A DNA stretch of 64,000 bases, taken from assembly GCA_019352035.1 (NCBI GenBank), contig JABBNZ010000010.1:1-64000 (forward strand). The letters run 5' to 3'. The position numbers and the translations under genes are program-made. Of this stretch, positions 1 through 64,000 are shown in pieces; positions within the stretch are counted from its first letter, which is position 1, and each line of letters opens with the position of its first letter. The notes under the pieces are model-generated. The model was given only the letters and a program-made list of their open reading frames with translations, was not told where the DNA came from and ran no database searches. The DNA is from Pseudomonadota bacterium (GTDB lineage: Bacteria; Pseudomonadota; Gammaproteobacteria; Steroidobacterales; Steroidobacteraceae).

Positions 1-3
1 GCC

Positions 4-102
4 CCGCCGCCGCAGGTGGCGGAGGCGGCGGGCAAAAACCGCGCTTTTGCCCGCCGCCGCGCTGGGCCGGGCACGAGCCCGGATCCAGCGCTTCAAACTA
101 GA
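4..102 (+). repeat. dispersed palindromic repeat, copy A
   Basis: This element recurs at 27097-27195 in the opposite orientation. Both copies share a ~21-nt left flank (CCGCCGCCGCAGGTGGCGGA), a central inverted repeat and a 21-nt right flank ending in CGCTTCAAACTAGA. Here the inverted repeat pairs 26-37 with 45-56, a perfect 12-bp stem with a 7-nt loop. The bamA stop codon (98-100) lies inside the right flank, so the element abuts the gene end. A role in transcript ending or 3'-end protection is inference. No transposase is linked to it. Confidence 0.75.
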
Positions 103-2539
103 ACGCCTGCCCGATGGAGAACTGGAAGCCCTGGGTCTGATCCCCCCAGGTTTCCGACCCGACGGAGTATCGGGTGGCATTCAGCGGCACGCCGTAGCTG
201 AACCGGAAGAGGCCGAGCGGGGCCAGCCACTCCACCGCGATCCCGACCGAGCGCTTGAGGTCGCTCCAGCCGTTCAGGTGATAGGTCACGGGCGTCACCC
301 CGTCCGGCCCGAAGAACTTGATCCGGTTGCCCGTATAGAAGACGTTGCCCAAGTCGAAGAAGAGGCTCACCCGGGCGTTCTGCCGCCACTTGGCCGGCAC
401 GGGCAGCAGGATCTCGCTCTGGCTGGCGATCATGAAGTTGCCACCATAGGGATTGCCGTAATTGTCCCGCGGCCCCAGAAAGTCCGTGCGAAAGCCGCGG
501 ACCGTGTCCGGGCCGCCGCCGAATTGCTGGGCGAACGGCGGGATCGCGGTGGTGTTGCCGAGCGGCCCGCCGTAGACCACGTTGTCCAGCAGCGACAGGG
601 TGAGGTAGTGCCGCCAGATGGGCACGTACTGCTGGAACGTGAAGTTGCCCATCCAGTACCGGACCCCGCTTCCCGGGGTCGTGATGCGGAAGTTGACCGC
701 GGTGCGGTTGCCGCGGTCGGCGAAGAGCGTGCGGTTGCGGTTGTCGTAGCCCCAGCCGGCGACGAGCAGCACGTCGTTGAAATCGGTGCCGTAGAGCTGG
801 AAATCGTTGTTGCTGTAATCCTCGTGCACCAGCCGGCTGTAGGGATTGCCGTTCTGGCGCACCCACTGCTGCGCCTGCTGCGCGCTGCTGTACGAGGTGG
901 TCAGGAGCTTCGAGCTCTCGAACGCCGCGCCGAAGGTGAGGTATTGGAAGAGCGAGATCGGGTAGCTCCAGGTGGGCCCGAGGCTCAGGTTCTTCGACGA
1001 GAAGTTGGAGGAGGACGACACGAACTGGGTGACGTCGCTGTAGGTCACCGACAGCGTCTGGCTGACCCCGTTCATGGTGATGTACGGGTTCGTGTACTGG
1101 ACGGTGTACACCTTGTTGTACGCGCCGCCCTGAAGGTTGATCGCGAAGCGGTTTCCGGTGCCGAGGAAATCGGCATCGGCATAGTTGGCGTTCAGCATCA
1201 GCTTGTAGGTGGCCGAGTACCCGATACCGCCCGAGAGCTGCGCGGCCGGCCCCTGCTTGATCTTGTAATCGACGTCGACCTGGTCCGGAGATCCCGGCAC
1301 CCGCGTCTTCGAGTAACTCACGTTCTTGACGTACGGGAGCCTCTGGATGCGCTGCTTGGAGCGCTCGAGCGCCACGTTCGAGAGATAGCCGCCCTCGAGC
1401 TGCAGCATCTGGCGGCGCAGCACGACGTCGTTGATCGCCGTCTCGCCGGAGAAGGTGATGTTGCGCACGTAGACGCGGTTGCCCGGGTCGACGAAGAAGG
1501 TGATCTCCACCGTGTGCTTCTTGTTGTCCGGAGTCGGCACCGGATCGACCTTGGCGAAGGCATAGCCGTCCTCGCCCAGACGATCCTCGATCAGCTTCTC
1601 CGTGTTGCTGATCAGCCTCCTGTTGAAGATCTCGCCGGGATGGATCTCCACCAGCGGCTCGAGCTTCGCCTCCGGCACGACGAACGTGCCGGCGAGCTTG
1701 ACCTTGGAGATCCTGTAGACCTCGCCCTGGTGCAGGTTGACGTCGATGAAGATGTCCTTCTTGTCCGGCGTGATCTGCACCTGGGTCGAGTTGATCTGGA
1801 AATTGGCGTAGCCGCGATTCATGTAGAAATCGCGCAGGCGCTCGAGGTCGCCCTGCATCGTCTCGCGCGAGTAGCGGTCGTCCTGCCGGTACCAGGAGAG
1901 CCAGTTCGGGGTCTTCAGGTGGAAGCGCTTGAGGATGGTCTTCTGCCCGAACTTCGTGTCGCCCACGATGTTGATCGAGCGGATCACCGCCCGCGCGCCC
2001 TCAACGATATTGATCGCGATCTTGACCCGGTTGTCCGTATCCGGGGTGACCTTGGTATTGATCACGACGCCGTACTTGCCGCGGCTGTAGTACTGGTCGG
2101 TGAGGTACTGGGTGACATCCTCGAGCGTGGAGCGATCGAAGATCTTGCCGGGCGCGAGCCCGACGTTGCGCAGCGACTTCTGCAGATCCTTGGTCTTGAT
2201 CTCCTTGTTGCCCTTGATCGTGAAGCTTTCGATCGAGGGCCGCTCGAGCACCACCACGATCAGCGTGTTGCCCTCGCGGCGCAACTCCACGTCGCGGAAG
2301 AACCCGGTGGCATAGAGCGCGCGGATGGCCTCCCGCACCCGCTGCGGCGAGAGGTGATCGCCGATGTTCACCGGCAGGTAATTGAATACCGTGCCCTGGG
2401 AGATGCGCTCGAGGCCCTCCACCTTGATGTTCCCGACGGTGAAGTCGGCGCTCGGGGGGGAGATGTGCGCCTGCGCGAGCGCGACCGCCGAATGGACGGC
2501 GAGCGCGACGGTAGCCAGCAGCGGGACGCGCGGCTTCAT
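98..2539 (-). CDS. bamA: Outer membrane protein assembly factor BamA
   Basis: BamA is the central Omp85 subunit of the BAM complex, which inserts beta-barrel proteins into the outer membrane. The 813-residue product has a signal peptide (about residues 1-22, ending AVALAQ), then about 400 residues with the repeated pattern of five POTRA domains. A C-terminal 16-strand barrel follows, with the conserved VRGF motif of lid loop 6 (in DTVRGFRTDF) and a terminal phenylalanine. I chose the ATG at 2539 because the signal peptide starts there; an upstream in-frame start would add 18 non-signal residues. It is last in the conserved block after rseP, 149 bp downstream of it. Family assignment is secure. 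Confidence 0.97.
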   Translation of the reverse strand: MKPRVPLLATVALAVHSAVALAQAHISPPSADFTVGNIKVEGLERISQGTVFNYLPVNIGDHLSPQRVREAIRALYATGFFRDVELRREGNTLIVVVLERPSIESFTIKGNKEIKTKDLQKSLRNVGLAPGKIFDRSTLEDVTQYLTDQYYSRGKYGVVINTKVTPDTDNRVKIAINIVEGARAVIRSINIVGDTKFGQKTILKRFHLKTPNWLSWYRQDDRYSRETMQGDLERLRDFYMNRGYANFQINSTQVQITPDKKDIFIDVNLHQGEVYRISKVKLAGTFVVPEAKLEPLVEIHPGEIFNRRLISNTEKLIEDRLGEDGYAFAKVDPVPTPDNKKHTVEITFFVDPGNRVYVRNITFSGETAINDVVLRRQMLQLEGGYLSNVALERSKQRIQRLPYVKNVSYSKTRVPGSPDQVDVDYKIKQGPAAQLSGGIGYSATYKLMLNANYADADFLGTGNRFAINLQGGAYNKVYTVQYTNPYITMNGVSQTLSVTYSDVTQFVSSSSNFSSKNLSLGPTWSYPISLFQYLTFGAAFESSKLLTTSYSSAQQAQQWVRQNGNPYSRLVHEDYSNNDFQLYGTDFNDVLLVAGWGYDNRNRTLFADRGNRTAVNFRITTPGSGVRYWMGNFTFQQYVPIWRHYLTLSLLDNVVYGGPLGNTTAIPPFAQQFGGGPDTVRGFRTDFLGPRDNYGNPYGGNFMIASQSEILLPVPAKWRQNARVSLFFDLGNVFYTGNRIKFFGPDGVTPVTYHLNGWSDLKRSVGIAVEWLAPLGLFRFSYGVPLNATRYSVGSETWGDQTQGFQFSIGQAF

Positions 2540-2688
2540 GTTCTGATACCCAACTTTGTCACTTTCTGAGCTCTCAGGCCCCAACTGTTGCAACGTTCAC
2601 GTAAGTCGACCCCGGCTCGCCGCGGCAGGGAGACCGCGGCGGGGACTTGTGGACCTCTTGGGGTCCTGTGCGCCAGCTCTCTAAAGGC

Positions 2689-4059
2689 TCAACTGAACTG
2701 ACGCGCGATGTCGTTGTAGAGCGCCACCCCCATCAGCAGGATCAGCAGCGCGATGCCCACCTGGGCCCCCAGGGCCTGCGCCCGTTCCGACATCGGGCTG
2801 CCCTTCACCCACTCGACCAGCTGGAAGACGATCTGGCCGCCGTCGAGGATCGGGATGGGCAGCAGGTTCAGGAAGCCGAGCGACAGCGAGATCAGCACCA
2901 GGAAGCCCAGGAACGAGGTCACACCGGCACTCGCCGACTGTCCCGCGTATTCGGCGATGGACACCGGCCCGCTCAGGTTCTTCAGCGATACCTGCCCGAG
3001 CAGCATGCGCCAAAAAAGTCTTCCCTGCAGCGCTGTCATGCTCCAGGCCTGCGTCCCGGCGCTTGCGAGGGCCGCCGCGGCCGAGACGCTGCGGTGCCTC
3101 ATCATGCTTGCAGGATAGGATATTTCGGTCGGTCCGTCCGCATCGATGCGGCCCACGTACTTGCCGCCGACCTTCGCAGTCCCGACTTCCACCTGCACGG
3201 TGTGGGCCGCGTCTTCGCGCAAATATGTCAGGCTGATCGTCGTCCCCGGATGCGGCGTGATCTGCGCGACGAGGTTCTGCCAGTCCTTCACCGCATGTCC
3301 GTCGACGGAGACGATCCGGTCGCCACCCCGCAGCCCGGCGCGAGCCGCCGGGCCGTCCGGCCTCACTTGACTCAGCACCGGCGGAATCGCCGGCACCCAG
3401 AACTGAAATCCGAGGCCCCCGAGCGGGTCCACGGTGAGATGGCGCCGGGCCGCCTCGCTGCGCACGTCGAGATCGACATTGCGCGTCGCGCCATTGCTGC
3501 CGCGCACCGTCAGGTCCGCATTGCCGCGCGAGCTCATCGCATCGAGAAGGCCAAAGAGGACTTCGTGCTGGCCGTCGACCGCGGCGCCATTGATCGCAAG
3601 GATTCGATCGCCGGAGACCAGCCCCGCCTTGGCGGCGATGGAGCCGGGAGTCACCACGCCCACCACCGGCAGGTAGCGCGTGATGCCGTTGACCCAGAGC
3701 ACACCGGCGAGCACGAGAATGGCGAAGATGAAATTGAAGCCGGGGCCTGCCAGCAGCACCAGAATGCGCTGCCAGGGAGGCTTGCGGGTGAAGGACCGCG
3801 GCAGGTCCTCGGGGGCGACCGGGCCTTCGCGCTCGTCGAGGAGCTTGACGTAGCCCCCGAGCGGGATCGGCGCGATGGCGATCTCCGTCGGGTCCGCCCG
3901 GCCGACGCGCCAGGAGAAGAGCGGCGGCCCGAATCCCACCGAGAATCGCAGAACCTTGAAGCCGAGGCGGCGCGCCACCCAGAAATGGCCGAACTCGTGC
4001 ACGGTGACCAAAAGCCCGACCGCGACGACGAACCACAGCGTGTACCAGATGACACTCAT
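2689..4059 (-). CDS. rseP: RIP metalloprotease RseP (site-2 protease)
   Basis: RseP is an inner-membrane zinc protease. In related bacteria it cleaves anti-sigma factor RseA within the membrane during the sigma-E envelope stress response and clears signal peptide remnants. The 456-residue protein has the zinc motif HEFGH in its first membrane segment (about residues 21-25) and a periplasmic region with two PDZ-like domains (GDRILAING and GDRIVSVDG). The third metal ligand is in the LDG motif of [13 protein letters not shown] near the C-terminus. Its ATG overlaps the dxr stop by four bases (ATGA, 4056-4059), which suggests translational coupling. It lies directly upstream of bamA, the usual proteobacterial order. 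Confidence 0.97.
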
Positions 4060-5273
4060 GCCCGCGCTCCCTCGAGCGGGCGGCCCCCGGCCGCACGCAG
4101 CTCACTGTCGATACACTCCGACGCGAGCCGCCTGGCCTCCGCGTCAGCGGCGAGCACATCATCCAGCCCGCCGATCGTTCCCGCGGTACACCGTGTGACC
4201 ACCTGCTCAATGACTTCAGCGATGCCGGGAAAGTTCAATCGGCGCTCCAGAAAGGCATGGACGGCAACCTCGTTGGCGGCATTCAGGGCGACCGGAGTCA
4301 GCCCACCCGACTGTGCCGCCGCCTGCGCGAGGGCGAGACAGCGGAATTTCTGCGGATCCGGGGCGCGGAAGTCGAGCCGCGAGGTCTTCACCAGATCGAG
4401 GAATTCTACACCGGAGGCCATTCTCTCGGGCCACGACAGCGCGCACGCGATGGGCGTGCGCATATCCGGCGAGCCGAGCTGCGCGAGGAGCGACCCGTCG
4501 AGGTACTCTACCAGCGAATGGATGATGCTCTGGGGGTGTACGACGATCTCGACGCGATCCGGCGTCAGCGCAAAGAGGAAGCAGGCCTCGATGAGCTCCA
4601 GGCCCTTGTTCATCAGGGTCGCCGAGTCGACCGAGATCTTGCGTCCCATCACCCAGTTGGGATGCGCGCAGGCCGCCTCGGGAGTGGCCGCGGCGATCGC
4701 CTCCGCGGACCACTCGCGAAATGGGCCGCCCGAGGCAGTGAGCAGGATCCGGCGCACGCCCTTCGGCGCCTCGCCCGTGCGCGAGCCCGCCGGCAGGCAC
4801 TGGAAGATGGCGTTGTGCTCGCTGTCGATGGGCAACAGCGTCGCACCGCTCTCGCGTACGGCGTCCATGAGGAGCGTCCCCGACATGACGAGCGATTCCT
4901 TGTTCGCGAGCAGCAGGCGCTTGCCGGCGCGCGCGGCGGCGAGCGTGGAGCGCAACCCCGCGGCCCCCACGATCGCGGCCATGACGCAATCTGCCTCGGG
5001 CAGCGTCGCGATCTCCGTCAGCGCCCCAGTACCGGCGAGCACGCGAGTACCGCGTGCGGCCGTGCCGAGCTCGGCGGCGAGATCCCGCGCCGCCTTCTCA
5101 TCCGCCATCGCCGCGTATGCGGGCCGGAAGCGGCGCACTTGCTCGGCGAGCTTGCCGGCGTTGCGATTGGCGCCGAGCGCGACCACGCGGTAGCGGTCCG
5201 GATGGCGCGCGAGCACATCGAGAGTGCTCTCGCCGACCGAGCCGGTGGAACCCAAAACGACCACGCCGATCAT
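4056..5273 (-). CDS. dxr: 1-deoxy-D-xylulose 5-phosphate reductoisomerase
   Basis: Dxr converts DXP to 2-C-methyl-D-erythritol 4-phosphate with NADPH, the committed step of the MEP isoprenoid pathway. The 405-residue product begins with the dinucleotide-binding motif [17 protein letters not shown]. It has the metal/substrate segment [14 protein letters not shown] and the conserved stretch [15 protein letters not shown]. The start at 5273 is fixed by homology at [11 protein letters not shown] and by the four-base ATGA overlap with the cdsA stop. The upstream open frame reads through cdsA out of frame and is not part of the gene. Feeding isoprenoid precursors to uppS two genes upstream makes functional sense. 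Confidence 0.97.
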
Positions 5274-6112
5274 GGCAGGACTCCTAGAAGAGTGAGGCCG
5301 AGCAGCAGCACGGGCGCCGCGCCCGTGACGCTGTCGATGCGGTCCATCACGCCGCCGTGCCCCGGAAAGAGCGTACCGCTGTCCTTCATCCCCGCGAAGC
5401 GTTTCAGCAGACTTTCCGTGAGATCCCCGACGATGGAGAACGCCACGGCCGCCAGGCAGAGCCCCACGAACGGCCCCGGCGGCAACCGAAACCAGACCGC
5501 CCCGGCGATGGCGACGATGCCGCTCGCCGCCACACCACCGAGCGCGCCTTCCCAGGTCTTGCCCGGCGATACCAACGGGGCGAGGTGCCGCCGGCCGAAG
5601 CGCCGGCCGCAGAAGTAAGCGCCGATATCGGCCATCCAGACGAGCGCCAGCGCAAAGAGGACCCACTCGGCCCCATGCGCCGCCTGGAGCCTCAGGCGCA
5701 TCAGCGCGAGCCAGGCCGGCACCAGCGATAGGAGCCCGGCGAGCCCCGCCGACCAGGGTCGGGCCCGCCGCGGCGCGAGGATGACCCAGGCCAGAGCCAC
5801 GAGCCACCAGAGGAGCGCGGCGCCGAGCAGCCCCTCCAGGGCCGGCGGAGTGCGCGTCGCAACCCACGCGAGCGGCAGGAGGACGCCGACCAGCGCCACG
5901 TACGCCAACCGCGGCAGCGGATCGGCCAATCTGAGGAAAGCCGACCACTCCCACGCGCCCATCAGGACGATGAGCGTCAGGAGGATCACCGTGCCGGTCG
6001 GCGGCAGCCAGAAGAGCACTGCGAGCAGCAGCGCGATCAGCACGGCGGCGGTGGCGACTCGTTTGCGCAGCGACTCGCTCACAGGCCTCGGCCTTTCATC
6101 GCTTGGCTTCAT
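5270..6112 (-). CDS. cdsA: Phosphatidate cytidylyltransferase (CDP-diglyceride synthase)
   Basis: CdsA is an integral membrane enzyme that makes CDP-diacylglycerol from CTP and phosphatidate, the precursor of all bacterial phospholipids. The 280-residue protein is strongly hydrophobic, with about eight predicted membrane segments. The family signature is near its C-terminus ([18 protein letters not shown], with the conserved D-R-x-D). The ATG at 6112 was chosen because upstream residues are not membrane-like and match the overlapping uppS frame. The gene overlaps the end of uppS by 17 bp and the start of dxr by 4 bp, so it is likely translated as part of one operon. Confidence 0.95.
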
Positions 6113-6833
6113 TCCCGGCCTGCGGCAACTGTCCGGCCGTGAGGCCGAAACGCCGCTCGCGTCCCGCCAGAAACTCCAGCGCGGCCGACAGCTCCGCGCG
6201 GTCGAAGTCCGGCCAGAGCCGGTCGCTGAAATAGAGCTCCGCGTACGCGATATTCCACAGAAGGAAGTTGCTGATCCGCCGCTCCCCTCCCGTGCGGATG
6301 AGCAGGTCCGCATCCGGCAGCCCGCCGAGCTCGAGCGCCGCGGCGAACCGGTCCTCGTCGATGTCCACGGGCCGCAGCGCACCGCTCGCGCACTGAGCGG
6401 CGAGCTGGCGGGCGGCCTGCACGATGTCCCAGCGCCCGCCGTAGCTCACCGCCACCTGCAGCTTCAGGCCCGTATTGCCGGCGGTATGCTGCTCCGCGGC
6501 CGCGATCTGCGCCTGAAGGCGCACCGAGAGGCGCTGCCGGTTGCCGATGAAGCGCACGCGCACGCGCTGGCGGTGCAGCTCCGCGATCTCGCGGTCGACC
6601 GCCTCGAGAAACAGGCTCATGAGGCTCGCCACCTCCTCCGCCGGCCGCGACCAGTTCTCGCTGGAAAAGGCGAAGAGCGTCAGCGCCTCGACGCCGAGGC
6701 GGCTGCACTCCTCGACGCAGAGGCGCACCGGCGTCAGGCCGGCCTTGTGACCCGCCGAGCGAGGCAGGCCGCGCGCCGCGGCCCACCGGCCGTTGCCATC
6801 CATGGTGATTGCGATGTGCCGGGGGACTCTCAT
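6096..6833 (-). CDS. uppS: Isoprenyl transferase (undecaprenyl diphosphate synthase)
   Basis: UppS condenses isopentenyl diphosphate onto farnesyl diphosphate to make the C55 carrier lipid for peptidoglycan and other envelope polymers. The 245-residue protein has the cis-prenyltransferase signature at its N-terminus (HIAITMDGNGRWA, with the catalytic Asp and the RW substrate contacts). The C-terminal motif RTGGERRISNFLLWNIAYAE is also present. The start is the ATG at 6833, which overlaps the frr stop as TGATG. An in-frame TTG one codon upstream is less likely. Confidence 0.96.
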   Translation of the reverse strand: MRVPRHIAITMDGNGRWAAARGLPRSAGHKAGLTPVRLCVEECSRLGVEALTLFAFSSENWSRPAEEVASLMSLFLEAVDREIAELHRQRVRVRFIGNRQRLSVRLQAQIAAAEQHTAGNTGLKLQVAVSYGGRWDIVQAARQLAAQCASGALRPVDIDEDRFAAALELGGLPDADLLIRTGGERRISNFLLWNIAYAELYFSDRLWPDFDRAELSAALEFLAGRERRFGLTAGQLPQAGNEAKR

Positions 6834-7390
6834 CAAACCTGCATGACTTCCTTTTCCTTGGCCACCAGCAACTGCTCGATGTCGGCCACGTGCTTGTCCG
6901 TGAGCTTCTGGATCTCCCCTTCGGCGCGCCGCTCGTCGTCCTGAGAGATCATCTTCTCCTTGAGCAGGTCCTTCACATCGGTCATGACGTCACGGCGCAC
7001 GTTGCGCACCGCGACGCGCGCATTCTCCCCATCGTGCCGCAGCACCTTGGTGATCTCCCGGCGCCGCTCCTCCGTGAGGGGCGGCATCGGGATGCGGATC
7101 ACCGTGCCAGCCGTCATGGGCGTGAGGCCGAGGTCGGATTTGAAAATCGCCTTCTCCACGGCCTGCACCACGGTTTTCTCCCACGGCGAGACGACCAGGG
7201 TGCGGCCATCCTCGACGGCGATGCTCGCCACCTGCTGCAGCGGCACATCAGATCCGTAGTAGTCGACCTTGAGGTGCTCGATCAAGCTCGGATGCGCCCG
7301 TCCGGTGCGCAGCTTCTTGAGGTCCGTCTGGAAGGTCTGGACGCATTTGCCCATGCGCTCACGAGCGTCTTTCATGATGTCTTCGAGCAT
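6833..7390 (-). CDS. frr: Ribosome recycling factor
   Basis: RRF splits post-termination ribosomes together with EF-G. The 185-residue length is exactly that of the family. The sequence carries the conserved LKKLRTGRAHPSLIEHLKVDYYG segment of the long helical domain and the SVSPWEK-like LVVSPWEKTVVQAVEKAI segment. It also has the C-terminal helix region rich in charged residues (LTEERRREITKVLR). It sits between pyrH (20-bp gap upstream) and uppS, as in most proteobacteria, and its TGA overlaps the uppS ATG. Confidence 0.97.
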   Translation of the reverse strand: MLEDIMKDARERMGKCVQTFQTDLKKLRTGRAHPSLIEHLKVDYYGSDVPLQQVASIAVEDGRTLVVSPWEKTVVQAVEKAIFKSDLGLTPMTAGTVIRIPMPPLTEERRREITKVLRHDGENARVAVRNVRRDVMTDVKDLLKEKMISQDDERRAEGEIQKLTDKHVADIEQLLVAKEKEVMQV

Positions 7391-7410
7391 TTAAGTGTCT
7401 CCGCAGGTGC

Positions 7411-8142
7411 CTATTCGCAGGTGACGACCGTGCCCACGTCCGCGCCGCGCACGATCCGCGTCAGATCGCCGGGATTGTTGAGATTGAAGACCCGCAAAGG
7501 CAAGTGGTTGTCGCGGCACATCACGATGGCGGTGGCGTCCATGACGTTGAGCTTCTCCGTGAGCACCCGGTCGAAGGTGAGCTGAGCGTAGCGCACGGCG
7601 GCGGGATTGCGCATCGGGTCATCGGAGTAGACGCCGTTCACCTTTGTCGCCTTGAGGAGCACCTCGGCATCGATCTCGATCGCCCGCAGCGCGGCGGCGG
7701 TATCGGTGGTGAAAAAGGGATTGCCGGTACCCGCAGCAAAGATGACGACCCGGCCCTTCTCGAGATGACGGATGGCGCGGCGGCGGATGTAATCCTCGCA
7801 GACCTCGTTGATCCGGATCGCGGACATGACCCGCGCGTAGAGCCCCAGGCTCTCCAGCGAATCCTGCATCGCCAGCGCGTTCATGACGGTGGCCAGCATG
7901 CCCATGTGATCGGCGGCGACCCGATCCATCCCGGCACGCGCGAGCCCGGCGCCGCGGAAGAGGTTGCCGCCACCGACGACCACGGCAACCTGCACGCCCA
8001 AGCCGACGATCTCCTGCAGCTCGCCCGCGATCCGCTTGAGGATCGCCGGATCGATCCCGTAGTCACCGCCGCCCATCAGCGCCTCGCCGGAGAGCTTCAC
8101 GAGAATGCGGGAGTAACGAGCCTTGTCATTGCCTTCAGTCAT
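7411..8142 (-). CDS. pyrH: UMP kinase
   Basis: PyrH phosphorylates UMP to UDP; the bacterial enzyme is a hexamer of the amino-acid-kinase fold and is usually activated by GTP. The 243-residue product has the N-terminal nucleotide motif [13 protein letters not shown], the glycine-rich [14 protein letters not shown] and the C-terminal [15 protein letters not shown]. The gene is followed by frr. It is separated from tsf by 227 bp containing several hairpins and a strong intrinsic terminator, so pyrH-frr and the genes beyond are probably transcribed at least partly from their own promoter. Confidence 0.97.
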
Positions 8143-8188
8143 TGCCGATCGGCCTCTCTATTGCCTTGTGCGGTGTGGCGCTTTGCTC

Positions 8189-8280
8189 GGCCCATCCTGG
8201 GCCTCGCCCCTTCGGGGCCGCTGCGCGTCCAGCCCATTGACCCGGTCGACCTCGCGGGCGAAAAAACGGCTTTCGCCCGC
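8189..8280. other. series of hairpins between tsf and pyrH
   Basis: Three perfect inverted repeats lie in a row: 8189-8203 (GGCCCA/TGGGCC, 3-nt loop), 8206-8218 (GCCCC/GGGGC, 3-nt loop) and 8254-8280 (GCGGGCGAAA/TTTCGCCCGC, 7-nt loop). A terminator follows at 8321-8349. They fill most of the tsf-pyrH spacer. The last resembles the stem of the repeat at 4-102 in having an A-run and T-run at the loop side, but the flanks do not match. Confidence 0.6.
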
Positions 8281-8320
8281 GCATTCATTCATTCGCTTTC
8301 CGCCTACCCCGCTCCGATGG

Positions 8321-8349
8321 AAAAAGCCCCGCCAGAAGCGGGGCTTTTT
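8321..8349 (-). terminator. Rho-independent terminator after tsf
   Basis: A perfect GC-rich stem (AAAAAGCCCCGC / GCGGGGCTTTTT) with a 5-nt loop ends in a run of T on either strand. It starts 21 bp after the tsf stop, reading leftward. It should end most rpsB-tsf transcripts and could act in both directions. Confidence 0.9.
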
Positions 8350-8369
8350 CGTGAGCTTCGATCACTGCC

Positions 8370-9254
8370 TCAGTGCGAGGAGCCCTTCACCTGGGCCATC
8401 ACCTCCGCCACGAAGTCCTCCTGCTTTTTCTCGATGCCGGCACCGACCTCGAAGCGCTCGAACGCAGTCACTTGTGCCCCGGCGCCCTTCAGCAGCTTCT
8501 CCACGGTCGTATCCGGGTCCTTGACGAACGGCTGGCCGAGAAGGGTGATCTCACCCAGGGACTTGCGCAAGCGCCCTTCGACCATCTTGGCCACGATCTG
8601 CGCAGGCTTGCCCTCTCCCTGGGCCTGCTCGGTGAGGATCTCGCGCTCCTTGGCCATCACCTCCTCCGGCACCTCCCGGTGCGAGAGATACCGCGGGTTG
8701 CTCGCGGCAATGTGCATGGCGAGATCGTGTGCGAGCTGCGCGTCCCCGCCCTTGAGCGCCACCAGCGCGCCGATCCGCGTGCCGTGAATATAGGCGCCCA
8801 GATGCTGCGGCGCGGCCAGCACGGCAAAGCGGCGCACGCCGATGTTCTCGCCGATCTTCGCGACAAGCGATCTTCTGCGCTCCTCGATGCTCTCGGCGCC
8901 GTCGAGCTTCGCCTGCAGCAAGGCATCGAGCGTCTGCGGCCGGTCAGCGACCGCCCGCTGGGCCACCGCCTTGGAGAAGGCGCGGAAATCCTGCTCGCGC
9001 GCGACGAAGTCGGTCTCGCAATTGACCTCCACCATGGCGGCGCCGAGGCCGTCGGCGGAGCGCTCGATCGCGATCACGCCCTCGGCCGCGATGCGCGCCG
9101 CCTTCTTGTCCGCCTTGGCCAGGCCCTGCTTGCGCATGAGCTCCGCGGCGGCGTCCAGGTCGCCGCCCGTCTCCACCAGTGCCTTCTTGCACTCCATCAT
9201 GCCCGCGCCGGTACGCTCGCGAAGCTGCTTGACCGTGTCTGCTGTGATGCTCAT
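8370..9254 (-). CDS. tsf: Translation elongation factor Ts
   Basis: EF-Ts is the guanine nucleotide exchange factor for EF-Tu. The 294-residue protein has the N-terminal UBA-like domain ([24 protein letters not shown]) and the conserved [10 protein letters not shown] region that contacts EF-Tu. The remaining core and C-terminal coiled-coil region follow the usual length. The ATG at 9254 is preceded by AGGA at suitable spacing. It is co-oriented with rpsB, 90 bp downstream, and a hairpin lies in that gap. Confidence 0.97.
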
Positions 9255-9286
9255 GAATATCCTAATGCGCTGCGCGCAGGTCTTAA

Positions 9287-9310
9287 CGGAGCTCGCGCAA
9301 GCGAGCTCCG
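9287..9310 (-). terminator. intercistronic hairpin between rpsB and tsf
   Basis: A perfect 10-bp stem (CGGAGCTCGC / GCGAGCTCCG) with a 4-nt loop lies between rpsB and tsf. Reading leftward it is followed by TTAAGA, which is only a weak T-run. It fits a partial terminator or processing site that would lower tsf relative to rpsB; that role is inference. Confidence 0.55.
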
Positions 9311-9344
9311 AAAATGTAGCGGCCCGGGCAAATCGCGCGCCGAT

Positions 9345-10346
9345 TCAATCGCCGCGCCCCTTGCGCCGACCGGCACCGCCGCCGCTCGGACGCCGCGCCG
9401 CGACGACGGCTTTCTCACCCGTACCGCCCGACGCGGCCAATTCCGGCACTGCCTCGGCATCCAGCTCCTCTTCCTCGACAGCGACCTCCTCGGTCGCGCC
9501 GGCAACCGCCGGCGCATTCGCTGGCGCGGGCCGGCGGCGCGGGGGCGCCTTGCGGCTGCGCACCGCGGCGGCAGGCCTCTGGCGGCCGCGGCCGGCCTTG
9601 CGGCGCGGGTTGCCGGCCTCATCGAGCTCCACGAACTCATCCTCGCCCACGGCCACGGCCGGCACGGACTCCTTGCCCTCGAGCACGGCATCCGCGACCC
9701 CGGCAGCGTAGAGCTGAATGGCCCGCATGGCATCGTCATTGCCGGGGATCACATAGTCGATGCCGTCCGGCGAGCAATTGGTGTCGACGATCGCCACCAC
9801 CGGGATGCCGAGCTTCCTCGCCTCGTCGACCGCGATCTTCTCGTGTCCGACGTCGACCACGAAGAGCGCATCCGGCAGGGATTCCATGTTCTTGATACCA
9901 CCGAGGCTGCGCTCCAGCTTGTCCATTTCGCGGCGCAGCTGGGTCGCCTCTTTCTTGCCGCGCTTATCGAGCGCGCCCGAGGTGGCGAGGTCGGTGATCT
10001 CCCCGAGCCGCTTGATCGACTGGCGGATGGTCTTGAAGTTCGTCAGCATGCCCCCCAGCCAGCGCTGGTTGACGAAGGGCTGGCTGGCGCGCTGGGCCTC
10101 CTTCTGCATCGCCTCGCGGGCGGAGCGCTTGGTGCCGACGAAGAGCACGGTGCCGCCGTCGGCCACCACGCCCTTGATGAACTGGCCCGCCTCCGCATAG
10201 AGCGGCTGCGTCTTCTCGAGATTGATGATGTGGATCTTGTTACGCTCGCCGAAGATGAAGGGGGCCATCTTCGGGTTCCAGAAGCGGGTCTGATGTCCAA
10301 AATGGACCCCCGCTTCCAGCATCTGTCGCATGGACACGCCGGACAT
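9345..10346 (-). CDS. rpsB: 30S ribosomal protein S2 with long C-terminal extension
   Basis: S2 is a late-assembling small-subunit protein needed for mRNA binding. Residues 1 to about 235 match the family throughout ([46 protein letters not shown]). The protein is 333 residues, against about 240 usually. The extra ~95 residues are low-complexity: basic stretches rich in Arg, Ala and Pro alternate with an acidic Glu-rich block ([16 protein letters not shown]). The ATG at 10346 has a strong AGGAGA Shine-Dalgarno site 8-9 nt upstream. The extension follows the intact core in the same frame, so a frameshift artefact is unlikely but cannot be excluded. Confidence 0.95.
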
Positions 10347-10430
10347 GAAGCATTCTCCTGTTTGGGTTGAGCCTCCGCGCATCCCCGCGGCCATCCTCGA
10401 AGCGGCGCTTGGAGGCTCGCTTCGAGGACA
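10347..10430 (-). promoter_or_regulatory. rpsB leader RNA, S2-type pseudoknot
   Basis: On the minus strand the rpsB 5' leader forms hairpin P1 (10419-10428 with 10394-10403, 10 bp) whose loop holds GAGCCTCC (10418-10411). Next is a short hairpin P2 (CCGCG/CGCGG around GGGATG), then GGAGGCTC (10376-10369), the exact complement of the P1 loop. This gives an 8-bp pseudoknot. The Shine-Dalgarno site follows about 10 nt later. rpsB leaders in gammaproteobacteria are known to be S2-binding autoregulatory RNAs; applying that here is inference supported by the fold. Confidence 0.75.
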
Positions 10431-10443
10431 CCCAGCCGACGGG

Positions 10444-10493
10444 ATTACCGATGCGCGTGTGGGTTGATTGCCAAAAAAGGCGGCGCTTTATAC
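10444..10493. promoter_or_regulatory. possible overlapping divergent promoters for rpsB and map
   Basis: Rightward: TTGATT (10464-10469), 18 bp, TTATAC (10488-10493), pointing at map, with a start near 10500. Leftward: TTGGCA (complement of 10469-10474), 17 bp, TCGGTA or, with 19 bp, GGTAAT (complement of 10444-10449), which would start rpsB mRNA just before its leader hairpin. The two -35 elements share a base. Matches are moderate and unverified. Confidence 0.4.
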
Positions 10494-10509
10494 CATGAAT
10501 CGAGACACC

Positions 10510-11283
10510 ATGCACGTAACCATCAAAACCCCCGAAGAGCAGGAGAAGATGCGCATCGCCGGCCGCCTGGCCGCCGAGGTGCTCGACATGATCGCCGAGC
10601 ACGTGGTGCCCGGCGTGACGACGGAAGAGCTCGACCGCATCTGCCACGACTACATCGTCAACGTGCAGGGAACGGTGCCTGCGAACCTCAATTATCGCGG
10701 CTTTCCGAAGACCATCTGCACCTCGGTCAATCACGTCGTCTGCCACGGAATCCCGAACGATAAACGCCTCAAGGCCGGTGACATCGTCAACATAGACGTC
10801 ACCGTGATTCGTGACGGCTTTCACGGCGATACCAGCCGCATGTACTTCGTGGGCAAGCCTCCCACCCATGCGCAACGGCTCGCCGAGACCTGCTTCCAGG
10901 CCATGTGGCGCGGCATCGAGACGGTGCGCCCCGGCACACGGCTCGGCGACATCGGCCATGCGATCCAGACATTCGTGGAGCAGAACAATTACTCGGTGGT
11001 GCGTGAGTACTGCGGCCACGGCATCGGGCGCATCTATCACGAGGATCCGCAGGTCCTGCACTACGGGGAGCCCGGCACCGGGCTCGAGCTCAAGCCCGGG
11101 ATGACCTTCACCGTGGAGCCGATGGTCAACGCCGGCAAGCGGCACGTGCGCCTGCTGCCCGACGGCTGGACGGTGATCACCAAGGACCATTCGCTCTCGG
11201 CCCAATGGGAGCACACGATTCTGGTCACCGATCAGGGGCACGAGGTGCTGACGCTGGGAGCCGCCGACCGGCGGGTTCACTGA
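10510..11283 (+). CDS. map: Type I methionine aminopeptidase
   Basis: MetAP removes the initiator methionine from nascent proteins and binds two divalent metals. The five ligands are recognisable: D in NIDVTVIRDG, D in FHGDTSRMY, H in YCGHGIGRIYHEDP, E in TFTVEPMVN and E in SAQWEHTILVT. I place the start at 10510 (MHVTIKTPEEQEKM), which matches the family N-terminus and gives 257 residues. An ATG at 10495 is also in frame, but it would precede the start of the putative mRNA. It is divergent from rpsB and 7 bp upstream of glnD. Confidence 0.96.
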   Translation: MHVTIKTPEEQEKMRIAGRLAAEVLDMIAEHVVPGVTTEELDRICHDYIVNVQGTVPANLNYRGFPKTICTSVNHVVCHGIPNDKRLKAGDIVNIDVTVIRDGFHGDTSRMYFVGKPPTHAQRLAETCFQAMWRGIETVRPGTRLGDIGHAIQTFVEQNNYSVVREYCGHGIGRIYHEDPQVLHYGEPGTGLELKPGMTFTVEPMVNAGKRHVRLLPDGWTVITKDHSLSAQWEHTILVTDQGHEVLTLGAADRRVH

Positions 11284-11290
11284 GCCCTCC

Positions 11291-13990
11291 ATGGCCGCCG
11301 GGGACGTCGATCTCCTCGATGAAGCGCTGCCCGCACGGGCCGCCGAGCCCGGCTGGCCCTGGCTGCAGCGCCTGCCGGCGCTGCTCGCCGAGGCGCGAGA
11401 GTCGCCCACCGCCTGGCGGGAGCTGCTGCGCCAGGCGCATGAGGAGCTGAAAGCCCGCTTCCTCGCCGAGGAGCCGGTCGAGACGCTGGTGCACGCTCGC
11501 GCGGCGCTCCTCGATGTGGTGCTGCGGGAGTCGTGGCGGGCGCACTCGATCAGCTCGATGATCTCCTGGGCACTCGTCGCCGTGGGCGGCTACGGGCGGG
11601 GTGAGCTGCACCCCTGCTCCGACATCGACATTCTGCTTCTCGTGCCGCGCGAGCCGGATGCTGCGGAGCGGGGCGCGATCGAGCGGCTGCTCGCCTTCCT
11701 CTGGGACATCGGCCTCGAGGTCGGCCACAGCGTGCGCACGGTGGAGGAATGCGCGGCCGAAAGCCTCGCCGACGTCAGCGTCATGACCACGCTGCTCGAG
11801 GCACGCCTGCTCTTCGGCAACGCCGCGCTCGTCGCGGACATGCAGGCCGCGCTCGCGCCGGATCGGGTCTGGCCGGTGAAGGAGTTCTTCGAGGCCAAGG
11901 TGCGCGAGCAATCGGAGCGTCACCTGAAGGCGTACGACACCGCCTACAACCTGGAGCCCAACGTCAAGACGAGCCCCGGCGGTCTGCGCGACATCCAGAC
12001 CATCGGCTGGGTGGCCAAGCGGCGCTTCGGCTCCGACACGCTCGACGGGCTCGTCGCGAACGACTTTCTCACGGTCGCGGAGCTGCGACGCCTGAAGCAG
12101 GCGCAGTCCTTCCTCTGGAAGGTGCGCTTCGGCCTGCACGTGCTCACCGGACGGCGCGAGGACCGCCTGCTCTTCGACCATCAGCTGCGCCTTGCCCAGA
12201 CCTTCGGCTACGAGGACGCTTCCTACACGCTTGCGGTCGAGCAATTCATGCAGCGCTACTACCGCACGGTCAAGGACGTCAGCCTGCTGAACGAGCTGCT
12301 GCTGCAGCTCTTTCGCGAGGCGCTGCAGCCGCAGAGCGAGCCGCCGCGCCCGCTGAATGCCCGCTTCCAGGTGCGCAACGGGTCGCTCGAGGCCGTCAGC
12401 GAGGATGTATTCGCGCGCACTCCGTCGGCGCTCCTGGAACTGTTCGTACTGCTGCAGCAGAACCCAGACATCAAGGGCGTGCGTGCCGCCACCATGCGCT
12501 CGGTCGCGAGGAGCCTCTGGCTCATCGACGAGGAATTCCGCCAGAACCCGCGCCACCATCGGCTCTTCCTCGAGATCGTGCGCGCGCCCGCCGGCGTCAC
12601 CCACGAGCTGCGCCGGATGAACAACTATGGCGTGCTGGGGCGTTACATCCCGGCCTTCGGCCGCATCGTCGGGCGGATGCAGTACGACCTGTTCCACGCC
12701 TACACGGTCGATGCGCACACCCTCTTCGTCGTGAGCAACCTCAGGCGGTTCGCGATTGCCCGCTACGACCACGAGCTGCCGGAAGCCTCGCGCATCATGC
12801 AGCAGCTGCCCCGGCCCGAGGTCGCCTACCTCGCGGCGCTCTTTCACGATATCGCCAAGGGCCGCGGCGGCGATCACTCCGAGCTCGGCTCGGTCGATGC
12901 CGAAGCCTTCTGCCTGGAACAGGGTCTCTCGCCCTATGACGCGCGCATCGTGGCGTGGCTCGTGCGCAATCACCTCACCTTCTCGCTCACCGCGCAGAAG
13001 CAGGACATCAGCGATCCGCAGGTCATCAACGCCTTCGCCCGCACCGTGGGCGATGAGGCGCACCTCGACTACCTCTATGTCCTCACCTGCGCGGACGTGC
13101 GCGGCACCAACCCCAGGCTGTGGAATTCCTGGAAGGCTTCGCTCTTCCACGACTTGTATCTGCGCGTGCGGCGGGCGCTGCGCCGCGGGCTCGAGGCCCC
13201 CATCGACCAGGAGCAGCTCGTGCGCGAGACCCAGGAGGTCGCCCGCCGGCTGATGCAGGAGCGCAATCTTCCCGCCGCCGAGATCGAGCGCGCCTGGACG
13301 CGCTTCTCCCCCACCTACTTCCTGCAGCATTCCCCCGAGGAGGTCGCCTGGCACTCGCGCCTGCTCGGCGAGCGCGACCCGCGCTCCGATGAGCCGCTGG
13401 TTGCGCTGGACCCGCAGAGCGTTCGCGGCACGACGGCGGTGCTCATTTACACCCGCGCGCGCCGGCACGGCTTCGCGCGCACCACGGCCGTGCTCGATCA
13501 GCTGGGACTCAACATCGTGGATGCGCGCATCACCCCCACGGGTGACGGCTTCAGTCTGGATCTCTACCACGTGCTCGAGGATGACGGCGCGCCGATCACC
13601 GACCGCGACCGGCAGGAGGAGATCGAGCATGCGCTCTGGGGCTCGCTCCAGCGGCCGGACGATACCCCCTTCGCGGTATACCGCCGCGCGCCGCGCCAGG
13701 CGCGCATGTTCCACACCGCCACTTTGATCGCCCTCACCGTGGACGAGCGCAACCACCGCTCGGTGCTCGAGCTCACCGCGGGCGATCGCCCGGGCCTGCT
13801 CTGCGACGTGGGCAAGGTGCTGATGGAGCAGCGCGTGGAGCTGCAGGCGGCCAAGATCATGACCGTCGGCGAGCGCGCCGAGGACGTCTTCTACGTGACC
13901 GACTTCGACGGCCGGCCGCTCGATGCGGCGGCCGCGGAGCGGCTGCGGGAGAGCCTCGCGCGGGCGCTCGACCGCCGCGACGCGGCATAA
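11291..13990 (+). CDS. glnD: [Protein-PII] uridylyltransferase / uridylyl-removing enzyme
   Basis: GlnD senses glutamine and adds or removes UMP on PII proteins, controlling glutamine synthetase and nitrogen genes. The 899-residue product has the nucleotidyltransferase motif GGYGRGELHPCSDIDILLL near residue 100 and a helical linker domain. An HD phosphohydrolase domain (LFHDIAKGRGGDHSELG, about residue 520) removes UMP. Two C-terminal ACT domains for glutamine sensing start with TTAVLIYTRAR and SVLELTAGDRPGLL. All parts are intact. It follows map by 7 bp and precedes dapC by 18 bp, so the genes are probably cotranscribed. Confidence 0.97.
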   Translation: MAAGDVDLLDEALPARAAEPGWPWLQRLPALLAEARESPTAWRELLRQAHEELKARFLAEEPVETLVHARAALLDVVLRESWRAHSISSMISWALVAVGGYGRGELHPCSDIDILLLVPREPDAAERGAIERLLAFLWDIGLEVGHSVRTVEECAAESLADVSVMTTLLEARLLFGNAALVADMQAALAPDRVWPVKEFFEAKVREQSERHLKAYDTAYNLEPNVKTSPGGLRDIQTIGWVAKRRFGSDTLDGLVANDFLTVAELRRLKQAQSFLWKVRFGLHVLTGRREDRLLFDHQLRLAQTFGYEDASYTLAVEQFMQRYYRTVKDVSLLNELLLQLFREALQPQSEPPRPLNARFQVRNGSLEAVSEDVFARTPSALLELFVLLQQNPDIKGVRAATMRSVARSLWLIDEEFRQNPRHHRLFLEIVRAPAGVTHELRRMNNYGVLGRYIPAFGRIVGRMQYDLFHAYTVDAHTLFVVSNLRRFAIARYDHELPEASRIMQQLPRPEVAYLAALFHDIAKGRGGDHSELGSVDAEAFCLEQGLSPYDARIVAWLVRNHLTFSLTAQKQDISDPQVINAFARTVGDEAHLDYLYVLTCADVRGTNPRLWNSWKASLFHDLYLRVRRALRRGLEAPIDQEQLVRETQEVARRLMQERNLPAAEIERAWTRFSPTYFLQHSPEEVAWHSRLLGERDPRSDEPLVALDPQSVRGTTAVLIYTRARRHGFARTTAVLDQLGLNIVDARITPTGDGFSLDLYHVLEDDGAPITDRDRQEEIEHALWGSLQRPDDTPFAVYRRAPRQARMFHTATLIALTVDERNHRSVLELTAGDRPGLLCDVGKVLMEQRVELQAAKIMTVGERAEDVFYVTDFDGRPLDAAAAERLRESLARALDRRDAA

Positions 13991-14008
13991 CGGGCGGCGC
14001 TCACGCAC

Positions 14009-15228
14009 ATGAATTCGCTGCTGACGCGGCTGCACGCGTATCCCTTCGAGCGCCTGGCACGGCTGAAATCCGGCGCCGCACCGCCCGCGGGCCTGACACC
14101 CATCGACATGTGGATCGGCGAGCCGCGGCACGAGCCCCCGGCGAGCGTGCTCGCGGCGCTGCGCGAGAACCTCCACCGCCTGGGCACTTATCCGGCCACC
14201 GCGGGCCTCCCCGAGCTGCGCGCCGCCTGCGCGCACTGGCTCGCGCGGCGTTATCGACTGCCGGGCGGCAGCGTCGACCCGGACAGCATGGTGCTGCCGG
14301 TCAACGGCACCCGCGAGGCCCTGTTCGCCTTCGTGCAGGCGGCGGTCGACACAGATGCGGGGTCCGGCGCGGCGGGCGCAGGACCGCTGGTGCTGATGCC
14401 GAACCCCTTCTACCAGATCTACGAGGGAGCGGCGCTGCTCGCGGGAGCCGAGCCCCATTTTCTCGCCACCACGGCCGAGAACGGCTACGTGCCGGATCTC
14501 GATGCCGTGCCGGAGAGCCTCTGGCGGCGCTGTCAGGTGTTGTTTCTCTGCAGTCCCGGAAACCCGACCGGCAGGGTGCTGTCGCTCGAGTATCTGCGCC
14601 ATGCGCTCGCGCTCGCGGACCGGCACGACTTCATCATCGCCGCGGACGAGTGCTACACCGAGATCTACCTCGATGAGCGCTCCCCGCCTCCGGGGCTGCT
14701 CGAGGCCTGCCTCGCCGCCGGCCACGACCGCTTTCAGCGCTGCGTGGTGTTCCACAGCCTCTCGAAGCGCTCGAGCGTGCCGGGCCTGCGATCCGGCTTC
14801 GTCTGCGGCGATCCGCAGATTGTCTCCCGCTTCCTTCTCTACCGGACCTATCACGGCAGCGCCATGGCGGTCCCGACCCAGCTTGCGAGCATCGCCGCCT
14901 GGGCGGACGATGAGCACGCGGCGCGCAACCGGCGCCTCTACCAGCAGAAATTCGAGCGGGTGCTGCCGATCCTCGCCCCTTGCCTCGAGGTCGGGAAGCC
15001 CGAGGGCGCGTTCTATCTCTGGCCGCGCGTGCGGGCGGACGATGAGCGCTTCGTGCGCGGCCTTTACGCGAGCCAGGCCGTCACGGTGCTTCCCGGCAGC
15101 TATCTCGCGCGTGCCGGGGCAACCGGCAATCCCGGCAGCGGCCGCGTGCGCATCTCGCTGGTGCCCCCGCTCGAGCAGTGCCTCGAGGCCGCCGAGCGAA
15201 TCTGTGAATTTCTGCGATGGAACCCATC

Positions 15229-15232
<4 letters not shown>
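14009..15232 (+). CDS. dapC: Succinyldiaminopimelate transaminase
   Basis: This fold-type I PLP aminotransferase most likely makes N-succinyl-LL-2,6-diaminopimelate in the succinylase branch of lysine and peptidoglycan synthesis. The 407-residue protein shows the substrate motif [14 protein letters not shown], the [12 protein letters not shown] loop and DECYTEIY. The PLP-binding lysine is in [18 protein letters not shown], and the C-terminal arginine region is [13 protein letters not shown]. General class I/II aminotransferases look similar; the four-base ATGA overlap with dapD makes the DapC assignment strong. Confidence 0.93.
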
Positions 15233-16068
<836 letters not shown>

Positions 16069-16146
16069 CTGACTCGCACGGCGCGCCGCGCATCCCATCG
16101 CGTGTGCGCCTGCGTCGCCTGCCGCTCCTGATCGGGCACGAGTGCT

Positions 16147-16218
16147 CCCCATCTCGATCATGCGCATGCGCAACGCATTCAGATCGCCGTCGAATGACTT
16201 GGCGATACGAACTTCGAG
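16147..16218 (-). pseudogene. phoU N-terminal remnant downstream of pstB
   Basis: Starting 8 bp after the upstream pstB stop, the minus strand encodes 24 residues (VRIAKSFDGDLNALRMRMIE then MG) that match the start of PhoU (compare SHHISRRFNEDLERVRSKVLAMG in the intact gene at 24154-24909). The following residues (STRARSGAAGDAG) no longer resemble PhoU, and the frame stops at 16051. There is no clear start codon. This looks like the stub of a phoU that once closed the pst operon. The short match rests on about a dozen identities in the two known motifs. Confidence 0.6.
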
Positions 16219-16226
16219 TGTTGAAA

Positions 16227-17174
16227 TCAGCCGAAACGACCGGTGATGTAATCCTCGGTCAGCCGGTGCTGCGGGTTGGTGAACACGTGATCGGTGTCGC
16301 TCACCTCGATCAGCTTGCCCATGTAGAAAAATGCGGTGCGCTGGGAAACGCGCGCCGCCTGCTGCATCGAGTGAGTGACCATCACGATGGCATAGGAGGC
16401 GCGAAGCTCCTCGATCAGATCCTCGACACGGGCCGTAGCGATGGGATCGAGCGCGGAGCACGGCTCGTCCATGAGAATGACCTCGGGCTGGACCGCGAGC
16501 GTGCGGGCGATGCACAGGCGCTGCTGCTGGCCTCCGGAGAGCCCGACCGCGGGCGCGCTCAGCCGATCCTTCACCTCGTTCCAGAGCCCCGCCCTGGACA
16601 AGCTCGTGAAGACCAGCTCGTCCAGATCGGCGCGGGTGCGGGTGAGCTTGTGGATGCGCGGCCCGTACGCCACATTGTCGTAAATCGACTTGTGAAATGG
16701 GTTCGGCTTTTGGAAGACCATCCCGATGCGGGCCCGCAGCTGGGCGATGTCCTTGCTCTTGTCATAGATGTCCTGGCCATCCAAGGTGATTGTGCCCGTC
16801 ACCCGTGCACCGGGAATGGTGTCGTTCATCCGGTTCAGGCACCGGAGGAACGTCGACTTGCCGCAACCCGAGGGCCCTATCGCAGCGAGCACCTGGCGGC
16901 GCGCGATATCGAGCGTGACGCTATGTAGCGCCTGCTTGGCTCCGTAGAAAACGCTCACGTCCCGGCAGGAGAAAACCGGGTCCTCAACCGACACCTCTCC
17001 AACCGTGCGCGCAGGTACGCCGCCCTCGAGCGAGTCAGCAACGTGCATGCGCCCACTGGGCTTCGCGTTCAGGCCGGCCTCGCCCAGGCGACGGCGGCCG
17101 TCCGACCCGCCGGCCCCGTTGACTTCGGCTCGCCTGGGCCCGTGCACGATAGAGCCTCCGGGAAACTCGGTCAT
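16227..17174 (-). CDS. pstB: Phosphate ABC transporter ATP-binding protein PstB (first of two)
   Basis: PstB is the ATPase of the high-affinity phosphate importer PstSCAB. This copy has Walker [10 protein letters not shown], the Q-loop region [18 protein letters not shown], signature [16 protein letters not shown] and Walker [14 protein letters not shown]. The C-terminus is EDYITGRFG. At 315 residues it carries about 60 extra N-terminal residues that are poorly conserved. An internal start is possible, but the ATG at 17174 overlaps the stop of the preceding pstB by four bases, favouring the long form. It is distal to another full pstB. Confidence 0.9.
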
Positions 17175-17977
17175 CCGAATCTCCCTGTGACGTAATCATC
17201 GGTTTTGCGGCTGCTCGGCGCGGTGAAGATCTGCTCCGTCGGCCCGATCTCCACCAACTCCCCCATGTACATGAATGCGGTCACGTTCGACACGCGAGCC
17301 GCCTGTTGCAGGTTGTGCGTCACGATGGCGATACAATATTTCTCTCGCAGGCTCTGCAGGGTCTCCTCGACGCGCAAGGTCGAGATCGGATCGAGCGCGG
17401 CCGTCGGCTCATCGAACAGGATCACCTCCGGCTCGAGCGCTATGCTACGCGCGATGCAGAGCCTTTGCTGCTGTCCGCCGGAGAGGCTGCGCCCGTCCTC
17501 GTTGAGCTTGTCCTTGACCTCCTCCCACATCGCCGCATCCTGCAGGGCCTTGTGCACGCGATCGCGAAGCTCTCCCCTGCCGATCCGCCGCGCAAGCCGG
17601 AGTCCGAATGCCACGTTTTCGAAAATCGACATCGGAAACGGCGTCGGTTTCTGGAAGACCATGCCGACACGGAAGCGCAGGTCCGCGACGTCCACCGATT
17701 GAGCGAGCACATCCTGCCCATCGAGGAGCACCTCGCCCGTGGCGCGATGTCCCGGATAGAGGGCGTACATGCGATTGAACACCCGCAGCAGCGTCGACTT
17801 GCCGCATCCCGACGGACCGATGAAGGCCGTGATGCTCCGGTCGCGCAAGGTGAGGCTGATGTCCTTGAGCGCCTGCAGGCGTCCGTAATGAAAATTGAGA
17901 TGTCGCACCTCGAGCTTGACTGGCGAGCCTGCAGCATCCGTGCGTTCCGCGCCTAACGGCGCCTGTGAAGCGCTCAT
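17171..17977 (-). CDS. pstB: Phosphate ABC transporter ATP-binding protein PstB (second of two)
   Basis: This is a full-length (268-residue) PstB directly after pstA. It has Walker [11 protein letters not shown]-loop [18 protein letters not shown], signature [16 protein letters not shown], Walker [14 protein letters not shown] and C-terminus DDYVTGRFG. The start at 17977 is set by the four-base ATGA overlap with pstA. It differs at many positions from the copy that follows (for example TAALDP against CSALDP), so the pair is an old duplication or a second acquisition rather than a recent repeat. Its place next to pstA makes it the likely standard partner. Confidence 0.93.
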
Positions 17978-18828
17978 TTCCGGACTCTCGCGGGATTCAG
18001 CCTGGCGACGACGATGCGCGCAAGAATGCTGAGGATCAGAATCGCGAAGGTGATGACCAGCGCTCCCTGCCAGGCGAGCCGCTGCCAATTGGCATAAGGA
18101 CTCAGGGCGAACTGGAAGATCACCACCGGCAGATTGGCCATGGGCTCCTTGAGATTAGTGCTCCAGAATTGATTGTTGAGCGCGGTGAACAGCAGCGGTG
18201 CGGTCTCTCCGCTGATGCGCGCCACGGCCAACAGCAGACCCGTCAGCATGCCGCTGCGGGCGGCCGGATAGGCGATGCTCACGGTCGTCCTCCACGGGTA
18301 CGCGCCCATGGCCGTGGAGGCGTCCTTGATGCTCTGGGGAACGAGGTTCAGCATGTCCTCGGTCGTCCGTACGATCACGGGCATCGCGATGATCGCCAGC
18401 GAGATGGCCCCGGATATGGCCGAGAAGTTCCCCATGGGGACGACCACCAGCTCGTAGACGAAAAGTCCGATGATGATCGACGGCGCGCTCAGCAGCACGT
18501 CGTTGACGAAGCGAATGACGGTGCTGAGACGGGTATTACGGCCGTACTCGGCCAGGTATGTGCCGGCCAGCACGCCGACCGGGCCGCCGATCAGGATGCC
18601 GATCAGGGTCATGATGGCGCTTCCGTAGATCGCGTTCAGCAGCCCGCCGCCGCCGGTGGCCGGCGGCGGAGTCATCCGCGTGAACACATCCAGCGAGAAC
18701 TGCGCCAGGCCGTTCTTCAGCAGCGACCACAGGAGCGCCCCGAGAAGCAGCAGCCCCACCAGAGTCGCAACGCCCGACATCCCGAGCGCGAACCCATTGA
18801 TGATCTTGCGAAAGGTCCGTCGGCTCAT
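17974..18828 (-). CDS. pstA: Phosphate ABC transporter permease PstA
   Basis: PstA is one of the two membrane subunits of the Pst phosphate importer. The 284-residue protein has six predicted membrane segments and the permease EAA-like loop with a conserved glycine ([20 protein letters not shown]), followed by [12 protein letters not shown], typical of PstA. The ATG at 18828 overlaps the pstC stop by four bases. The longer open frame upstream is a shadow of pstC. Confidence 0.95.
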
Positions 18829-19793
18829 ACCGAGGAAAGCGCGCGGCGGTTGAGCCTGAGAAGCATGAGCCGGGCGATCGCGATGACCGAGAACGTGATG
18901 ACGAAAAGCAGAGCCCCGAGCGCGATCAGCGAGGAGGCGTAGAGCTTGGTGGTGGCCTCGGTGAACTCGTTGGCGATGGTGGCGGAGATCGTCGTACCGG
19001 GAGAGAGTAGCGAGCGGCCAATGTGGTGGGCATTGCCGATCACGAAGGTCACCGCCATGGTCTCCCCGAGCGCGCGTCCGAGGCCGAGCATCGTGCCGCC
19101 CACCATACCCGTGCGGGAGTACGGCACGACGACCCTCCAGATGACCTCCCATGTGGTGGCACCGAGCCCGTAGGCGGACTCCTTCAGGAGATCGGGAACC
19201 GTCTCGAAGACATCGCGCATCACCGCCGCGATGAAGGGAACGATCATGATCGCCAGCACGATGCCGGCGGTCAAAACGCCGATTCCGAAGGGGGCCCCCC
19301 GAAACAGAAAGCCGATTCCCGGGAGCGCCCCCAAGGTGCTGATGATCCACGGCTCGATATGCTCTTGCAGCACCGGGGCGAGCACGAAAAGCCCCCAGAA
19401 TCCATAAATGATGCTGGGGATCGCGGCCAGCAGCTCGATCGCGACACCGATCGGCCGCTTGAGCCATGAGGGCGCGAGCTCCGTCAGGAATACGGCGATG
19501 CCGAAGCTGACCGGAAGCGCCAGCAGCATCCCAATGATCGAGGTCACGATCGTCCCGTAAACCGCCCCGACGGCACCGTATTCATCGGTCACCGGGTTCC
19601 AGATCTGCCGGGTTAGAAAGGCCAGCTTGAAATGCGAGAAGGCGGGCCAGGCGCCCTGAAGCAGGGAGACGCCGACTCCGCCCAGTAACACCAGGACGAG
19701 CAGCGCCGCCGCAAGCGTGGTCCCGTGGAATATCCGCTCCCTGAGGCGCTGCCCGGCAATTCGCTTCGGTTCGATCGCCGCCACGCGACTCAT
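18825..19793 (-). CDS. pstC: Phosphate ABC transporter permease PstC
   Basis: PstC is the second membrane subunit of the Pst importer. The 322-residue protein has six or more predicted membrane segments, the loop motif [20 protein letters not shown] and the following [16 protein letters not shown], typical of PstC. I chose the ATG at 19793 ([11 protein letters not shown]), since the preceding codons overlap a hairpin-rich spacer. It is separated from pstS by 202 bp, unlike the tightly overlapped genes after it. Confidence 0.95.
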
Positions 19794-19909
19794 GGCCGCA
19801 TCCGGGTCTTGGCACTCATGCTGCTCGCCATCATTGTCTTTGGGTTCGTGCGCGCCCGGCGCGCCGCGGTGGGACACCGCGTACGACATTCCAAACGGGA
19901 TCTCAGAGA

Positions 19910-19934
19910 GGCGGCCGCCCATGGGGCGGCCGCC
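19910..19934 (-). terminator. stem-loop between pstS and pstC
   Basis: A perfect 11-bp stem (GGCGGCCGCCC / GGGCGGCCGCC) with a 3-nt loop lies in the 202-bp pstS-pstC spacer. No T-run follows on the minus strand. Such hairpins commonly protect or attenuate, giving more of the binding protein PstS than of the membrane subunits; that role is inference. Confidence 0.6.
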
Positions 19935-19995
19935 CTATGCACGAGAGTAGCCCAATCTTAGCACCTGCGACTGCACGTTTCGCAGGCGAAGTCCC

Positions 19996-21039
19996 TCAGA
20001 TCCCCAGATTTCGCTTCCAGTACGCCTCGATCGCCCGCACCGTGCTCGTCGGCAGCGGACCGAAGGCGATCGACCTCGCCATGGCCTGCCCGTGGGTGAA
20101 GCCCCACAGGAAGAACTTCGTCACCGGCTCGTTCACGGACTTGGGCGCCGCGGTGCGCAGGATCTGCCAGGTGCAGCCCGAGATCGGCCAGCTCTTCGCG
20201 CCGGGCTGATCCGTCAGGATGACGTAAAAGTCCTGCACCTTGGTGAAGTCCACATTGGCCGCGGCGGCCTGGAAGCCCTGGAGGCTGGGGCTCACGACCT
20301 TGCCTGCGCTGTTGATCATGCGCGCGTATTTCATTTGGTTCTCGAGGATGTACGCGTACTCCACGTATCCGATCGAGCCTCGGATCCGCTGGACATACGA
20401 GGCAACGCCCTGATTGCCCTTGCCGCCGAGACCGGTCGGCCAGGCGATCGACGTGTTGGCACCGACCTTCTGCTTCCACTCCGGGCTCACCTTCGACAGA
20501 TAGTTGGCGAATGTGAAGGTCGTGCCCGATCCATCGGACCGATGGACCACGCTGATCGCCATGTCCGGAAGGTGCAGACCCGGATTGAGCTTCTGGATCG
20601 CCGGGTCGTTCCAATGGGTGATCTTGGCGAGGTAGATGTCGGCAATGACCGGCCCCGTCAGCAGTAGCTCACCCGCCTTCACGCCGGGAAGATTGTAGAC
20701 AATGTCCTCGCCCGCGATCGCGGTGGGAAACTGGATCAGGTGGTTCTCGCCGAGGACCTGCGGCGTGAGCGGCATGTCGCTCGCCCCGAAGGCCACCGTG
20801 CCCGCCTTGATCTGCTGGATGCCCCCGCCCGAGCCGATGGGCTGGTAGTTGATCTGAATGCCGGTCTCCTTGGCATAGGTGGCCGCCCACTTGGCGACCA
20901 GCGGGTAGACCCAGGTGCTGCCCGCGCCGGTGACCTGACCGGCCGCTAACGCGCTCGTGCTGACGACCGCCGCCGCGGCGACCGTGATGAGCCGCATAGC
21001 CAGATGTCTACGCGGCGCGCTGGAATGAGAAGATTTCAT
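19996..21039 (-). CDS. pstS: Phosphate-binding periplasmic protein PstS
   Basis: PstS captures phosphate in the periplasm for PstCAB. The 347-residue precursor has a signal peptide ending STSALAAGQ. The phosphate-binding motifs are GAGSTWVYP (N-terminal loop), GASDMPLT and RSDGSGTTFTFANYL. The ATG at 21039 has GGAG about 7 nt upstream. It is the first Pst gene and follows the porin gene by 47 bp, so both probably respond to the PhoB site upstream of the porin. Confidence 0.96.
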   Translation of the reverse strand: MKSSHSSAPRRHLAMRLITVAAAAVVSTSALAAGQVTGAGSTWVYPLVAKWAATYAKETGIQINYQPIGSGGGIQQIKAGTVAFGASDMPLTPQVLGENHLIQFPTAIAGEDIVYNLPGVKAGELLLTGPVIADIYLAKITHWNDPAIQKLNPGLHLPDMAISVVHRSDGSGTTFTFANYLSKVSPEWKQKVGANTSIAWPTGLGGKGNQGVASYVQRIRGSIGYVEYAYILENQMKYARMINSAGKVVSPSLQGFQAAAANVDFTKVQDFYVILTDQPGAKSWPISGCTWQILRTAAPKSVNEPVTKFFLWGFTHGQAMARSIAFGPLPTSTVRAIEAYWKRNLGI

Positions 21040-21086
21040 GATAACTCCGCCTTGTTGTGCTTCGAGAAATGATGCCGCCGATCGCC

Positions 21087-22166
21087 TCAGAAAGCGACCT
21101 GGGTCCAAATGCCGACCTCGTCGTACTTGCCGTCGATCTCGCTGAAGGCGCTGCCGTTGGCCGTGGCGAAGGTCGCCGTCGCGGACGTGCCGCCGTCCAC
21201 CTTCTCGTGCTTGTAGACCAGGGCCACATCGACGTTCTTGATCGGGTGCGCGGCCAAGCCGACGTTGAAATACTGGTCTTTCAAGCCGGGCGCGAGATCC
21301 TTGCTGAGCTTCGCCTGATCCCAGCGGCCGAACACGCTCCACATGGGCGTGAAGTCGTATGAGGCGAATACCGAGGTGCCATCCGCCTTATCGGAGGCGG
21401 CCTTCGTCACGTTGTTCCAGTCGTTGGCCGAGAAGTACTCGACACCGAGCCGCAGACCGTTGCCGACGTAGGCGGCCAGTGCATCGACGCGATTCGCCGT
21501 GTGCTGGGTCGGGGTCACGCTCGCGTACTTGTCCTGGCCGAGCTTGCCGGTGTAGCCGCCGATCGCGAGCACCACGCCGTCGAACGGCCGGTACGTGAGC
21601 CGGGCCTCGATATCCATGCTCTTGGACCGGGTCGGGTTCTTGTAGCCGGCTCCGTTCACCGCCGACACGCGGTAGCTGAACATGCCGTCGGCCAGTCGTC
21701 CGCCCACGTGAGCGCCCCAGTCGGCCGAGGTACCGAAGTGCAGGCGGTCGATCAGGGTATTCTCGACGTACCGATAGCCGTAGATGCCCTCATCAAAAGG
21801 CACCCACGGCAGATTGGCCTCGCCGAGCCGCGCCCAGAACGCCTTCGAGAGCGACGCCTGGAGGAAGGCGTTCTTCATGTAGACATCCACTTGCTGGCCG
21901 CTATTGTACGTGGCGTCGGTGACGAGCTTGGCTGACCAGATATCGTCGAACTTCTCATTGACGACGATATAGAACCGCTTGATGTCGACTCCGGTGCCGC
22001 TCGCGGCCGTATCGGAGCCGTTGTTCTTCTGATCGATATTGGTCAGGTCGGCGAAGATCTTGCCGCCAACGGTGGGCGTCGGCACGCCCGCCAGCGCGAC
22101 TCCCGAGCCTGAGGCGCCGAGGACGGCGGCGATGGCGCAGGGAATGGCGAGAGATTTTCTAAACAT
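21087..22166 (-). CDS. Phosphate-regulated outer membrane porin (OprO/OprP-like)
   Basis: The 359-residue precursor has a signal peptide (ending GVALAG), a beta-rich body with alternating hydrophobic residues and a C-terminal phenylalanine (GIWTQVAF), as in outer-membrane barrels. Segments such as ARLTYRPFDGVVLAIGGYTG and VFGRWDQAKLSKD resemble phosphate- or polyphosphate-selective porins. It is the first gene of the pst unit and has a PhoB-box array upstream, supporting uptake of phosphate or an anionic phosphorus compound. The substrate is inferred from context, not from residues I could map. Confidence 0.8.
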   Translation of the reverse strand: MFRKSLAIPCAIAAVLGASGSGVALAGVPTPTVGGKIFADLTNIDQKNNGSDTAASGTGVDIKRFYIVVNEKFDDIWSAKLVTDATYNSGQQVDVYMKNAFLQASLSKAFWARLGEANLPWVPFDEGIYGYRYVENTLIDRLHFGTSADWGAHVGGRLADGMFSYRVSAVNGAGYKNPTRSKSMDIEARLTYRPFDGVVLAIGGYTGKLGQDKYASVTPTQHTANRVDALAAYVGNGLRLGVEYFSANDWNNVTKAASDKADGTSVFASYDFTPMWSVFGRWDQAKLSKDLAPGLKDQYFNVGLAAHPIKNVDVALVYKHEKVDGGTSATATFATANGSAFSEIDGKYDEVGIWTQVAF

Positions 22167-22251
22167 GAGTGGCTCCGCAGGTCACCTATTGTGTGGATCA
22201 GGGTCTCGGGGACGTCCCGTGGCCCGATCCTCGGCTACGCGCGCGGATTAA

Positions 22252-22280
22252 ATGACAGCAATGTGACGGCACCGTTACAG
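22252..22280 (-). promoter_or_regulatory. Pho box array (PhoB binding site)
   Basis: On the minus strand three 7-bp repeats occur at an exact 11-bp period: CTGTAAC (22280-22274), CCGTCAC (22269-22263) and CTGTCAT (22258-22252), each followed by a 4-bp AT-containing spacer. This matches the known PhoB box (CTGTCAT plus 4 bp). The array lies 86 bp upstream of the porin start, pointing at porin-pstSCAB. phoB itself is at 26391-27086. Confidence 0.85.
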
Positions 22281-22485
22281 ACGCTCCCGCGTTCTCCCGG
22301 ACCCGATGCCGTGTAGTCTTACCGCCGAGCGTTGCAGGCGCATGACGGAACCGGCACCTCTCTGGGATTCTTTCGCGCCAGCCGCGGGCATGGGGTGCAC
22401 TCCCGGCGCCCCCCCCGTTGAACCCTGCGTGCGGCGCATGGACAATGCGCAGCCGCCACTGCCCTCGGCGTATTCGGATGGAGAG

Positions 22486-23625
22486 ATGTCCGCCACCCTA
22501 GAGCTCACCCGCGATCTGATGACCCGCCGCTCCGTGACGCCCGCCGACGAGGGCTGCCAGGAGGTGATGACGCGGCGCCTGCGGGCGGCCGGATTCGAGG
22601 TCGAGCCGCTGCGCTACGGCAGCGTGGAGAACTTCTGGGCGCACCGCGGCCACGAGCCAGGCCCGGTGTTCTGCTTCGCCGGTCATACCGATGTGGTGCC
22701 CACGGGCCCGCTGGAAGAGTGGCGCAGCGATCCTTTCGTACCGGCCGAGCGCGATGGAATGCTCTACGGCCGAGGCGCGGCCGACATGAAGAGCGGCCTC
22801 GCCGCCATGATCACCGCCACGGAGGAATTCGTGGCCGCGCATCCCGCGCACCGCGGCCGCATCGCATTTCTCATCACCAGCGACGAGGAAGGCCCGTCCG
22901 TCGATGGCACCAAGCGCGTCGCCGAGGCACTCGCCGCCCGCGCGGAGCGAATCGATTGGTGCCTGGTGGGCGAGCCTTCGAGCGAGGTGTCGATCGGCGA
23001 CACCATCAAGATCGGCCGGCGCGGCTCGTTCAGCGGCCGGCTGACGGTGCACGGAGTGCAGGGGCACGTCGCCTATCCTCACCTCGCGGAGAATCCGGTG
23101 CACAAGCTCGCTCCGGCGCTCGCCGAGCTGACGAGCCGCGTATGGGACCAGGGAACGGAGCACTTCGAGCCGACGAGCTTCCAGGTCTCGAATCTCAATG
23201 CCGGGACGGGTGCCCCGAACGTCATTCCCGGAGAGCTGAAGGCGCGGTTCAATCTGCGGTACTCGCCCGCGCAGTCCCTCGAGGGACTGAAGGAGACGGT
23301 CGAGGGGATCCTGCGCAAGCACGGCGTGCGCTTCACGCTGGAGTGGTACCTGTCCGGGGAGCCGTTCTACACGACGCCGGGTACGTTGTCCGAGGCCGTG
23401 GGCGCGGCGATCGAGGCGGTGACCGGTGGGCGGCCGAAGATGTCGACGGGAGGCGGCACATCGGACGGTCGGTTCATCGCTCCGATGGGAGTCCAGGTGG
23501 TGGAGCTCGGCGTCGTGAACGCCTCAATTCACAAGGTGAATGAGTGCGTGCGCATCACGGATATCGACGCACTGCATCGCATGTATTTCAACGTCCTGAA
23601 AAACCTGCTGTCCCGGAAGAGCTGA
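22486..23625 (+). CDS. dapE: Succinyl-diaminopimelate desuccinylase
   Basis: DapE is a di-zinc hydrolase that removes succinate to give LL-diaminopimelate. The 379-residue protein has the metal ligands of the M20 family: H and D in [12 protein letters not shown] in [10 protein letters not shown], the catalytic and ligand glutamates in TSDEEGPS, and the C-terminal H in [11 protein letters not shown] chose the ATG at 22486, which has GGAGAG just upstream and aligns with the family start. The 60 upstream open codons are proline-rich and unlike DapE. It completes the set with dapC and dapD in this window. Its end overlaps dsbB on the other strand by 38 bp. Confidence 0.95.
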
Positions 23626-24157
23626 GCTCTCTGGAGCGTCTGGCGTTCGCGATGACGCCCGCGGAGCCCAGGAAGGCGGCCCAGATGAGCACCCAGGCCG
23701 GCATGGCCAGGCCCAGGAATGTCCAGTCGACGACGCTGCACTCGCCGCTGCCGGTAAGGACCTTGCGGATCACCGCGGTGAGCGGCATCCACTTCAGCAT
23801 CATGGAGAGCGGCGCGCCGCAGGAGGGAATGGCGCCCGGCGGGAGGTGTTGGATATAGAGCTGGCGGGCGGCGACTCCCACGGTCGCAAGCGCTGCCACC
23901 GCGATGAGAACGGCATAAACGCGCGCGCCCCAGCCACGCGGGTTGTGCAGCGCGGCGATGCCGAAGACCACTCCGAGAGCGGCGATACCGATGCGCTGGA
24001 AGATGCACAGCGGGCAGGGATCGAGGCCGAGATGGAACTGAGAGTAGATCGCGTAGGCGATGAGCGCGGCGCAGATGAGAAAGCCTGCGAAATTGATGCG
24101 GCGGCGAGGGAATCCGCGGTTGGACCGGCCCACCACCATGAGGGGCGCGCCGCTCAT
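23588..24157 (-). CDS. dsbB: Disulfide bond formation protein DsbB
   Basis: DsbB is an inner-membrane protein that reoxidises DsbA and passes electrons to quinones. The 189-residue product has four predicted membrane segments. The first periplasmic cysteine pair is in [13 protein letters not shown] and the second is spread over IPSCGAPLS and [10 protein letters not shown]. Its ATG overlaps the phoU stop as ATGA, so it is translated with phoU, an unusual partner. Its 3' end overlaps dapE antisense. Confidence 0.93.
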
Positions 24158-24909
24158 GGGGCCGCCGCGGGCTTTGGCCCGCTGACAGGACCCGCTCTCT
24201 CCCTCAACTCGCGCTCGACGTCATCGAGCGAGGTATGGCGGACGTCCTTGCCGTAAACCATGTAGATGACGTATTCGCTGATGTTCTTGGCGTGGTCACC
24301 TATGCGCTCCAGCGAGCGCACGACCCACATGACATCGAGCGCACGCCGGATGGTGCGCGGATCCTCCATCATGAAGGTGATGCTCTGGCGCTGGATCGCC
24401 TCGTACTCCTCGTCGACCAGGCGGTCCTGGCGCGCGACGCGCAGCGCCGACTCCGCATCCATCCGGGCGAAGGCATCGAGGGCGTCGTGCACCATCTCGG
24501 AGACGATGCGGCCGAGGTGCTTGATCTCTCGATACTTGTCAGCGGGCCGCTCCATGGTGGCGAGCCGCGAGGCGATGTAGCCGATCTTCTCGCCCTCATC
24601 GCCGATGCGCTCGAGGTCGGTGATGGTCTTGATGATGGCCACGATGACCCGCAGGTCGCCCGCCGCGGGCGCGCGCGTCGCCAGGATCCGGCTGCACTCC
24701 TCGTCGATCGAGACCTCCATGTTGTTCACCTGGGTGTCGCCGAGCGCCACCGACTCGCCGAGCGAGCTGTCGCCCTCGGTGAGCGCGGTGATCGCCTTGT
24801 GCAGCTGCTGCTCCACGAAGCCGCCCATGGCGAGCACTTTGCTGCGCACGCGCTCCAGGTCCTCGTTGAAGCGTCGGGAGATGTGGTGGCTGAGATCGGC
24901 GGTTTCCAT
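24154..24909 (-). CDS. phoU: Phosphate signalling complex protein PhoU
   Basis: PhoU links the Pst transporter to PhoR and keeps the Pho regulon off when phosphate is plentiful. The 251-residue protein is all-helical with two PhoU repeats. It begins HHISRRFNEDLERVRSKVLAMG and has the metal-binding type motifs ERIGDEGEKIGYIA and ERIGDHAKNISEYVIYMVYG. It lies 156 bp downstream of phoR instead of at the end of the pst operon, where only a remnant remains (16147-16218). Confidence 0.95.
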   Translation of the reverse strand: METADLSHHISRRFNEDLERVRSKVLAMGGFVEQQLHKAITALTEGDSSLGESVALGDTQVNNMEVSIDEECSRILATRAPAAGDLRVIVAIIKTITDLERIGDEGEKIGYIASRLATMERPADKYREIKHLGRIVSEMVHDALDAFARMDAESALRVARQDRLVDEEYEAIQRQSITFMMEDPRTIRRALDVMWVVRSLERIGDHAKNISEYVIYMVYGKDVRHTSLDDVERELRERAGPVSGPKPAAAP

Positions 24910-25065
24910 CAGAATCGTTCTCCGGCTCTGCTGCCGATGATAGCTGAAACGCCGGCGGCCGGCCGCAATGCGCCGGTCAGGGCCGGCAAGCGAACCCGCG
25001 GCTCGCGCGGGATGATCCGAGCCGCCATCCTCGACCGGGAAGATGGCGCGGCCGTGACGGGACGG

Positions 25066-26390
25066 CTACACGGCGGTTGCCGCGCGCACGGCATGCACGC
25101 GCCGCGGGGGGAAGTGGCACGTGAAAGTGCTGCCCTTGCCGATCGCGCTACGCACCTCGAACTCCGCGCCGTGCCGTTGCAGGACGTGCTTGACGATGGC
25201 GAGGCCGAGACCCGAGCCGCCGGTGGCGCGCGAGCGGCCCGGATCGACGCGATAGAAGCGCTCGGTGAGCCGCGGAATGTGCTCGGAGGGAATGCCGATG
25301 CCGGTGTCGGTCACGGAGAAATGCCCGCCGTCCTCATCCACCCACCAGCGCATCTCGATGGAGCCTTCGGCGGGGGTGTACTTGGCGGCGTTGTCGACCA
25401 GGTTGGAGAAGGCGGAGTGGATCTCGGGCTCCTCGCCGATCAGCGCGGCATCGGAATCGATCCGCACGCGCACCTCCCTAGGGTGCACCGCACGGGCGAG
25501 CACGTCCTTGCGCAGTATTGCGAGCAGTGCCGCCACGTCCACCGGCTCGCCGCCGTCGGGCTCGCCCGGCTGCTCCAGACGGGAGAGCTCGAGCAGGTCG
25601 TGAATGATCGCCGTCATGCGCTCGGCCTGGCGGCGCATTTCCGCGACAGGTCCGGCGAGGTCCCGGTCGAGGGCAGGGTCCTGGCTTAGCGTCTCGAGAT
25701 ACCCGCAGATCACGGTGAGCGGGGAGCGCAGCTCGTGCGAGGCGTTGGCGACGAAGTCCCGGCGCACCGCCTCCAGGCGCATCTGGCGCGACACGTCCGC
25801 CGCGAGCAGCAGCTGCTGGCCGTCGCCGTACGGCACGATCTGCACCGAAAGGTAGTAGTCGTCGCGGCTGGCTCGCCGGATCACCACGGGGTTGGTGTAA
25901 TCCTGGAGCCTCAGGTAGCGGGTGAATTCCGGCTCGCGCAGCAGATTCTCGATCCTCAGGCCCAGGTCCACCGCGCGGCGCAGCTCGAGGAGCCTGCCGG
26001 CCGTGCGGTTGAACCAGACGATCTCGCGCTGCGGATTCAGAATCACCACGCCGGTGGGCAGTGCGGCGGTCGAGCTCTGCAGCTGGCGCATCAGCTGCAC
26101 GAAGCGCTGCTTGTGGAAGCGCTTGCGCCGGTGCAGACGCACGATCTGGGAGATGATCTCCCCCCAGACGCCGCCGATGTCCGGAGGGTCGGCGAAGCTG
26201 CGATGCCGCACCCACCATTCCACCCGGAAGAGCACGACGAGCTGCCAGGTCAGGTGGGCGGCGAGCGCGCACGCGAGTCCGCCCCAGACGCTGCCGAACA
26301 ACGCCCCGACGATCAGCCCGACCGCGATCGTGCCAAGCAGCCGCACGGCCGCGAACCACCAAGCATGAGTTGCCGAGTGCAGCTGGGTTC

Positions 26391-26394
<4 letters not shown>
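25066..26394 (-). CDS. phoR: Phosphate regulon sensor histidine kinase PhoR
   Basis: PhoR phosphorylates PhoB when phosphate is scarce. The 442-residue protein has two N-terminal membrane segments, a charged linker and a PAS domain (about residues 105-200). The HisKA motif is FVANASHELRSPLTVICGYL, followed by the ATPase boxes FSNLVDNAAKYTP (N), VTDTGIGIP (G1) and GGSGLGLAIVKHVL (G2). The start is a GTG at 26394 that overlaps the phoB TGA (GTGA). This is the closest start to the first membrane segment, though another start cannot be excluded. Confidence 0.94.
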
Positions 26395-27086
<692 letters not shown>

Positions 27087-27096
27087 GGTCGCATAC

Positions 27097-27195
27097 TCTA
27101 GTTTGAAGCGCTGGATCGGGGCTCCTGCCCCACCCAGCGCGCCTCGAGCAAAAAACGTGGTTTTTGCTCGAGGCTCCGCCACCTGCGGCGGCGGG
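27097..27195 (-). repeat. dispersed palindromic repeat, copy B
   Basis: This is the second copy of the element at 4-102, in inverted orientation. Its flanks are nearly identical (TCTAGTTTGAAGCGCTGGAT at 27097-27116 and the GC-rich end at 27174-27194). The central stem is CCTCGAGCAAAAA / TTTTTGCTCGAGG (27142-27154 with 27161-27173), a perfect 13 bp. The outer stem bases differ from copy A but still pair. It fills the spacer between tsaB and phoB and ends 10 bp before the phoB ATG. Confidence 0.75.
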
Positions 27196-27297
27196 ACACG
27201 TCCTGGTGCCTGGAATCCGGGGTCGTGCCGCTTCACGATTGGATCCCGGTATTACAGCGGGAGAATGTTGCAGAGTCATGACGGCCCACCCGATATG

Positions 27298-27981
27298 TTA
27301 CGTCGGCGGACGCGCGACATCGTCTCTCAGATAGACCGGGATGGCGGCTTCGGGATCGAGCAGCCGGCCGGCCGCCAGCTCCGGGAGCGCGAGCCGGGCC
27401 ACCTCGGCGGCCCGGGGAAGAAGCCTGTCCCACTCCCCCCGCACCACCACGCCGGCCAGCGCCTTCAGCACAGGGTAGGCGGCCAAGCCGCGCCCGACTC
27501 CGGCCGCATCCGACCAGCCGGGCGGCAGCTGGACACTCCCGGCCGGCCCCACCCGCTCGGCGGTGCGCTCCACGGCGAGCCCGGCGCTGCCCCGCTCGAA
27601 GCAGCCCCAGTAGACCTCCTGCATGCGCGCATCATTACATACGAGCGCCCGCGTAACGTGGCCGTCGTCATCGAAGACGCGCTGCGCCAGGGCGCGCAGA
27701 TCGGAGACCGGCACCACCCCGAGCCCGGCCCCGAAGGCAAGCCCCTGGGTGACACTGGCGGCGAGCCGCACTCCGGTGAAGGAGCCCGGGCCCCGGCCGA
27801 AGGCAATGGCATCGAGCGCCCGCAGGCTCATCCCGGCCTCCCCCAGAAGCTCATCCACCATGGGCAGGATGCGCTCGGCATGCCCCCGCACCAGCTCCGC
27901 CTCCCGCGTGAGCAGCCGGTCGTCCACGAGGAGCGCCGCCGAGCAGCACTCCGTGGCGGTGTCGAGGGCCAGCAGTCTCAC
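27298..27981 (-). CDS. tsaB: tRNA threonylcarbamoyladenosine biosynthesis protein TsaB
   Basis: TsaB is the partner of TsaD and TsaE in making t6A37 on tRNAs that read ANN codons. The 227-residue protein begins LLALDTATECCSAAL and has the family segment AFGRGPGSFTGVRLAASVTQGLAFG, both typical of TsaB rather than TsaD. A GTG start at 27981 overlaps the preceding helicase stop as GTGA. TsaD and TsaE are not in the window. Confidence 0.94.
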   Translation of the reverse strand: MRLLALDTATECCSAALLVDDRLLTREAELVRGHAERILPMVDELLGEAGMSLRALDAIAFGRGPGSFTGVRLAASVTQGLAFGAGLGVVPVSDLRALAQRVFDDDGHVTRALVCNDARMQEVYWGCFERGSAGLAVERTAERVGPAGSVQLPPGWSDAAGVGRGLAAYPVLKALAGVVVRGEWDRLLPRAAEVARLALPELAAGRLLDPEAAIPVYLRDDVARPPT

Positions 27982-29960
27982 GGGGCGAGCCCCATGCGGC
28001 GCGCCGGAGCTGGTGGCGCATGGCGCAGCAGAAAATCGAGGGCCGCCTGCCGCTCGCGGGTCACACTCATCGGCGGCAGCGCCGCGAGGAATGTCTTGCC
28101 ATAGCTGCGCGCCGTCAGGCGCGGATCGCAGATCGCGACCGCCCCGAAATCCTCCTCGCTGCGGATGAGGCGCCCCACTCCCTGCTTCAGTGCCAGGGCC
28201 GCTTCGGGCAGCTGGTATTCGCGAAAGGCGCTTCTGCCCGTCGCTTCCAGATGCTCGACCCGGGCGCGCACCAGCGGATCATCCGGCGAAGCGAAGGGCA
28301 GCTTCTCGATCACGACCAGCCGCAGCGCCCTGCCTTTGACGTCCACGCCCTCCCAAAAGCTGGTCGTGCCGAGCAGCACGGCGCTGCCGTCCTCGCGAAA
28401 TTCCCTGAGCAGGCGCTCGCGCGGGCCCTCCCCCTGGACCAGCAGGCGATAGCCCGCGGTGCGGCTGGGCTGCTGCCGCCAGAGCGCGGCCGCGCCGGCG
28501 AGCGCGCGGTGACTGGTGAAGAGGACGAAGGCGCCGCCGCGGGATGCCTCGATGAGCTCGAGCGCGACGTCCATCACCGCTGGCAGGAATTGCGGCGATG
28601 CGGGCAACGGCATGCCCGGGGGCAGATAGAGCAGGCTCTGGCGCGGATAGTCGAACGGGCTGTCGATCTTGAGGGTGGCGCAGCCCTCGAGCCCCAGCCG
28701 GCCGGTGAAGGGAGTGAAGTCCTCCCCCAGCGACACGGTCGCCGAGGTGAACACCCACGCGCAGGGATGGGCCTCGATGAGCGCCTGAAACCGCGCCGCG
28801 ATGTCGAACGGCAGGAGGCTCAAGGCGAAGCGGCCGCCGCGAGGAGCCGCGAGCGCGAGTTCCCCGCCGGACGGGGCGACCTCGATCGAGCGCGCTCCTT
28901 CGAGCTCACCGACCGCGGCGATGCGCCCGAGGCTCGCCGCGAGCCCGCCGGCTCGATCACCCAGCGCGCCGACGGCAGTCGCCTCGCCGGCCGCGCGTAA
29001 CGCTTCGCCGAGCACCGCCACGCCACGTGTCAGGTCGCCAACGGCAGCGGCGAGGGGTGAATCCGCCTCCGTCCAGGCGATGCGGCCGACGGCGCCGGCC
29101 GCCGCGGCGTAGACCTGCACGACCGCCGACTGGACGGCGCGCACCGAAGACAGCGAACGCGCATGAGCCTCGGGCGTGAGGCCGCAGGGCTTCGCAAGCT
29201 CCGCCTGCACGTCGCTCAATAAACTGTCGATGCGCCTGCTGCTCACGTGCGCGCCGAAGAACTGCGCCGCGAGATCCGGAATCTGGTGCGCCTCGTCCAG
29301 GATGATGGCATCGGCCGCGCCCAGCAGATCGCCGAAACCGTCCTCCTTCAGCGCCAGATCAGCGAGCAACAGATGATGATTGACGATGACGATGTCGGCA
29401 TCGAGCGCATGGCGCCTGGCGAGCGCGACATGACAGCCCGCGAGCTGCGGACAGCGCGTGCCGAGACAGTTGTCGCGCGTGGATGTCACCTGCGCCCAGA
29501 CGGGATGGGAATCCGCGATCCCGGAGACCTCCGCCAGATCGCCGCTGCGCGTGGTGCGCGACCAACTCGTGATGCGCTCGAGCATCCCATCGCCTCCCTG
29601 TCCCGCAGCCTGCTCCAGCCGATGGCGGCAGAGATAGTTGCTGCGGCCCTTGAGCAGGGCGACCCTGGCCGGACGTCCGAGGGCTGCGCCGACGAGCGGG
29701 AGATCCTTGGCGTAGAGCTGGTCCTGCAGCGTCCGGGTGCCCGTCGAGACGAGCACCCGCGCGCCCGAGAGCAACGCGGGTACGAGATATGCGAAGGTCT
29801 TGCCGGTGCCGGTGCCCGCCTCGACCGTCAGGATCTCGCGCCGCGCCAGCGCCGCGGCGACCCGCACGGCCATGTGGACCTGTTGACGGCGGAGGTTGAA
29901 GCCCGGCAGCGCGCGCTGCAGAGGCCCTCCCTCGCCGAAGATGTCCTCGAGCTCCAACAT
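27978..29960 (-). CDS. yoaA: ATP-dependent DNA helicase, DinG/YoaA family
   Basis: This is an XPD-like superfamily 2 helicase with an iron-sulfur cluster, acting 5'-3' on DNA during repair. The 660-residue protein has Walker A EAGTGTGKTFAYL, cluster cysteines (C of YLCRHRLEQAA, then CLGTRCPQLAGC), the DEAH box IILDEAHQIPD and helicase motif VI LKQGVGRLIRSEED. I chose the ATG at 29960 (MLELEDIFGEGG). Its coupling with tsaB is also seen in other gammaproteobacteria and favours YoaA over DinG. Confidence 0.93.
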   Translation of the reverse strand: MLELEDIFGEGGPLQRALPGFNLRRQQVHMAVRVAAALARREILTVEAGTGTGKTFAYLVPALLSGARVLVSTGTRTLQDQLYAKDLPLVGAALGRPARVALLKGRSNYLCRHRLEQAAGQGGDGMLERITSWSRTTRSGDLAEVSGIADSHPVWAQVTSTRDNCLGTRCPQLAGCHVALARRHALDADIVIVNHHLLLADLALKEDGFGDLLGAADAIILDEAHQIPDLAAQFFGAHVSSRRIDSLLSDVQAELAKPCGLTPEAHARSLSSVRAVQSAVVQVYAAAAGAVGRIAWTEADSPLAAAVGDLTRGVAVLGEALRAAGEATAVGALGDRAGGLAASLGRIAAVGELEGARSIEVAPSGGELALAAPRGGRFALSLLPFDIAARFQALIEAHPCAWVFTSATVSLGEDFTPFTGRLGLEGCATLKIDSPFDYPRQSLLYLPPGMPLPASPQFLPAVMDVALELIEASRGGAFVLFTSHRALAGAAALWRQQPSRTAGYRLLVQGEGPRERLLREFREDGSAVLLGTTSFWEGVDVKGRALRLVVIEKLPFASPDDPLVRARVEHLEATGRSAFREYQLPEAALALKQGVGRLIRSEEDFGAVAICDPRLTARSYGKTFLAALPPMSVTRERQAALDFLLRHAPPAPARRMGLAP

Positions 29961-30196
29961 ACTGCGAATGATAGCGGTCCCAGAACTTCGCGGGCCCGCC
30001 GGCTGAATTTCCAGCAAGGTTCCGACGTGTTCGATTATGGAACAAAACAGAAGGTTTTATCGTACTTTATGAGGACGCGCCGGGTGCGCGGCTATACTGG
30101 GATGCACGCCGGGACCCGGCCGGAGGCCGACCGTCCCCCACTAGCGGTGAACGGCCTCGGTAAAGGCCGGGCCGCACAAGACGAGAGGAACCGAGG

Positions 30197-31969
30197 ATGG
30201 CCACTGCCGCACCCCTGCTGATTCCGCTGTCCCAACTCTCCCGCGCCGTCACCGACTGGGTGGAGTCGGCTCGAGCCCTCACCCAGCCCGCAGGGGTGCG
30301 CTGGTGCGAGGGGACCGAGGAGGAATTCCGCGAGCTCACCTCCAGGCTGGTCCGCGACGGCGAGCTCGTCAAGCTCAATGCGGAGCATTTCCCGGACTGC
30401 CATCTCTACCGCTCGAACCCGAGCGACGTCGCGCGCGTCGAGCACCTGACCTACATCTGCACCGCTTCCAGGCAGGATGCCGGACCCAACAACAACTGGA
30501 TGGACCCCAAGGAGGCGCGCGCGAAGATGCGCGGACTCTTCTCCGGCTGCATGCGCGGCCGGACGATGTACGTCATCCCGTATTGCATGGGTCCCATCGA
30601 TTCGCCGCTCTCGCGCTGCGGCGTCGAGATCACTGACAGCGCCTACGTCGCTCTCAACATGATGGTCATGACGCGCGCGGGACGTGCGGCGCTGGAGCGC
30701 ATCGCTGGCAACGGCGGCTTCGTGCGCGGCCTGCATTCGATCGGGGAGCTCGACCCGAACCGGCGCTTCATCATGCATTTCCCGGAGGAGCTCACGATCG
30801 AGAGCTTCGGCTCCGGCTACGGCGGCAATGCGCTCCTCGGCAAGAAGTGCCACGCGCTGCGCATCGCGAGCTGGCAGGCGCGATCGGAGGGCTGGCTGGC
30901 CGAGCACATGCTCATCGTGGGCCTGCAGAGCCCGAAGGGCGAGACGCATTACGTGGCCTGCGCCTTCCCCTCCGCCTGCGGCAAGACCAATCTCGCCATG
31001 CTGATCCCGCCGGCCTCGCTCCCGGGCTGGAAGGTGTTCACCGTGGGCGACGATATCGCCTGGCTGCATCCGGGCCCCGACGGACGGCTGTGGGCCATCA
31101 ACCCCGAGGCGGGCTACTTCGGCGTCGTGCCCGGGACCAACCCGGAGACCAACCGCAACGCGTACGAAATGATCCGCCGGGATACCCTCTTCACCAACGT
31201 CGCGGTGACGGCGGACAACCAGCCCTGGTGGGAAGGCCTGTCGCATGGCACGCCGGTCACCGACTGGCAGGGCCGCCCGTACGAACCGGCGAAGGGACCC
31301 GCCGCGCATCCCAACTCCCGCTTCACGGTCGCCGCCAGGCGCAATCCCAGCTACTCGCCGCACGCGGAGGACCCGCGCGGCGTGCCGATCTCGGCGCTCG
31401 TCTTCGGCGGCAGGCGCCGCGAGGTGGCGCCGCTCGTCTACGAGGCGCGCAACTGGCAGCACGGTGTGCTGGTCGGGGCTTCCGTCGCTTCCGAGACCAC
31501 TGCCGCGGCCGTGGGCCAGGTGGGCGTGGTGCGCCGCGACCCGATGGCCATGCAGCCTTTCTGCGGCTACAACTTCGCCGACTACTGGCGGCACTGGCTC
31601 GAGGTCGGCTCGAAGCTCGCGCGGGCGCCGAAGATCTTCCACGTCAACTGGTTCCGGCGCGACGCGCACGGCAAATTCCTGTGGCCGGGCTTCGGCGACA
31701 ATCTGCGCGTGCTCGCGTGGATGCTCGATCGCTGCAGCGGCCGGGCGGACGCGGCGGCATCGGGCATCGGACTGCTGCCCCGGGTGCAGGATCTGGATAC
31801 GCGCGGCCTGAGCCTCGACGAAGGGGCGCTGCGCGCGCTGCTGTCGGTGGACCCGGCCCTCTGGCGCAAGGAAGTGGCCGACATCCGCACGTACCTGCAG
31901 TCTTACGGCTCGCGGCTGCCGCAGGCGCTGCTCGCCGAGCTCGAGAATACCGAGCGACAGCTGGGATAG
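30197..31969 (+). CDS. pckG: Phosphoenolpyruvate carboxykinase (GTP)
   Basis: PckG converts oxaloacetate and GTP to PEP, GDP and CO2 in gluconeogenesis. The 590-residue length and motifs are those of the GTP class: the kinase-1a P-loop FPSACGKTNLAML with its hyperreactive cysteine, VGDDIAWLHPGPDG (metal and kinase-2 region), the substrate motif EARNWQHGVLVGAS and PMAMQPFCGYN. It is a single-gene unit between a divergent helicase and a convergent cyclase. Most enteric gammaproteobacteria use the unrelated ATP enzyme, so this form helps place the organism. Confidence 0.96.
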   Translation: MATAAPLLIPLSQLSRAVTDWVESARALTQPAGVRWCEGTEEEFRELTSRLVRDGELVKLNAEHFPDCHLYRSNPSDVARVEHLTYICTASRQDAGPNNNWMDPKEARAKMRGLFSGCMRGRTMYVIPYCMGPIDSPLSRCGVEITDSAYVALNMMVMTRAGRAALERIAGNGGFVRGLHSIGELDPNRRFIMHFPEELTIESFGSGYGGNALLGKKCHALRIASWQARSEGWLAEHMLIVGLQSPKGETHYVACAFPSACGKTNLAMLIPPASLPGWKVFTVGDDIAWLHPGPDGRLWAINPEAGYFGVVPGTNPETNRNAYEMIRRDTLFTNVAVTADNQPWWEGLSHGTPVTDWQGRPYEPAKGPAAHPNSRFTVAARRNPSYSPHAEDPRGVPISALVFGGRRREVAPLVYEARNWQHGVLVGASVASETTAAAVGQVGVVRRDPMAMQPFCGYNFADYWRHWLEVGSKLARAPKIFHVNWFRRDAHGKFLWPGFGDNLRVLAWMLDRCSGRADAAASGIGLLPRVQDLDTRGLSLDEGALRALLSVDPALWRKEVADIRTYLQSYGSRLPQALLAELENTERQLG

Positions 31970-32024
31970 TGGGGCGGCGCAGCCGGGCACCCCGCCCGGC
32001 CGGCGCGCGGCGAGCCAGCCTGGC

Positions 32025-32927
32025 TTACAGGATCTCGCAGGCGAAGCGGATGGTCTGCGCCGATTCGGCCTCGGGCAGCCGTCCGAGACCGATCAATCCC
32101 TCGCCCTTGAGCTGCAGGCTGTCCCGCCTGACGAAGGATTCCTCGCCGCCGAGTGTCTGCACGAAGGTACCGTTGGTGCTCTGGTCGATCAGCACCAGCT
32201 TGTTGCGGCTGAGCTCGATCCGGGCATGCAGGCGGGAGATGAGATTCCCCTTCACGACGAGGTCGTTGTCCTCGGCGCGCCCGATGGTGACGCTCGGGTG
32301 GTGGTCATCGACCACGACCTCGTGATCCAGCCAGCGCAGACGCAACCGCGCGCCGCCCGCCTGCCTGCCCTTGAGCGCGATCGCCGGTACCATGCTGGTC
32401 ACGTCTTCCGTCTGCCATAGCACCTCGTAGAGCGGCACCTCGTTGCCCTGGCCCTTGATGGGCGCCGTGTCGATCAGCCTGCAGGCGGCGCGCCAGTCCG
32501 GGGAGAGATGCTCGACGGTCGCCGCAGTCGTGATGATCTGGCCGGCCTTGGCCTGGCTCGTCATGCGGTTGGCCGTGTGCACCGTCGAGCCGAAAACGTC
32601 GCGGCTCTCCAGCACCACCGGGCCGAAATGGCAACCGATGCGGATCGAGACCGGCTGGCCGTCGACCTTGAGCTGGGCATGCGCCGAGATCTGCTGCTGC
32701 ATCTGCGCGGCGGCGTTCAGCGCCTCGTCGGCGCTCGGGAAGCTCGCCATGACCTCATCGCCCATGGTCTTGATCACCGTGCCGTGGCGCTGCTCCGTGG
32801 CACTTCGCATCACATCGATGCAGGTCGAGACCATGTCGCGCGCGCGCAGGTCGCCCATGAGCTCGTAGAGCCGGGTCGATCCGACGACGTCGGCAAACAG
32901 TATGGCGAGTTCGATATCCTTGCCCAT
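32025..32927 (-). CDS. Class III adenylate/guanylate cyclase with FHA domain
   Basis: The 300-residue protein joins an N-terminal class III nucleotide cyclase domain (about residues 1-165) to a C-terminal FHA phosphothreonine-binding domain (about 205-290; TIGRAEDNDLVV, SRLHARIEL, DQSTNGTFV). The two metal aspartates appear in ILFADVVGSTRL and IKTMGDEVMASF. In the DVFGSTVHTANRM region the arginine is kept but the usual transition-state asparagine is a histidine. It has no membrane segment. Output is therefore probably cAMP or cGMP gated by a phosphorylated partner, but activity and nucleotide choice are open. Confidence 0.85.
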   Translation of the reverse strand: MGKDIELAILFADVVGSTRLYELMGDLRARDMVSTCIDVMRSATEQRHGTVIKTMGDEVMASFPSADEALNAAAQMQQQISAHAQLKVDGQPVSIRIGCHFGPVVLESRDVFGSTVHTANRMTSQAKAGQIITTAATVEHLSPDWRAACRLIDTAPIKGQGNEVPLYEVLWQTEDVTSMVPAIALKGRQAGGARLRLRWLDHEVVVDDHHPSVTIGRAEDNDLVVKGNLISRLHARIELSRNKLVLIDQSTNGTFVQTLGGEESFVRRDSLQLKGEGLIGLGRLPEAESAQTIRFACEIL

Positions 32928-33028
32928 GTCAGAGTGCGCAGACAGCCGCCCACCCTTGCAAGCCCCGAACGGCCAGGCGACGACGTAGTGGGGGGCATAA
33001 TACCAGAGAGGCCCCCGGCCGCTACCGA

Positions 33029-34096
33029 TTAGCCGGAGCTACCGCCCGGGGCACGCCCGCCGCCCACGACCCCTTCCCGTGCAGCCCGGGCGGCCGCGGC
33101 GGCATCCCGCAGCAGGTCCGGCCCCGCTCCCGCCGCCCTCGCCCCTTCGCTCAGCAGGCGGCGAAAGTCTCGGGCGCCAGGCTCACCGGCATACAGCCCC
33201 AGCATATGCCGGGTAATCGCCGACAGGCGATCGCCCTGCGCGAGCTGCCGCTGCGCGTAGCCCGCCATCCGCTCGAGCAGCGCCTCGCGGCACGGCGGCC
33301 CGGGCCGCTCCGGCCGGCCGAGCAGGTGCTGCAGCTCGCTCAGCACGGAGGGGCGATGGTAGGCCTCGCGACCGAGCATCACCCCATCAGACCAGCTCAG
33401 CGCTTCGACGACACCCGCCGCCGTGCGCAATCCGCCGTTGACGATGACCGGCAGGCCGTCGAACTCCCCCTTCAACCGCCGCACGACATCATGACGAAGC
33501 GGCGGAATCTCCCGGTTGTCCTTCGGCGACAGCCCACCCAACACCGCCTTGCGCGCATGGACGATCGCAACCTCACAGCCCGCATCCCGCACCAGGGTCA
33601 CGAACCCGTGCAGCGCCTCGAAGTCCGACTCCTCGAAGCTCGCAAGCGCGTCCCGCGCCTGCTCGCGCGTGCCGCTCACCACGCCGATGCGCATCTTCAC
33701 CGTGACCGGGATGGAAACCGCCGCGCGCATCGCCGCGACGCACTCCGCCACCCGCACCGGCTCCCGCATCAGACAGGCCCCGAAAGCACCGCTCGCGACC
33801 CGGTCGCTCGGACAGCCGCAGTTCAGGTTGATCTCATCGTAACCCGCGTCCTCCCCGGCGCGTGCCGCGAGCGCCAGCTCGCGCGGCTCGCTGCCGCCGA
33901 GCTGCAAGGCCACCGGATGCTCCTCCGGATCGAAGGCGAGGAGCCGGCGCGCATCGCCACGCACGATCGCCGCGGAGGTGATCATCTCGGTATAGAGAAG
34001 CACGTCCGGCGAGAAGCCGCGCAGGAAGTACCGGCAATGGCGGTCGGTCCAGTCCATCATCGGGGCCACGGCGATGCGGCGATCTAACTTGTGCAT
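33029..34096 (-). CDS. dusA: tRNA-dihydrouridine(20/20a) synthase DusA
   Basis: Dus enzymes are FMN flavoproteins that reduce uridines in the tRNA D-loop. The 355-residue protein has the DusA-specific start RRIAVAPMMDWTDRHCRYFL, the catalytic cysteine in INLNCGCPSDRV, the motif IVHARKAVLGGLSPKDNREI and the FMN-phosphate loop VMLGREAYHRP. The ATG at 34096 (MHKLDRRIAVAP) aligns with the family. A second full DusA homologue lies at 57881-58990. This copy keeps the RV after GCPSD and the WTDRH that are usual in DusA. Confidence 0.93.
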   Translation of the reverse strand: MHKLDRRIAVAPMMDWTDRHCRYFLRGFSPDVLLYTEMITSAAIVRGDARRLLAFDPEEHPVALQLGGSEPRELALAARAGEDAGYDEINLNCGCPSDRVASGAFGACLMREPVRVAECVAAMRAAVSIPVTVKMRIGVVSGTREQARDALASFEESDFEALHGFVTLVRDAGCEVAIVHARKAVLGGLSPKDNREIPPLRHDVVRRLKGEFDGLPVIVNGGLRTAAGVVEALSWSDGVMLGREAYHRPSVLSELQHLLGRPERPGPPCREALLERMAGYAQRQLAQGDRLSAITRHMLGLYAGEPGARDFRRLLSEGARAAGAGPDLLRDAAAAARAAREGVVGGGRAPGGSSG

Positions 34097-34960
34097 ATTG
34101 AAAGACTTTTTCTCGCCAGTCGATCCAGTGGCTGACTGGACCGAACTTTGTTCCCGAGAGATCTCTGAATGCCGATTGCTTGAATCATCGAGCTTATCAG
34201 CACTCCAGTGTAAACGAGCTTCCATGGATCGCACCCAACCGAATCCCTGGCGGATGCTACGTGAAGGCTGCGAGGAATTCTCGTAGCCCCCCGGGTCATC
34301 CTCGATACCGGGGTCCCAATTGGCGAAAAGTTCTTTGCCGTCCCTGTTTCCACCCTATGGCAACGGCATTCTACGGACCACATGACACTAGCTTCGACTG
34401 ATGGCCTACGCAATTCGACGGCGGAACGCGTGCAGCCTTCGGGCGCTACATCGGCGCCGGGTAACCTCGCCAGCCTTGGGGAACCACGAATCCGGCCGAC
34501 CTGCGAAACGCAGGCTGCCGACGCGCGACCCCGATCGCACGGTCGATGGCTGCTACCGGCCCGGCCGTCTCAAGCTCAAGGTCCCTGGGAACTCGAGTTC
34601 CGTAAACGGCGGGATCCAAGCTCTCGCAGGCTTTCGATCTGGAACTCGGCGCATCCGCATCTTTACGGATTGTCTCGACCCCGGGGCGTATTCAAGATTA
34701 CTTGCATACGGATCGCAACCGTTCTTCCAGCACTTGCGATGTGTGTCGCCACCGACGGATATATGAAGATCCACGCACCACGACAACCCATCGCATTCAC
34801 AGACGGCGCAGCGGCAAGCTCCTACCCCGGGCAGAATCCCATACCCGCCGCATTGCCGCCCGCGGAACGTGAACGATGGTCACCGCATTTCACCCTGACG
34901 CGACTGCCGCTCGGCAGGATTTTTAGAGTGACCGTAGCCGGCTAATCCGGAGTACCAGCC
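34097..34960. other. 864-bp spacer without a supported gene
   Basis: A rightward open frame at 34382-34945 (187 codons) has no recognisable domain, is rich in Arg, Pro and Ser, and runs past an intrinsic terminator, so I do not call it. Otherwise I see only the terminator at 34904-34924. Confidence 0.5.
34904..34924 (+). terminator. intrinsic terminator or attenuator upstream of VIT-family gene
   Basis: CTGCC-GCTC-GGCAG stem-loop (34904-34917) is followed, after GA, by five T residues. It ends 36 bp before the start of the transporter gene at 34961, on the same strand. It may end an upstream transcript or act as an attenuator for the transporter; nothing here identifies a ligand-binding aptamer. 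Confidence 0.55.
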
Positions 34961-35656
34961 ATGCCTGCCGCCAGCATCGAACGACACAGCATAGGCCGTA
35001 TCGGCTGGCTCCGCGCGGCGGTGCTGGGCGCAAACGACGGAATCGTTTCAACCTCGAGCCTGATACTCGGTGTTGCGGCCGCGCATGCGGCTCACAGCAA
35101 CATCATGATCGCCGGAGTCGCCGGACTGGTAGCCGGCGCGATGTCCATGGCCGCCGGCGAATACGTGTCCGTTCATTCGCAGGCTGACAGTGAGAAGGCC
35201 GAATTCGCGCGCGAGTGCGCGGAACTCAAGGCTGACGACAAGGGAGAGCATCGGGAGCTGGCGGCAATTTACGTCTCGCGCGGACTGGAGCCGGCTCTCG
35301 CCAAAGAGGTCGCGCAGCAGCTCATGGCGCATGACGCATTGGGTGCGCATGCGCGCGATGAACTCGGAATCTCCGAAACGCTGCGCGCGCGCCCGATTCA
35401 GGCGGCGCTGGCATCGGCTGGCAGCTTTGCGGTGGGTGCCGCCCTGCCGCTGTTGATCACCGCCATGGCTCCCGCTACCTCGCTGATTCCATTTGTAGCC
35501 AGCGCCTCACTGATCTTCCTGGCACTCCTCGGCGGTTTGGCCGCGCGCGCGGGTGGCGCCGCACTGACGATCGGCGCGGCACGCGTCACCTTCTGGGGCG
35601 CGCTCGCCATGGCGGTCACCGCCGGAATCGGGTCTTTATTGGGAACAGTTGCATAA
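34961..35656 (+). CDS. VIT1/CCC1 family iron/manganese transporter
   Basis: The 231-residue protein is a membrane transporter of the vacuolar iron transporter type, likely moving Fe(II) or Mn(II) out of the cytosol. It has five predicted membrane segments, the family start RAAVLGANDGIVSTSSLILGV and the conserved AGAMSMAAGEYVSVHSQADSE. A charged cytoplasmic segment (about residues 75-145) carries the glutamates expected for metal binding. The ATG has GGAG 8 nt upstream. It is a lone gene preceded by a possible attenuator, so it may be metal-regulated. Confidence 0.92.
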   Translation: MPAASIERHSIGRIGWLRAAVLGANDGIVSTSSLILGVAAAHAAHSNIMIAGVAGLVAGAMSMAAGEYVSVHSQADSEKAEFARECAELKADDKGEHRELAAIYVSRGLEPALAKEVAQQLMAHDALGAHARDELGISETLRARPIQAALASAGSFAVGAALPLLITAMAPATSLIPFVASASLIFLALLGGLAARAGGAALTIGAARVTFWGALAMAVTAGIGSLLGTVA

Positions 35657-35944
35657 CCCGTGTCGGTGATTGCCGAATGGCAGTTCCCTCGAAAGGGCGA
35701 TTCTCATAACAGTATTACACCCGGGGCGACGCAACGTTGCGACATCCCCGAACGGTGGTATATAGTCGATCGCCAGGGTTGGCGTGAGCGCAACCTGCAG
35801 CGCCCAGGAACGCATTCGGAAGGCGTGGACCGAGAGAAGGGCCGCTGCTGTCCGCAACTATGTGCGGTAGCGCGCCGACCGGCCCGCTCTCTTCATATCC
35901 AATGATGCCTCGGACTCATGCGGACCCGGTGTGTACGGCATGAC

Positions 35945-36185
35945 ATGAACATCGCGCAGATGCTCCGGCGTGTGAAGCGGTGCCGCCCAAGCTGTGCGGC
36001 GGCACGCACAGAGGCCATCGAAAAATTGTGCGATACGTTGATCGACCCGAGGCACGAAGTCACCCTGTTCGCCGCGGCCGATGCGTGCACGAAAGCGCGT
36101 CTCGTCGCGGTACGTGATCAGCCGACCCGCCTCAATGCGGCGGCGCTTAAATCAGATCTCGCCATACACCTTCCCATGCTAAACA
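35945..36185 (+). pseudogene. broken N-terminal fragment of a family 4 glycosyltransferase
   Basis: The fragment starts ATG AAC ATC GCG CAG AT and then shifts frame by one lost base. The next frame reads APACEAVPPKLCGGTHR, matching the donor-binding N-terminus of the intact enzyme at 38421-39527 (IAPLHEAVPPKLYGGTER). A second shift near 36005 returns to the first frame for HEVTLFAAADACTKARLVAV (compare HQVTLFASGDSVTSARLHAA). Homology ends before the next gene. It is thus a decayed partial duplicate or a second lost glycosyltransferase gene. Confidence 0.7.
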
Positions 36186-36234
36186 ATGGCAAACGACGGT
36201 TCTCCCAATTCGATATCAACGTGAGGTTGTCGCC

Positions 36235-38358
36235 TTGACGGATGAACCCGGTGAACGTCGGGGATTGCTGCCGCGATTCACGCTGAAGGATGCGGACACG
36301 TTCCTGCTTGCGGATGCCCTCGGAGATATTCAGGGCAGCGGCGACGGTTTCTTCTCGAATGACACGCGCATGTTGTCGCGCTTCGAGCTTGCCGTCGCCG
36401 GCCGAAGGCCGTCGCTCCTGGGCGCGGCGATCAGTCAGGACAACACCTTGTTCACGGCGCATCTTACGAATTTGCCCTTGCCCGCCTTGGGCGAGCGCTC
36501 GATTCCGCAAGGCGTCATCCATATCGAACGCAGGCGGTTCCTGTGCGAGAGTCGGCTGTTCGAGCGGCTGCGGCTTACGAACTTCAGCGACCTCGATGCG
36601 CATGTGCCGCTGAAGCTTTCCTTCGAAGCCGATTTCGCCGACATCTTCGAGGTGCAAGGACACGTACGCAGGGAGCGCGGCGAGTCTCTGCCGGCCGCGG
36701 TGGACGGCAGCATCGTGCGCTTCGCTTACCGTGGCCGCGATGATCTGGTGCGTTCGACTCAAATGGCGTTCTCTCGACCACCTGAATCGATATCCTCGCA
36801 GGACGCCGAATTTCTGATCGCGCTGCAACGCGGTGCCGTCGCGGAAGTGTACATCGAGATCGGCGCGGAAGAAGGCGGCGTGCCTTCGTCGGAACGTTTC
36901 GACAAGGCCCTGCAGCGCTTGTCGGCCAGCATGCAGAAACGCATGGAAGAAGGCGCGGCGATCAGCACGTCGGGGCGGCTTTTCAATGAGTGGATTGACC
37001 GATCGCGCTCCGATCTTGCGCTGTTGACAACGGCGCTACCGACGGGCCCGTATCCCTACGCCGGCATTCCATGGTTTGCGACCCAATTCGGGCGTGACGC
37101 GATCATCGCGTCGTTGCAGACGTTGTGGCTGAATCCACACCTTGCCGCGGGCGTGCTGCGCTTTTTGGCCTCTACCCAAGCGCAGGACGAGTCCGCGTTC
37201 CGCGACTCCCAGCCCGGAAAGATCCTGCACGAGATGCGACGCGGCGAAATGGCGGCGCTGGGCGAGGTCCCCTTCGGCCGGTACTACGGCGCTGTCGATA
37301 CAACGCCTCTGTTCGTGATGCTTGCCGGTGCGTACGAAAGGCACACCGGCGATCGCAAGCTGAATGACGGGATCTGGAACAATCTGCTCGCGGCCACCGA
37401 GTGGATCGAGCGGCGGCTCGACGACAGCTCCACCGGCTTTCTCGACTACGCCCGCGGCGAGCAGAGCGGTCTGGTCAATCAGGCCTGGAAAGATAGTCAC
37501 GATTCGATGTTCTACGCGGATGGGAAGTTCCCACGCGGTCCGCTCGCGGTCGTCGAGGTGCAGGGCTATGCATACGCGGCGCTCAAGGCAATGGCGGAGC
37601 TCGCGGCCGTGCGCGGCGATCTGCAGAGAAGCGCAGCATGGCGAGCCCGCGCTGCACAACTATGTGCAGCGATCGAGGACCAGTTCTGGGTCCCGGAATT
37701 GAACTTCTATGCGATCGCCATTGACGGCGGCGGAAAGCCGTGCAGTGTTCGCGCCTCGAATGCAGGGCATCTTCTGTATTGCGGCGTACCGAGCGAAGAA
37801 CGCGGCGCTATGGTCGTGAAGGAGTTGTTGTCGAACCGATTTTCCAGCGGCTGGGGCATCCGGACGCTGGCCAGCGGCGAGGTCCGTTACAATCCCATGT
37901 CATACCACAATGGCTCGATCTGGCCGCACGATACGTCGCTTTGCGCGGCGGGCATTTCGCGCTATGGGGGGCGCGCGCCCGTGATGCAGATCCTAGATGG
38001 CCTCTTTGAAGCGGCCAATCATTTTGGCATGCGTCTGCCGGAGCTTTACTGCGGCTTTCGGCGCCACACCGGCCAAGGCCCGGCGCCCTATCCAGTTGCC
38101 TGCTTACCGCAGGCATGGGCCTCCGGTGCCGTCTTCATGCTGTTGCAGTCCTGTCTGGGGATACGCATCGACGGCCGGCGCAAGGAAGTGCACATCGAGC
38201 GGCCGCTATTGCCCAGTGGCGCCGAATCGCTCAGCATCCGCAAGCTGCCGGTGGGCGATGCGGCCATCGATCTGGAGTTTCATCGCATCGGCGAGGAAGT
38301 TGTCGCCGTACCCAGGAAGCACGTGGAAGGCGGAGTACGCGTGTTGGCGCACTTGTAG
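36235..38358 (+). CDS. Amylo-alpha-1,6-glucosidase-like glycogen debranching protein
   Basis: The 707-residue protein matches the bacterial glycogen-debranching family (COG3408). An N-terminal beta-rich domain (residues 1 to about 260, with NDTRMLSRFELAV) precedes an (alpha/alpha)6 barrel with GIPWFATQFGRDAIIASLQT, RRGEMAALGEVPFGRYYGAVDTT-type sequence and YNPMSYHNGSIWPHDTSL. The barrel resembles glucoamylase-like hydrolases, so it may trim alpha-glucan branches or another glucoside. The start is a TTG at 36235 with GAGG 8 nt upstream. It lies next to a glycosyltransferase (38421) and a broken one (35945), suggesting a small polysaccharide locus. Confidence 0.85.
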   Translation: MTDEPGERRGLLPRFTLKDADTFLLADALGDIQGSGDGFFSNDTRMLSRFELAVAGRRPSLLGAAISQDNTLFTAHLTNLPLPALGERSIPQGVIHIERRRFLCESRLFERLRLTNFSDLDAHVPLKLSFEADFADIFEVQGHVRRERGESLPAAVDGSIVRFAYRGRDDLVRSTQMAFSRPPESISSQDAEFLIALQRGAVAEVYIEIGAEEGGVPSSERFDKALQRLSASMQKRMEEGAAISTSGRLFNEWIDRSRSDLALLTTALPTGPYPYAGIPWFATQFGRDAIIASLQTLWLNPHLAAGVLRFLASTQAQDESAFRDSQPGKILHEMRRGEMAALGEVPFGRYYGAVDTTPLFVMLAGAYERHTGDRKLNDGIWNNLLAATEWIERRLDDSSTGFLDYARGEQSGLVNQAWKDSHDSMFYADGKFPRGPLAVVEVQGYAYAALKAMAELAAVRGDLQRSAAWRARAAQLCAAIEDQFWVPELNFYAIAIDGGGKPCSVRASNAGHLLYCGVPSEERGAMVVKELLSNRFSSGWGIRTLASGEVRYNPMSYHNGSIWPHDTSLCAAGISRYGGRAPVMQILDGLFEAANHFGMRLPELYCGFRRHTGQGPAPYPVACLPQAWASGAVFMLLQSCLGIRIDGRRKEVHIERPLLPSGAESLSIRKLPVGDAAIDLEFHRIGEEVVAVPRKHVEGGVRVLAHL

Positions 38359-38420
38359 CGGACCTTGCATCGCGTGCGCCGACGTATCTCTTTCCACAAT
38401 GCGCTCACCGCATCACCGCG

Positions 38421-39527
38421 CTACCACGTGCCTGAATGCGAGCGCGCGCCGGCGGCGGCGCTCTTGCTGGCCCGCGACGGCTGCCGCATGACAGGGGGCT
38501 CATCCGCGGCCAGGCTGAGATACGTTGCGAGGTAATCCTCCGCCATTCGACGCGCCGTGAACCGCTGTTCGAAGCGGAGGCGCACGGCGCCGCGGTCGAG
38601 ACGATCGAGACGCCTGACGGCCGCGATGGCGGCCGCTTCGTCCTCCACGACGAAGCCGGTCACCCCGTCTTCGACCACTTCAGGGACCGAGCCGCGATCG
38701 AAGGCGATCACAGGCGTGCCACAGCTCATGGCCTCGATCATCACCAGCCCGAAGGGTTCCGGCCATTCGATCGGCATCAGGAGTCCCTTGGCGCCGCCGA
38801 GAAACGCCGGCTTCTCGCGTTCGCTGATCTCGCCGATCATCTCGACGCCTGGCGAACCAAGCATCGGGCGTATCGTCGCATCGAAATAGTGCTGGTCGGC
38901 CTTGTCCACCTTGGCGGCGATCCTGAGCGGGATACCGCAGGCACGCGCGATCCGAATTGCGCGATCCGGTCCCTTCTCCGGCGCGATGCGGCCGAGGAAT
39001 GCCAGGTAGGTCGGGGCAATCGACGTCCGCGGCTCCAGCCTCCGCTCGGGGATTCCGTGCGGCACGGTGGCAACGAATCGCGCCTGAGGGAGGCCCAGCC
39101 GCTGCGCATTGCTGATCGACACCACCGGAACGCCGCGGAACGCACTGAATATCGGCCGCAGCTCGGGCAAATCGAGCCGCCCATGCAGGGTCGACACGAA
39201 CGGGACCGTCTGCCGGCTGAACATCGAGAATGGCCAGTAATCGAGGTGGAAGTGCAGCACGTCGAAGTCCTCGGCATGACGGAGCACCTCCTCCATCATG
39301 AGCATGTGCGGCGCAATCACGTCCCGGATATCCGGATCGAGCCGCAGCGAACGCGGCCACGCGGCGTGCAAGCGTGCCGAGGTCACGGAGTCGCCGCTTG
39401 CGAACAGCGTCACCTGGTGTCCGAGAGAAACCAGCTCCTCGGTCAGGTATGACACCACCCGCTCCGTGCCGCCGTAGAGCTTCGGCGGGACGGCTTCGTG
39501 TAGAGGTGCAATTTGCGCAATGCGCAT
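38421..39527 (-). CDS. Family 4 glycosyltransferase
   Basis: This is a GT-B glycosyltransferase of the glycogen/sucrose-synthase-like group. The 368-residue protein begins MRIAQIAPLHEAVPPKLYGG, the donor-loop motif. It has VLHFHLDYWPFSMFSR, the Rossmann motif FLGRIAPEKGPDRAIRIA and the retaining EX7E motif in PEPFGLVMIEAMSCGTPVIA. I chose the ATG at 39527. It converges with the debranching-enzyme gene. The acceptor cannot be read from sequence. Confidence 0.88.
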   Translation of the reverse strand: MRIAQIAPLHEAVPPKLYGGTERVVSYLTEELVSLGHQVTLFASGDSVTSARLHAAWPRSLRLDPDIRDVIAPHMLMMEEVLRHAEDFDVLHFHLDYWPFSMFSRQTVPFVSTLHGRLDLPELRPIFSAFRGVPVVSISNAQRLGLPQARFVATVPHGIPERRLEPRTSIAPTYLAFLGRIAPEKGPDRAIRIARACGIPLRIAAKVDKADQHYFDATIRPMLGSPGVEMIGEISEREKPAFLGGAKGLLMPIEWPEPFGLVMIEAMSCGTPVIAFDRGSVPEVVEDGVTGFVVEDEAAAIAAVRRLDRLDRGAVRLRFEQRFTARRMAEDYLATYLSLAADEPPVMRQPSRASKSAAAGARSHSGTW

Positions 39528-39951
39528 CGGTATCAATACTCCTGGATCACCTCAAGGACTTTGCTTGCGCCGCACGGAAGCCCTGAGCATCGCGAAGTGG
39601 TTCGTCCTGTCGCTATTGATCTCATACAGCCGCTCTTCCTTGCTCGCGACCGCCGATGCCTTCTGTAATCGACCCCTCGGCTCTGAACCGCATGTATCGT
39701 GCCGCTGACGTGTCCAGCATCCGACGACCACCGGGACATGCCGCGCCCTGGGGTGCCGTGGTCGGATCTCCCGAACGGTCCGCCGCGCCTTCGGTCACGC
39801 CGTCGTTCATGATGTGCCATCAGTCTCGCTGATTCGACGCAAACCTCCGGCACGCCAGACTCGCTGGCAAACCAAGATCTGGTCGACGGCCCCAGTGTCG
39901 GAGGCGGCCGGTCCCTGCGCACCATCAAGCCGTTCCGGCGCACCGGATCTG
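39528..39951. other. 424-bp spacer with an unassigned coding-like stretch
   Basis: On the minus strand, a frame ending at the TGA 39552-39554 reads KEERLYEINSDRTNHFAMLR then ASVRRKQSP, which looks like protein sequence. I find no start or family. It may be the end of a decayed gene. The frame at 39622-39810 looks less convincing. Confidence 0.3.
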
Positions 39952-40533
39952 CTATTTCGAGCCGCGCGCCTTGTACGAGAACTTCTGGCCTTGCACCGCC
40001 GCCTGGTACATCAGCCCGCCCTTTGCGATCGTGAGTACCGCCACACCATGGCGGTAGGCACCGGTCGCGACCGCATCCTTCCTGCCCCCGCTCGCGCCCG
40101 CCGACGTACCACCAGACGTATTGGCGCTGACGTTCGCACCGGCCGTGATCGCGACGGCTCCAATATCCGCTCCAAACTCGAAGTTCCCGGAGATAAAATC
40201 GTCGAACGCACCCTTATTCTCGAAGAAGATCATTTCGCTGAACGCCTGGCCGCCGGCCTGAAACCCGACACTCAACTGGGTCATCGATACGTCTCCGACG
40301 AGACGGCCCTTCTCGTAGACGCGGCCCTTGCCGTGTGCGGCACCGATGCCGAGTCCGCCCTTGCCGACCGTCGGGAAGACGGCGTAGCCATAGCTAGTCC
40401 GAAAGAACTGGGTACTCTCCGCGGCATTCCTGAAGAGTTTGATCGTTTGCAAGTACGGGTCTGCGGCGAGTGCGTTGCCGGTGAAGAGCAACGCCGCAAC
40501 GAGCGGGAATATTCCTCTGATGACCGTTTTCAT
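39952..40533 (-). CDS. SYLF (Ysc84-type) domain lipid-binding protein
   Basis: The 193-residue precursor has a signal peptide (ending GNALAAD), and the remainder is a SYLF/Ysc84 domain: GYAVFPTVGKGGLGIGAAHG, MTQLSVGFQAGGQAFSEMIFF, then GADIGAVAITAGANVSANT and GLMYQAAVQGQKFSY. The family binds phosphoinositides in eukaryotes. The bacterial proteins are secreted or periplasmic with no agreed role. The ATG at 40533 has GGAG 8 nt upstream. It is a single gene beside a polysaccharide locus. Confidence 0.85.
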   Translation of the reverse strand: MKTVIRGIFPLVAALLFTGNALAADPYLQTIKLFRNAAESTQFFRTSYGYAVFPTVGKGGLGIGAAHGKGRVYEKGRLVGDVSMTQLSVGFQAGGQAFSEMIFFENKGAFDDFISGNFEFGADIGAVAITAGANVSANTSGGTSAGASGGRKDAVATGAYRHGVAVLTIAKGGLMYQAAVQGQKFSYKARGSK

Positions 40534-41774
40534 GTCTTCGCTCCAGGATCGCAACGGTGGCATTGTCCGGTCATGATCAGGCAGCCTCGGGTCAGCTTCA
40601 AACGCCCACCATAAACCGCTTCCAGGCCTTTACCGCATCGGTAAAGACCTGGACTCCTTGGGAGGATCGCCGGTTCCCGGAAGGACTTCCATACGTACTT
40701 TCTGCTGTGTGAAGACCGCCGCTTCACCGGCGAGCGCGCCCGCGCGCTCGTCGTTGACCGCGAGAACGGCGCGGCATACCGGGCAGCCGCCAAGCCCGCG
40801 CGCTGCAGTCCCAAATGGTCCTGACGTCTCGTGCCCGAGCGCGTGAGAGGAATGGGCATATGCGATCGCGCCGCGGCGCAGTTGTCGGGCGCTCGGTACG
40901 CGGTGGACGGTGCCACCCGGAAACAGTTCGCCCAGCCTCCCAACGAGCGGTTCAACTCCTGCACCAACTGCCGGGTCTCTTGCCACGTTGGGGAAGCGGC
41001 CGTCGCCGCGTGACCGGTCTCCACCAAGCGCCGGATGCTCTTCCTGGACGACCTCAACCTCATGCCGCCCACGACGCGACAATGGGATCATAGGCGACGC
41101 TGTGCTCGCCAATGCCGAGCTTGTTGTGGAACCAAGATCCACAGGCACCCCACACCCCGACGGCCCACCCAGTCCGCCGGCGGGTGTCTCCGCCAGCACC
41201 TCCTGCGCGCGGTGGCCGGCCTGGCGAATCGATCCTTCGGAGAAAACCCCGGCACCTCGATCGCGAGGCCGCGGCTACGTAAAGGATGCGGCACAAGCAC
41301 GAGCGCGAACGCTGCATCGTCGAGCGCTTCCCGCGCACCCGAAGTCAGAGCTTCGAGCGTCCCGAGATCGAGCAGCGCGCCCAGGATCCGCCAGATGCAC
41401 CCTCTCGCAGACCGGCCTGCGAAGTGAAGGTGATCCAGGTGCCCGGTCGCAGTCGGCCCCTTCCCGGGCATACATCTTCGCAATTATATTATCTGCGCTG
41501 CGAAGCATGCTGAGCACTATCGCTGAGAAGACCCCGTTGCTCCAGTCCCTTGGGTTGCTTTTGCAGATCCGCCCGATGTATGCCAAGCCCCTCGTTGCCC
41601 AAGAGTCGATCCGCGGCGAATCGCGTTCGAGGCTGTCAGCAACTCGAGCGGACCGCATTGGCGCGCCGCGACACGCTCGCTGCGGAGGCGATGGGTATTA
41701 GCTCTTGATCGTCAAACTGCACGTTCTGCGATTCAACCAGTGGGGGAGACGGTGTGCGTGAGGAGTGACCGCCT
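40534..41774. other. 1.24-kb gene-poor region with mobile-intron scar
   Basis: No intact gene is supported here. The minus strand keeps a group II intron maturase fragment at 40863-41051. Other open frames on both strands are Arg/Ala/Pro-rich with no recognisable domain. I could not identify intron RNA domain V at the expected position. Confidence 0.5.
40863..41051 (-). pseudogene. group II intron reverse transcriptase/maturase C-terminal remnant
   Basis: About 60 residues read SRKSIRRLVETGHAATAASP then TWQETRQLVQELNRSLGGWA and NCFRVAPSTAYRAPDNCAAA. Bacterial group II intron proteins carry SKKSIRRMVEK...TWQETTELVxxLNRTLRGWANYFxVGTVSKAYRALDNYT at this point (maturase domain X). Identity to that pattern is high. 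The polymerase domain upstream and the DNA-binding end downstream are missing, and substitutions such as RALDNYT to RAPDNCA show decay. Confidence 0.72.
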
Positions 41775-42347
41775 ATGAAATGTGCTCCGGCAACGGCCAG
41801 CCTGCTGATGGCGCTTGGAGTCACCACGGCATATGGGAAGGAGTGCAAGGGCATCTCCTTCCCAGACCACGCCCACGTTCAGGGCGCGCTTTTGACGCTC
41901 AACGGGTTAGGTCTGCGCAAAGCGCGCGTGTTCAAGGTCAGCGTTTACGTCGTCGCGCTGTACCTCACCGAGCCCTCGAGCGACCCACACCTGATTCCGC
42001 AATCGGACACCCCGAGCGAGCTCGTGCTCCAATTCATACGCAGGGTGAGCGCGCATCAGCTCAGAAGGAGCTGGGAGGAAGGGTTCGGCAGGAATTTCCC
42101 CGAGCACCCGCCAGCGCTGGAGAAAGGTCTCGCGCAGCTGAACAGCTGGGTGACGGACGTGAGATCCGGGCAACGGATGACCTTCATCCGCATCCCTGGA
42201 ACAGGCATGCAGGTCGACATCAATGGCACGGTGAAAGGCATTATCGCGGGAGACGAATTTTCGAAGGCATTTCTGTCGATCTGGTTCGGTGACTCTCCGC
42301 AGACTCCTGAACTGAAGCGCGGACTGCTGGGTGGTCCTTGCGAGTAG
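41775..42347 (+). CDS. Chalcone isomerase-like periplasmic protein
   Basis: The 190-residue product has a signal-like N-terminus (ending TTAYGKEC) and a chalcone-isomerase-like domain: LNGLGLRKARVFKVSVYVVALYL, TPSELVLQFIRRVS, then GTVKGIIAGDEFSKAFLSIWFGD. Bacterial members of this family lack a proven flavonoid activity and are thought to bind fatty acids or similar ligands. The start ATG has a GAGGAG site at good spacing. It is not clearly in an operon. Confidence 0.82.
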   Translation: MKCAPATASLLMALGVTTAYGKECKGISFPDHAHVQGALLTLNGLGLRKARVFKVSVYVVALYLTEPSSDPHLIPQSDTPSELVLQFIRRVSAHQLRRSWEEGFGRNFPEHPPALEKGLAQLNSWVTDVRSGQRMTFIRIPGTGMQVDINGTVKGIIAGDEFSKAFLSIWFGDSPQTPELKRGLLGGPCE

Positions 42348-42432
42348 CGCCAAGGGAGAGCACCCGGGGATCTGGCACGATGCCCCCGGAACCGGCAGTC
42401 GCCGGCGTACCGCGTAGCGATTTCTTCGGCAC

Positions 42433-44640
42433 CTACTGCTCTGTTGCGGAAGGTGCTTCGCCAAGGCGATCAACCACGGGCGGCGCGGCAGGGACCGTAA
42501 AGTAGAACGTACTCCCACGTCCGGGTGCGCTCTCGACCCAGACATGACCACCGTGAGCCTCGACGACACCCTTGACGATCGGGAGGCCGAGTCCCGCGCC
42601 TCGACGCTCGGCCTTTCGTGCTTGCCAGAACCGGTCGAAGACATGCGGGAGATCCTCCGCGGAAATGCCGAAACCGGTATCGGCTACCCAGAAGAGGACT
42701 TCCTCCTCTCTCGGTCGTGCCCCAATCGTGATTCTTCCACCGGCTCCTGTAAACTTGACCGCGTTGCCCATGAGATTCTCGAATACCTGGAGCAGTCGAT
42801 CTCGGTCAGCCCAGATCTCGGTAAGCTCCGGCGAGACGTCGAGCCGAACCTCGAGGGAAGTTGACGACACGAGCGCCTGTTGTGCCTCCAGAGAATCAAT
42901 GATGACCTGCCCTACCCGCACCCGGACGGGGTGGATGGATAGACGCCCTGCTTCCATGCACGTCACGTCGAGGAGGTCCTGGATGAGGCGATTGATTCGG
43001 CTCGCGGCCCGCTCGATGCGCTCCGGCTCCCCGCCGCGGCGTCGCAGGAGCGTCGCCTGCATGAGGATGGTGTCCAGCGGGTTTCTCAGGTCGTGCGCAA
43101 CGATCCCGAGCACTTGGTCCCGCGCCTGAACCGCCTGCTCAGCCGCGTGGTACAGCCGCGCATTCTCCAGGGCGAGCGATGCGCGCCGACCCACTTCCTC
43201 CAACAGGTGCAAATCGGTGGCGGCGTACCGTCGTCCGGGACGACACGATGCCACTACGAGCGCTCCCACAAGCCGGCCATGGACGGTAAGCGGGACGCCC
43301 ATCATCGAGGTGGGGGCGATTTGCTCCAGCAGCCGCCGATTCTCATCGTTTTGTGCGATCGCCCGAATCGTCTCAGGAGTGACCTCTGCCGTAAGCTGCG
43401 GCTCCTTCGATTCAAGAATCGCCCAACTCAGGTGCGGGCGGCCACGATCGACTGGGAACCGCTTCAACGCCTCCGCAATCGCGGCTTTGTTCGGATCCGA
43501 GGTTCCCACCTCGAGTCGTCGCAGATCGCCTTGCTCGTCCGCGAACTCGATGAGGCAGAAGTCCGCGAATTCACGCAATGCCGCGCGTGCGATATTGGTG
43601 AGTGTCCGCTGGGAATCGAGCGAGGTCGCGAAGATGGCGCCAATCTCCGCGAGGAACGCCTGCTCGTGCTCGATTCTCTTCTGTTCGGTGATGTCCCGAA
43701 GAACCAGCGTGAACAGCCACACCCCTTCGACGTTCAGCTTCGAGACGGACGCCTCGGCGGGGAACTCCTCTCCGTTCTTGCGAAGCCCGAAGATCTCAGG
43801 GCGGTGCTCCCCCATCTTGCGCGCCGTCTCGGCCGCTGCGGCAAAGCTTGAGATGTGCTTGCGGTGACTCTGCCGGAAGCGCTCCGGAACCAGGATGTCG
43901 TGTGGCTTGCCGAGCACCTCCTCGCATGACCAGCCGAAGACTCGCTGCGCTCCCTCATTGTACATGACGATGAGTTGTGCCGCGTCGACGCAGATGATGG
44001 CGTCCGCCGCAATGGAGATGATTCCCGCAAGCCTCGCCTCCGAGGCGCGCAGAGCGCGATCGGACAAATCTCGATCCAGGGCGATAGCCAGCTGATTCAC
44101 GACCGCGTCGATGAAGAAAAGGTCCTGCTCCTCCAACTCCTTGACGCTCTCGATCTGCAAGGCGCCGAAGACAGAGCGGTGAGCCACGGCGAATGGAAGC
44201 ATCACGAAGTTCTGCTTTGCCTCGGCCTGCGCCTCCGGTGCCACTGAGAGCGGCGAGACCTCGAGGGTCCTCGCCTCCTCGCGGTTGAATTCGACGCGGG
44301 AGTGGATGAGATAGCCATACACTTCCCGCGCGTGCGCCTGGGCCATCCGCAATCGCCGTGAGCTCTCCCCCGCAGCTTGCCAGGTGATCGTCCGCCGCGC
44401 GCCCCCTGTCTCCAATATGAACGTCGCGCTGTGCAGGGGCAGTGTTTCCGCGATGACGGACACCACCATGGGAACGGTTCGCTCCAAAGTCTGGAAATGC
44501 GCGAGCAGTTTGCTGACGTCGTAGAGGTGCTGGAGGCGCCGCTGCGAGCGCTCCAGTTCAGCGAGGCGACCATCGAGCCGGGCGAGCTCATCGCGCGCCT
44601 CTGGACCGCCGCGAGTCGTGTCGGGGGCTCGCCCGCTCAT
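42433..44640 (-). CDS. GAF-PAS-GAF sensor histidine kinase
   Basis: The 735-residue soluble kinase has a short coiled coil (RLAELERSQRRLQHLYDVS), a first GAF domain (about 45-195), PAS (about 205-325; YNEGAQRVFGWSCEEVLGKP), a second GAF (about 330-490), HisKA with GIVAHDLRNPLDTIL, and HATPase (ENLMGNAVKFT, VADTGFGIS, GAGLGLPIVKG). It has no receiver domain or membrane segment. It starts 9 bp after the triple-KaiC gene in the same direction, so the two are probably cotranscribed. Its first GAF closely matches that of the GGDEF protein at 49429. No response regulator is adjacent. Confidence 0.92.
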   Translation of the reverse strand: MSGRAPDTTRGGPEARDELARLDGRLAELERSQRRLQHLYDVSKLLAHFQTLERTVPMVVSVIAETLPLHSATFILETGGARRTITWQAAGESSRRLRMAQAHAREVYGYLIHSRVEFNREEARTLEVSPLSVAPEAQAEAKQNFVMLPFAVAHRSVFGALQIESVKELEEQDLFFIDAVVNQLAIALDRDLSDRALRASEARLAGIISIAADAIICVDAAQLIVMYNEGAQRVFGWSCEEVLGKPHDILVPERFRQSHRKHISSFAAAAETARKMGEHRPEIFGLRKNGEEFPAEASVSKLNVEGVWLFTLVLRDITEQKRIEHEQAFLAEIGAIFATSLDSQRTLTNIARAALREFADFCLIEFADEQGDLRRLEVGTSDPNKAAIAEALKRFPVDRGRPHLSWAILESKEPQLTAEVTPETIRAIAQNDENRRLLEQIAPTSMMGVPLTVHGRLVGALVVASCRPGRRYAATDLHLLEEVGRRASLALENARLYHAAEQAVQARDQVLGIVAHDLRNPLDTILMQATLLRRRGGEPERIERAASRINRLIQDLLDVTCMEAGRLSIHPVRVRVGQVIIDSLEAQQALVSSTSLEVRLDVSPELTEIWADRDRLLQVFENLMGNAVKFTGAGGRITIGARPREEEVLFWVADTGFGISAEDLPHVFDRFWQARKAERRGAGLGLPIVKGVVEAHGGHVWVESAPGRGSTFYFTVPAAPPVVDRLGEAPSATEQ

Positions 44641-44649
44641 CGCACAGTC

Positions 44650-46824
44650 CTATCTCTTCGCGCGTTTGTGCGCCGAACGGCTCTTTCCGGCGGGCGCGCT
44701 GCCGGCGCTCACGCGCTCTCCGATTCGAATTCCCCCCTGGGTGATGGAGAAGTAGTGCGTTCCCCAGTCGTGCGAGCTGCCGCGAGTCTTCACCACGGAG
44801 ACCGTCGGCTGAAGGTCTCCGGGCGCTCTCGCGTAGCGAAGCACGAGAATATTGTCGGCCATCGCCGAGTAGCCGCGTCCGGTCACGATGTCGGTCGAGT
44901 ACATCGAGTCCGATTCGAGGGTGAGAATACTCGTCACGCCACAACCCTTGAGCCGCGCGACCATTGCGCCGAGCAGATGCCGCAGCTCTTCAGGAACTGC
45001 ACCGCCCCGCGCCATGTGGTTCACGCCGTCGAGGACCAATCGGCGGGTCCTTTGCGTGCGAATGGTGTCGTCCAGCCGTGAGAGAAACTGACTGGGGCGA
45101 ACGTTCTCGCCAGACAGATACAGGATCTCGACGAGCCCCTTGTCGGTCGCCTGCTTCAGCGACAAACCGAGGCCCTCTGCGGTGTTGAGAATCTGGGTCG
45201 ACCCCTCCTCCAGCGTCACGTAGAGTCCCGGCTCCTTGCGCCTGGCGCCCTCGAGAATGAACTGGAGCCCGAGCGTGCTCTTGCCGATCCCCGCGCTCCC
45301 GGAGACGAGCGTGACGCTCCGCTCGAGCAGGCCGCCACCGCAGAGTTCATCGAGACCCGGAACACCCGAGGGGTGGCGCCGCGCCGACTCCGGCGGCGGC
45401 GGTGGCCCGCGCGATTCGGCGTCCATGTCGTAACGAGGAAAGATGCTGATTCCTCCGGAGCCGACGAGCATGCTGTGCCGGCCCTTGAGGTGGGCCGTAT
45501 TCCTGAGCTTGTAGACCTCGATGTACCGCTGGCGCTCGAAGCCCTCCTCGGTCGAAGTGAGCAGCACGACGCCATCGACGACCGTCTCCTCGACGCCGAA
45601 TCGACTGAGCTGGTTGGCCCCATAAGGAATATCGGTTGCAAAGAAGCCCACGGCCTGTGAGTTCTGGACGATGCTCGCGAGTTGGAAGACCTTCTCCCGA
45701 TCGATCTGCGGGTCCTGGACCTTGTGCAGAAACACGGAGATCGAGTCGATGGCGACACGCCGGGCCTGCATTGCCTGGACCCGCTCCTGCATCATGAGGA
45801 GGTGCTGCTCCACCATGATATTGGGCTGCGCGATGAAGACGATCTCAATCATGCCGCGCTCGATCTCGTGCTCGAGGTCCCAGCCGAGGCCGCGAGCGCT
45901 CGCCAGCAACCTCTCCTTCGTCTCCTCGAAGGAGAAGATGATGCCCTTCTCGCCCGCCTGGGCCCCGCGGTAGAGGAATTCGAGCAGCAGTACCGTCTTA
46001 CCCGTCCCCGCCACTCCGGCGATGAGCAGACTCGAACCGCGCGGAATTCCCTCGCCCAGCAGCTCGTCGAACTTCGAGATGCCGGTCTTGCATCGCGCCG
46101 CGCCGGGTCCCCGGTCCTCGCGCTGGACAGTGACTCGTGGAGCAAACACCTCGATGCCCTTCGAGGTGATGACGAAGGAGTGCTCGTCACGGTTGTGCTC
46201 GGTGCCACGGAGCTTCACGAGCTGGATGAACCGCTGCTGCTCGCCGGACTGTTCGCGCTGAGTGACCAGGAACAGGCCGTCAATCACCGAGAAGAGCGGG
46301 TTGGTGCTGATGTCCAGGGGTCCGTATTCGCCAAGGAGAAAGCTGGTGACTTCCCAGGCCATGAGGTTCACCGCGAGCTCGTAGCCGAACTTGCGCAACT
46401 CCTCCTTGGAGTGCGCCAGATCGTCCAAGGCCCGGAAGCTGTCCACCACGACGATGGCCGGCTTGATCTTCCTGACCTGATCCATGATGAGCTTGGAGGC
46501 TTGCTCGAGGCCCTTCGTTCGCAGGATCACCCCGAGATCGACGAACCGAACTCCGCCGGCATCGAGTTTCCTGGGGTCAAAGAAGCTGAACTGGGTCAGG
46601 TGCCGCAGGGTCTTCGCGGTCGGCTCCGACAGCGTGTTGAAGTAGAGCACCTGCCGTCTGGCAGAGGCAATGTGGAAGCATATCTGCTGGGTGAGGATCG
46701 TCTTGCCCGCGCCCGGCGGGCCGGCAAGAACGACGACCGAGCCCCTGGGAAGACCACCGTGCAAGAGCGCATCGAGGTTCCGCACGCCCGTCTCGATGCG
46801 CGCGACGTCGTTCTTCTTCGTCAT
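44650..46824 (-). CDS. KaiC-like protein with three RecA-type ATPase domains
   Basis: The 724-residue protein has three KaiC-type ATPase domains in a row, against two in clock KaiC. The Walker A motifs are GPPGAGKT (about residue 35), GVAGTGKT (about 268) and GSAGIGKS (about 508). Walker B segments are AIVVVDSFRAL, RVAIDSISVFL and RLVLDGVNHMA. Domains 2 and 3 keep the paired catalytic glutamates (FSFEETKER, VTLEEGSTQ); domain 1 has SE instead (FNTLSEPTAK). It overlaps the upstream unknown gene by ATGA and precedes a histidine kinase by 9 bp. kaiA and kaiB are absent, so it is more likely a signalling ATPase than a clock. Confidence 0.9.
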   Translation of the reverse strand: MTKKNDVARIETGVRNLDALLHGGLPRGSVVVLAGPPGAGKTILTQQICFHIASARRQVLYFNTLSEPTAKTLRHLTQFSFFDPRKLDAGGVRFVDLGVILRTKGLEQASKLIMDQVRKIKPAIVVVDSFRALDDLAHSKEELRKFGYELAVNLMAWEVTSFLLGEYGPLDISTNPLFSVIDGLFLVTQREQSGEQQRFIQLVKLRGTEHNRDEHSFVITSKGIEVFAPRVTVQREDRGPGAARCKTGISKFDELLGEGIPRGSSLLIAGVAGTGKTVLLLEFLYRGAQAGEKGIIFSFEETKERLLASARGLGWDLEHEIERGMIEIVFIAQPNIMVEQHLLMMQERVQAMQARRVAIDSISVFLHKVQDPQIDREKVFQLASIVQNSQAVGFFATDIPYGANQLSRFGVEETVVDGVVLLTSTEEGFERQRYIEVYKLRNTAHLKGRHSMLVGSGGISIFPRYDMDAESRGPPPPPESARRHPSGVPGLDELCGGGLLERSVTLVSGSAGIGKSTLGLQFILEGARRKEPGLYVTLEEGSTQILNTAEGLGLSLKQATDKGLVEILYLSGENVRPSQFLSRLDDTIRTQRTRRLVLDGVNHMARGGAVPEELRHLLGAMVARLKGCGVTSILTLESDSMYSTDIVTGRGYSAMADNILVLRYARAPGDLQPTVSVVKTRGSSHDWGTHYFSITQGGIRIGERVSAGSAPAGKSRSAHKRAKR

Positions 46825-47300
46825 GACTTCGCCCCCGCGCCAGCCTCGCCCTTGGAAGCCTGCGGACCGGCTTGCGGGCCATCGTCTTCAGGCCCTGCCT
46901 CCGGTGGCGCGATCTTCAGGAGTTCCGCGTGCAGCGCCGGGCTGAGGATCTCGGCGGTCAGGGTGCCGAGGACAGTGAGAAACTCGACCAGGACGAACCG
47001 AACCGCTTCCGCGAGCTGATCACGATGCAAACTCCCCGCTCGCTGCTGGAGCTCCTGGAAGCGAAGTCCCGCGGGCTCGACCTTGAGTGCGGAGAAAAAC
47101 GGGTACTGCTCAGCCGCGACATACAGCACGCGATCGACGATGGCCATCAGCGTCACGTCCCCAAGGGTTTGATGAGCGCGACCCCACAGGGCTGCGAATC
47201 CCTGATCGAACACCAGGAGCAGCCTATCGGAGGGCGAGCGATTTGCCACTCGTTCCAGCCAGGCGTCCACACATGCGCCGTGCTCGCGCGCGTCAACCAT
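46821..47300 (-). CDS. Uncharacterised protein coupled to KaiC-like gene
   Basis: I do not recognise this 159-residue protein. The first ~125 residues look like one alpha-helical domain (DAWLERVANRSPSDRLLLVF; FVLVEFLTVLGTLTAEILSP), and the C-terminal ~30 are low-complexity (PEDDGPQAGPQASKGEAGAG). It has no signal peptide or membrane segment. The ATG at 47300 is chosen by position; an upstream in-frame start would add 31 unlikely residues. Its stop overlaps the KaiC-like start by four bases, so the proteins are made together and may interact. Confidence 0.7.
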   Translation of the reverse strand: MVDAREHGACVDAWLERVANRSPSDRLLLVFDQGFAALWGRAHQTLGDVTLMAIVDRVLYVAAEQYPFFSALKVEPAGLRFQELQQRAGSLHRDQLAEAVRFVLVEFLTVLGTLTAEILSPALHAELLKIAPPEAGPEDDGPQAGPQASKGEAGAGAKS

Positions 47301-48266
47301 GGTTCTACCACTCTGCTCGATGGCACGTGGCCTTTGGACGATGCTCCCGCTGGCCGTGCGCCGCGGGCGGACCGTAATCACACATTTTAGCACCCGCTTG
47401 ATCGCTTCAGGCTCGACTTAATGACTGTAACCTCCGTCCCACATCCGACTGACGTGTCGACATCATCGCACCGAAGTTCGGTGCCAATAGAATCGGGATT
47501 TCGTCGCGTCAGGAAATTGACGACGACGCCGCCCCTCGGTCCGCGGGCGTGCGCAGAGGTTGAAGTCACTCGCCGTCCACAAGAAAAGCGCAGCAGCTCT
47601 GCAGTCGACCGGAACGACAGTGCACGAACACTGATACACGAAATTCACCGCTTAAGCCAGTAATTCCGTAGCATTGCCGGGTCTGTTCCGCAGCATGACC
47701 CGTCGCTCCAGGGCCGGTGGCCAAATGCCGTCGCCTGGCTACCCTGGATGCTTACCGTTGTGGGCTGGGCAGCTCGCGCTCCCGGGTATGTGGGACCCTA
47801 AGAGCGTATGTGCTCACACTACTCGCACCGCACCCGCATCGATTCGCGGGGCCTTCTGGCATGATCTTGAAGACCCCGCGAAAGTGGCGGCTCCGCGGCT
47901 TGCGCACCTCGATCGAGTTCAAGCATGCCACGGGCGAAACGCCAGCGGCATCCGTAGCTTTGCGTATGCGTTCCGCCGCGAATATGTAATGAGGCTTGTG
48001 GCTATGAAAAGTGCCTGGCATGGAGGCACGGTGTGACTTTGAGGACATTCCGTCCGGCACTACGCCCTGGTCGCTCCATGAAGAGACTATGAATGGCAAA
48101 CTCGATCCGAACTGGATCGGCATCCCGAAGGAAACTCATCGGCTCTCCAACGAAGCCAGGGCGTCGTCCCGCACGCGGCTTGGGCATCGAGAAATGTCAG
48201 CTCAACGCGCGCAGCGGTCCTTTCCGCTTACGACGCTGATCCCATCGCGGAGCTCCTGACATGGCG
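47301..48266. other. 966-bp spacer upstream of the KaiC-like unit
   Basis: Only short, unconvincing open frames are seen on both strands and no repeats or RNA structures stand out. The promoter of the KaiC-like unit is probably in the part near 47300-47420, but I cannot point to boxes. Confidence 0.4.
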
Positions 48267-49340
48267 TTACGGCAGGAATGAATGTGCACAATACGTCGCA
48301 ACCTCTCCTGGCAGCGACGCCAGCCCCCAGAACAGGGCATCGACCCCAATCCGCACGCCGACGTCCGGATGCCAGCCGAAATCGCGATTCCACTGCACGA
48401 CAGGTTCGACATATCCAAATAGCCAGCCGCCATGGAGCGGGCGCTTCATGAATACGCTGGCCTCGAACAAGGAAGTCTTTGACGCCCGGCCGCCGGAAAC
48501 GCTAACGCGAACGGCCACTCCGCACGCGAGGTCACGGCCGGTCGCGAATCGATCGTAACGGCGCTCCTGAATGACCCCCGCCGCGTAGCCGATGATCAGG
48601 CTCTGCGACCACGCCGTCACGGCGGTATTGCGGACCCAGTTGCCGTAACTCGCCGAACGCACGATCCAGCGGCCGCTCCAGTGCTCGAAGGCAATTCCGC
48701 CGCTCGTCCCCACGCCCAGACCGCTCTGCACGTACGTCTTGATGAACGGATACACGCGCAGGGCCCCCGCGTCGAACTCGGGAGCCCATCTCAGCGCCGC
48801 GAAGGCGGACGGCGAAGAATTCGCCTGCACGCCGAATTCGACATCCACGTACGATCCCGGGAGGAATCGTGCGCCAACGCGGAGTGGATTGGGCTCATCG
48901 ACGGGGGTGCCGGGAGATTCCGGCAGGTCAGCGCTGGTCGCGAAAACCCCCAACCGTTGCTCGATGTTCGGCAGACGCAGCGTGGCTTCGAATTCCGGCC
49001 TGGCCAGGACATCCATTCCATTTTTGCGATGGACGAACTCACTCTCGAAACCGATGCGCACGGGCGACAACGGCACCACGATAGGCGCCTGCTCCGGCAC
49101 CGCAAACCGAAGGTCCACGTCCTCGAAAAAATGCTGCAAACGACGGTAGAGCCAGTCATGACCGGCGTCCAGACGTCCCCCAAGAGTGGCGGCCGCCGCC
49201 CTCGACGCCTGCTGCAGCTTCCCGATGGTGCCGACCGACGGACGCACCCGCTCCGGACCCTTATCATGCGCGCTCGCAGTGATCGCCATGGCGAGCAAGG
49301 CAATCAGCACAGTAAGAGCCTTGCGCAACGGTGCGGCCAT
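48267..49340 (-). CDS. Uncharacterised exported protein, possibly outer membrane beta-rich
   Basis: I do not recognise a family. The 357-residue precursor has a clear signal peptide (ending AITASAHDKG). The mature part alternates hydrophobic and polar residues in short strands with many aromatic residues (SLIIGYAAGVIQERRYDRF; GYVEPVVQWNRDFGWHPDVG), like outer-membrane barrels, though the end (CAHSFLP) lacks the usual terminal aromatic. It has no obvious catalytic motif. It is 89 bp downstream of the GGDEF gene in the same direction and could be cotranscribed with it. Confidence 0.65.
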   Translation of the reverse strand: MAAPLRKALTVLIALLAMAITASAHDKGPERVRPSVGTIGKLQQASRAAAATLGGRLDAGHDWLYRRLQHFFEDVDLRFAVPEQAPIVVPLSPVRIGFESEFVHRKNGMDVLARPEFEATLRLPNIEQRLGVFATSADLPESPGTPVDEPNPLRVGARFLPGSYVDVEFGVQANSSPSAFAALRWAPEFDAGALRVYPFIKTYVQSGLGVGTSGGIAFEHWSGRWIVRSASYGNWVRNTAVTAWSQSLIIGYAAGVIQERRYDRFATGRDLACGVAVRVSVSGGRASKTSLFEASVFMKRPLHGGWLFGYVEPVVQWNRDFGWHPDVGVRIGVDALFWGLASLPGEVATYCAHSFLP

Positions 49341-49428
49341 GTGCGGTACCGTACAACGTGGTCACCGCGTAGCACCATTGGCTGAAATACGGACTCTCAC
49401 TCTCGGTTTACCTGCTCGCCTGCATCAA

Positions 49429-50589
49429 TCAAGACGAATCCACCACCACGCAGTTACGACCCTTCGCCTTTGCATCATACAGGGCTCGGTCGGCGCGCCG
49501 GATCAGCTGCTCGAGCGTGTCCTGATCGGATAACGCCTCGGCAAGCCCGGCGCTGATCGTGGCCGACACACGCACCGAGCGCGTCTCGATTCCGTCGGCC
49601 GCGATCGCCTCGCGAATGCGCTCCGCGACGACCGCGGCCTGTTGAGCCGTGCTCCCGGGAAACACCACGATGAATTCCTCGCCGCCGTAACGCCCCAGGA
49701 CGTCAGCGGCGCGCAATCGCTCACTGGCCGCCCGGGCGACCCGCTTGAGGATCTCATCACCCAGCTGGTGTCCGGCGGTGTCGTTGATCAGCTTGAAGCG
49801 GTCGATGTCGAACAACATCATCGCGAGTGGCAGGCCGTAGCGCTGTGCCACGGCCCATTCGTGTGCGGCCACCTCGAGAAAGTGACGCCGATTGTTCAGA
49901 CCGGTCAGGCCATCGGTGCGTGACATCAATTGCTCGCGTGCGAGCGCCTCACGAAGCTCGCGATTTGCGACCTCGAGGCTTGCCTCGGAGATGCGCAACG
50001 CTCGATCGGCAGAATCTCGATCGAGCGCGATCGCCAGCTGGTTCACCACCACGTTGATGAAGAAGAGGTCCGACTCTTCCATTTCCCCGCGACCCTCGAT
50101 CTGCAGCGCACCGAAAATGCAACCGTGCCCGACGGCAAACGGAAGCATCACGAAATTCCGCGTTGTCTCGGACTTTGTCCCGATTGCGCTCGCGGGCGGC
50201 TGCGGAGCCATCAGCCCCGCTGCCGGGCCCTCGTCCAGCTTTTTGCGAAAGCGATTCAGGTCGCGGTACACCTCCTGCGCGTGAGCTTTGGCCACTTCCA
50301 GCCTTCGTCCATTCTCACCGGCGGCTTGCCAGCTGAGTATCTGCGGTGACCGTCCCGTCTCCAGCATAACGATCGCACTGCGCAGCGATAATGCGTCGGC
50401 GATCAGAACGAACACTTCAGCCACAGTTCGCTCGAAGCTCTGGAAACACGTGAGCACTTTGCTGATGTCGAACAGTCGCTGCAAGCGCCGCTGCGACCGC
50501 TCCAACTCGGCAATGCGGTGATCGCGCCAAGCGACGTCCTCCTGAGTCTCGACTTCTTCGTGGGCGCTGACAGGATCTGGCCCACTCAT
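49429..50589 (-). CDS. GAF domain diguanylate cyclase (GGDEF)
   Basis: This protein makes cyclic di-GMP from GTP. The 386-residue sequence has a short coiled coil, one GAF domain (about 35-195) and a GGDEF domain with the active motif GRYGGEEFIVVF. An RxxD inhibitory site (RAAD) lies exactly five residues before GGEEF, so feedback inhibition is expected. It has no EAL domain. The ATG at 50589 has a strong AGGAGG site. The first 200 residues are close to those of the kinase at 42433-44640 (shared ELERSQRRLQ, SWQAAGE, NFVMLPFAV), so both may sense the same ligand. Confidence 0.93.
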   Translation of the reverse strand: MSGPDPVSAHEEVETQEDVAWRDHRIAELERSQRRLQRLFDISKVLTCFQSFERTVAEVFVLIADALSLRSAIVMLETGRSPQILSWQAAGENGRRLEVAKAHAQEVYRDLNRFRKKLDEGPAAGLMAPQPPASAIGTKSETTRNFVMLPFAVGHGCIFGALQIEGRGEMEESDLFFINVVVNQLAIALDRDSADRALRISEASLEVANRELREALAREQLMSRTDGLTGLNNRRHFLEVAAHEWAVAQRYGLPLAMMLFDIDRFKLINDTAGHQLGDEILKRVARAASERLRAADVLGRYGGEEFIVVFPGSTAQQAAVVAERIREAIAADGIETRSVRVSATISAGLAEALSDQDTLEQLIRRADRALYDAKAKGRNCVVVDSS

Positions 50590-51164
50590 CAGCGCCTCCT
50601 GCACCTTATCCAGCTCGAACGTCGCGAACTCCACGTGCAACGCTGACGTAAAGATGTCGGCGGCGGGATGAACGGCCACAACGGACCACTCCGATCGATC
50701 GCACGTGGACGTTCCACGTACTTGCCCCGCCCGGGCGCCACTGTGTAACCCCGCATTCCCGCACCTCAGAGTGACTCTGCCCATCGTACTCAGATTTACC
50801 GCCAAGGGTAATCGGTAAAAGCCGCCCTCGCTCCAGACGGATGCGCCTTCGCGCCCCTCGAACTCGGACAGACACCTCTCCAGCGAGCGCAGAGGCGGTC
50901 GGTTGCGGCGGCTTTGCCTCCTGGGGAGGTACTTGCCTCGAGCGCTCGCAGAACGCCACCGGCAACCACCGCCGAAGCCACACCTCTGCTACCCAGGCCC
51001 CGGATCCGGCACTACCTCGAGCTTGCCAGGGTGCAATTACCTCGTGACCCCATACATTCACTTGCCCGTCGAATACAGTGGAAACTCCCTATTGAGGCCG
51101 GGTCTACGGTGAAGCATCATTCCTCACAACAACATTTTTCTCCCTGACAATACGGAGTCACGAC
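50590..51164. other. 575-bp spacer upstream of the GGDEF gene
   Basis: The minus-strand frame at 50606-51061 is rich in Arg and Gly with no domain and overlaps the region where the GGDEF promoter should be, so I do not call it. Nothing else is supported. Confidence 0.4.
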
Positions 51165-51323
51165 ATGAGTTTTGGAGCCATTCTACTGATCATTCTGGTG
51201 CTGATACTGATCGGCGCCATCCCCACGTGGCCGCACAGCAGATCATGGGGCTACGCTCCGAGCGGCGTGATTGGGTTGATTCTGCTGATCGTGATCGTTC
51301 TCTTCCTGTTGGGCCGCTTGTAG
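51165..51323 (+). CDS. DUF3309 family small membrane protein
   Basis: A 52-residue protein starts MSFGAILLIILVLILIGAIP and continues TWPHSRSWGYAPSGVIGLIL, then a second hydrophobic stretch ending LLGRL. The TWPHSRSWGY(x)PSG core between two membrane segments is diagnostic of DUF3309. The ATG has GGAG 7 nt upstream. Its function is unknown; these genes are often found with general stress genes, as here (BON, CsbD). Confidence 0.9.
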   Translation: MSFGAILLIILVLILIGAIPTWPHSRSWGYAPSGVIGLILLIVIVLFLLGRL

Positions 51324-51468
51324 CACTCCGACGCTGTCGTTCCCGAGCATTACTCATCGCGAGGCGTCGACTGCGTTACCTGGAACCATTAAAGGGTCTC
51401 GAATCAGGGCGCGACCGCTCAGGCTTTTCGACAAGGCGTACACAGATCATCCACCTGGAGAACCTGCC

Positions 51469-51774
51469 ATGACGCGTCCCAATCGCTATTCCGTGTTCGG
51501 GCTCGTGATTTTGCTGTGTTCGTTCATCGGCTGCGCATCCACGCAGCACCGGTAGGGGACTGGAGAGTACGTCGATAACACCGTGATCACGATGATGGTC
51601 AAGGCAGCGCTGCTGCATGAGCCGTCGCTGAACTCTGCGGAAATCAACGACGAAACCTTCAAGGGTATCGTCCAGCTGGGCGACTTCGTCAGTTCTCAAG
51701 CAAACATCGTCACAGCCGTCAAACTTGCGCGCGGCACCGAGGGCGTCATATCCGTGCAGAACGATACGAATCTC
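51469..51774 (+). pseudogene. BON-domain lipoprotein gene interrupted by an in-frame TAG
   Basis: From the ATG at 51469 (GGAG 8 nt upstream) the frame reads a lipoprotein signal (FGLVILLCSFIGCASTQHR), then TAG at 51553-51555. In the same frame it continues GTGEYVDNTVITMMVKAALL and FKGIVQLGDFVSSQANIVTA, a well-preserved BON domain. Intact relatives read ...GTGEYIDDTVIT... straight through. The frame also lacks the usual stop after NDTNL and stays open to 51996, so the 3' end is altered too. A pseudogene is likeliest; amber readthrough or a sequencing error is possible. Confidence 0.75.
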
Positions 51775-52057
51775 GAGTGTCGGATCGGTCGAGAATGCAC
51801 CGGCGCCGCCGCCAGCGAATCGCTGGCGGCTGCTCTGCCGGGCCGGTGCGCGCCTGATATCAAATTCCGGCACCGGTCCGAAGCGTCAACGGTGCGCCGC
51901 TCGAACTCACCATTATGCCGGCCGGACGGCCAGGCTTCGCCGAGCGCCCGGACGATGCACGCGCATGATCTACGGGCCTCCTTCCCGATACATTGAAAAG
52001 CAGCCGCGATTAGCGGCTGCTCATTCTCATCGAGAATCCCTGCGGGTGCGCGATACC

Positions 52058-52252
52058 TCAGGACTTTGTCGCGTCCTTGACGGCCGCCTTCAAATCGCCA
52101 ACCTGATGCTGCACTTTTCCTTCCACCTGCTTCTCCAGCCCCTTGACCTGCTGCTCCTTGCTGCCGACCATTTTGCCGGCTTCCTCCTGAATCTTCCCGC
52201 CGATGTCCTTTGCTGAGCCCTTGACCTGATCTTTGTTCAAATCGCTGTTCAT
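52058..52252 (-). CDS. CsbD family stress protein
   Basis: The 64-residue protein begins MNSDLNKDQVKGSAKDIGGK and is a short, charged, helix-forming protein of the CsbD family (DQVKGSAKDIGGKIQEEAGK, then EGKVQHQVGDLKAAVKD). CsbD in Bacillus is a general stress protein; the molecular role is unknown. The start at 52252 has GGAGGAG 6-10 nt upstream. It is one of several stress-type small genes in 51165-53438. Confidence 0.88.
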   Translation of the reverse strand: MNSDLNKDQVKGSAKDIGGKIQEEAGKMVGSKEQQVKGLEKQVEGKVQHQVGDLKAAVKDATKS

Positions 52253-52953
52253 GTCGCTCTCCTCCGCTCTCTGGTTACGCCTCAAACCTTGACATCCAAT
52301 CACACTCCGAACCACCTCACCCTAACCTGGTGTGATGCAAAGAGTAATAGGTGGCTTCACCGATTGACGAGATTGGAGCCTGTGACGAGCGCGCTGCAAG
52401 CCTGTACATCTGCCCGAAGCAACCGGAGATATGCCGCAACGCCCAAGCACGCGCTCCAAGCAATACCGCGATCTACGGCATGCCACTCCGGTCGGTCAGC
52501 GTGACCGGCGAGTCCGCTCATTTCCGGCGAACTGACCGATGCACCACGCGGTCGACGTCGGAGCATCCAGGCCGGCGACCGCGGTGGTCGTGGCTGCAGC
52601 ATTTTAATAATCAGCTTCAGTTACGCTCTGATACAACGCGCCACAGCGCATCGACCTGCGTAATACACGTATAGCGCCAAATGGAAGCGGATGTAGGATG
52701 AAGGACAAATGACCGCGGAAGCGACATGACCTGGACAGTTGCAGGACTCTTGAATGCTCCTTTAGCTGGTCTGAGTGCTCACTTCCCACACGTCGGGCGG
52801 ATCTATTGAATTTCCGGTGGTCATCATCGTCGTCATCGGCAAACTATCGTGGCGGCAAGGGCCTACAAGGCTGAATTGCTGCGGCGGCATCGTTGCACGC
52901 CGTGATGATCTTGATCCGATGCAATATCCCCAGGTCGGTGCAGGAGTGGCGAA
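52253..52953. other. 701-bp spacer without a supported gene
   Basis: Open frames here are short and lack ribosome-binding sites or recognisable motifs. The part before 52315 is the CsbD upstream region. I see no repeats or RNA elements in the rest. Confidence 0.4.
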
Positions 52954-53172
52954 ATGAGTCCAATTAGAGTGATCGCGCTGGCGCTTATGGCGGCGGGCGT
53001 CTTGGGTCTGGCCTACGGCGGCTTCACCTATACGAGGACAACTCACCAGGCCAAGATCGGGAGCGTCGAACTGTCGGTACGGGACAAACGAACCGTGAAC
53101 GTGCCCCTGTGGGCGGGTGTTGGTGCCATCGTCCTGGGTGGAGCATTGCTGGCGGTTGGAAAGAAAGAGTAG
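52954..53172 (+). CDS. Small two-pass membrane protein
   Basis: The 72-residue protein has a hydrophobic segment at each end (VIALALMAAGVLGLAYGGFT and WAGVGAIVLGGALLAVG) around a short polar loop with TRTTHQAKIGSVELSVRDKRT. This loop type (YTxx...ixlGpiels...) is common in small uncharacterised proteobacterial membrane proteins near stress genes; I cannot give a firm family number. It is followed by a lipoprotein gene 47 bp downstream. Confidence 0.7.
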   Translation: MSPIRVIALALMAAGVLGLAYGGFTYTRTTHQAKIGSVELSVRDKRTVNVPLWAGVGAIVLGGALLAVGKKE

Positions 53173-53219
53173 TTTTTGTGGTTCGCCCGGCCGCGCGCCG
53201 GTCAATTTGGAGCATGACG

Positions 53220-53438
53220 ATGAAACCATACAATCTCATTGCGATGGGTCTTCTGGTCGCGAGCACACTGACCCTCTCGGGCTGCTGGATGGTTCGCGGG
53301 GACCATGGTCGTGGTGGCCGTCACCAACGGGATTCCACCTATCACCACGACGATCGACACGATCAGCGCGACCAGCGCGACCAGCGCGACCAGCGCGACC
53401 GGAATAATATGGCGCCCGGTCAGCCCCCCCGGATGTAG
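53220..53438 (+). CDS. Small lipoprotein with DQR tandem repeats
   Basis: The 72-residue precursor has a lipoprotein signal with lipobox LTLSGCW, then a very polar tail rich in His, Arg and Asp. The tail contains HDQRDQRDQRDQRDRNN, coded by four 9-bp repeats (53361-53396). I chose the second of two close ATGs (53220) because GGAG is then 7 nt upstream. It should be anchored in a membrane with a charged tail outside the cytoplasm. Function unknown. Confidence 0.7.
   Translation: MKPYNLIAMGLLVASTLTLSGCWMVRGDHGRGGRHQRDSTYHHDDRHDQRDQRDQRDQRDRNNMAPGQPPRM
53361..53396 (+). repeat. 9-bp tandem repeat (four copies)
   Basis: The unit GACCAGCGC is repeated four times (first copy GATCAGCGC) inside the lipoprotein gene at 53220-53438. 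It keeps the frame and codes for DQR. Copy number could vary without frameshift. Confidence 0.9.
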
Positions 53439-53978
53439 CTCAAGTTGATGTCGGCGCCGGTTGGCACGGAATGATTCGAGGGCAATTAGGGCGCGGCGCC
53501 GCCCGCCATGCGGCGGAACGTAAGCGCAATTGACGTGGCGCAGTCGGCCGAATGCCTCGACGTGCTCATGGGATCCCGGAAGCTTCCGGAGGAGCCGGCG
53601 ACGCCGGTCTCCGGAGGTCTGTTTCGCGTGCTCCTTGAGGATGGGGCCCGGTAGTGAAGGCGCAGGCGGTTGCCACGATCGCCCCGGTACCTCTCGGTGC
53701 GCATGAGCGGCTGATCCGGTCCGGACCCCGATGCCAGTCCTCTGGATTCTCGCCCTCCGAGATCGTGATGGCGATGCTCTCCTGCCAGGCGAAGCGGGTC
53801 TCACCCAGCATGCCGGCCGTCCGTCTCGGGTGAGGCGCCGCCAAATGAGCCCGGCGAGGGCTGGCAAGGTAAGTTGGGTCCCGTACGTCGCTGCCATTTT
53901 TACCTATTGTCGTCCAACGCGCGCAGCGGATACTCGGGGTTCCTGGCGATTGCGCCGTAATGTGGATAGCTGAAGCCT
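53439..53978. other. 540-bp spacer before the sortase gene
   Basis: Minus-strand frames (up to 231 codons) are Arg/Pro-rich and unsupported. The sortase promoter should lie near its right end; no clear boxes are seen. Confidence 0.4.
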
Positions 53979-54659
53979 GTGCGCTGGCTGGAGGTAACCC
54001 TTTGGACGGCCGGTCTCGTCCTGCTGAGTTATTACGCGGCGTTGCGCGTCTCGGCAGAGCAGGATCGCCGCGCTGGCGTCGAGATGTTCCAAGCCGCCCG
54101 GCATATCGCTCATGCGCAAGCGCCGGCGGACCGCCTTCTTGTCCAATCCGGCCACGTCGATAAGTCGCTCTGGTCGGAAGCTCGAGTGCGCGCCTTCCGC
54201 CGAACCACGCTTCATGAGGTCCCGGAGGGAGTTCTTCGCATCCCTGCGCTGGGGTTGGTCGTACCGATTTACTCCGGCACGACCTCCGCGGAACTCGACC
54301 GGGGCGCCGGCCACGTCGAGGGCACCGCGCCTATCGATTCCGCAGGCAATGCAGCCATTGCCGGGCATCGCGATGGGTTCTTCCGCAGCTTGCGGCGCAT
54401 CAAGATCGGACAGATGATTTACGTCGAGACCCTCAGCGATACGCGGCGCTACCGCGTGATTGAGACACAGATTGTGGCTCCATCGGATGTGTCGGTTCTC
54501 GCGCCGACAGTGCTTCCAAGCATCACGCTCATCACCTGTTATCCATTTTACTTCGTGGGTCCCGCCCCCGGGCGCTTCATCGTCCGGGCAGAGTTCTTCC
54601 CCAGTCGGCAGCATGCGGCAGATGGCCGTATCGCCGAATATTCTCAACGCCAGGAGTAA
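53979..54659 (+). CDS. Class D-like sortase
   Basis: Sortases are membrane transpeptidases that cleave an LPXTG-type signal between Thr and Gly. The 226-residue protein has one N-terminal membrane segment (VTLWTAGLVLLSYYAAL) and a sortase domain. All three catalytic residues are present: His in AIAGHRDGFFRSL, Cys in ITLITCYPFYFVG and Arg in GRFIVRAEF. The start is a GTG at 53979. The next gene, 5 bp downstream, encodes a protein with an LPKTG sorting signal, its obvious substrate. Sortases are typical of Gram-positives and rare in proteobacteria. Confidence 0.92.
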   Translation: MRWLEVTLWTAGLVLLSYYAALRVSAEQDRRAGVEMFQAARHIAHAQAPADRLLVQSGHVDKSLWSEARVRAFRRTTLHEVPEGVLRIPALGLVVPIYSGTTSAELDRGAGHVEGTAPIDSAGNAAIAGHRDGFFRSLRRIKIGQMIYVETLSDTRRYRVIETQIVAPSDVSVLAPTVLPSITLITCYPFYFVGPAPGRFIVRAEFFPSRQHAADGRIAEYSQRQE

Positions 54660-54664
54660 TTTCC

Positions 54665-55282
54665 ATGTCACTTCGTATCGTATCCACCGTTGCAGCAGTA
54701 GCGCTCGGCGTCAGCGCGAGCGCTTTCGCGCAGAGCCCTACGGATCGTACCTTTACCGCGACCGGCACTCGCTGCGAGGACGTCAACTGGTCGAATCAAA
54801 CGCTTGCGCGCTATCCGCGTGTCGCCAAAGCATGCCAATCGGTGGTACAGCGCGACGGCAAGTACTTCGTCGTGTTCTCTGGTACCGTGACCGGAGTGGC
54901 TCGCCACGGACGCGAGCTGACGGTCGAATTCAAGGATGGCGATCGGGTCACGCTGAATCCTCCATCCGACATGATGGTCGACATCGAAGGCACCATGACC
55001 CGAGCGCATGATTTGCAGCGCCGGCAAGAGCTCACGTTTTACGTGCCGCAGGATCAATTCGTCGCCGAAGTACCCGAAGGAAAAGGCGTCTCCGTGCCGA
55101 TTCCCATCACTCAGTGGGAGCCGCCGAGTGTCGCCGACGCCGCGCCCGAGAGCACGGAGTCCCGTCCGGCGGAACTTCCGAAAACGGGAACCGACCTCGG
55201 ACTGTTGGCCTTGGGTGGTCTTGCGCTCGTCCTCACTGGAGCCGCAGTCACGACGGCGCGCTACCGGCGCGGTATCCGCTAG
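54665..55282 (+). CDS. LPKTG-motif protein, probable sortase substrate
   Basis: The 205-residue precursor has a signal peptide (ending ASAFAQS), a central domain of about 110 residues with no family I recognise (two Cys, RCEDVNW and AKACQSVVQ; beta-rich FVVFSGTVTGVARHGRELTV) and a Pro/Glu linker. It ends in a complete sorting signal: LPKTG at residues 171-175, a hydrophobic segment (LGLLALGGLALVLTGAAV) and a basic tail RYRRGIR. It is 5 bp after the sortase gene and surely cotranscribed. The attachment target in a Gram-negative envelope is unknown. Confidence 0.88.
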   Translation: MSLRIVSTVAAVALGVSASAFAQSPTDRTFTATGTRCEDVNWSNQTLARYPRVAKACQSVVQRDGKYFVVFSGTVTGVARHGRELTVEFKDGDRVTLNPPSDMMVDIEGTMTRAHDLQRRQELTFYVPQDQFVAEVPEGKGVSVPIPITQWEPPSVADAAPESTESRPAELPKTGTDLGLLALGGLALVLTGAAVTTARYRRGIR

Positions 55283-55511
55283 CGACCGCTGCACTGGACG
55301 ACAGGGACGTCGTCCTTCGCGCCAGATGGGCAGGCGCGCCTCCGGCACCAGTCGCGCATCAAATGTGTTGCATCGGCTACCCGAAGATCTGGGCGCGTGG
55401 GCAAGAGCCGGCCTGGCCGGCGGCCACACACACCGAGGCGATCCTGTACAGCTTCACCGGGACGGCGATGAGGCGGGACCCACTGCGGACTCGCTCTGCT
55501 CCGCGACTCAA

Positions 55512-56468
55512 TCAGTCCGTCGCACTTACGACACCGGTGAGGGCCGCCTGCTGATAGTTCCGATGCGCCTGCGGCTTCACGAACAGAGCGACCACATGGG
55601 GATGCGCCGCGCACACCTTGCGCTCGATCTCGGCCACGGCGTCTTCGACCTCGCGTGCGCTCACCGCATCTTCGAAATCGAGGCTGAGCGCCGCAACGAT
55701 CTGATCCGGGGCAAGCTGCATCGTCAGGACGCCATTGGCGCGCGTGACCGCTCTCTCTGACCCCGCAATTCGCAGTATGGAGTCGCTGAGACTCTGATCG
55801 GCGCGTTCCCCGATCAGGAGACTCTTGCTCTCCTCCGTCAGCAGGAAGGAAACGAGGGCGAGCACCAACCCGATCAGGATCGAGGCGATACCGTCGAAGC
55901 GCGGTTGATGCAGCTGGACAGTGAGGAATGTGCCGATTGCCGCGATGAGAATACCGACGATCGCGGCGCTGTCCTCGAAGAGCACCATGAACGACACCGG
56001 ATCCTTGCTTTTGCGAAAGGCCTCGAAATAGCGGAGCGACCCCTTTGCGGCCCGGAACTGGCGCAGAGAAATCACCCACGAGACGCTCTCGAAAGCCAAT
56101 GCCAGGGCCAGCACCAGATAGCTGACGCCGGGTGCGCTGATGGGCTCGGGGTGGCGGATATGGTCGATTCCCTCATAGATCGAAATCACCGCACCGAGGG
56201 CGAAGATCAGCAATGCGACGATAAAGCTCCAGAAATAGAGCTCGCGGCCGTGGCCGAGCGGATGATGCGCATCGGGAGCCTGCGCCGCACGGCGCAGGCC
56301 GTAGAGCAGCAGCAGCTGATTTCCGCAGTCGACGAACGAGTGCACGGCCTCGCTCATCATGGCGGAGCTGCGGGTCCAGAGCGCCGCGAACAGCTTGGTT
56401 CCCGCGACCAGCATGTTGCCGATCAGGGCAGCATGAACGACCTTATTGGATGAAGTGTGCGATGCCAT
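55512..56468 (-). CDS. Cation diffusion facilitator family transporter
   Basis: CDF proteins export divalent metals such as Zn(II), Co(II), Fe(II) or Mn(II) in exchange for protons. The 318-residue protein has six predicted membrane segments. Metal-site residues are seen in EAVHSFVDCGNQ (segment 2) and in the signature DAHHPLGHGRELYFWSF; FEDSAAIVGILIAAIG is the segment 5 counterpart (a D in place of the first His/Asp pattern). The C-terminal domain (SLDFEDAVSAREVEDAVAEI) ends with HPHVVALFVKPQ. It is a single gene convergent with the LPKTG gene. Confidence 0.9.
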   Translation of the reverse strand: MASHTSSNKVVHAALIGNMLVAGTKLFAALWTRSSAMMSEAVHSFVDCGNQLLLLYGLRRAAQAPDAHHPLGHGRELYFWSFIVALLIFALGAVISIYEGIDHIRHPEPISAPGVSYLVLALALAFESVSWVISLRQFRAAKGSLRYFEAFRKSKDPVSFMVLFEDSAAIVGILIAAIGTFLTVQLHQPRFDGIASILIGLVLALVSFLLTEESKSLLIGERADQSLSDSILRIAGSERAVTRANGVLTMQLAPDQIVAALSLDFEDAVSAREVEDAVAEIERKVCAAHPHVVALFVKPQAHRNYQQAALTGVVSATD

Positions 56469-56711
56469 GTCCCGCCGACATCCTACCCAAACGCGCCGAC
56501 CGGTGCAGCGCCCGTCTCAATGAGCTCCTAAGCGACTTGCGCAGCTCGGTTGAAAGGCGCACCTGCGCACTGCGCGACCCAGAGCCAGCGTGTGCCGGCC
56601 GCCGCGCGCGCCAATCGATGAGATATCGGCGATCGGGGGCTTTCGGCCGGTACTGGCACTGTTCAACCGGCCGCGGTAGGCTCTCCCCGGGACCGATGCG
56701 GGAGAGGCGCC

Positions 56712-57026
56712 ATGTCGATCAAACGTTCGTCCAAAAGCAGCGGCACCAGCGCCCGCAAGCCGGCGGCACCACCCGGGGTGCGCCACGTCGACGTCATCGC
56801 ACCTCGCCAAATGGCTCCAGGCGATCTCTACCGCGGCTGGCTGTGCAAGAACAAGTCATGCGGGCTCCTCATCGCCATTGTGCCCCCGTCAGGAAGCAAG
56901 CCGGTGTCGTCCGGTTCCGACGACCAGCTCGTGGTGATCAAGTGCCCTCATTGCGGGGACGAGAATCTGTATCGCTGGAGCGCTCACAGCGAGCACCCAT
57001 ACGCGCAGAAGAGCCCCGGCTCCTGA
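56712..57026 (+). CDS. Small zinc-ribbon protein of unknown function
   Basis: The 104-residue protein has a basic, disordered N-terminus (KRSSKSSGTSARKPAAPPG) followed by a likely zinc ribbon: C in WLCKNKSCGLLIAI (CX4C) and CPHCGDENLYRW (CX2C). I recognise no family. The ATG has GGGAGAGG upstream, supporting expression. It could bind nucleic acid or protein; it is a lone gene. Confidence 0.65.
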   Translation: MSIKRSSKSSGTSARKPAAPPGVRHVDVIAPRQMAPGDLYRGWLCKNKSCGLLIAIVPPSGSKPVSSGSDDQLVVIKCPHCGDENLYRWSAHSEHPYAQKSPGS

Positions 57027-57065
57027 GCTCGAGGACCATCGACTCCTCGAGCCATTTGGGCGGAC

Positions 57066-57809
57066 CTACGGCGCGCCATGCAGGCTCTGCGCCAACAACA
57101 TGACCGCGATGACGAGCAGGCCGAGGTTCACCCATCGCAGGAACGAACGGGCCTCTATGCGGCCATTGAGCCTCCTGCCGAGAAACGTCGCCACGAGCAC
57201 TCCCGGCAGCGACATCAGATAGTAGCGCGTCACTTGCGGCCGCCATAAGCCCGCCAGCCAATATCCGAGCATGGATGTCGCGCTGGCGGGAAGGAAGTAG
57301 CCTTGCAAGGTCGCGCGAAAGCGCTGCGGCGACCAGCCTCGGAGAGTGCCATATATCACGAGCGGCGGCCCGTTCATGCCGTAGGCGCCGCCGAGCACTC
57401 CGGCGCTGAGGCCGAACGGCCAGGCGAACCTGTCGTCCTCGAGCACCGCCCTGGTGCCACGGAGGAGGGAGTATGCGGCGAAGCCGGCCAGAAAAAGACC
57501 GAGGCAGGCCTTGACCACCGCCCCCTCTGCCCGGGTCAGCAAAAGCAGGCCCAGGGGCGTTCCGATCAGCGTCGAGACCACCAGCCAGCTCGCGCTGCGC
57601 AGGTGTACGTGCCGCCAGTCCTGGATCAGGGCGATCGCGGCCACGGTGATGGAGATCAATACCACGACCGGTGCGGCGACCTGGATCGGGATGAAAAGCG
57701 CGAGGAGCGGGACCGCGATCAACGCTTCCCCAAAACCGAGCGTCGAGCGCACGAGCGTCGCCAGGAACAGCACCGCCAGGATCCGGATGCTCATGAGGTC
57801 CGCAGTCAT
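57066..57809 (-). CDS. TauE/SafE family sulfite/organosulfonate exporter-like protein
   Basis: The 247-residue integral membrane protein has about eight predicted segments and the two TauE half motifs (STLGFGEALIAVPLLALFIP and AGVLGGAYGMNGPPLVIYGTL). Family members export sulfite, sulfoacetate or similar anions, but substrates vary widely and none is indicated here. The first of two possible ATGs is used; the second is at 57794. It is 71 bp from dusA and may share its transcript. Confidence 0.88.
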   Translation of the reverse strand: MTADLMSIRILAVLFLATLVRSTLGFGEALIAVPLLALFIPIQVAAPVVVLISITVAAIALIQDWRHVHLRSASWLVVSTLIGTPLGLLLLTRAEGAVVKACLGLFLAGFAAYSLLRGTRAVLEDDRFAWPFGLSAGVLGGAYGMNGPPLVIYGTLRGWSPQRFRATLQGYFLPASATSMLGYWLAGLWRPQVTRYYLMSLPGVLVATFLGRRLNGRIEARSFLRWVNLGLLVIAVMLLAQSLHGAP

Positions 57810-57880
57810 CGTATCGGGAGGCTCGCGAGTCTGGACTCGAGGAGCGCTCCTCTACCGGAAGCGAAGGGCACTCTGTGCTC

Positions 57881-58990
57881 TCAAAGCTCTTCGAGCGGCA
57901 TCCGCGGCGCCACTTTCCGTGGGGGCGCCACTCCACGGGATTCGCCAGGGGCCTCAGCGTTCGCGAAGGCCTCCGCCAACACCTCCGCGCCCGCACCGGG
58001 ACGTCGCGAGCCCTCGCTCAACGTGCGCCGAAACTCGAGTGCGCCGGGCTCTCCCGCATACAAGCCCTGCATGTGGCGAACTATCGCCGAGAGCCTTTCA
58101 CCGCGTCCCACCTGGCGCTCTGCGTACCGCTGCATCCGCTCCATGGCGCGTCTGCGCGCAGCGGCGGCGGGCGGCTCTCGATTCGAATGCGGGTCGGCTG
58201 AGGCCGGCGCTGCGCCGAATACGAGCGGGTCCAACTCGCCGAGGACCAAGGGCCGGTGATACGCCTCGCGCCCGAGCATGACACCATCCAAACCCTCGAG
58301 CGCCCCGAGAATCGTGGCCGGCTCGCGCAGGCCGCCATTGACGATCACCTGCAAATCGGGAAACGCTCGCTTCACCTGGCTCACGACCTCATATCGCAGC
58401 GGCGGGATCTCCCGGTTGTCCTGCGCCGACAATCCGCCGAGCACCGCTTTGCGCGCATGGACGATCACCGCCTCACAGCCGGCATCACGCACACGGCCCA
58501 CGAGACTGTGCAGAGCTGCCCGCTCCGAGTCCTCGAAGCGGCGGCTGGCTTCGATGGCCGCCTTGCCCCGCCCGCCGATGACCCCGATCCGCATCTTGAC
58601 CGTCACGGGCACGCGCACGGCCGCACGCATGGCGGCCACACACGCCACCACGGTATCCGGCCGCTGCATCAGGTAGGCGCCGAACACCTTGCCCGTCGCC
58701 CGATCACTCGGGCAACCGCAGTTGAGGTTGATCTCGTCATACCCCGCCTGCTCTCCCAGTCGAGCCGCCACCGCGAGCTCTTGCGGCTCGCAGCCGCCGA
58801 GCTGCAGCGCGACGGGGTGCTCCTCGGGGTCGAAGGCGAGCAATCGGGCGCTGTCGCCGCGGATCAAATCGGACGCGGCGATCATCTCCGTGTAGAGGAG
58901 CATCCCGGCCGAGAAGCCGCGGAGGAAGTAGCGGCAGTGGCGGTCGGTCCGCCCCATCATGGGGGCGACGCTGATTCTCCGGTCCAACAT
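57881..58990 (-). CDS. Second DusA-like tRNA-dihydrouridine synthase
   Basis: The 369-residue paralogue of the DusA at 33029-34096 has RRISVAPMMGRTDRHCRYFL, the catalytic cysteine in INLNCGCPSDRA, VIVHARKAVLGGLSAQDNRE and VMLGREAYHRP. All core residues remain. The WTDRH start is GRTDRH here, and a longer insert rich in Ala/Pro (PASADPHSNREPPAAAARRR) lies after residue 270. I chose the ATG at 58990. A second DusA-type enzyme in one genome is uncommon; it may modify a different position or tRNA set. Confidence 0.9.
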   Translation of the reverse strand: MLDRRISVAPMMGRTDRHCRYFLRGFSAGMLLYTEMIAASDLIRGDSARLLAFDPEEHPVALQLGGCEPQELAVAARLGEQAGYDEINLNCGCPSDRATGKVFGAYLMQRPDTVVACVAAMRAAVRVPVTVKMRIGVIGGRGKAAIEASRRFEDSERAALHSLVGRVRDAGCEAVIVHARKAVLGGLSAQDNREIPPLRYEVVSQVKRAFPDLQVIVNGGLREPATILGALEGLDGVMLGREAYHRPLVLGELDPLVFGAAPASADPHSNREPPAAAARRRAMERMQRYAERQVGRGERLSAIVRHMQGLYAGEPGALEFRRTLSEGSRRPGAGAEVLAEAFANAEAPGESRGVAPPRKVAPRMPLEEL

Positions 58991-59081
58991 ATGACCGGCT
59001 ATCCTACACGAGCGCGCCGCTTTCGTCCGCCATGGGCCGCCCGGCATCCGCCGGACGGCCCATGGGCGCGGCGCGCATTCC

Positions 59082-61316
<2,235 letters not shown>

Positions 61317-61427
61317 CTAGACCGGCGCCGACAGAGGTGGAAGTGCGAAGAATCTATCGCGCCAATAGCCTCTCTCTCGAGACGCCAGTGTCCCTCGAAA
61401 GCCGCCTTTCCGGGCGCGGCTGCGCGC

Positions 61428-61888
61428 TCAATGGCACACGGAGCCGTGCGGTTGGCCGGCATTCTCCACGCTCGGCCACCGCTGCGGGACCTTTCGCAGC
61501 TTGCGCAGGTCGTACCCCATCTCGCGCACGCGCACGCGCACGCGCACGCGCACGCGCACGCGCATGCTGCGGTAATCGCTCGCGGAGATCTGCGGTGTGC
61601 GGGCCATCAGCCAGACATAGTCTCGCGCGTCGCGCGCCACTATGACCCGGCTGTAATCCGGCGCCAGCCAGGCGACGATGTACTGCTCGCGCAGCAGCCA
61701 GAGCAGGTGCACCTTCCACTGCGCATTGCCGCTGCCGGCGACCACCGTCGCTGTCGAATGAATCGTCTTCAGCGGACCTTGGAAGCCGCCGCGATGAAAG
61801 CGGAAGCTCGTGCAGATCGCTCCGTTGTGCTCGAGACGATAGATCTCCACCTGGTTGTAGCCGTCACGGTCGAATCGGGTCGCTGAGC
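61428..61888 (-). pseudogene. lipocalin family protein, N-terminally truncated
   Basis: The frame encodes most of a bacterial lipocalin (Blc type), starting inside the domain: GYNQVEIYRLEHNGAICTSF, then AWLAPDYSRVIVARDARDYV and WLMARTPQISASDYR. The usual signal peptide and first strand with GTWYE are missing; in their place is a DUF1365 fragment in another frame. The helix after ASDYR is interrupted by an Arg-Val run coded by a hexanucleotide repeat. A GTG at 61850 could start translation, but the protein would lack the barrel start. Confidence 0.7.
61524..61559. repeat. GCGCAC hexanucleotide microsatellite
   Basis: Six perfect copies of GCGCAC (a seventh, imperfect, follows) lie within the lipocalin remnant, coding on the minus strand for alternating Val and Arg (MRVRVRVRVRVRVREMG). 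Relatives have about six ordinary helix residues here, so the run is an expansion. The unit length keeps the frame. Confidence 0.9.
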
Positions 61889-62061
61889 GCCCTGCCGTCC
61901 GCCGCGTAGCAGTAGTAGAAGCTGACCGGATTGAATAGGTAGCCCGCGTAACGCAGGTGCGTCAGGAGGCGCACGGGCCCGCCGGGGCGCCTGCCGGTAT
62001 GCTGCGCCACCCGCCTCTTGACGGCCTCGGTCAGCGAAACGTCGGTTGGACCGAGATACTC
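61864..62061 (-). pseudogene. DUF1365 family protein, internal fragment
   Basis: Sixty-five residues read EYLGPTDVSLTEAVKRRVAQ, HTGRRPGGPVRLLTHLRYAG and YLFNPVSFYYCYAADGR, the central signature of DUF1365 (COG3496), then stop at 61864. About 75 N-terminal and 100 C-terminal residues of the family are absent. DUF1365 genes often sit beside photolyase and cyclopropane-fatty-acid genes, as with the photolyase here, so this is the scar of a deletion. Confidence 0.72.
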
Positions 62062-62892
62062 AGGCCCCCGCCCGCGCCAGCACTCGCGCCGGCAGCGGTT
62101 TCAACCCGTGCACGAGCCCGAGCGCCGCCATCAGGCGCAGCCCGTACCAGGTCACATCGATCTCCCGCCAGAGAAACCCCTGGCGGGCGCAGCCGGGGAA
62201 TCCGTGATGATTGTTGTGCCAGCCCTCGCCGAGGTGAGCAGCGCCAGCCAGAGATTGTTGCGGCTGTCGTCCGGCGTCGCGAAGCGCCTCGAGCCGAAGC
62301 GGTGAGCGAGGGAGTTGATGGTGACGGTGGCATGGAAGAGCGCGACGGTGGAGATGAAAAATCCCCAGACCAGCATCTGCGGCCCGGTGGTATGCAGGCC
62401 GGGATCCGCCCCTCGCAGCAGCGCTCCGAGCGCATACATCGCCGCCGCCAACAGCACCGGCACGGCGATGTCGTAGCGGTCGAGCCAGCGCAGCTCCGGG
62501 TATCGGGCGAGATCGGGAACTCGCCGCAGATCGGTGCGAAAACCCGCGGTGTGAGGAACCAGCCCATGTGGCTCCAGAGAAGGCCGTGAACCCCCGGCGA
62601 GTGCGGATCGCGCACGGTATCGGCCGCGCGATGATGGTTGCGATGATGTGCGGCCCGCCAAAGCGGCCCGCGCCACCGCCAAAGCGGTTGCGGAGACGCC
62701 GGTCCATACCGCGGCGATACACCCCAGGTGCAGCAGGACGAAAGGGGCTGCGCGCACCCAGTCGATGCGGTCGGCGGCCCGCGGGTCGAGCGCCTCGGCC
62801 TCCCGCGTGTCGTACCAGCGGCGCAAGGTCTTCCACCTCGACCCGGGGACGAGCATTTCACTGGAGCTGCGGTACGAATCTGTATCTGGCAT
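62060..62892 (-). pseudogene. acyl-CoA (delta-9 type) desaturase with three frameshifts
   Basis: Three reading frames must be joined to give one desaturase. The N-terminus (RAAPFVLLHLGCIAAVWTGV) leads by a shift near 62660 to the histidine box AAHHRNHHRAADTVRDPHSP and LWSHMGWFLTP. A shift near 62540 gives RTDLRRVPDLARYPELRWLD and SLAHRFGSRRFATPDDSRNN. A shift near 62240 gives the last box GEGWHNNHHGFPG, ending at 62060. All iron-binding histidines survive, so inactivation is recent or the base calls are wrong. Confidence 0.75.
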
Positions 62893-62994
62893 CGCACGTT
62901 GCCTCTGGTCGCGACGGTGCCTTATACGGACGCCGGGGCCGGACGGATGCAGGCCGACCGCGATCTCGGGTACGGCGGGGGGCTTCGGCTCCCC

Positions 62995-64000
62995 TCAATC
63001 CCTGGGGAGGTCCTTGAAGGCCTCGAGCGCGAGCTGCCGCGAGGCCGCGACGTCGACCATGGTCTCGGGGTAGCCGCAGCGGGCAAGGGCGGCGGGATCG
63101 CGCCACGGCTGATGCAACAGCCTGGGCGGCAGTCCCGCGAGCTCGGGCAGCCAGCGCTTCAGGTACGCCGCCTCGGGATCGAAGCGGGCGGCCTGCGTGA
63201 AGGGATTGAACACCCTGAAGTACGGTGCCGCATCCGCGCCGCTCCCCGCGACCCATTGCCAGCCGAGGGTATTGTTGGCGAGGTCCGCATCGACGAGCGT
63301 ATCCCAGAACCACCGGGCGCCATGAATCCAGTGCAGGCGCAGATTCTTGGTGAGAAAGCTCGCCGCGATCATCCGCACCCGGTTGTGCATCCAACCGGTG
63401 CTCCAGAGCTCCCGCATGCCCGCATCGACGAGCGGCACGCCCGTCATGCCACGCTGCCAGCGCCGCAGCACTGCCTCATCGGCTTCGGCCCAGCGGAACG
63501 CGTCGAAGCGGCGGTTGAAGTTCCGCTCGCAGGTGCCCGGGAAGTGATAGAGCATGTGGTGGGCGAACTCGCGCCATCCGAGCTCGCACAGAAAAGCCTC
63601 GCGGCCTGCGTTGCCGGCGGCGCCCGCGCGCGCCGCGCGACCCTGCAGCGCATGTTGGATCTGACGTGGCGTGATCTCCCCGAAGTGCAGGTGCGCCGAC
63701 AGCCGCGAGGTACCGGGATCGGCGGGCCGGTCGCGGCCGACGGCATAACCGGTGAGCGCACGCTCGCAAAACCGGCGCAATCTCTCGCGGGCGCCCGCCT
63801 CACCCGGCCGCCAGCTGCGCTCGAGTCCACCTGCCCAGGCGATGCGCGGCTCGAGCTTTAGGGAATCCAGCGGGAGGCCGCCCGCGAGCCGCATCCATTG
63901 GCGTGGACGCGGCACGGGAAGCGGCCGCGCAGCGGTCAGTTGCGACTGCAGCTTGCGCCAGAACGGCGTGAATACCCGGTAGGGCCGCTGCTCTGATCCG
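62995..64000 (-). CDS. phrB: Deoxyribodipyrimidine photolyase, 5' end beyond window
   Basis: Photolyase uses FADH- and blue light to split cyclobutane pyrimidine dimers. The 335 visible codons begin inside the protein at PYRVFTPFWRKL and include the FAD-binding domain: RLSAHLHFGEITPRQI, CELGWREFAHHMLYHFPG, then DAGMRELWSTGWMHNRVRMI and ANNTLGWQWVAGSG with the electron-transfer tryptophans. The C-terminus is complete; the N-terminal antenna domain lies past position 64000. It is upstream of the decayed desaturase block on the same strand. Confidence 0.95.
   Translation of the reverse strand, partial: GSEQRPYRVFTPFWRKLQSQLTAARPLPVPRPRQWMRLAGGLPLDSLKLEPRIAWAGGLERSWRPGEAGARERLRRFCERALTGYAVGRDRPADPGTSRLSAHLHFGEITPRQIQHALQGRAARAGAAGNAGREAFLCELGWREFAHHMLYHFPGTCERNFNRRFDAFRWAEADEAVLRRWQRGMTGVPLVDAGMRELWSTGWMHNRVRMIAASFLTKNLRLHWIHGARWFWDTLVDADLANNTLGWQWVAGSGADAAPYFRVFNPFTQAARFDPEAAYLKRWLPELAGLPPRLLHQPWRDPAALARCGYPETMVDVAASRQLALEAFKDLPRD

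Follow-up and report, generated by a model that had tools for sequence, protein, structure and literature searches.

In the cyanobacterial KaiABC-SasA system the KaiC ATPase signals to a soluble histidine kinase, and the clock KaiC has two RecA domains, each with a catalytic Glu pair. According to the accessible part of PMC11832031, the phosphosite pair of clock KaiC (Ser431/Thr432) lies in CII; the same part describes myxobacteria as having multiple kaiC genes, few kaiB and no kaiA, gives KaiC lengths of 470-514 aa for two named species, and reports rhythmic rings of fruiting bodies, along with several kaiC genes, in Myxococcus macrosporus. In Ramlibacter, a 'second kaiC-context' has a specific histidine kinase gene after kaiC and no kaiB, the pair being co-transcribed by RT-PCR, and an hourglass role was proposed for it in the accessible part of PMC3164672. 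The text of that paper available to us names no small partner of the pair; its supplementary legend includes 'HP, Hypothetical Protein' among the KaiC neighbours, and a gene such as the one we designate SMALL may be there unnamed. Archaeal KaiC-like proteins are treated in the accessible part of PMC5847659 as signalling hubs, with inactivated domains termed iKaiC. The roles of KaiC-like ATPases outside the cyanobacterial clock, and kinase signalling without KaiB, are described as unclear in the parts of PMC5520375 and PMC3164672 available to us.

A three-gene unit with a KaiC-like ATPase

The unit described here lies in a 64,000-nucleotide stretch of Steroidobacteraceae DNA (the window), and its genes and surroundings are as follows.

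46821-47300, minus strand: SMALL, 159 aa, a predicted helical protein of an uncatalogued family
44650-46824, minus strand: KaiC-like ATPase, 724 aa, with three PF06745 domains
46105..46812 (approximate), minus strand: KaiC-like domain 1; LSE in place of FEE, Walker A GPPGAGKT intact
45391..46104 (approximate), minus strand: KaiC-like domain 2; counterpart of clock CI in the alignment, with Walker A GVAGTGKT and an intact FEE
44707..45390 (approximate), minus strand: KaiC-like domain 3; counterpart of CII in the alignment, with Walker A GSAGIGKS and an intact LEE
42433-44640, minus strand: GAFn-PAS-GAF-HisKA-HATPase_c histidine kinase, 735 aa
44026..44586, minus strand: GAFn, the N-terminal GAF of the kinase, with a conserved start RLxxLYEISKxLxxFE
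49429..50805, minus strand: diguanylate cyclase; its N-terminal domain (49951-50538) shares 56% identity with GAFn
52058-52315, minus strand: CsbD-like stress protein in the unit's surroundings
36235-38358, plus strand: glycogen-debranching-type enzyme in the unit's surroundings
53979-54659, plus strand: sortase in the unit's surroundings

The order SMALL, KaiC-like ATPase, kinase is read entirely from the minus strand, with a 4-bp overlap (ATGA, 46821-46824) between the first two genes and a 9-bp gap (44641-44649) before the kinase gene directly downstream, which bears out the coupling of the three genes proposed in an earlier note made from the sequence. That note had also claimed the absence of kaiA and kaiB, and this holds for the eight proteins scanned with Pfam (the unit's three and five neighbours), none of which matched either. 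A single Pfam-less gene (48267-49340) separates the unit from the diguanylate cyclase gene upstream of it. A second SMALL-KaiC-kinase unit, followed by another kinase, occurs in the window's genome (L021, G000:C162:1-6481); it belongs to the sister-clade type discussed below, and its KaiC gene contains 556 N.

As in Ramlibacter, the kinase directly follows the KaiC-like gene and there is no kaiB (in the window, among the eight proteins scanned). As far as the accessible text of PMC3164672 describes them, the Ramlibacter proteins differ from ours in that the kinase N-domain resembles both KaiB/SasA and a receiver domain, whereas that of the window's kinase is a GAF, and in that the KaiC is phosphorylable at both positions, whereas the window's ATPase has Ser-Ala. 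A KaiC ATPase together with a histidine kinase is likewise shared with KaiABC-SasA; unlike that system, the unit has a SMALL protein that is predicted to be nearly all helical and matches no KaiA or KaiB model, a kinase with a GAF N-domain, and incomplete clock phosphosites. The archaeal iKaiC hubs resemble it in tying KaiC-family ATPases to two-component signalling and in their inactive KaiC domains; they carry fusions with REC and HalOD1, and the accessible part of PMC5847659 does not describe a SMALL-like partner. The myxobacterial homologues share a phylum with many of the relatives found here, but three-domain forms, SMALL and the kinase unit are not described in the part of PMC11832031 available.

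SMALL itself had no Pfam match in the window's 159-residue form, and searches of Pfam and NCBIfam gave nothing significant (scattered single-member matches with E-values of 0.023 or worse); the best match to PDB sequences, with an E-value of 0.23, was also not significant. An AlphaFold model (mean pLDDT 84.8, pTM 0.76) predicted a helical bundle with helices at residues 4-19, 24-43, 48-65, 67-71, 82-90, 93-114 and 120-129, and a short hairpin at 73-80; the tail, beginning near residue 131, is modelled with low confidence, and structure comparison found no convincing fold relative of the model. The KaiB model matched none of 19 SMALL members at an E limit of 10 (the HMMER filters drop most matches above 0.1), and KaiA gave no sequence match to SMALL members and was absent among the fold-comparison chains listed, which leaves room for a likeness to its C-terminal helical KaiC-binding domain. 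The open-licence PMC titles and abstract starts surveyed contained no description of the unit or of SMALL, so within the literature searched the family appears new; KaiC-kinase pairs were already known.

The ATPase belongs to the KaiC family by a wide margin (431.7 bits against a gathering cut-off of 26.6), and its three PF06745 stretches agree with the three RecA domains given in the earlier note, one more than in clock KaiC, whose CI-CII aligns with domains 2 and 3. The same note had one domain lacking the paired catalytic glutamates, which needs refining: domain 1 reads TLSEP where the clock has TFEE, the first Glu being lost and the second kept (S-E in place of E-E), while domains 2 and 3 keep E-E. 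At the clock phosphosite positions the alignment places Ser-Ala in domain 3 and Glu-Thr in the CI-like domain 2, so that the window's ATPase does not carry the clock pair, and the corresponding residues are Ser-Pro in all 11 of the other three-domain rows aligned.

The first Glu of domain 1 was lost in all 37 aligned SMALL-linked KaiCs and the second kept in 36 of them. We considered the loss as a mark of SMALL-linked KaiCs and rejected it; since 9 of 12 KaiCs without SMALL show the same loss, it is not special to the window's ATPase. The three KaiCs with both domain-1 glutamates (L104, L015 and L016) are without SMALL, as are the clock-type KaiCs examined (3/3). In a domain tree, which was searched only briefly and is weak in its deep branches, domain 1 grouped with domain 1 of other non-clock KaiCs and domain 3 with second domains. 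Three-domain KaiCs have an inactive domain followed by a CI-like and a CII-like one, and two-domain relatives of both clades keep one or the other, which suggests loss or fusion of whole KaiC domains; those of the window's clade are without the CII-like domain 3. The triple-domain form described in the earlier note did not prove essential: 10 of the 16 uncut ATPases in loci found through the ATPase have three domains and the other 6 have two, so that the third is optional.

SMALL and its neighbours in other genomes

An ATPase scan of the species-genome collection gave 40 pattern matches, 18 of which encoded a relative, and a SMALL homologue lay just upstream of the ATPase in 18/18 (in L032 the C-terminal part of SMALL alone aligns, on a frame-broken, low-coverage contig). 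A kinase with the shared N-terminal GAFn followed in 16 of the 18; in the other two, L031 and L039, the ATPase gene is itself cut short by the end of the contig. These loci are labelled Myxococcota, Bdellovibrionota, Gemmatimonadota and Pseudomonadota, with one unplaced 'delta proteobacterium' and one Actinomycetota MAG. The ATPase relative in that MAG (L022, JAIVGO010000076.1) is 69% identical over its full length and 78% over domains 1 and 2, suggesting transfer or a mis-binned contig. Nearer the window the unit is rare, on counts that are lower bounds, only part of the first-look candidates having been scored in many genomes: at E 1e-70 the ATPase was found in at least 1 of the 398 phylum genomes scanned (the window's own) and at E 1e-50 in at least 5 of 60 relatives, its own genome included, with another close one only in the same-genus genome G309, which supplied L032; SMALL was found in at least 2 of 80 relatives and, with profile A1, in at least 1 of 229 genomes of the class.

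Searches with a SMALL profile, made without reference to KaiC, found matches in 29 of 193 Myxococcota genomes, and the broader profile A3 (which includes some Myxococcota matches but none of the 15 new loci found with it) found them in at least 3 of 319 Pseudomonadota, 4 of 114 Bdellovibrionota and 10 of 121 Gemmatimonadota genomes. Once loci that had entered the profile, or had already turned up in the ATPase scan, were set aside, 40 new SMALL loci remained: 23 in Myxococcota, 2 in Pseudomonadota, 3 in Bdellovibrionota, 10 in Gemmatimonadota and 2 extra in the 16 seed genomes. Since SMALL lies beside a KaiC-like gene or a kinase, or is fused to one, in 39 of the 40, the linkage is beyond chance, and the question of conservation in other genomes is answered positively for the four phyla just named. 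KaiC lay directly downstream of SMALL in 26 (11 Myxococcota, 15 others), a kinase in 12, and in one SMALL was fused to the kinase (L059/L092). The exception, L060, is a 27-residue match on a stretch of 1582 bases in which no KaiC or kinase was found. Members of the family are SMALL-profile matches adjoining KaiC or kinase, a description that covers the window's own protein. Two candidates were not counted: L010 (G128), upstream of KaiC and a GGDEF gene, failed the SMALL profile test, and L011 had no KaiC or kinase at the locus. In single-sequence searches with the window's SMALL, 274 genomes of the class yielded itself and two weak matches and a plasmid collection yielded none; among 12 plasmid KaiCs inspected from 287 matching records (chosen from the top 30), 2 had SMALL and 10 did not.

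The overlap seen in the window is common. After removal of two duplicates from 60 rows there were 58 distinct loci, and with the two fusions set aside a start-stop overlap context was present at the SMALL stop in 50 of 56 (ATGA in 42); we infer that the overlapping start codons in these 50 are true starts. Both fusions, SMALL-KaiC in L033 and SMALL-GAFn-kinase in L092, are separate loci of one Bacteriovorax MAG (G724). An assembly error may lie behind them; in L033 a frameshift introduced in assembly could make the two genes look fused, since elsewhere SMALL and KaiC are read in different frames across their 4-bp overlap. In the Bdellovibrionota locus L134 a single-domain response regulator (3815-4195, plus strand) lies upstream of SMALL (4192-4701, plus strand) with a 4-bp overlap, and it is a candidate phosphate acceptor.

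In 12 Myxococcota genomes, some of them draft assemblies, the kinase gene comes immediately after SMALL and no KaiC separates the two. Ten of these genomes have KaiC matches only 28-39% identical to the window's ATPase and two have none at E 1e-20, whereas three control genomes with SMALL and its KaiC gave ATPase matches 57-60% identical. GAFn was present in 10/10 of the KaiC-free loci re-examined. One such pair (L085) adjoins a 573-residue gene for peptide release factor RF3 (10582-12303, minus strand); a gene of the same size, judged by size only, lies beside the pair in L086, L087 and L088 and not in L090.

In Pfam terms the window's kinase matches PAS, GAF, HisKA and HATPase_c, its N-terminal GAF falling below the curated cut-off, and has no receiver-domain match. 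GAF models recognised GAFn in as many as 21 of the 26 relatives, and the GAFn profile matched GAF-type chains of NLH1 and a Nif-specific (NifA-type) regulator; KaiB, which a SasA-type N-terminal domain would resemble, was not among the matches listed. The earlier note's "multi-sensor" arrangement of PAS and second GAF did not prove constant; what is constant in the window's clade is GAFn, kept with a two-domain, three-domain or missing ATPase. The GAFn-like domain of the nearby diguanylate cyclase suggests, on sequence similarity, a common input to c-di-GMP, and that enzyme could possibly be a second output of the unit.

Comparison of 20 enlarged neighbourhoods (7 of the window's clade, 13 of a sister clade) found a kinase directly after KaiC in 18: in 7/7 of the window's clade, where every kinase has GAFn, and in 11/13 of the sister clade, none being found after KaiC in the other two. 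GAFn was not detected in any of the 13 sister-clade neighbourhoods and therefore cannot be the sole kinase-side target of SMALL. Sister-clade KaiCs, which include the second unit of the window's genome (C162), mostly read LGE[PST] in domain 1 and also carry SMALL. GGDEF and kinase are combined in one downstream protein in L101 and L147, and in L098 a GGDEF-EAL protein takes that place; the Paracoccus plasmid locus L102 has an annotated HWE kinase and a response regulator. In a tree of 48 KaiCs (36 SMALL-linked, 12 unlinked; L099 and L123 left out) the SMALL-linked ones fell on one side, with a single label change that 0/500 shuffles equalled; long branches are a concern and the joining branch is weak (75/43).

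What SMALL may do between ATPase and kinase

SMALL occurs with KaiC but no GAFn, with a GAFn-kinase but no KaiC, fused to each in one genome, and in the full unit. The simplest reading of these patterns is that SMALL is an adaptor that touches both, and we tentatively regard the unit as a conserved non-clock signalling module in which SMALL would join ATPase and kinase. Co-occurrence, gene order, overlaps and the predicted fold are the observations behind this reading; the contacts, the direction of the signal and the role of ATP in the following scheme are conjectural. SMALL would bind the ATPase, probably at the inactive first domain, a domain type common to its ATPase partners, and in the window's clade it would also bind the kinase through GAFn. 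Whether SMALL is held or presented to GAFn might then depend on ATP being bound or hydrolysed in the ring formed by domains 2 and 3, and kinase activity would rise or fall accordingly. The PAS and second GAF may add further input, and the phosphate would go from the kinase to a response regulator whose gene lies elsewhere. For the sister clade we envisage SMALL and the ATPase feeding kinases that lack GAFn, or GGDEF proteins. Several points weigh against an adaptor: both fusions come from one MAG, the branch joining the SMALL-linked KaiCs is only 75/43, GAFn is undetected throughout the sister-clade loci, the predicted fold has no convincing relative, most of the plasmid KaiCs inspected are without SMALL, and the domain-1 Glu loss is not distinctive.

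SMALL might instead be a private cofactor of the ATPase, standing in for KaiA/KaiB in nucleotide exchange or oligomerisation, with the kinase reading the ATPase directly and never touching SMALL. The position of SMALL directly upstream of KaiC in all 18 ATPase-found and 26 of the 40 new loci, its single frame with KaiC in L033 and the sister-clade kinases without GAFn all accord with this, but the 12 Myxococcota genomes that keep SMALL on a kinase while a close KaiC relative was not found, and the joining of SMALL to GAFn and kinase in L092, make it unlikely. We are still more doubtful that SMALL is a regulatory subunit of the kinase, sensing or inhibiting through GAFn, to which the ATPase was added as an accessory energy or stress input. 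The SMALL-GAFn-kinase pairs and the KaiC-free fusion are what such a subunit would leave, yet sister-clade SMALL keeps KaiC beside a kinase without detected GAFn or a GGDEF-EAL output, and L033 puts SMALL in one frame with KaiC.

The earlier note spoke of a non-clock signalling or timing device. A shared signalling role is a natural inference from the linkage; timing found no support, domain 3 having Ser-Ala at the phosphosites. A genuine timer, with a slow phosphorylation or ATPase cycle in which SMALL replaces KaiA/KaiB as the phase-setting partner, could draw on the Walker A motifs and both glutamates kept in the CI-like and CII-like domains and on the ring rhythm and multiple kaiC genes of M. 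macrosporus (accessible part of PMC11832031). The Ser-Ala here and Ser-Pro in the other 11 three-domain rows, the two-domain relatives of the window's clade without a CII-like domain, and the SMALL-kinase pairs without this ATPase leave it, of all the readings, the most improbable. Simple co-expression, the products forming no single device, has very little to recommend it either: operons can group genes loosely, and the fusions share a MAG, but the linkage recurs in the same order across four phyla and the two fusions are of different kinds.

Returning to the adaptor, it seems quite possible, at somewhat less than an even chance, that SMALL represents an unrecognised bacterial family that ties histidine kinases or GGDEF proteins to KaiC-like ATPases in at least four phyla, and thus a second, KaiB-independent wiring of the KaiC ring into signalling; in the window the GAFn common to kinase and diguanylate cyclase may let a single adaptor-ATPase pair feed the two of them. 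KaiC-like ATPases would thereby gain a recurrent, specific partner protein, which suggests the surfaces that should touch, and the KaiC-free SMALL-kinase pairs of Myxococcota offer a simpler system in which to test this.
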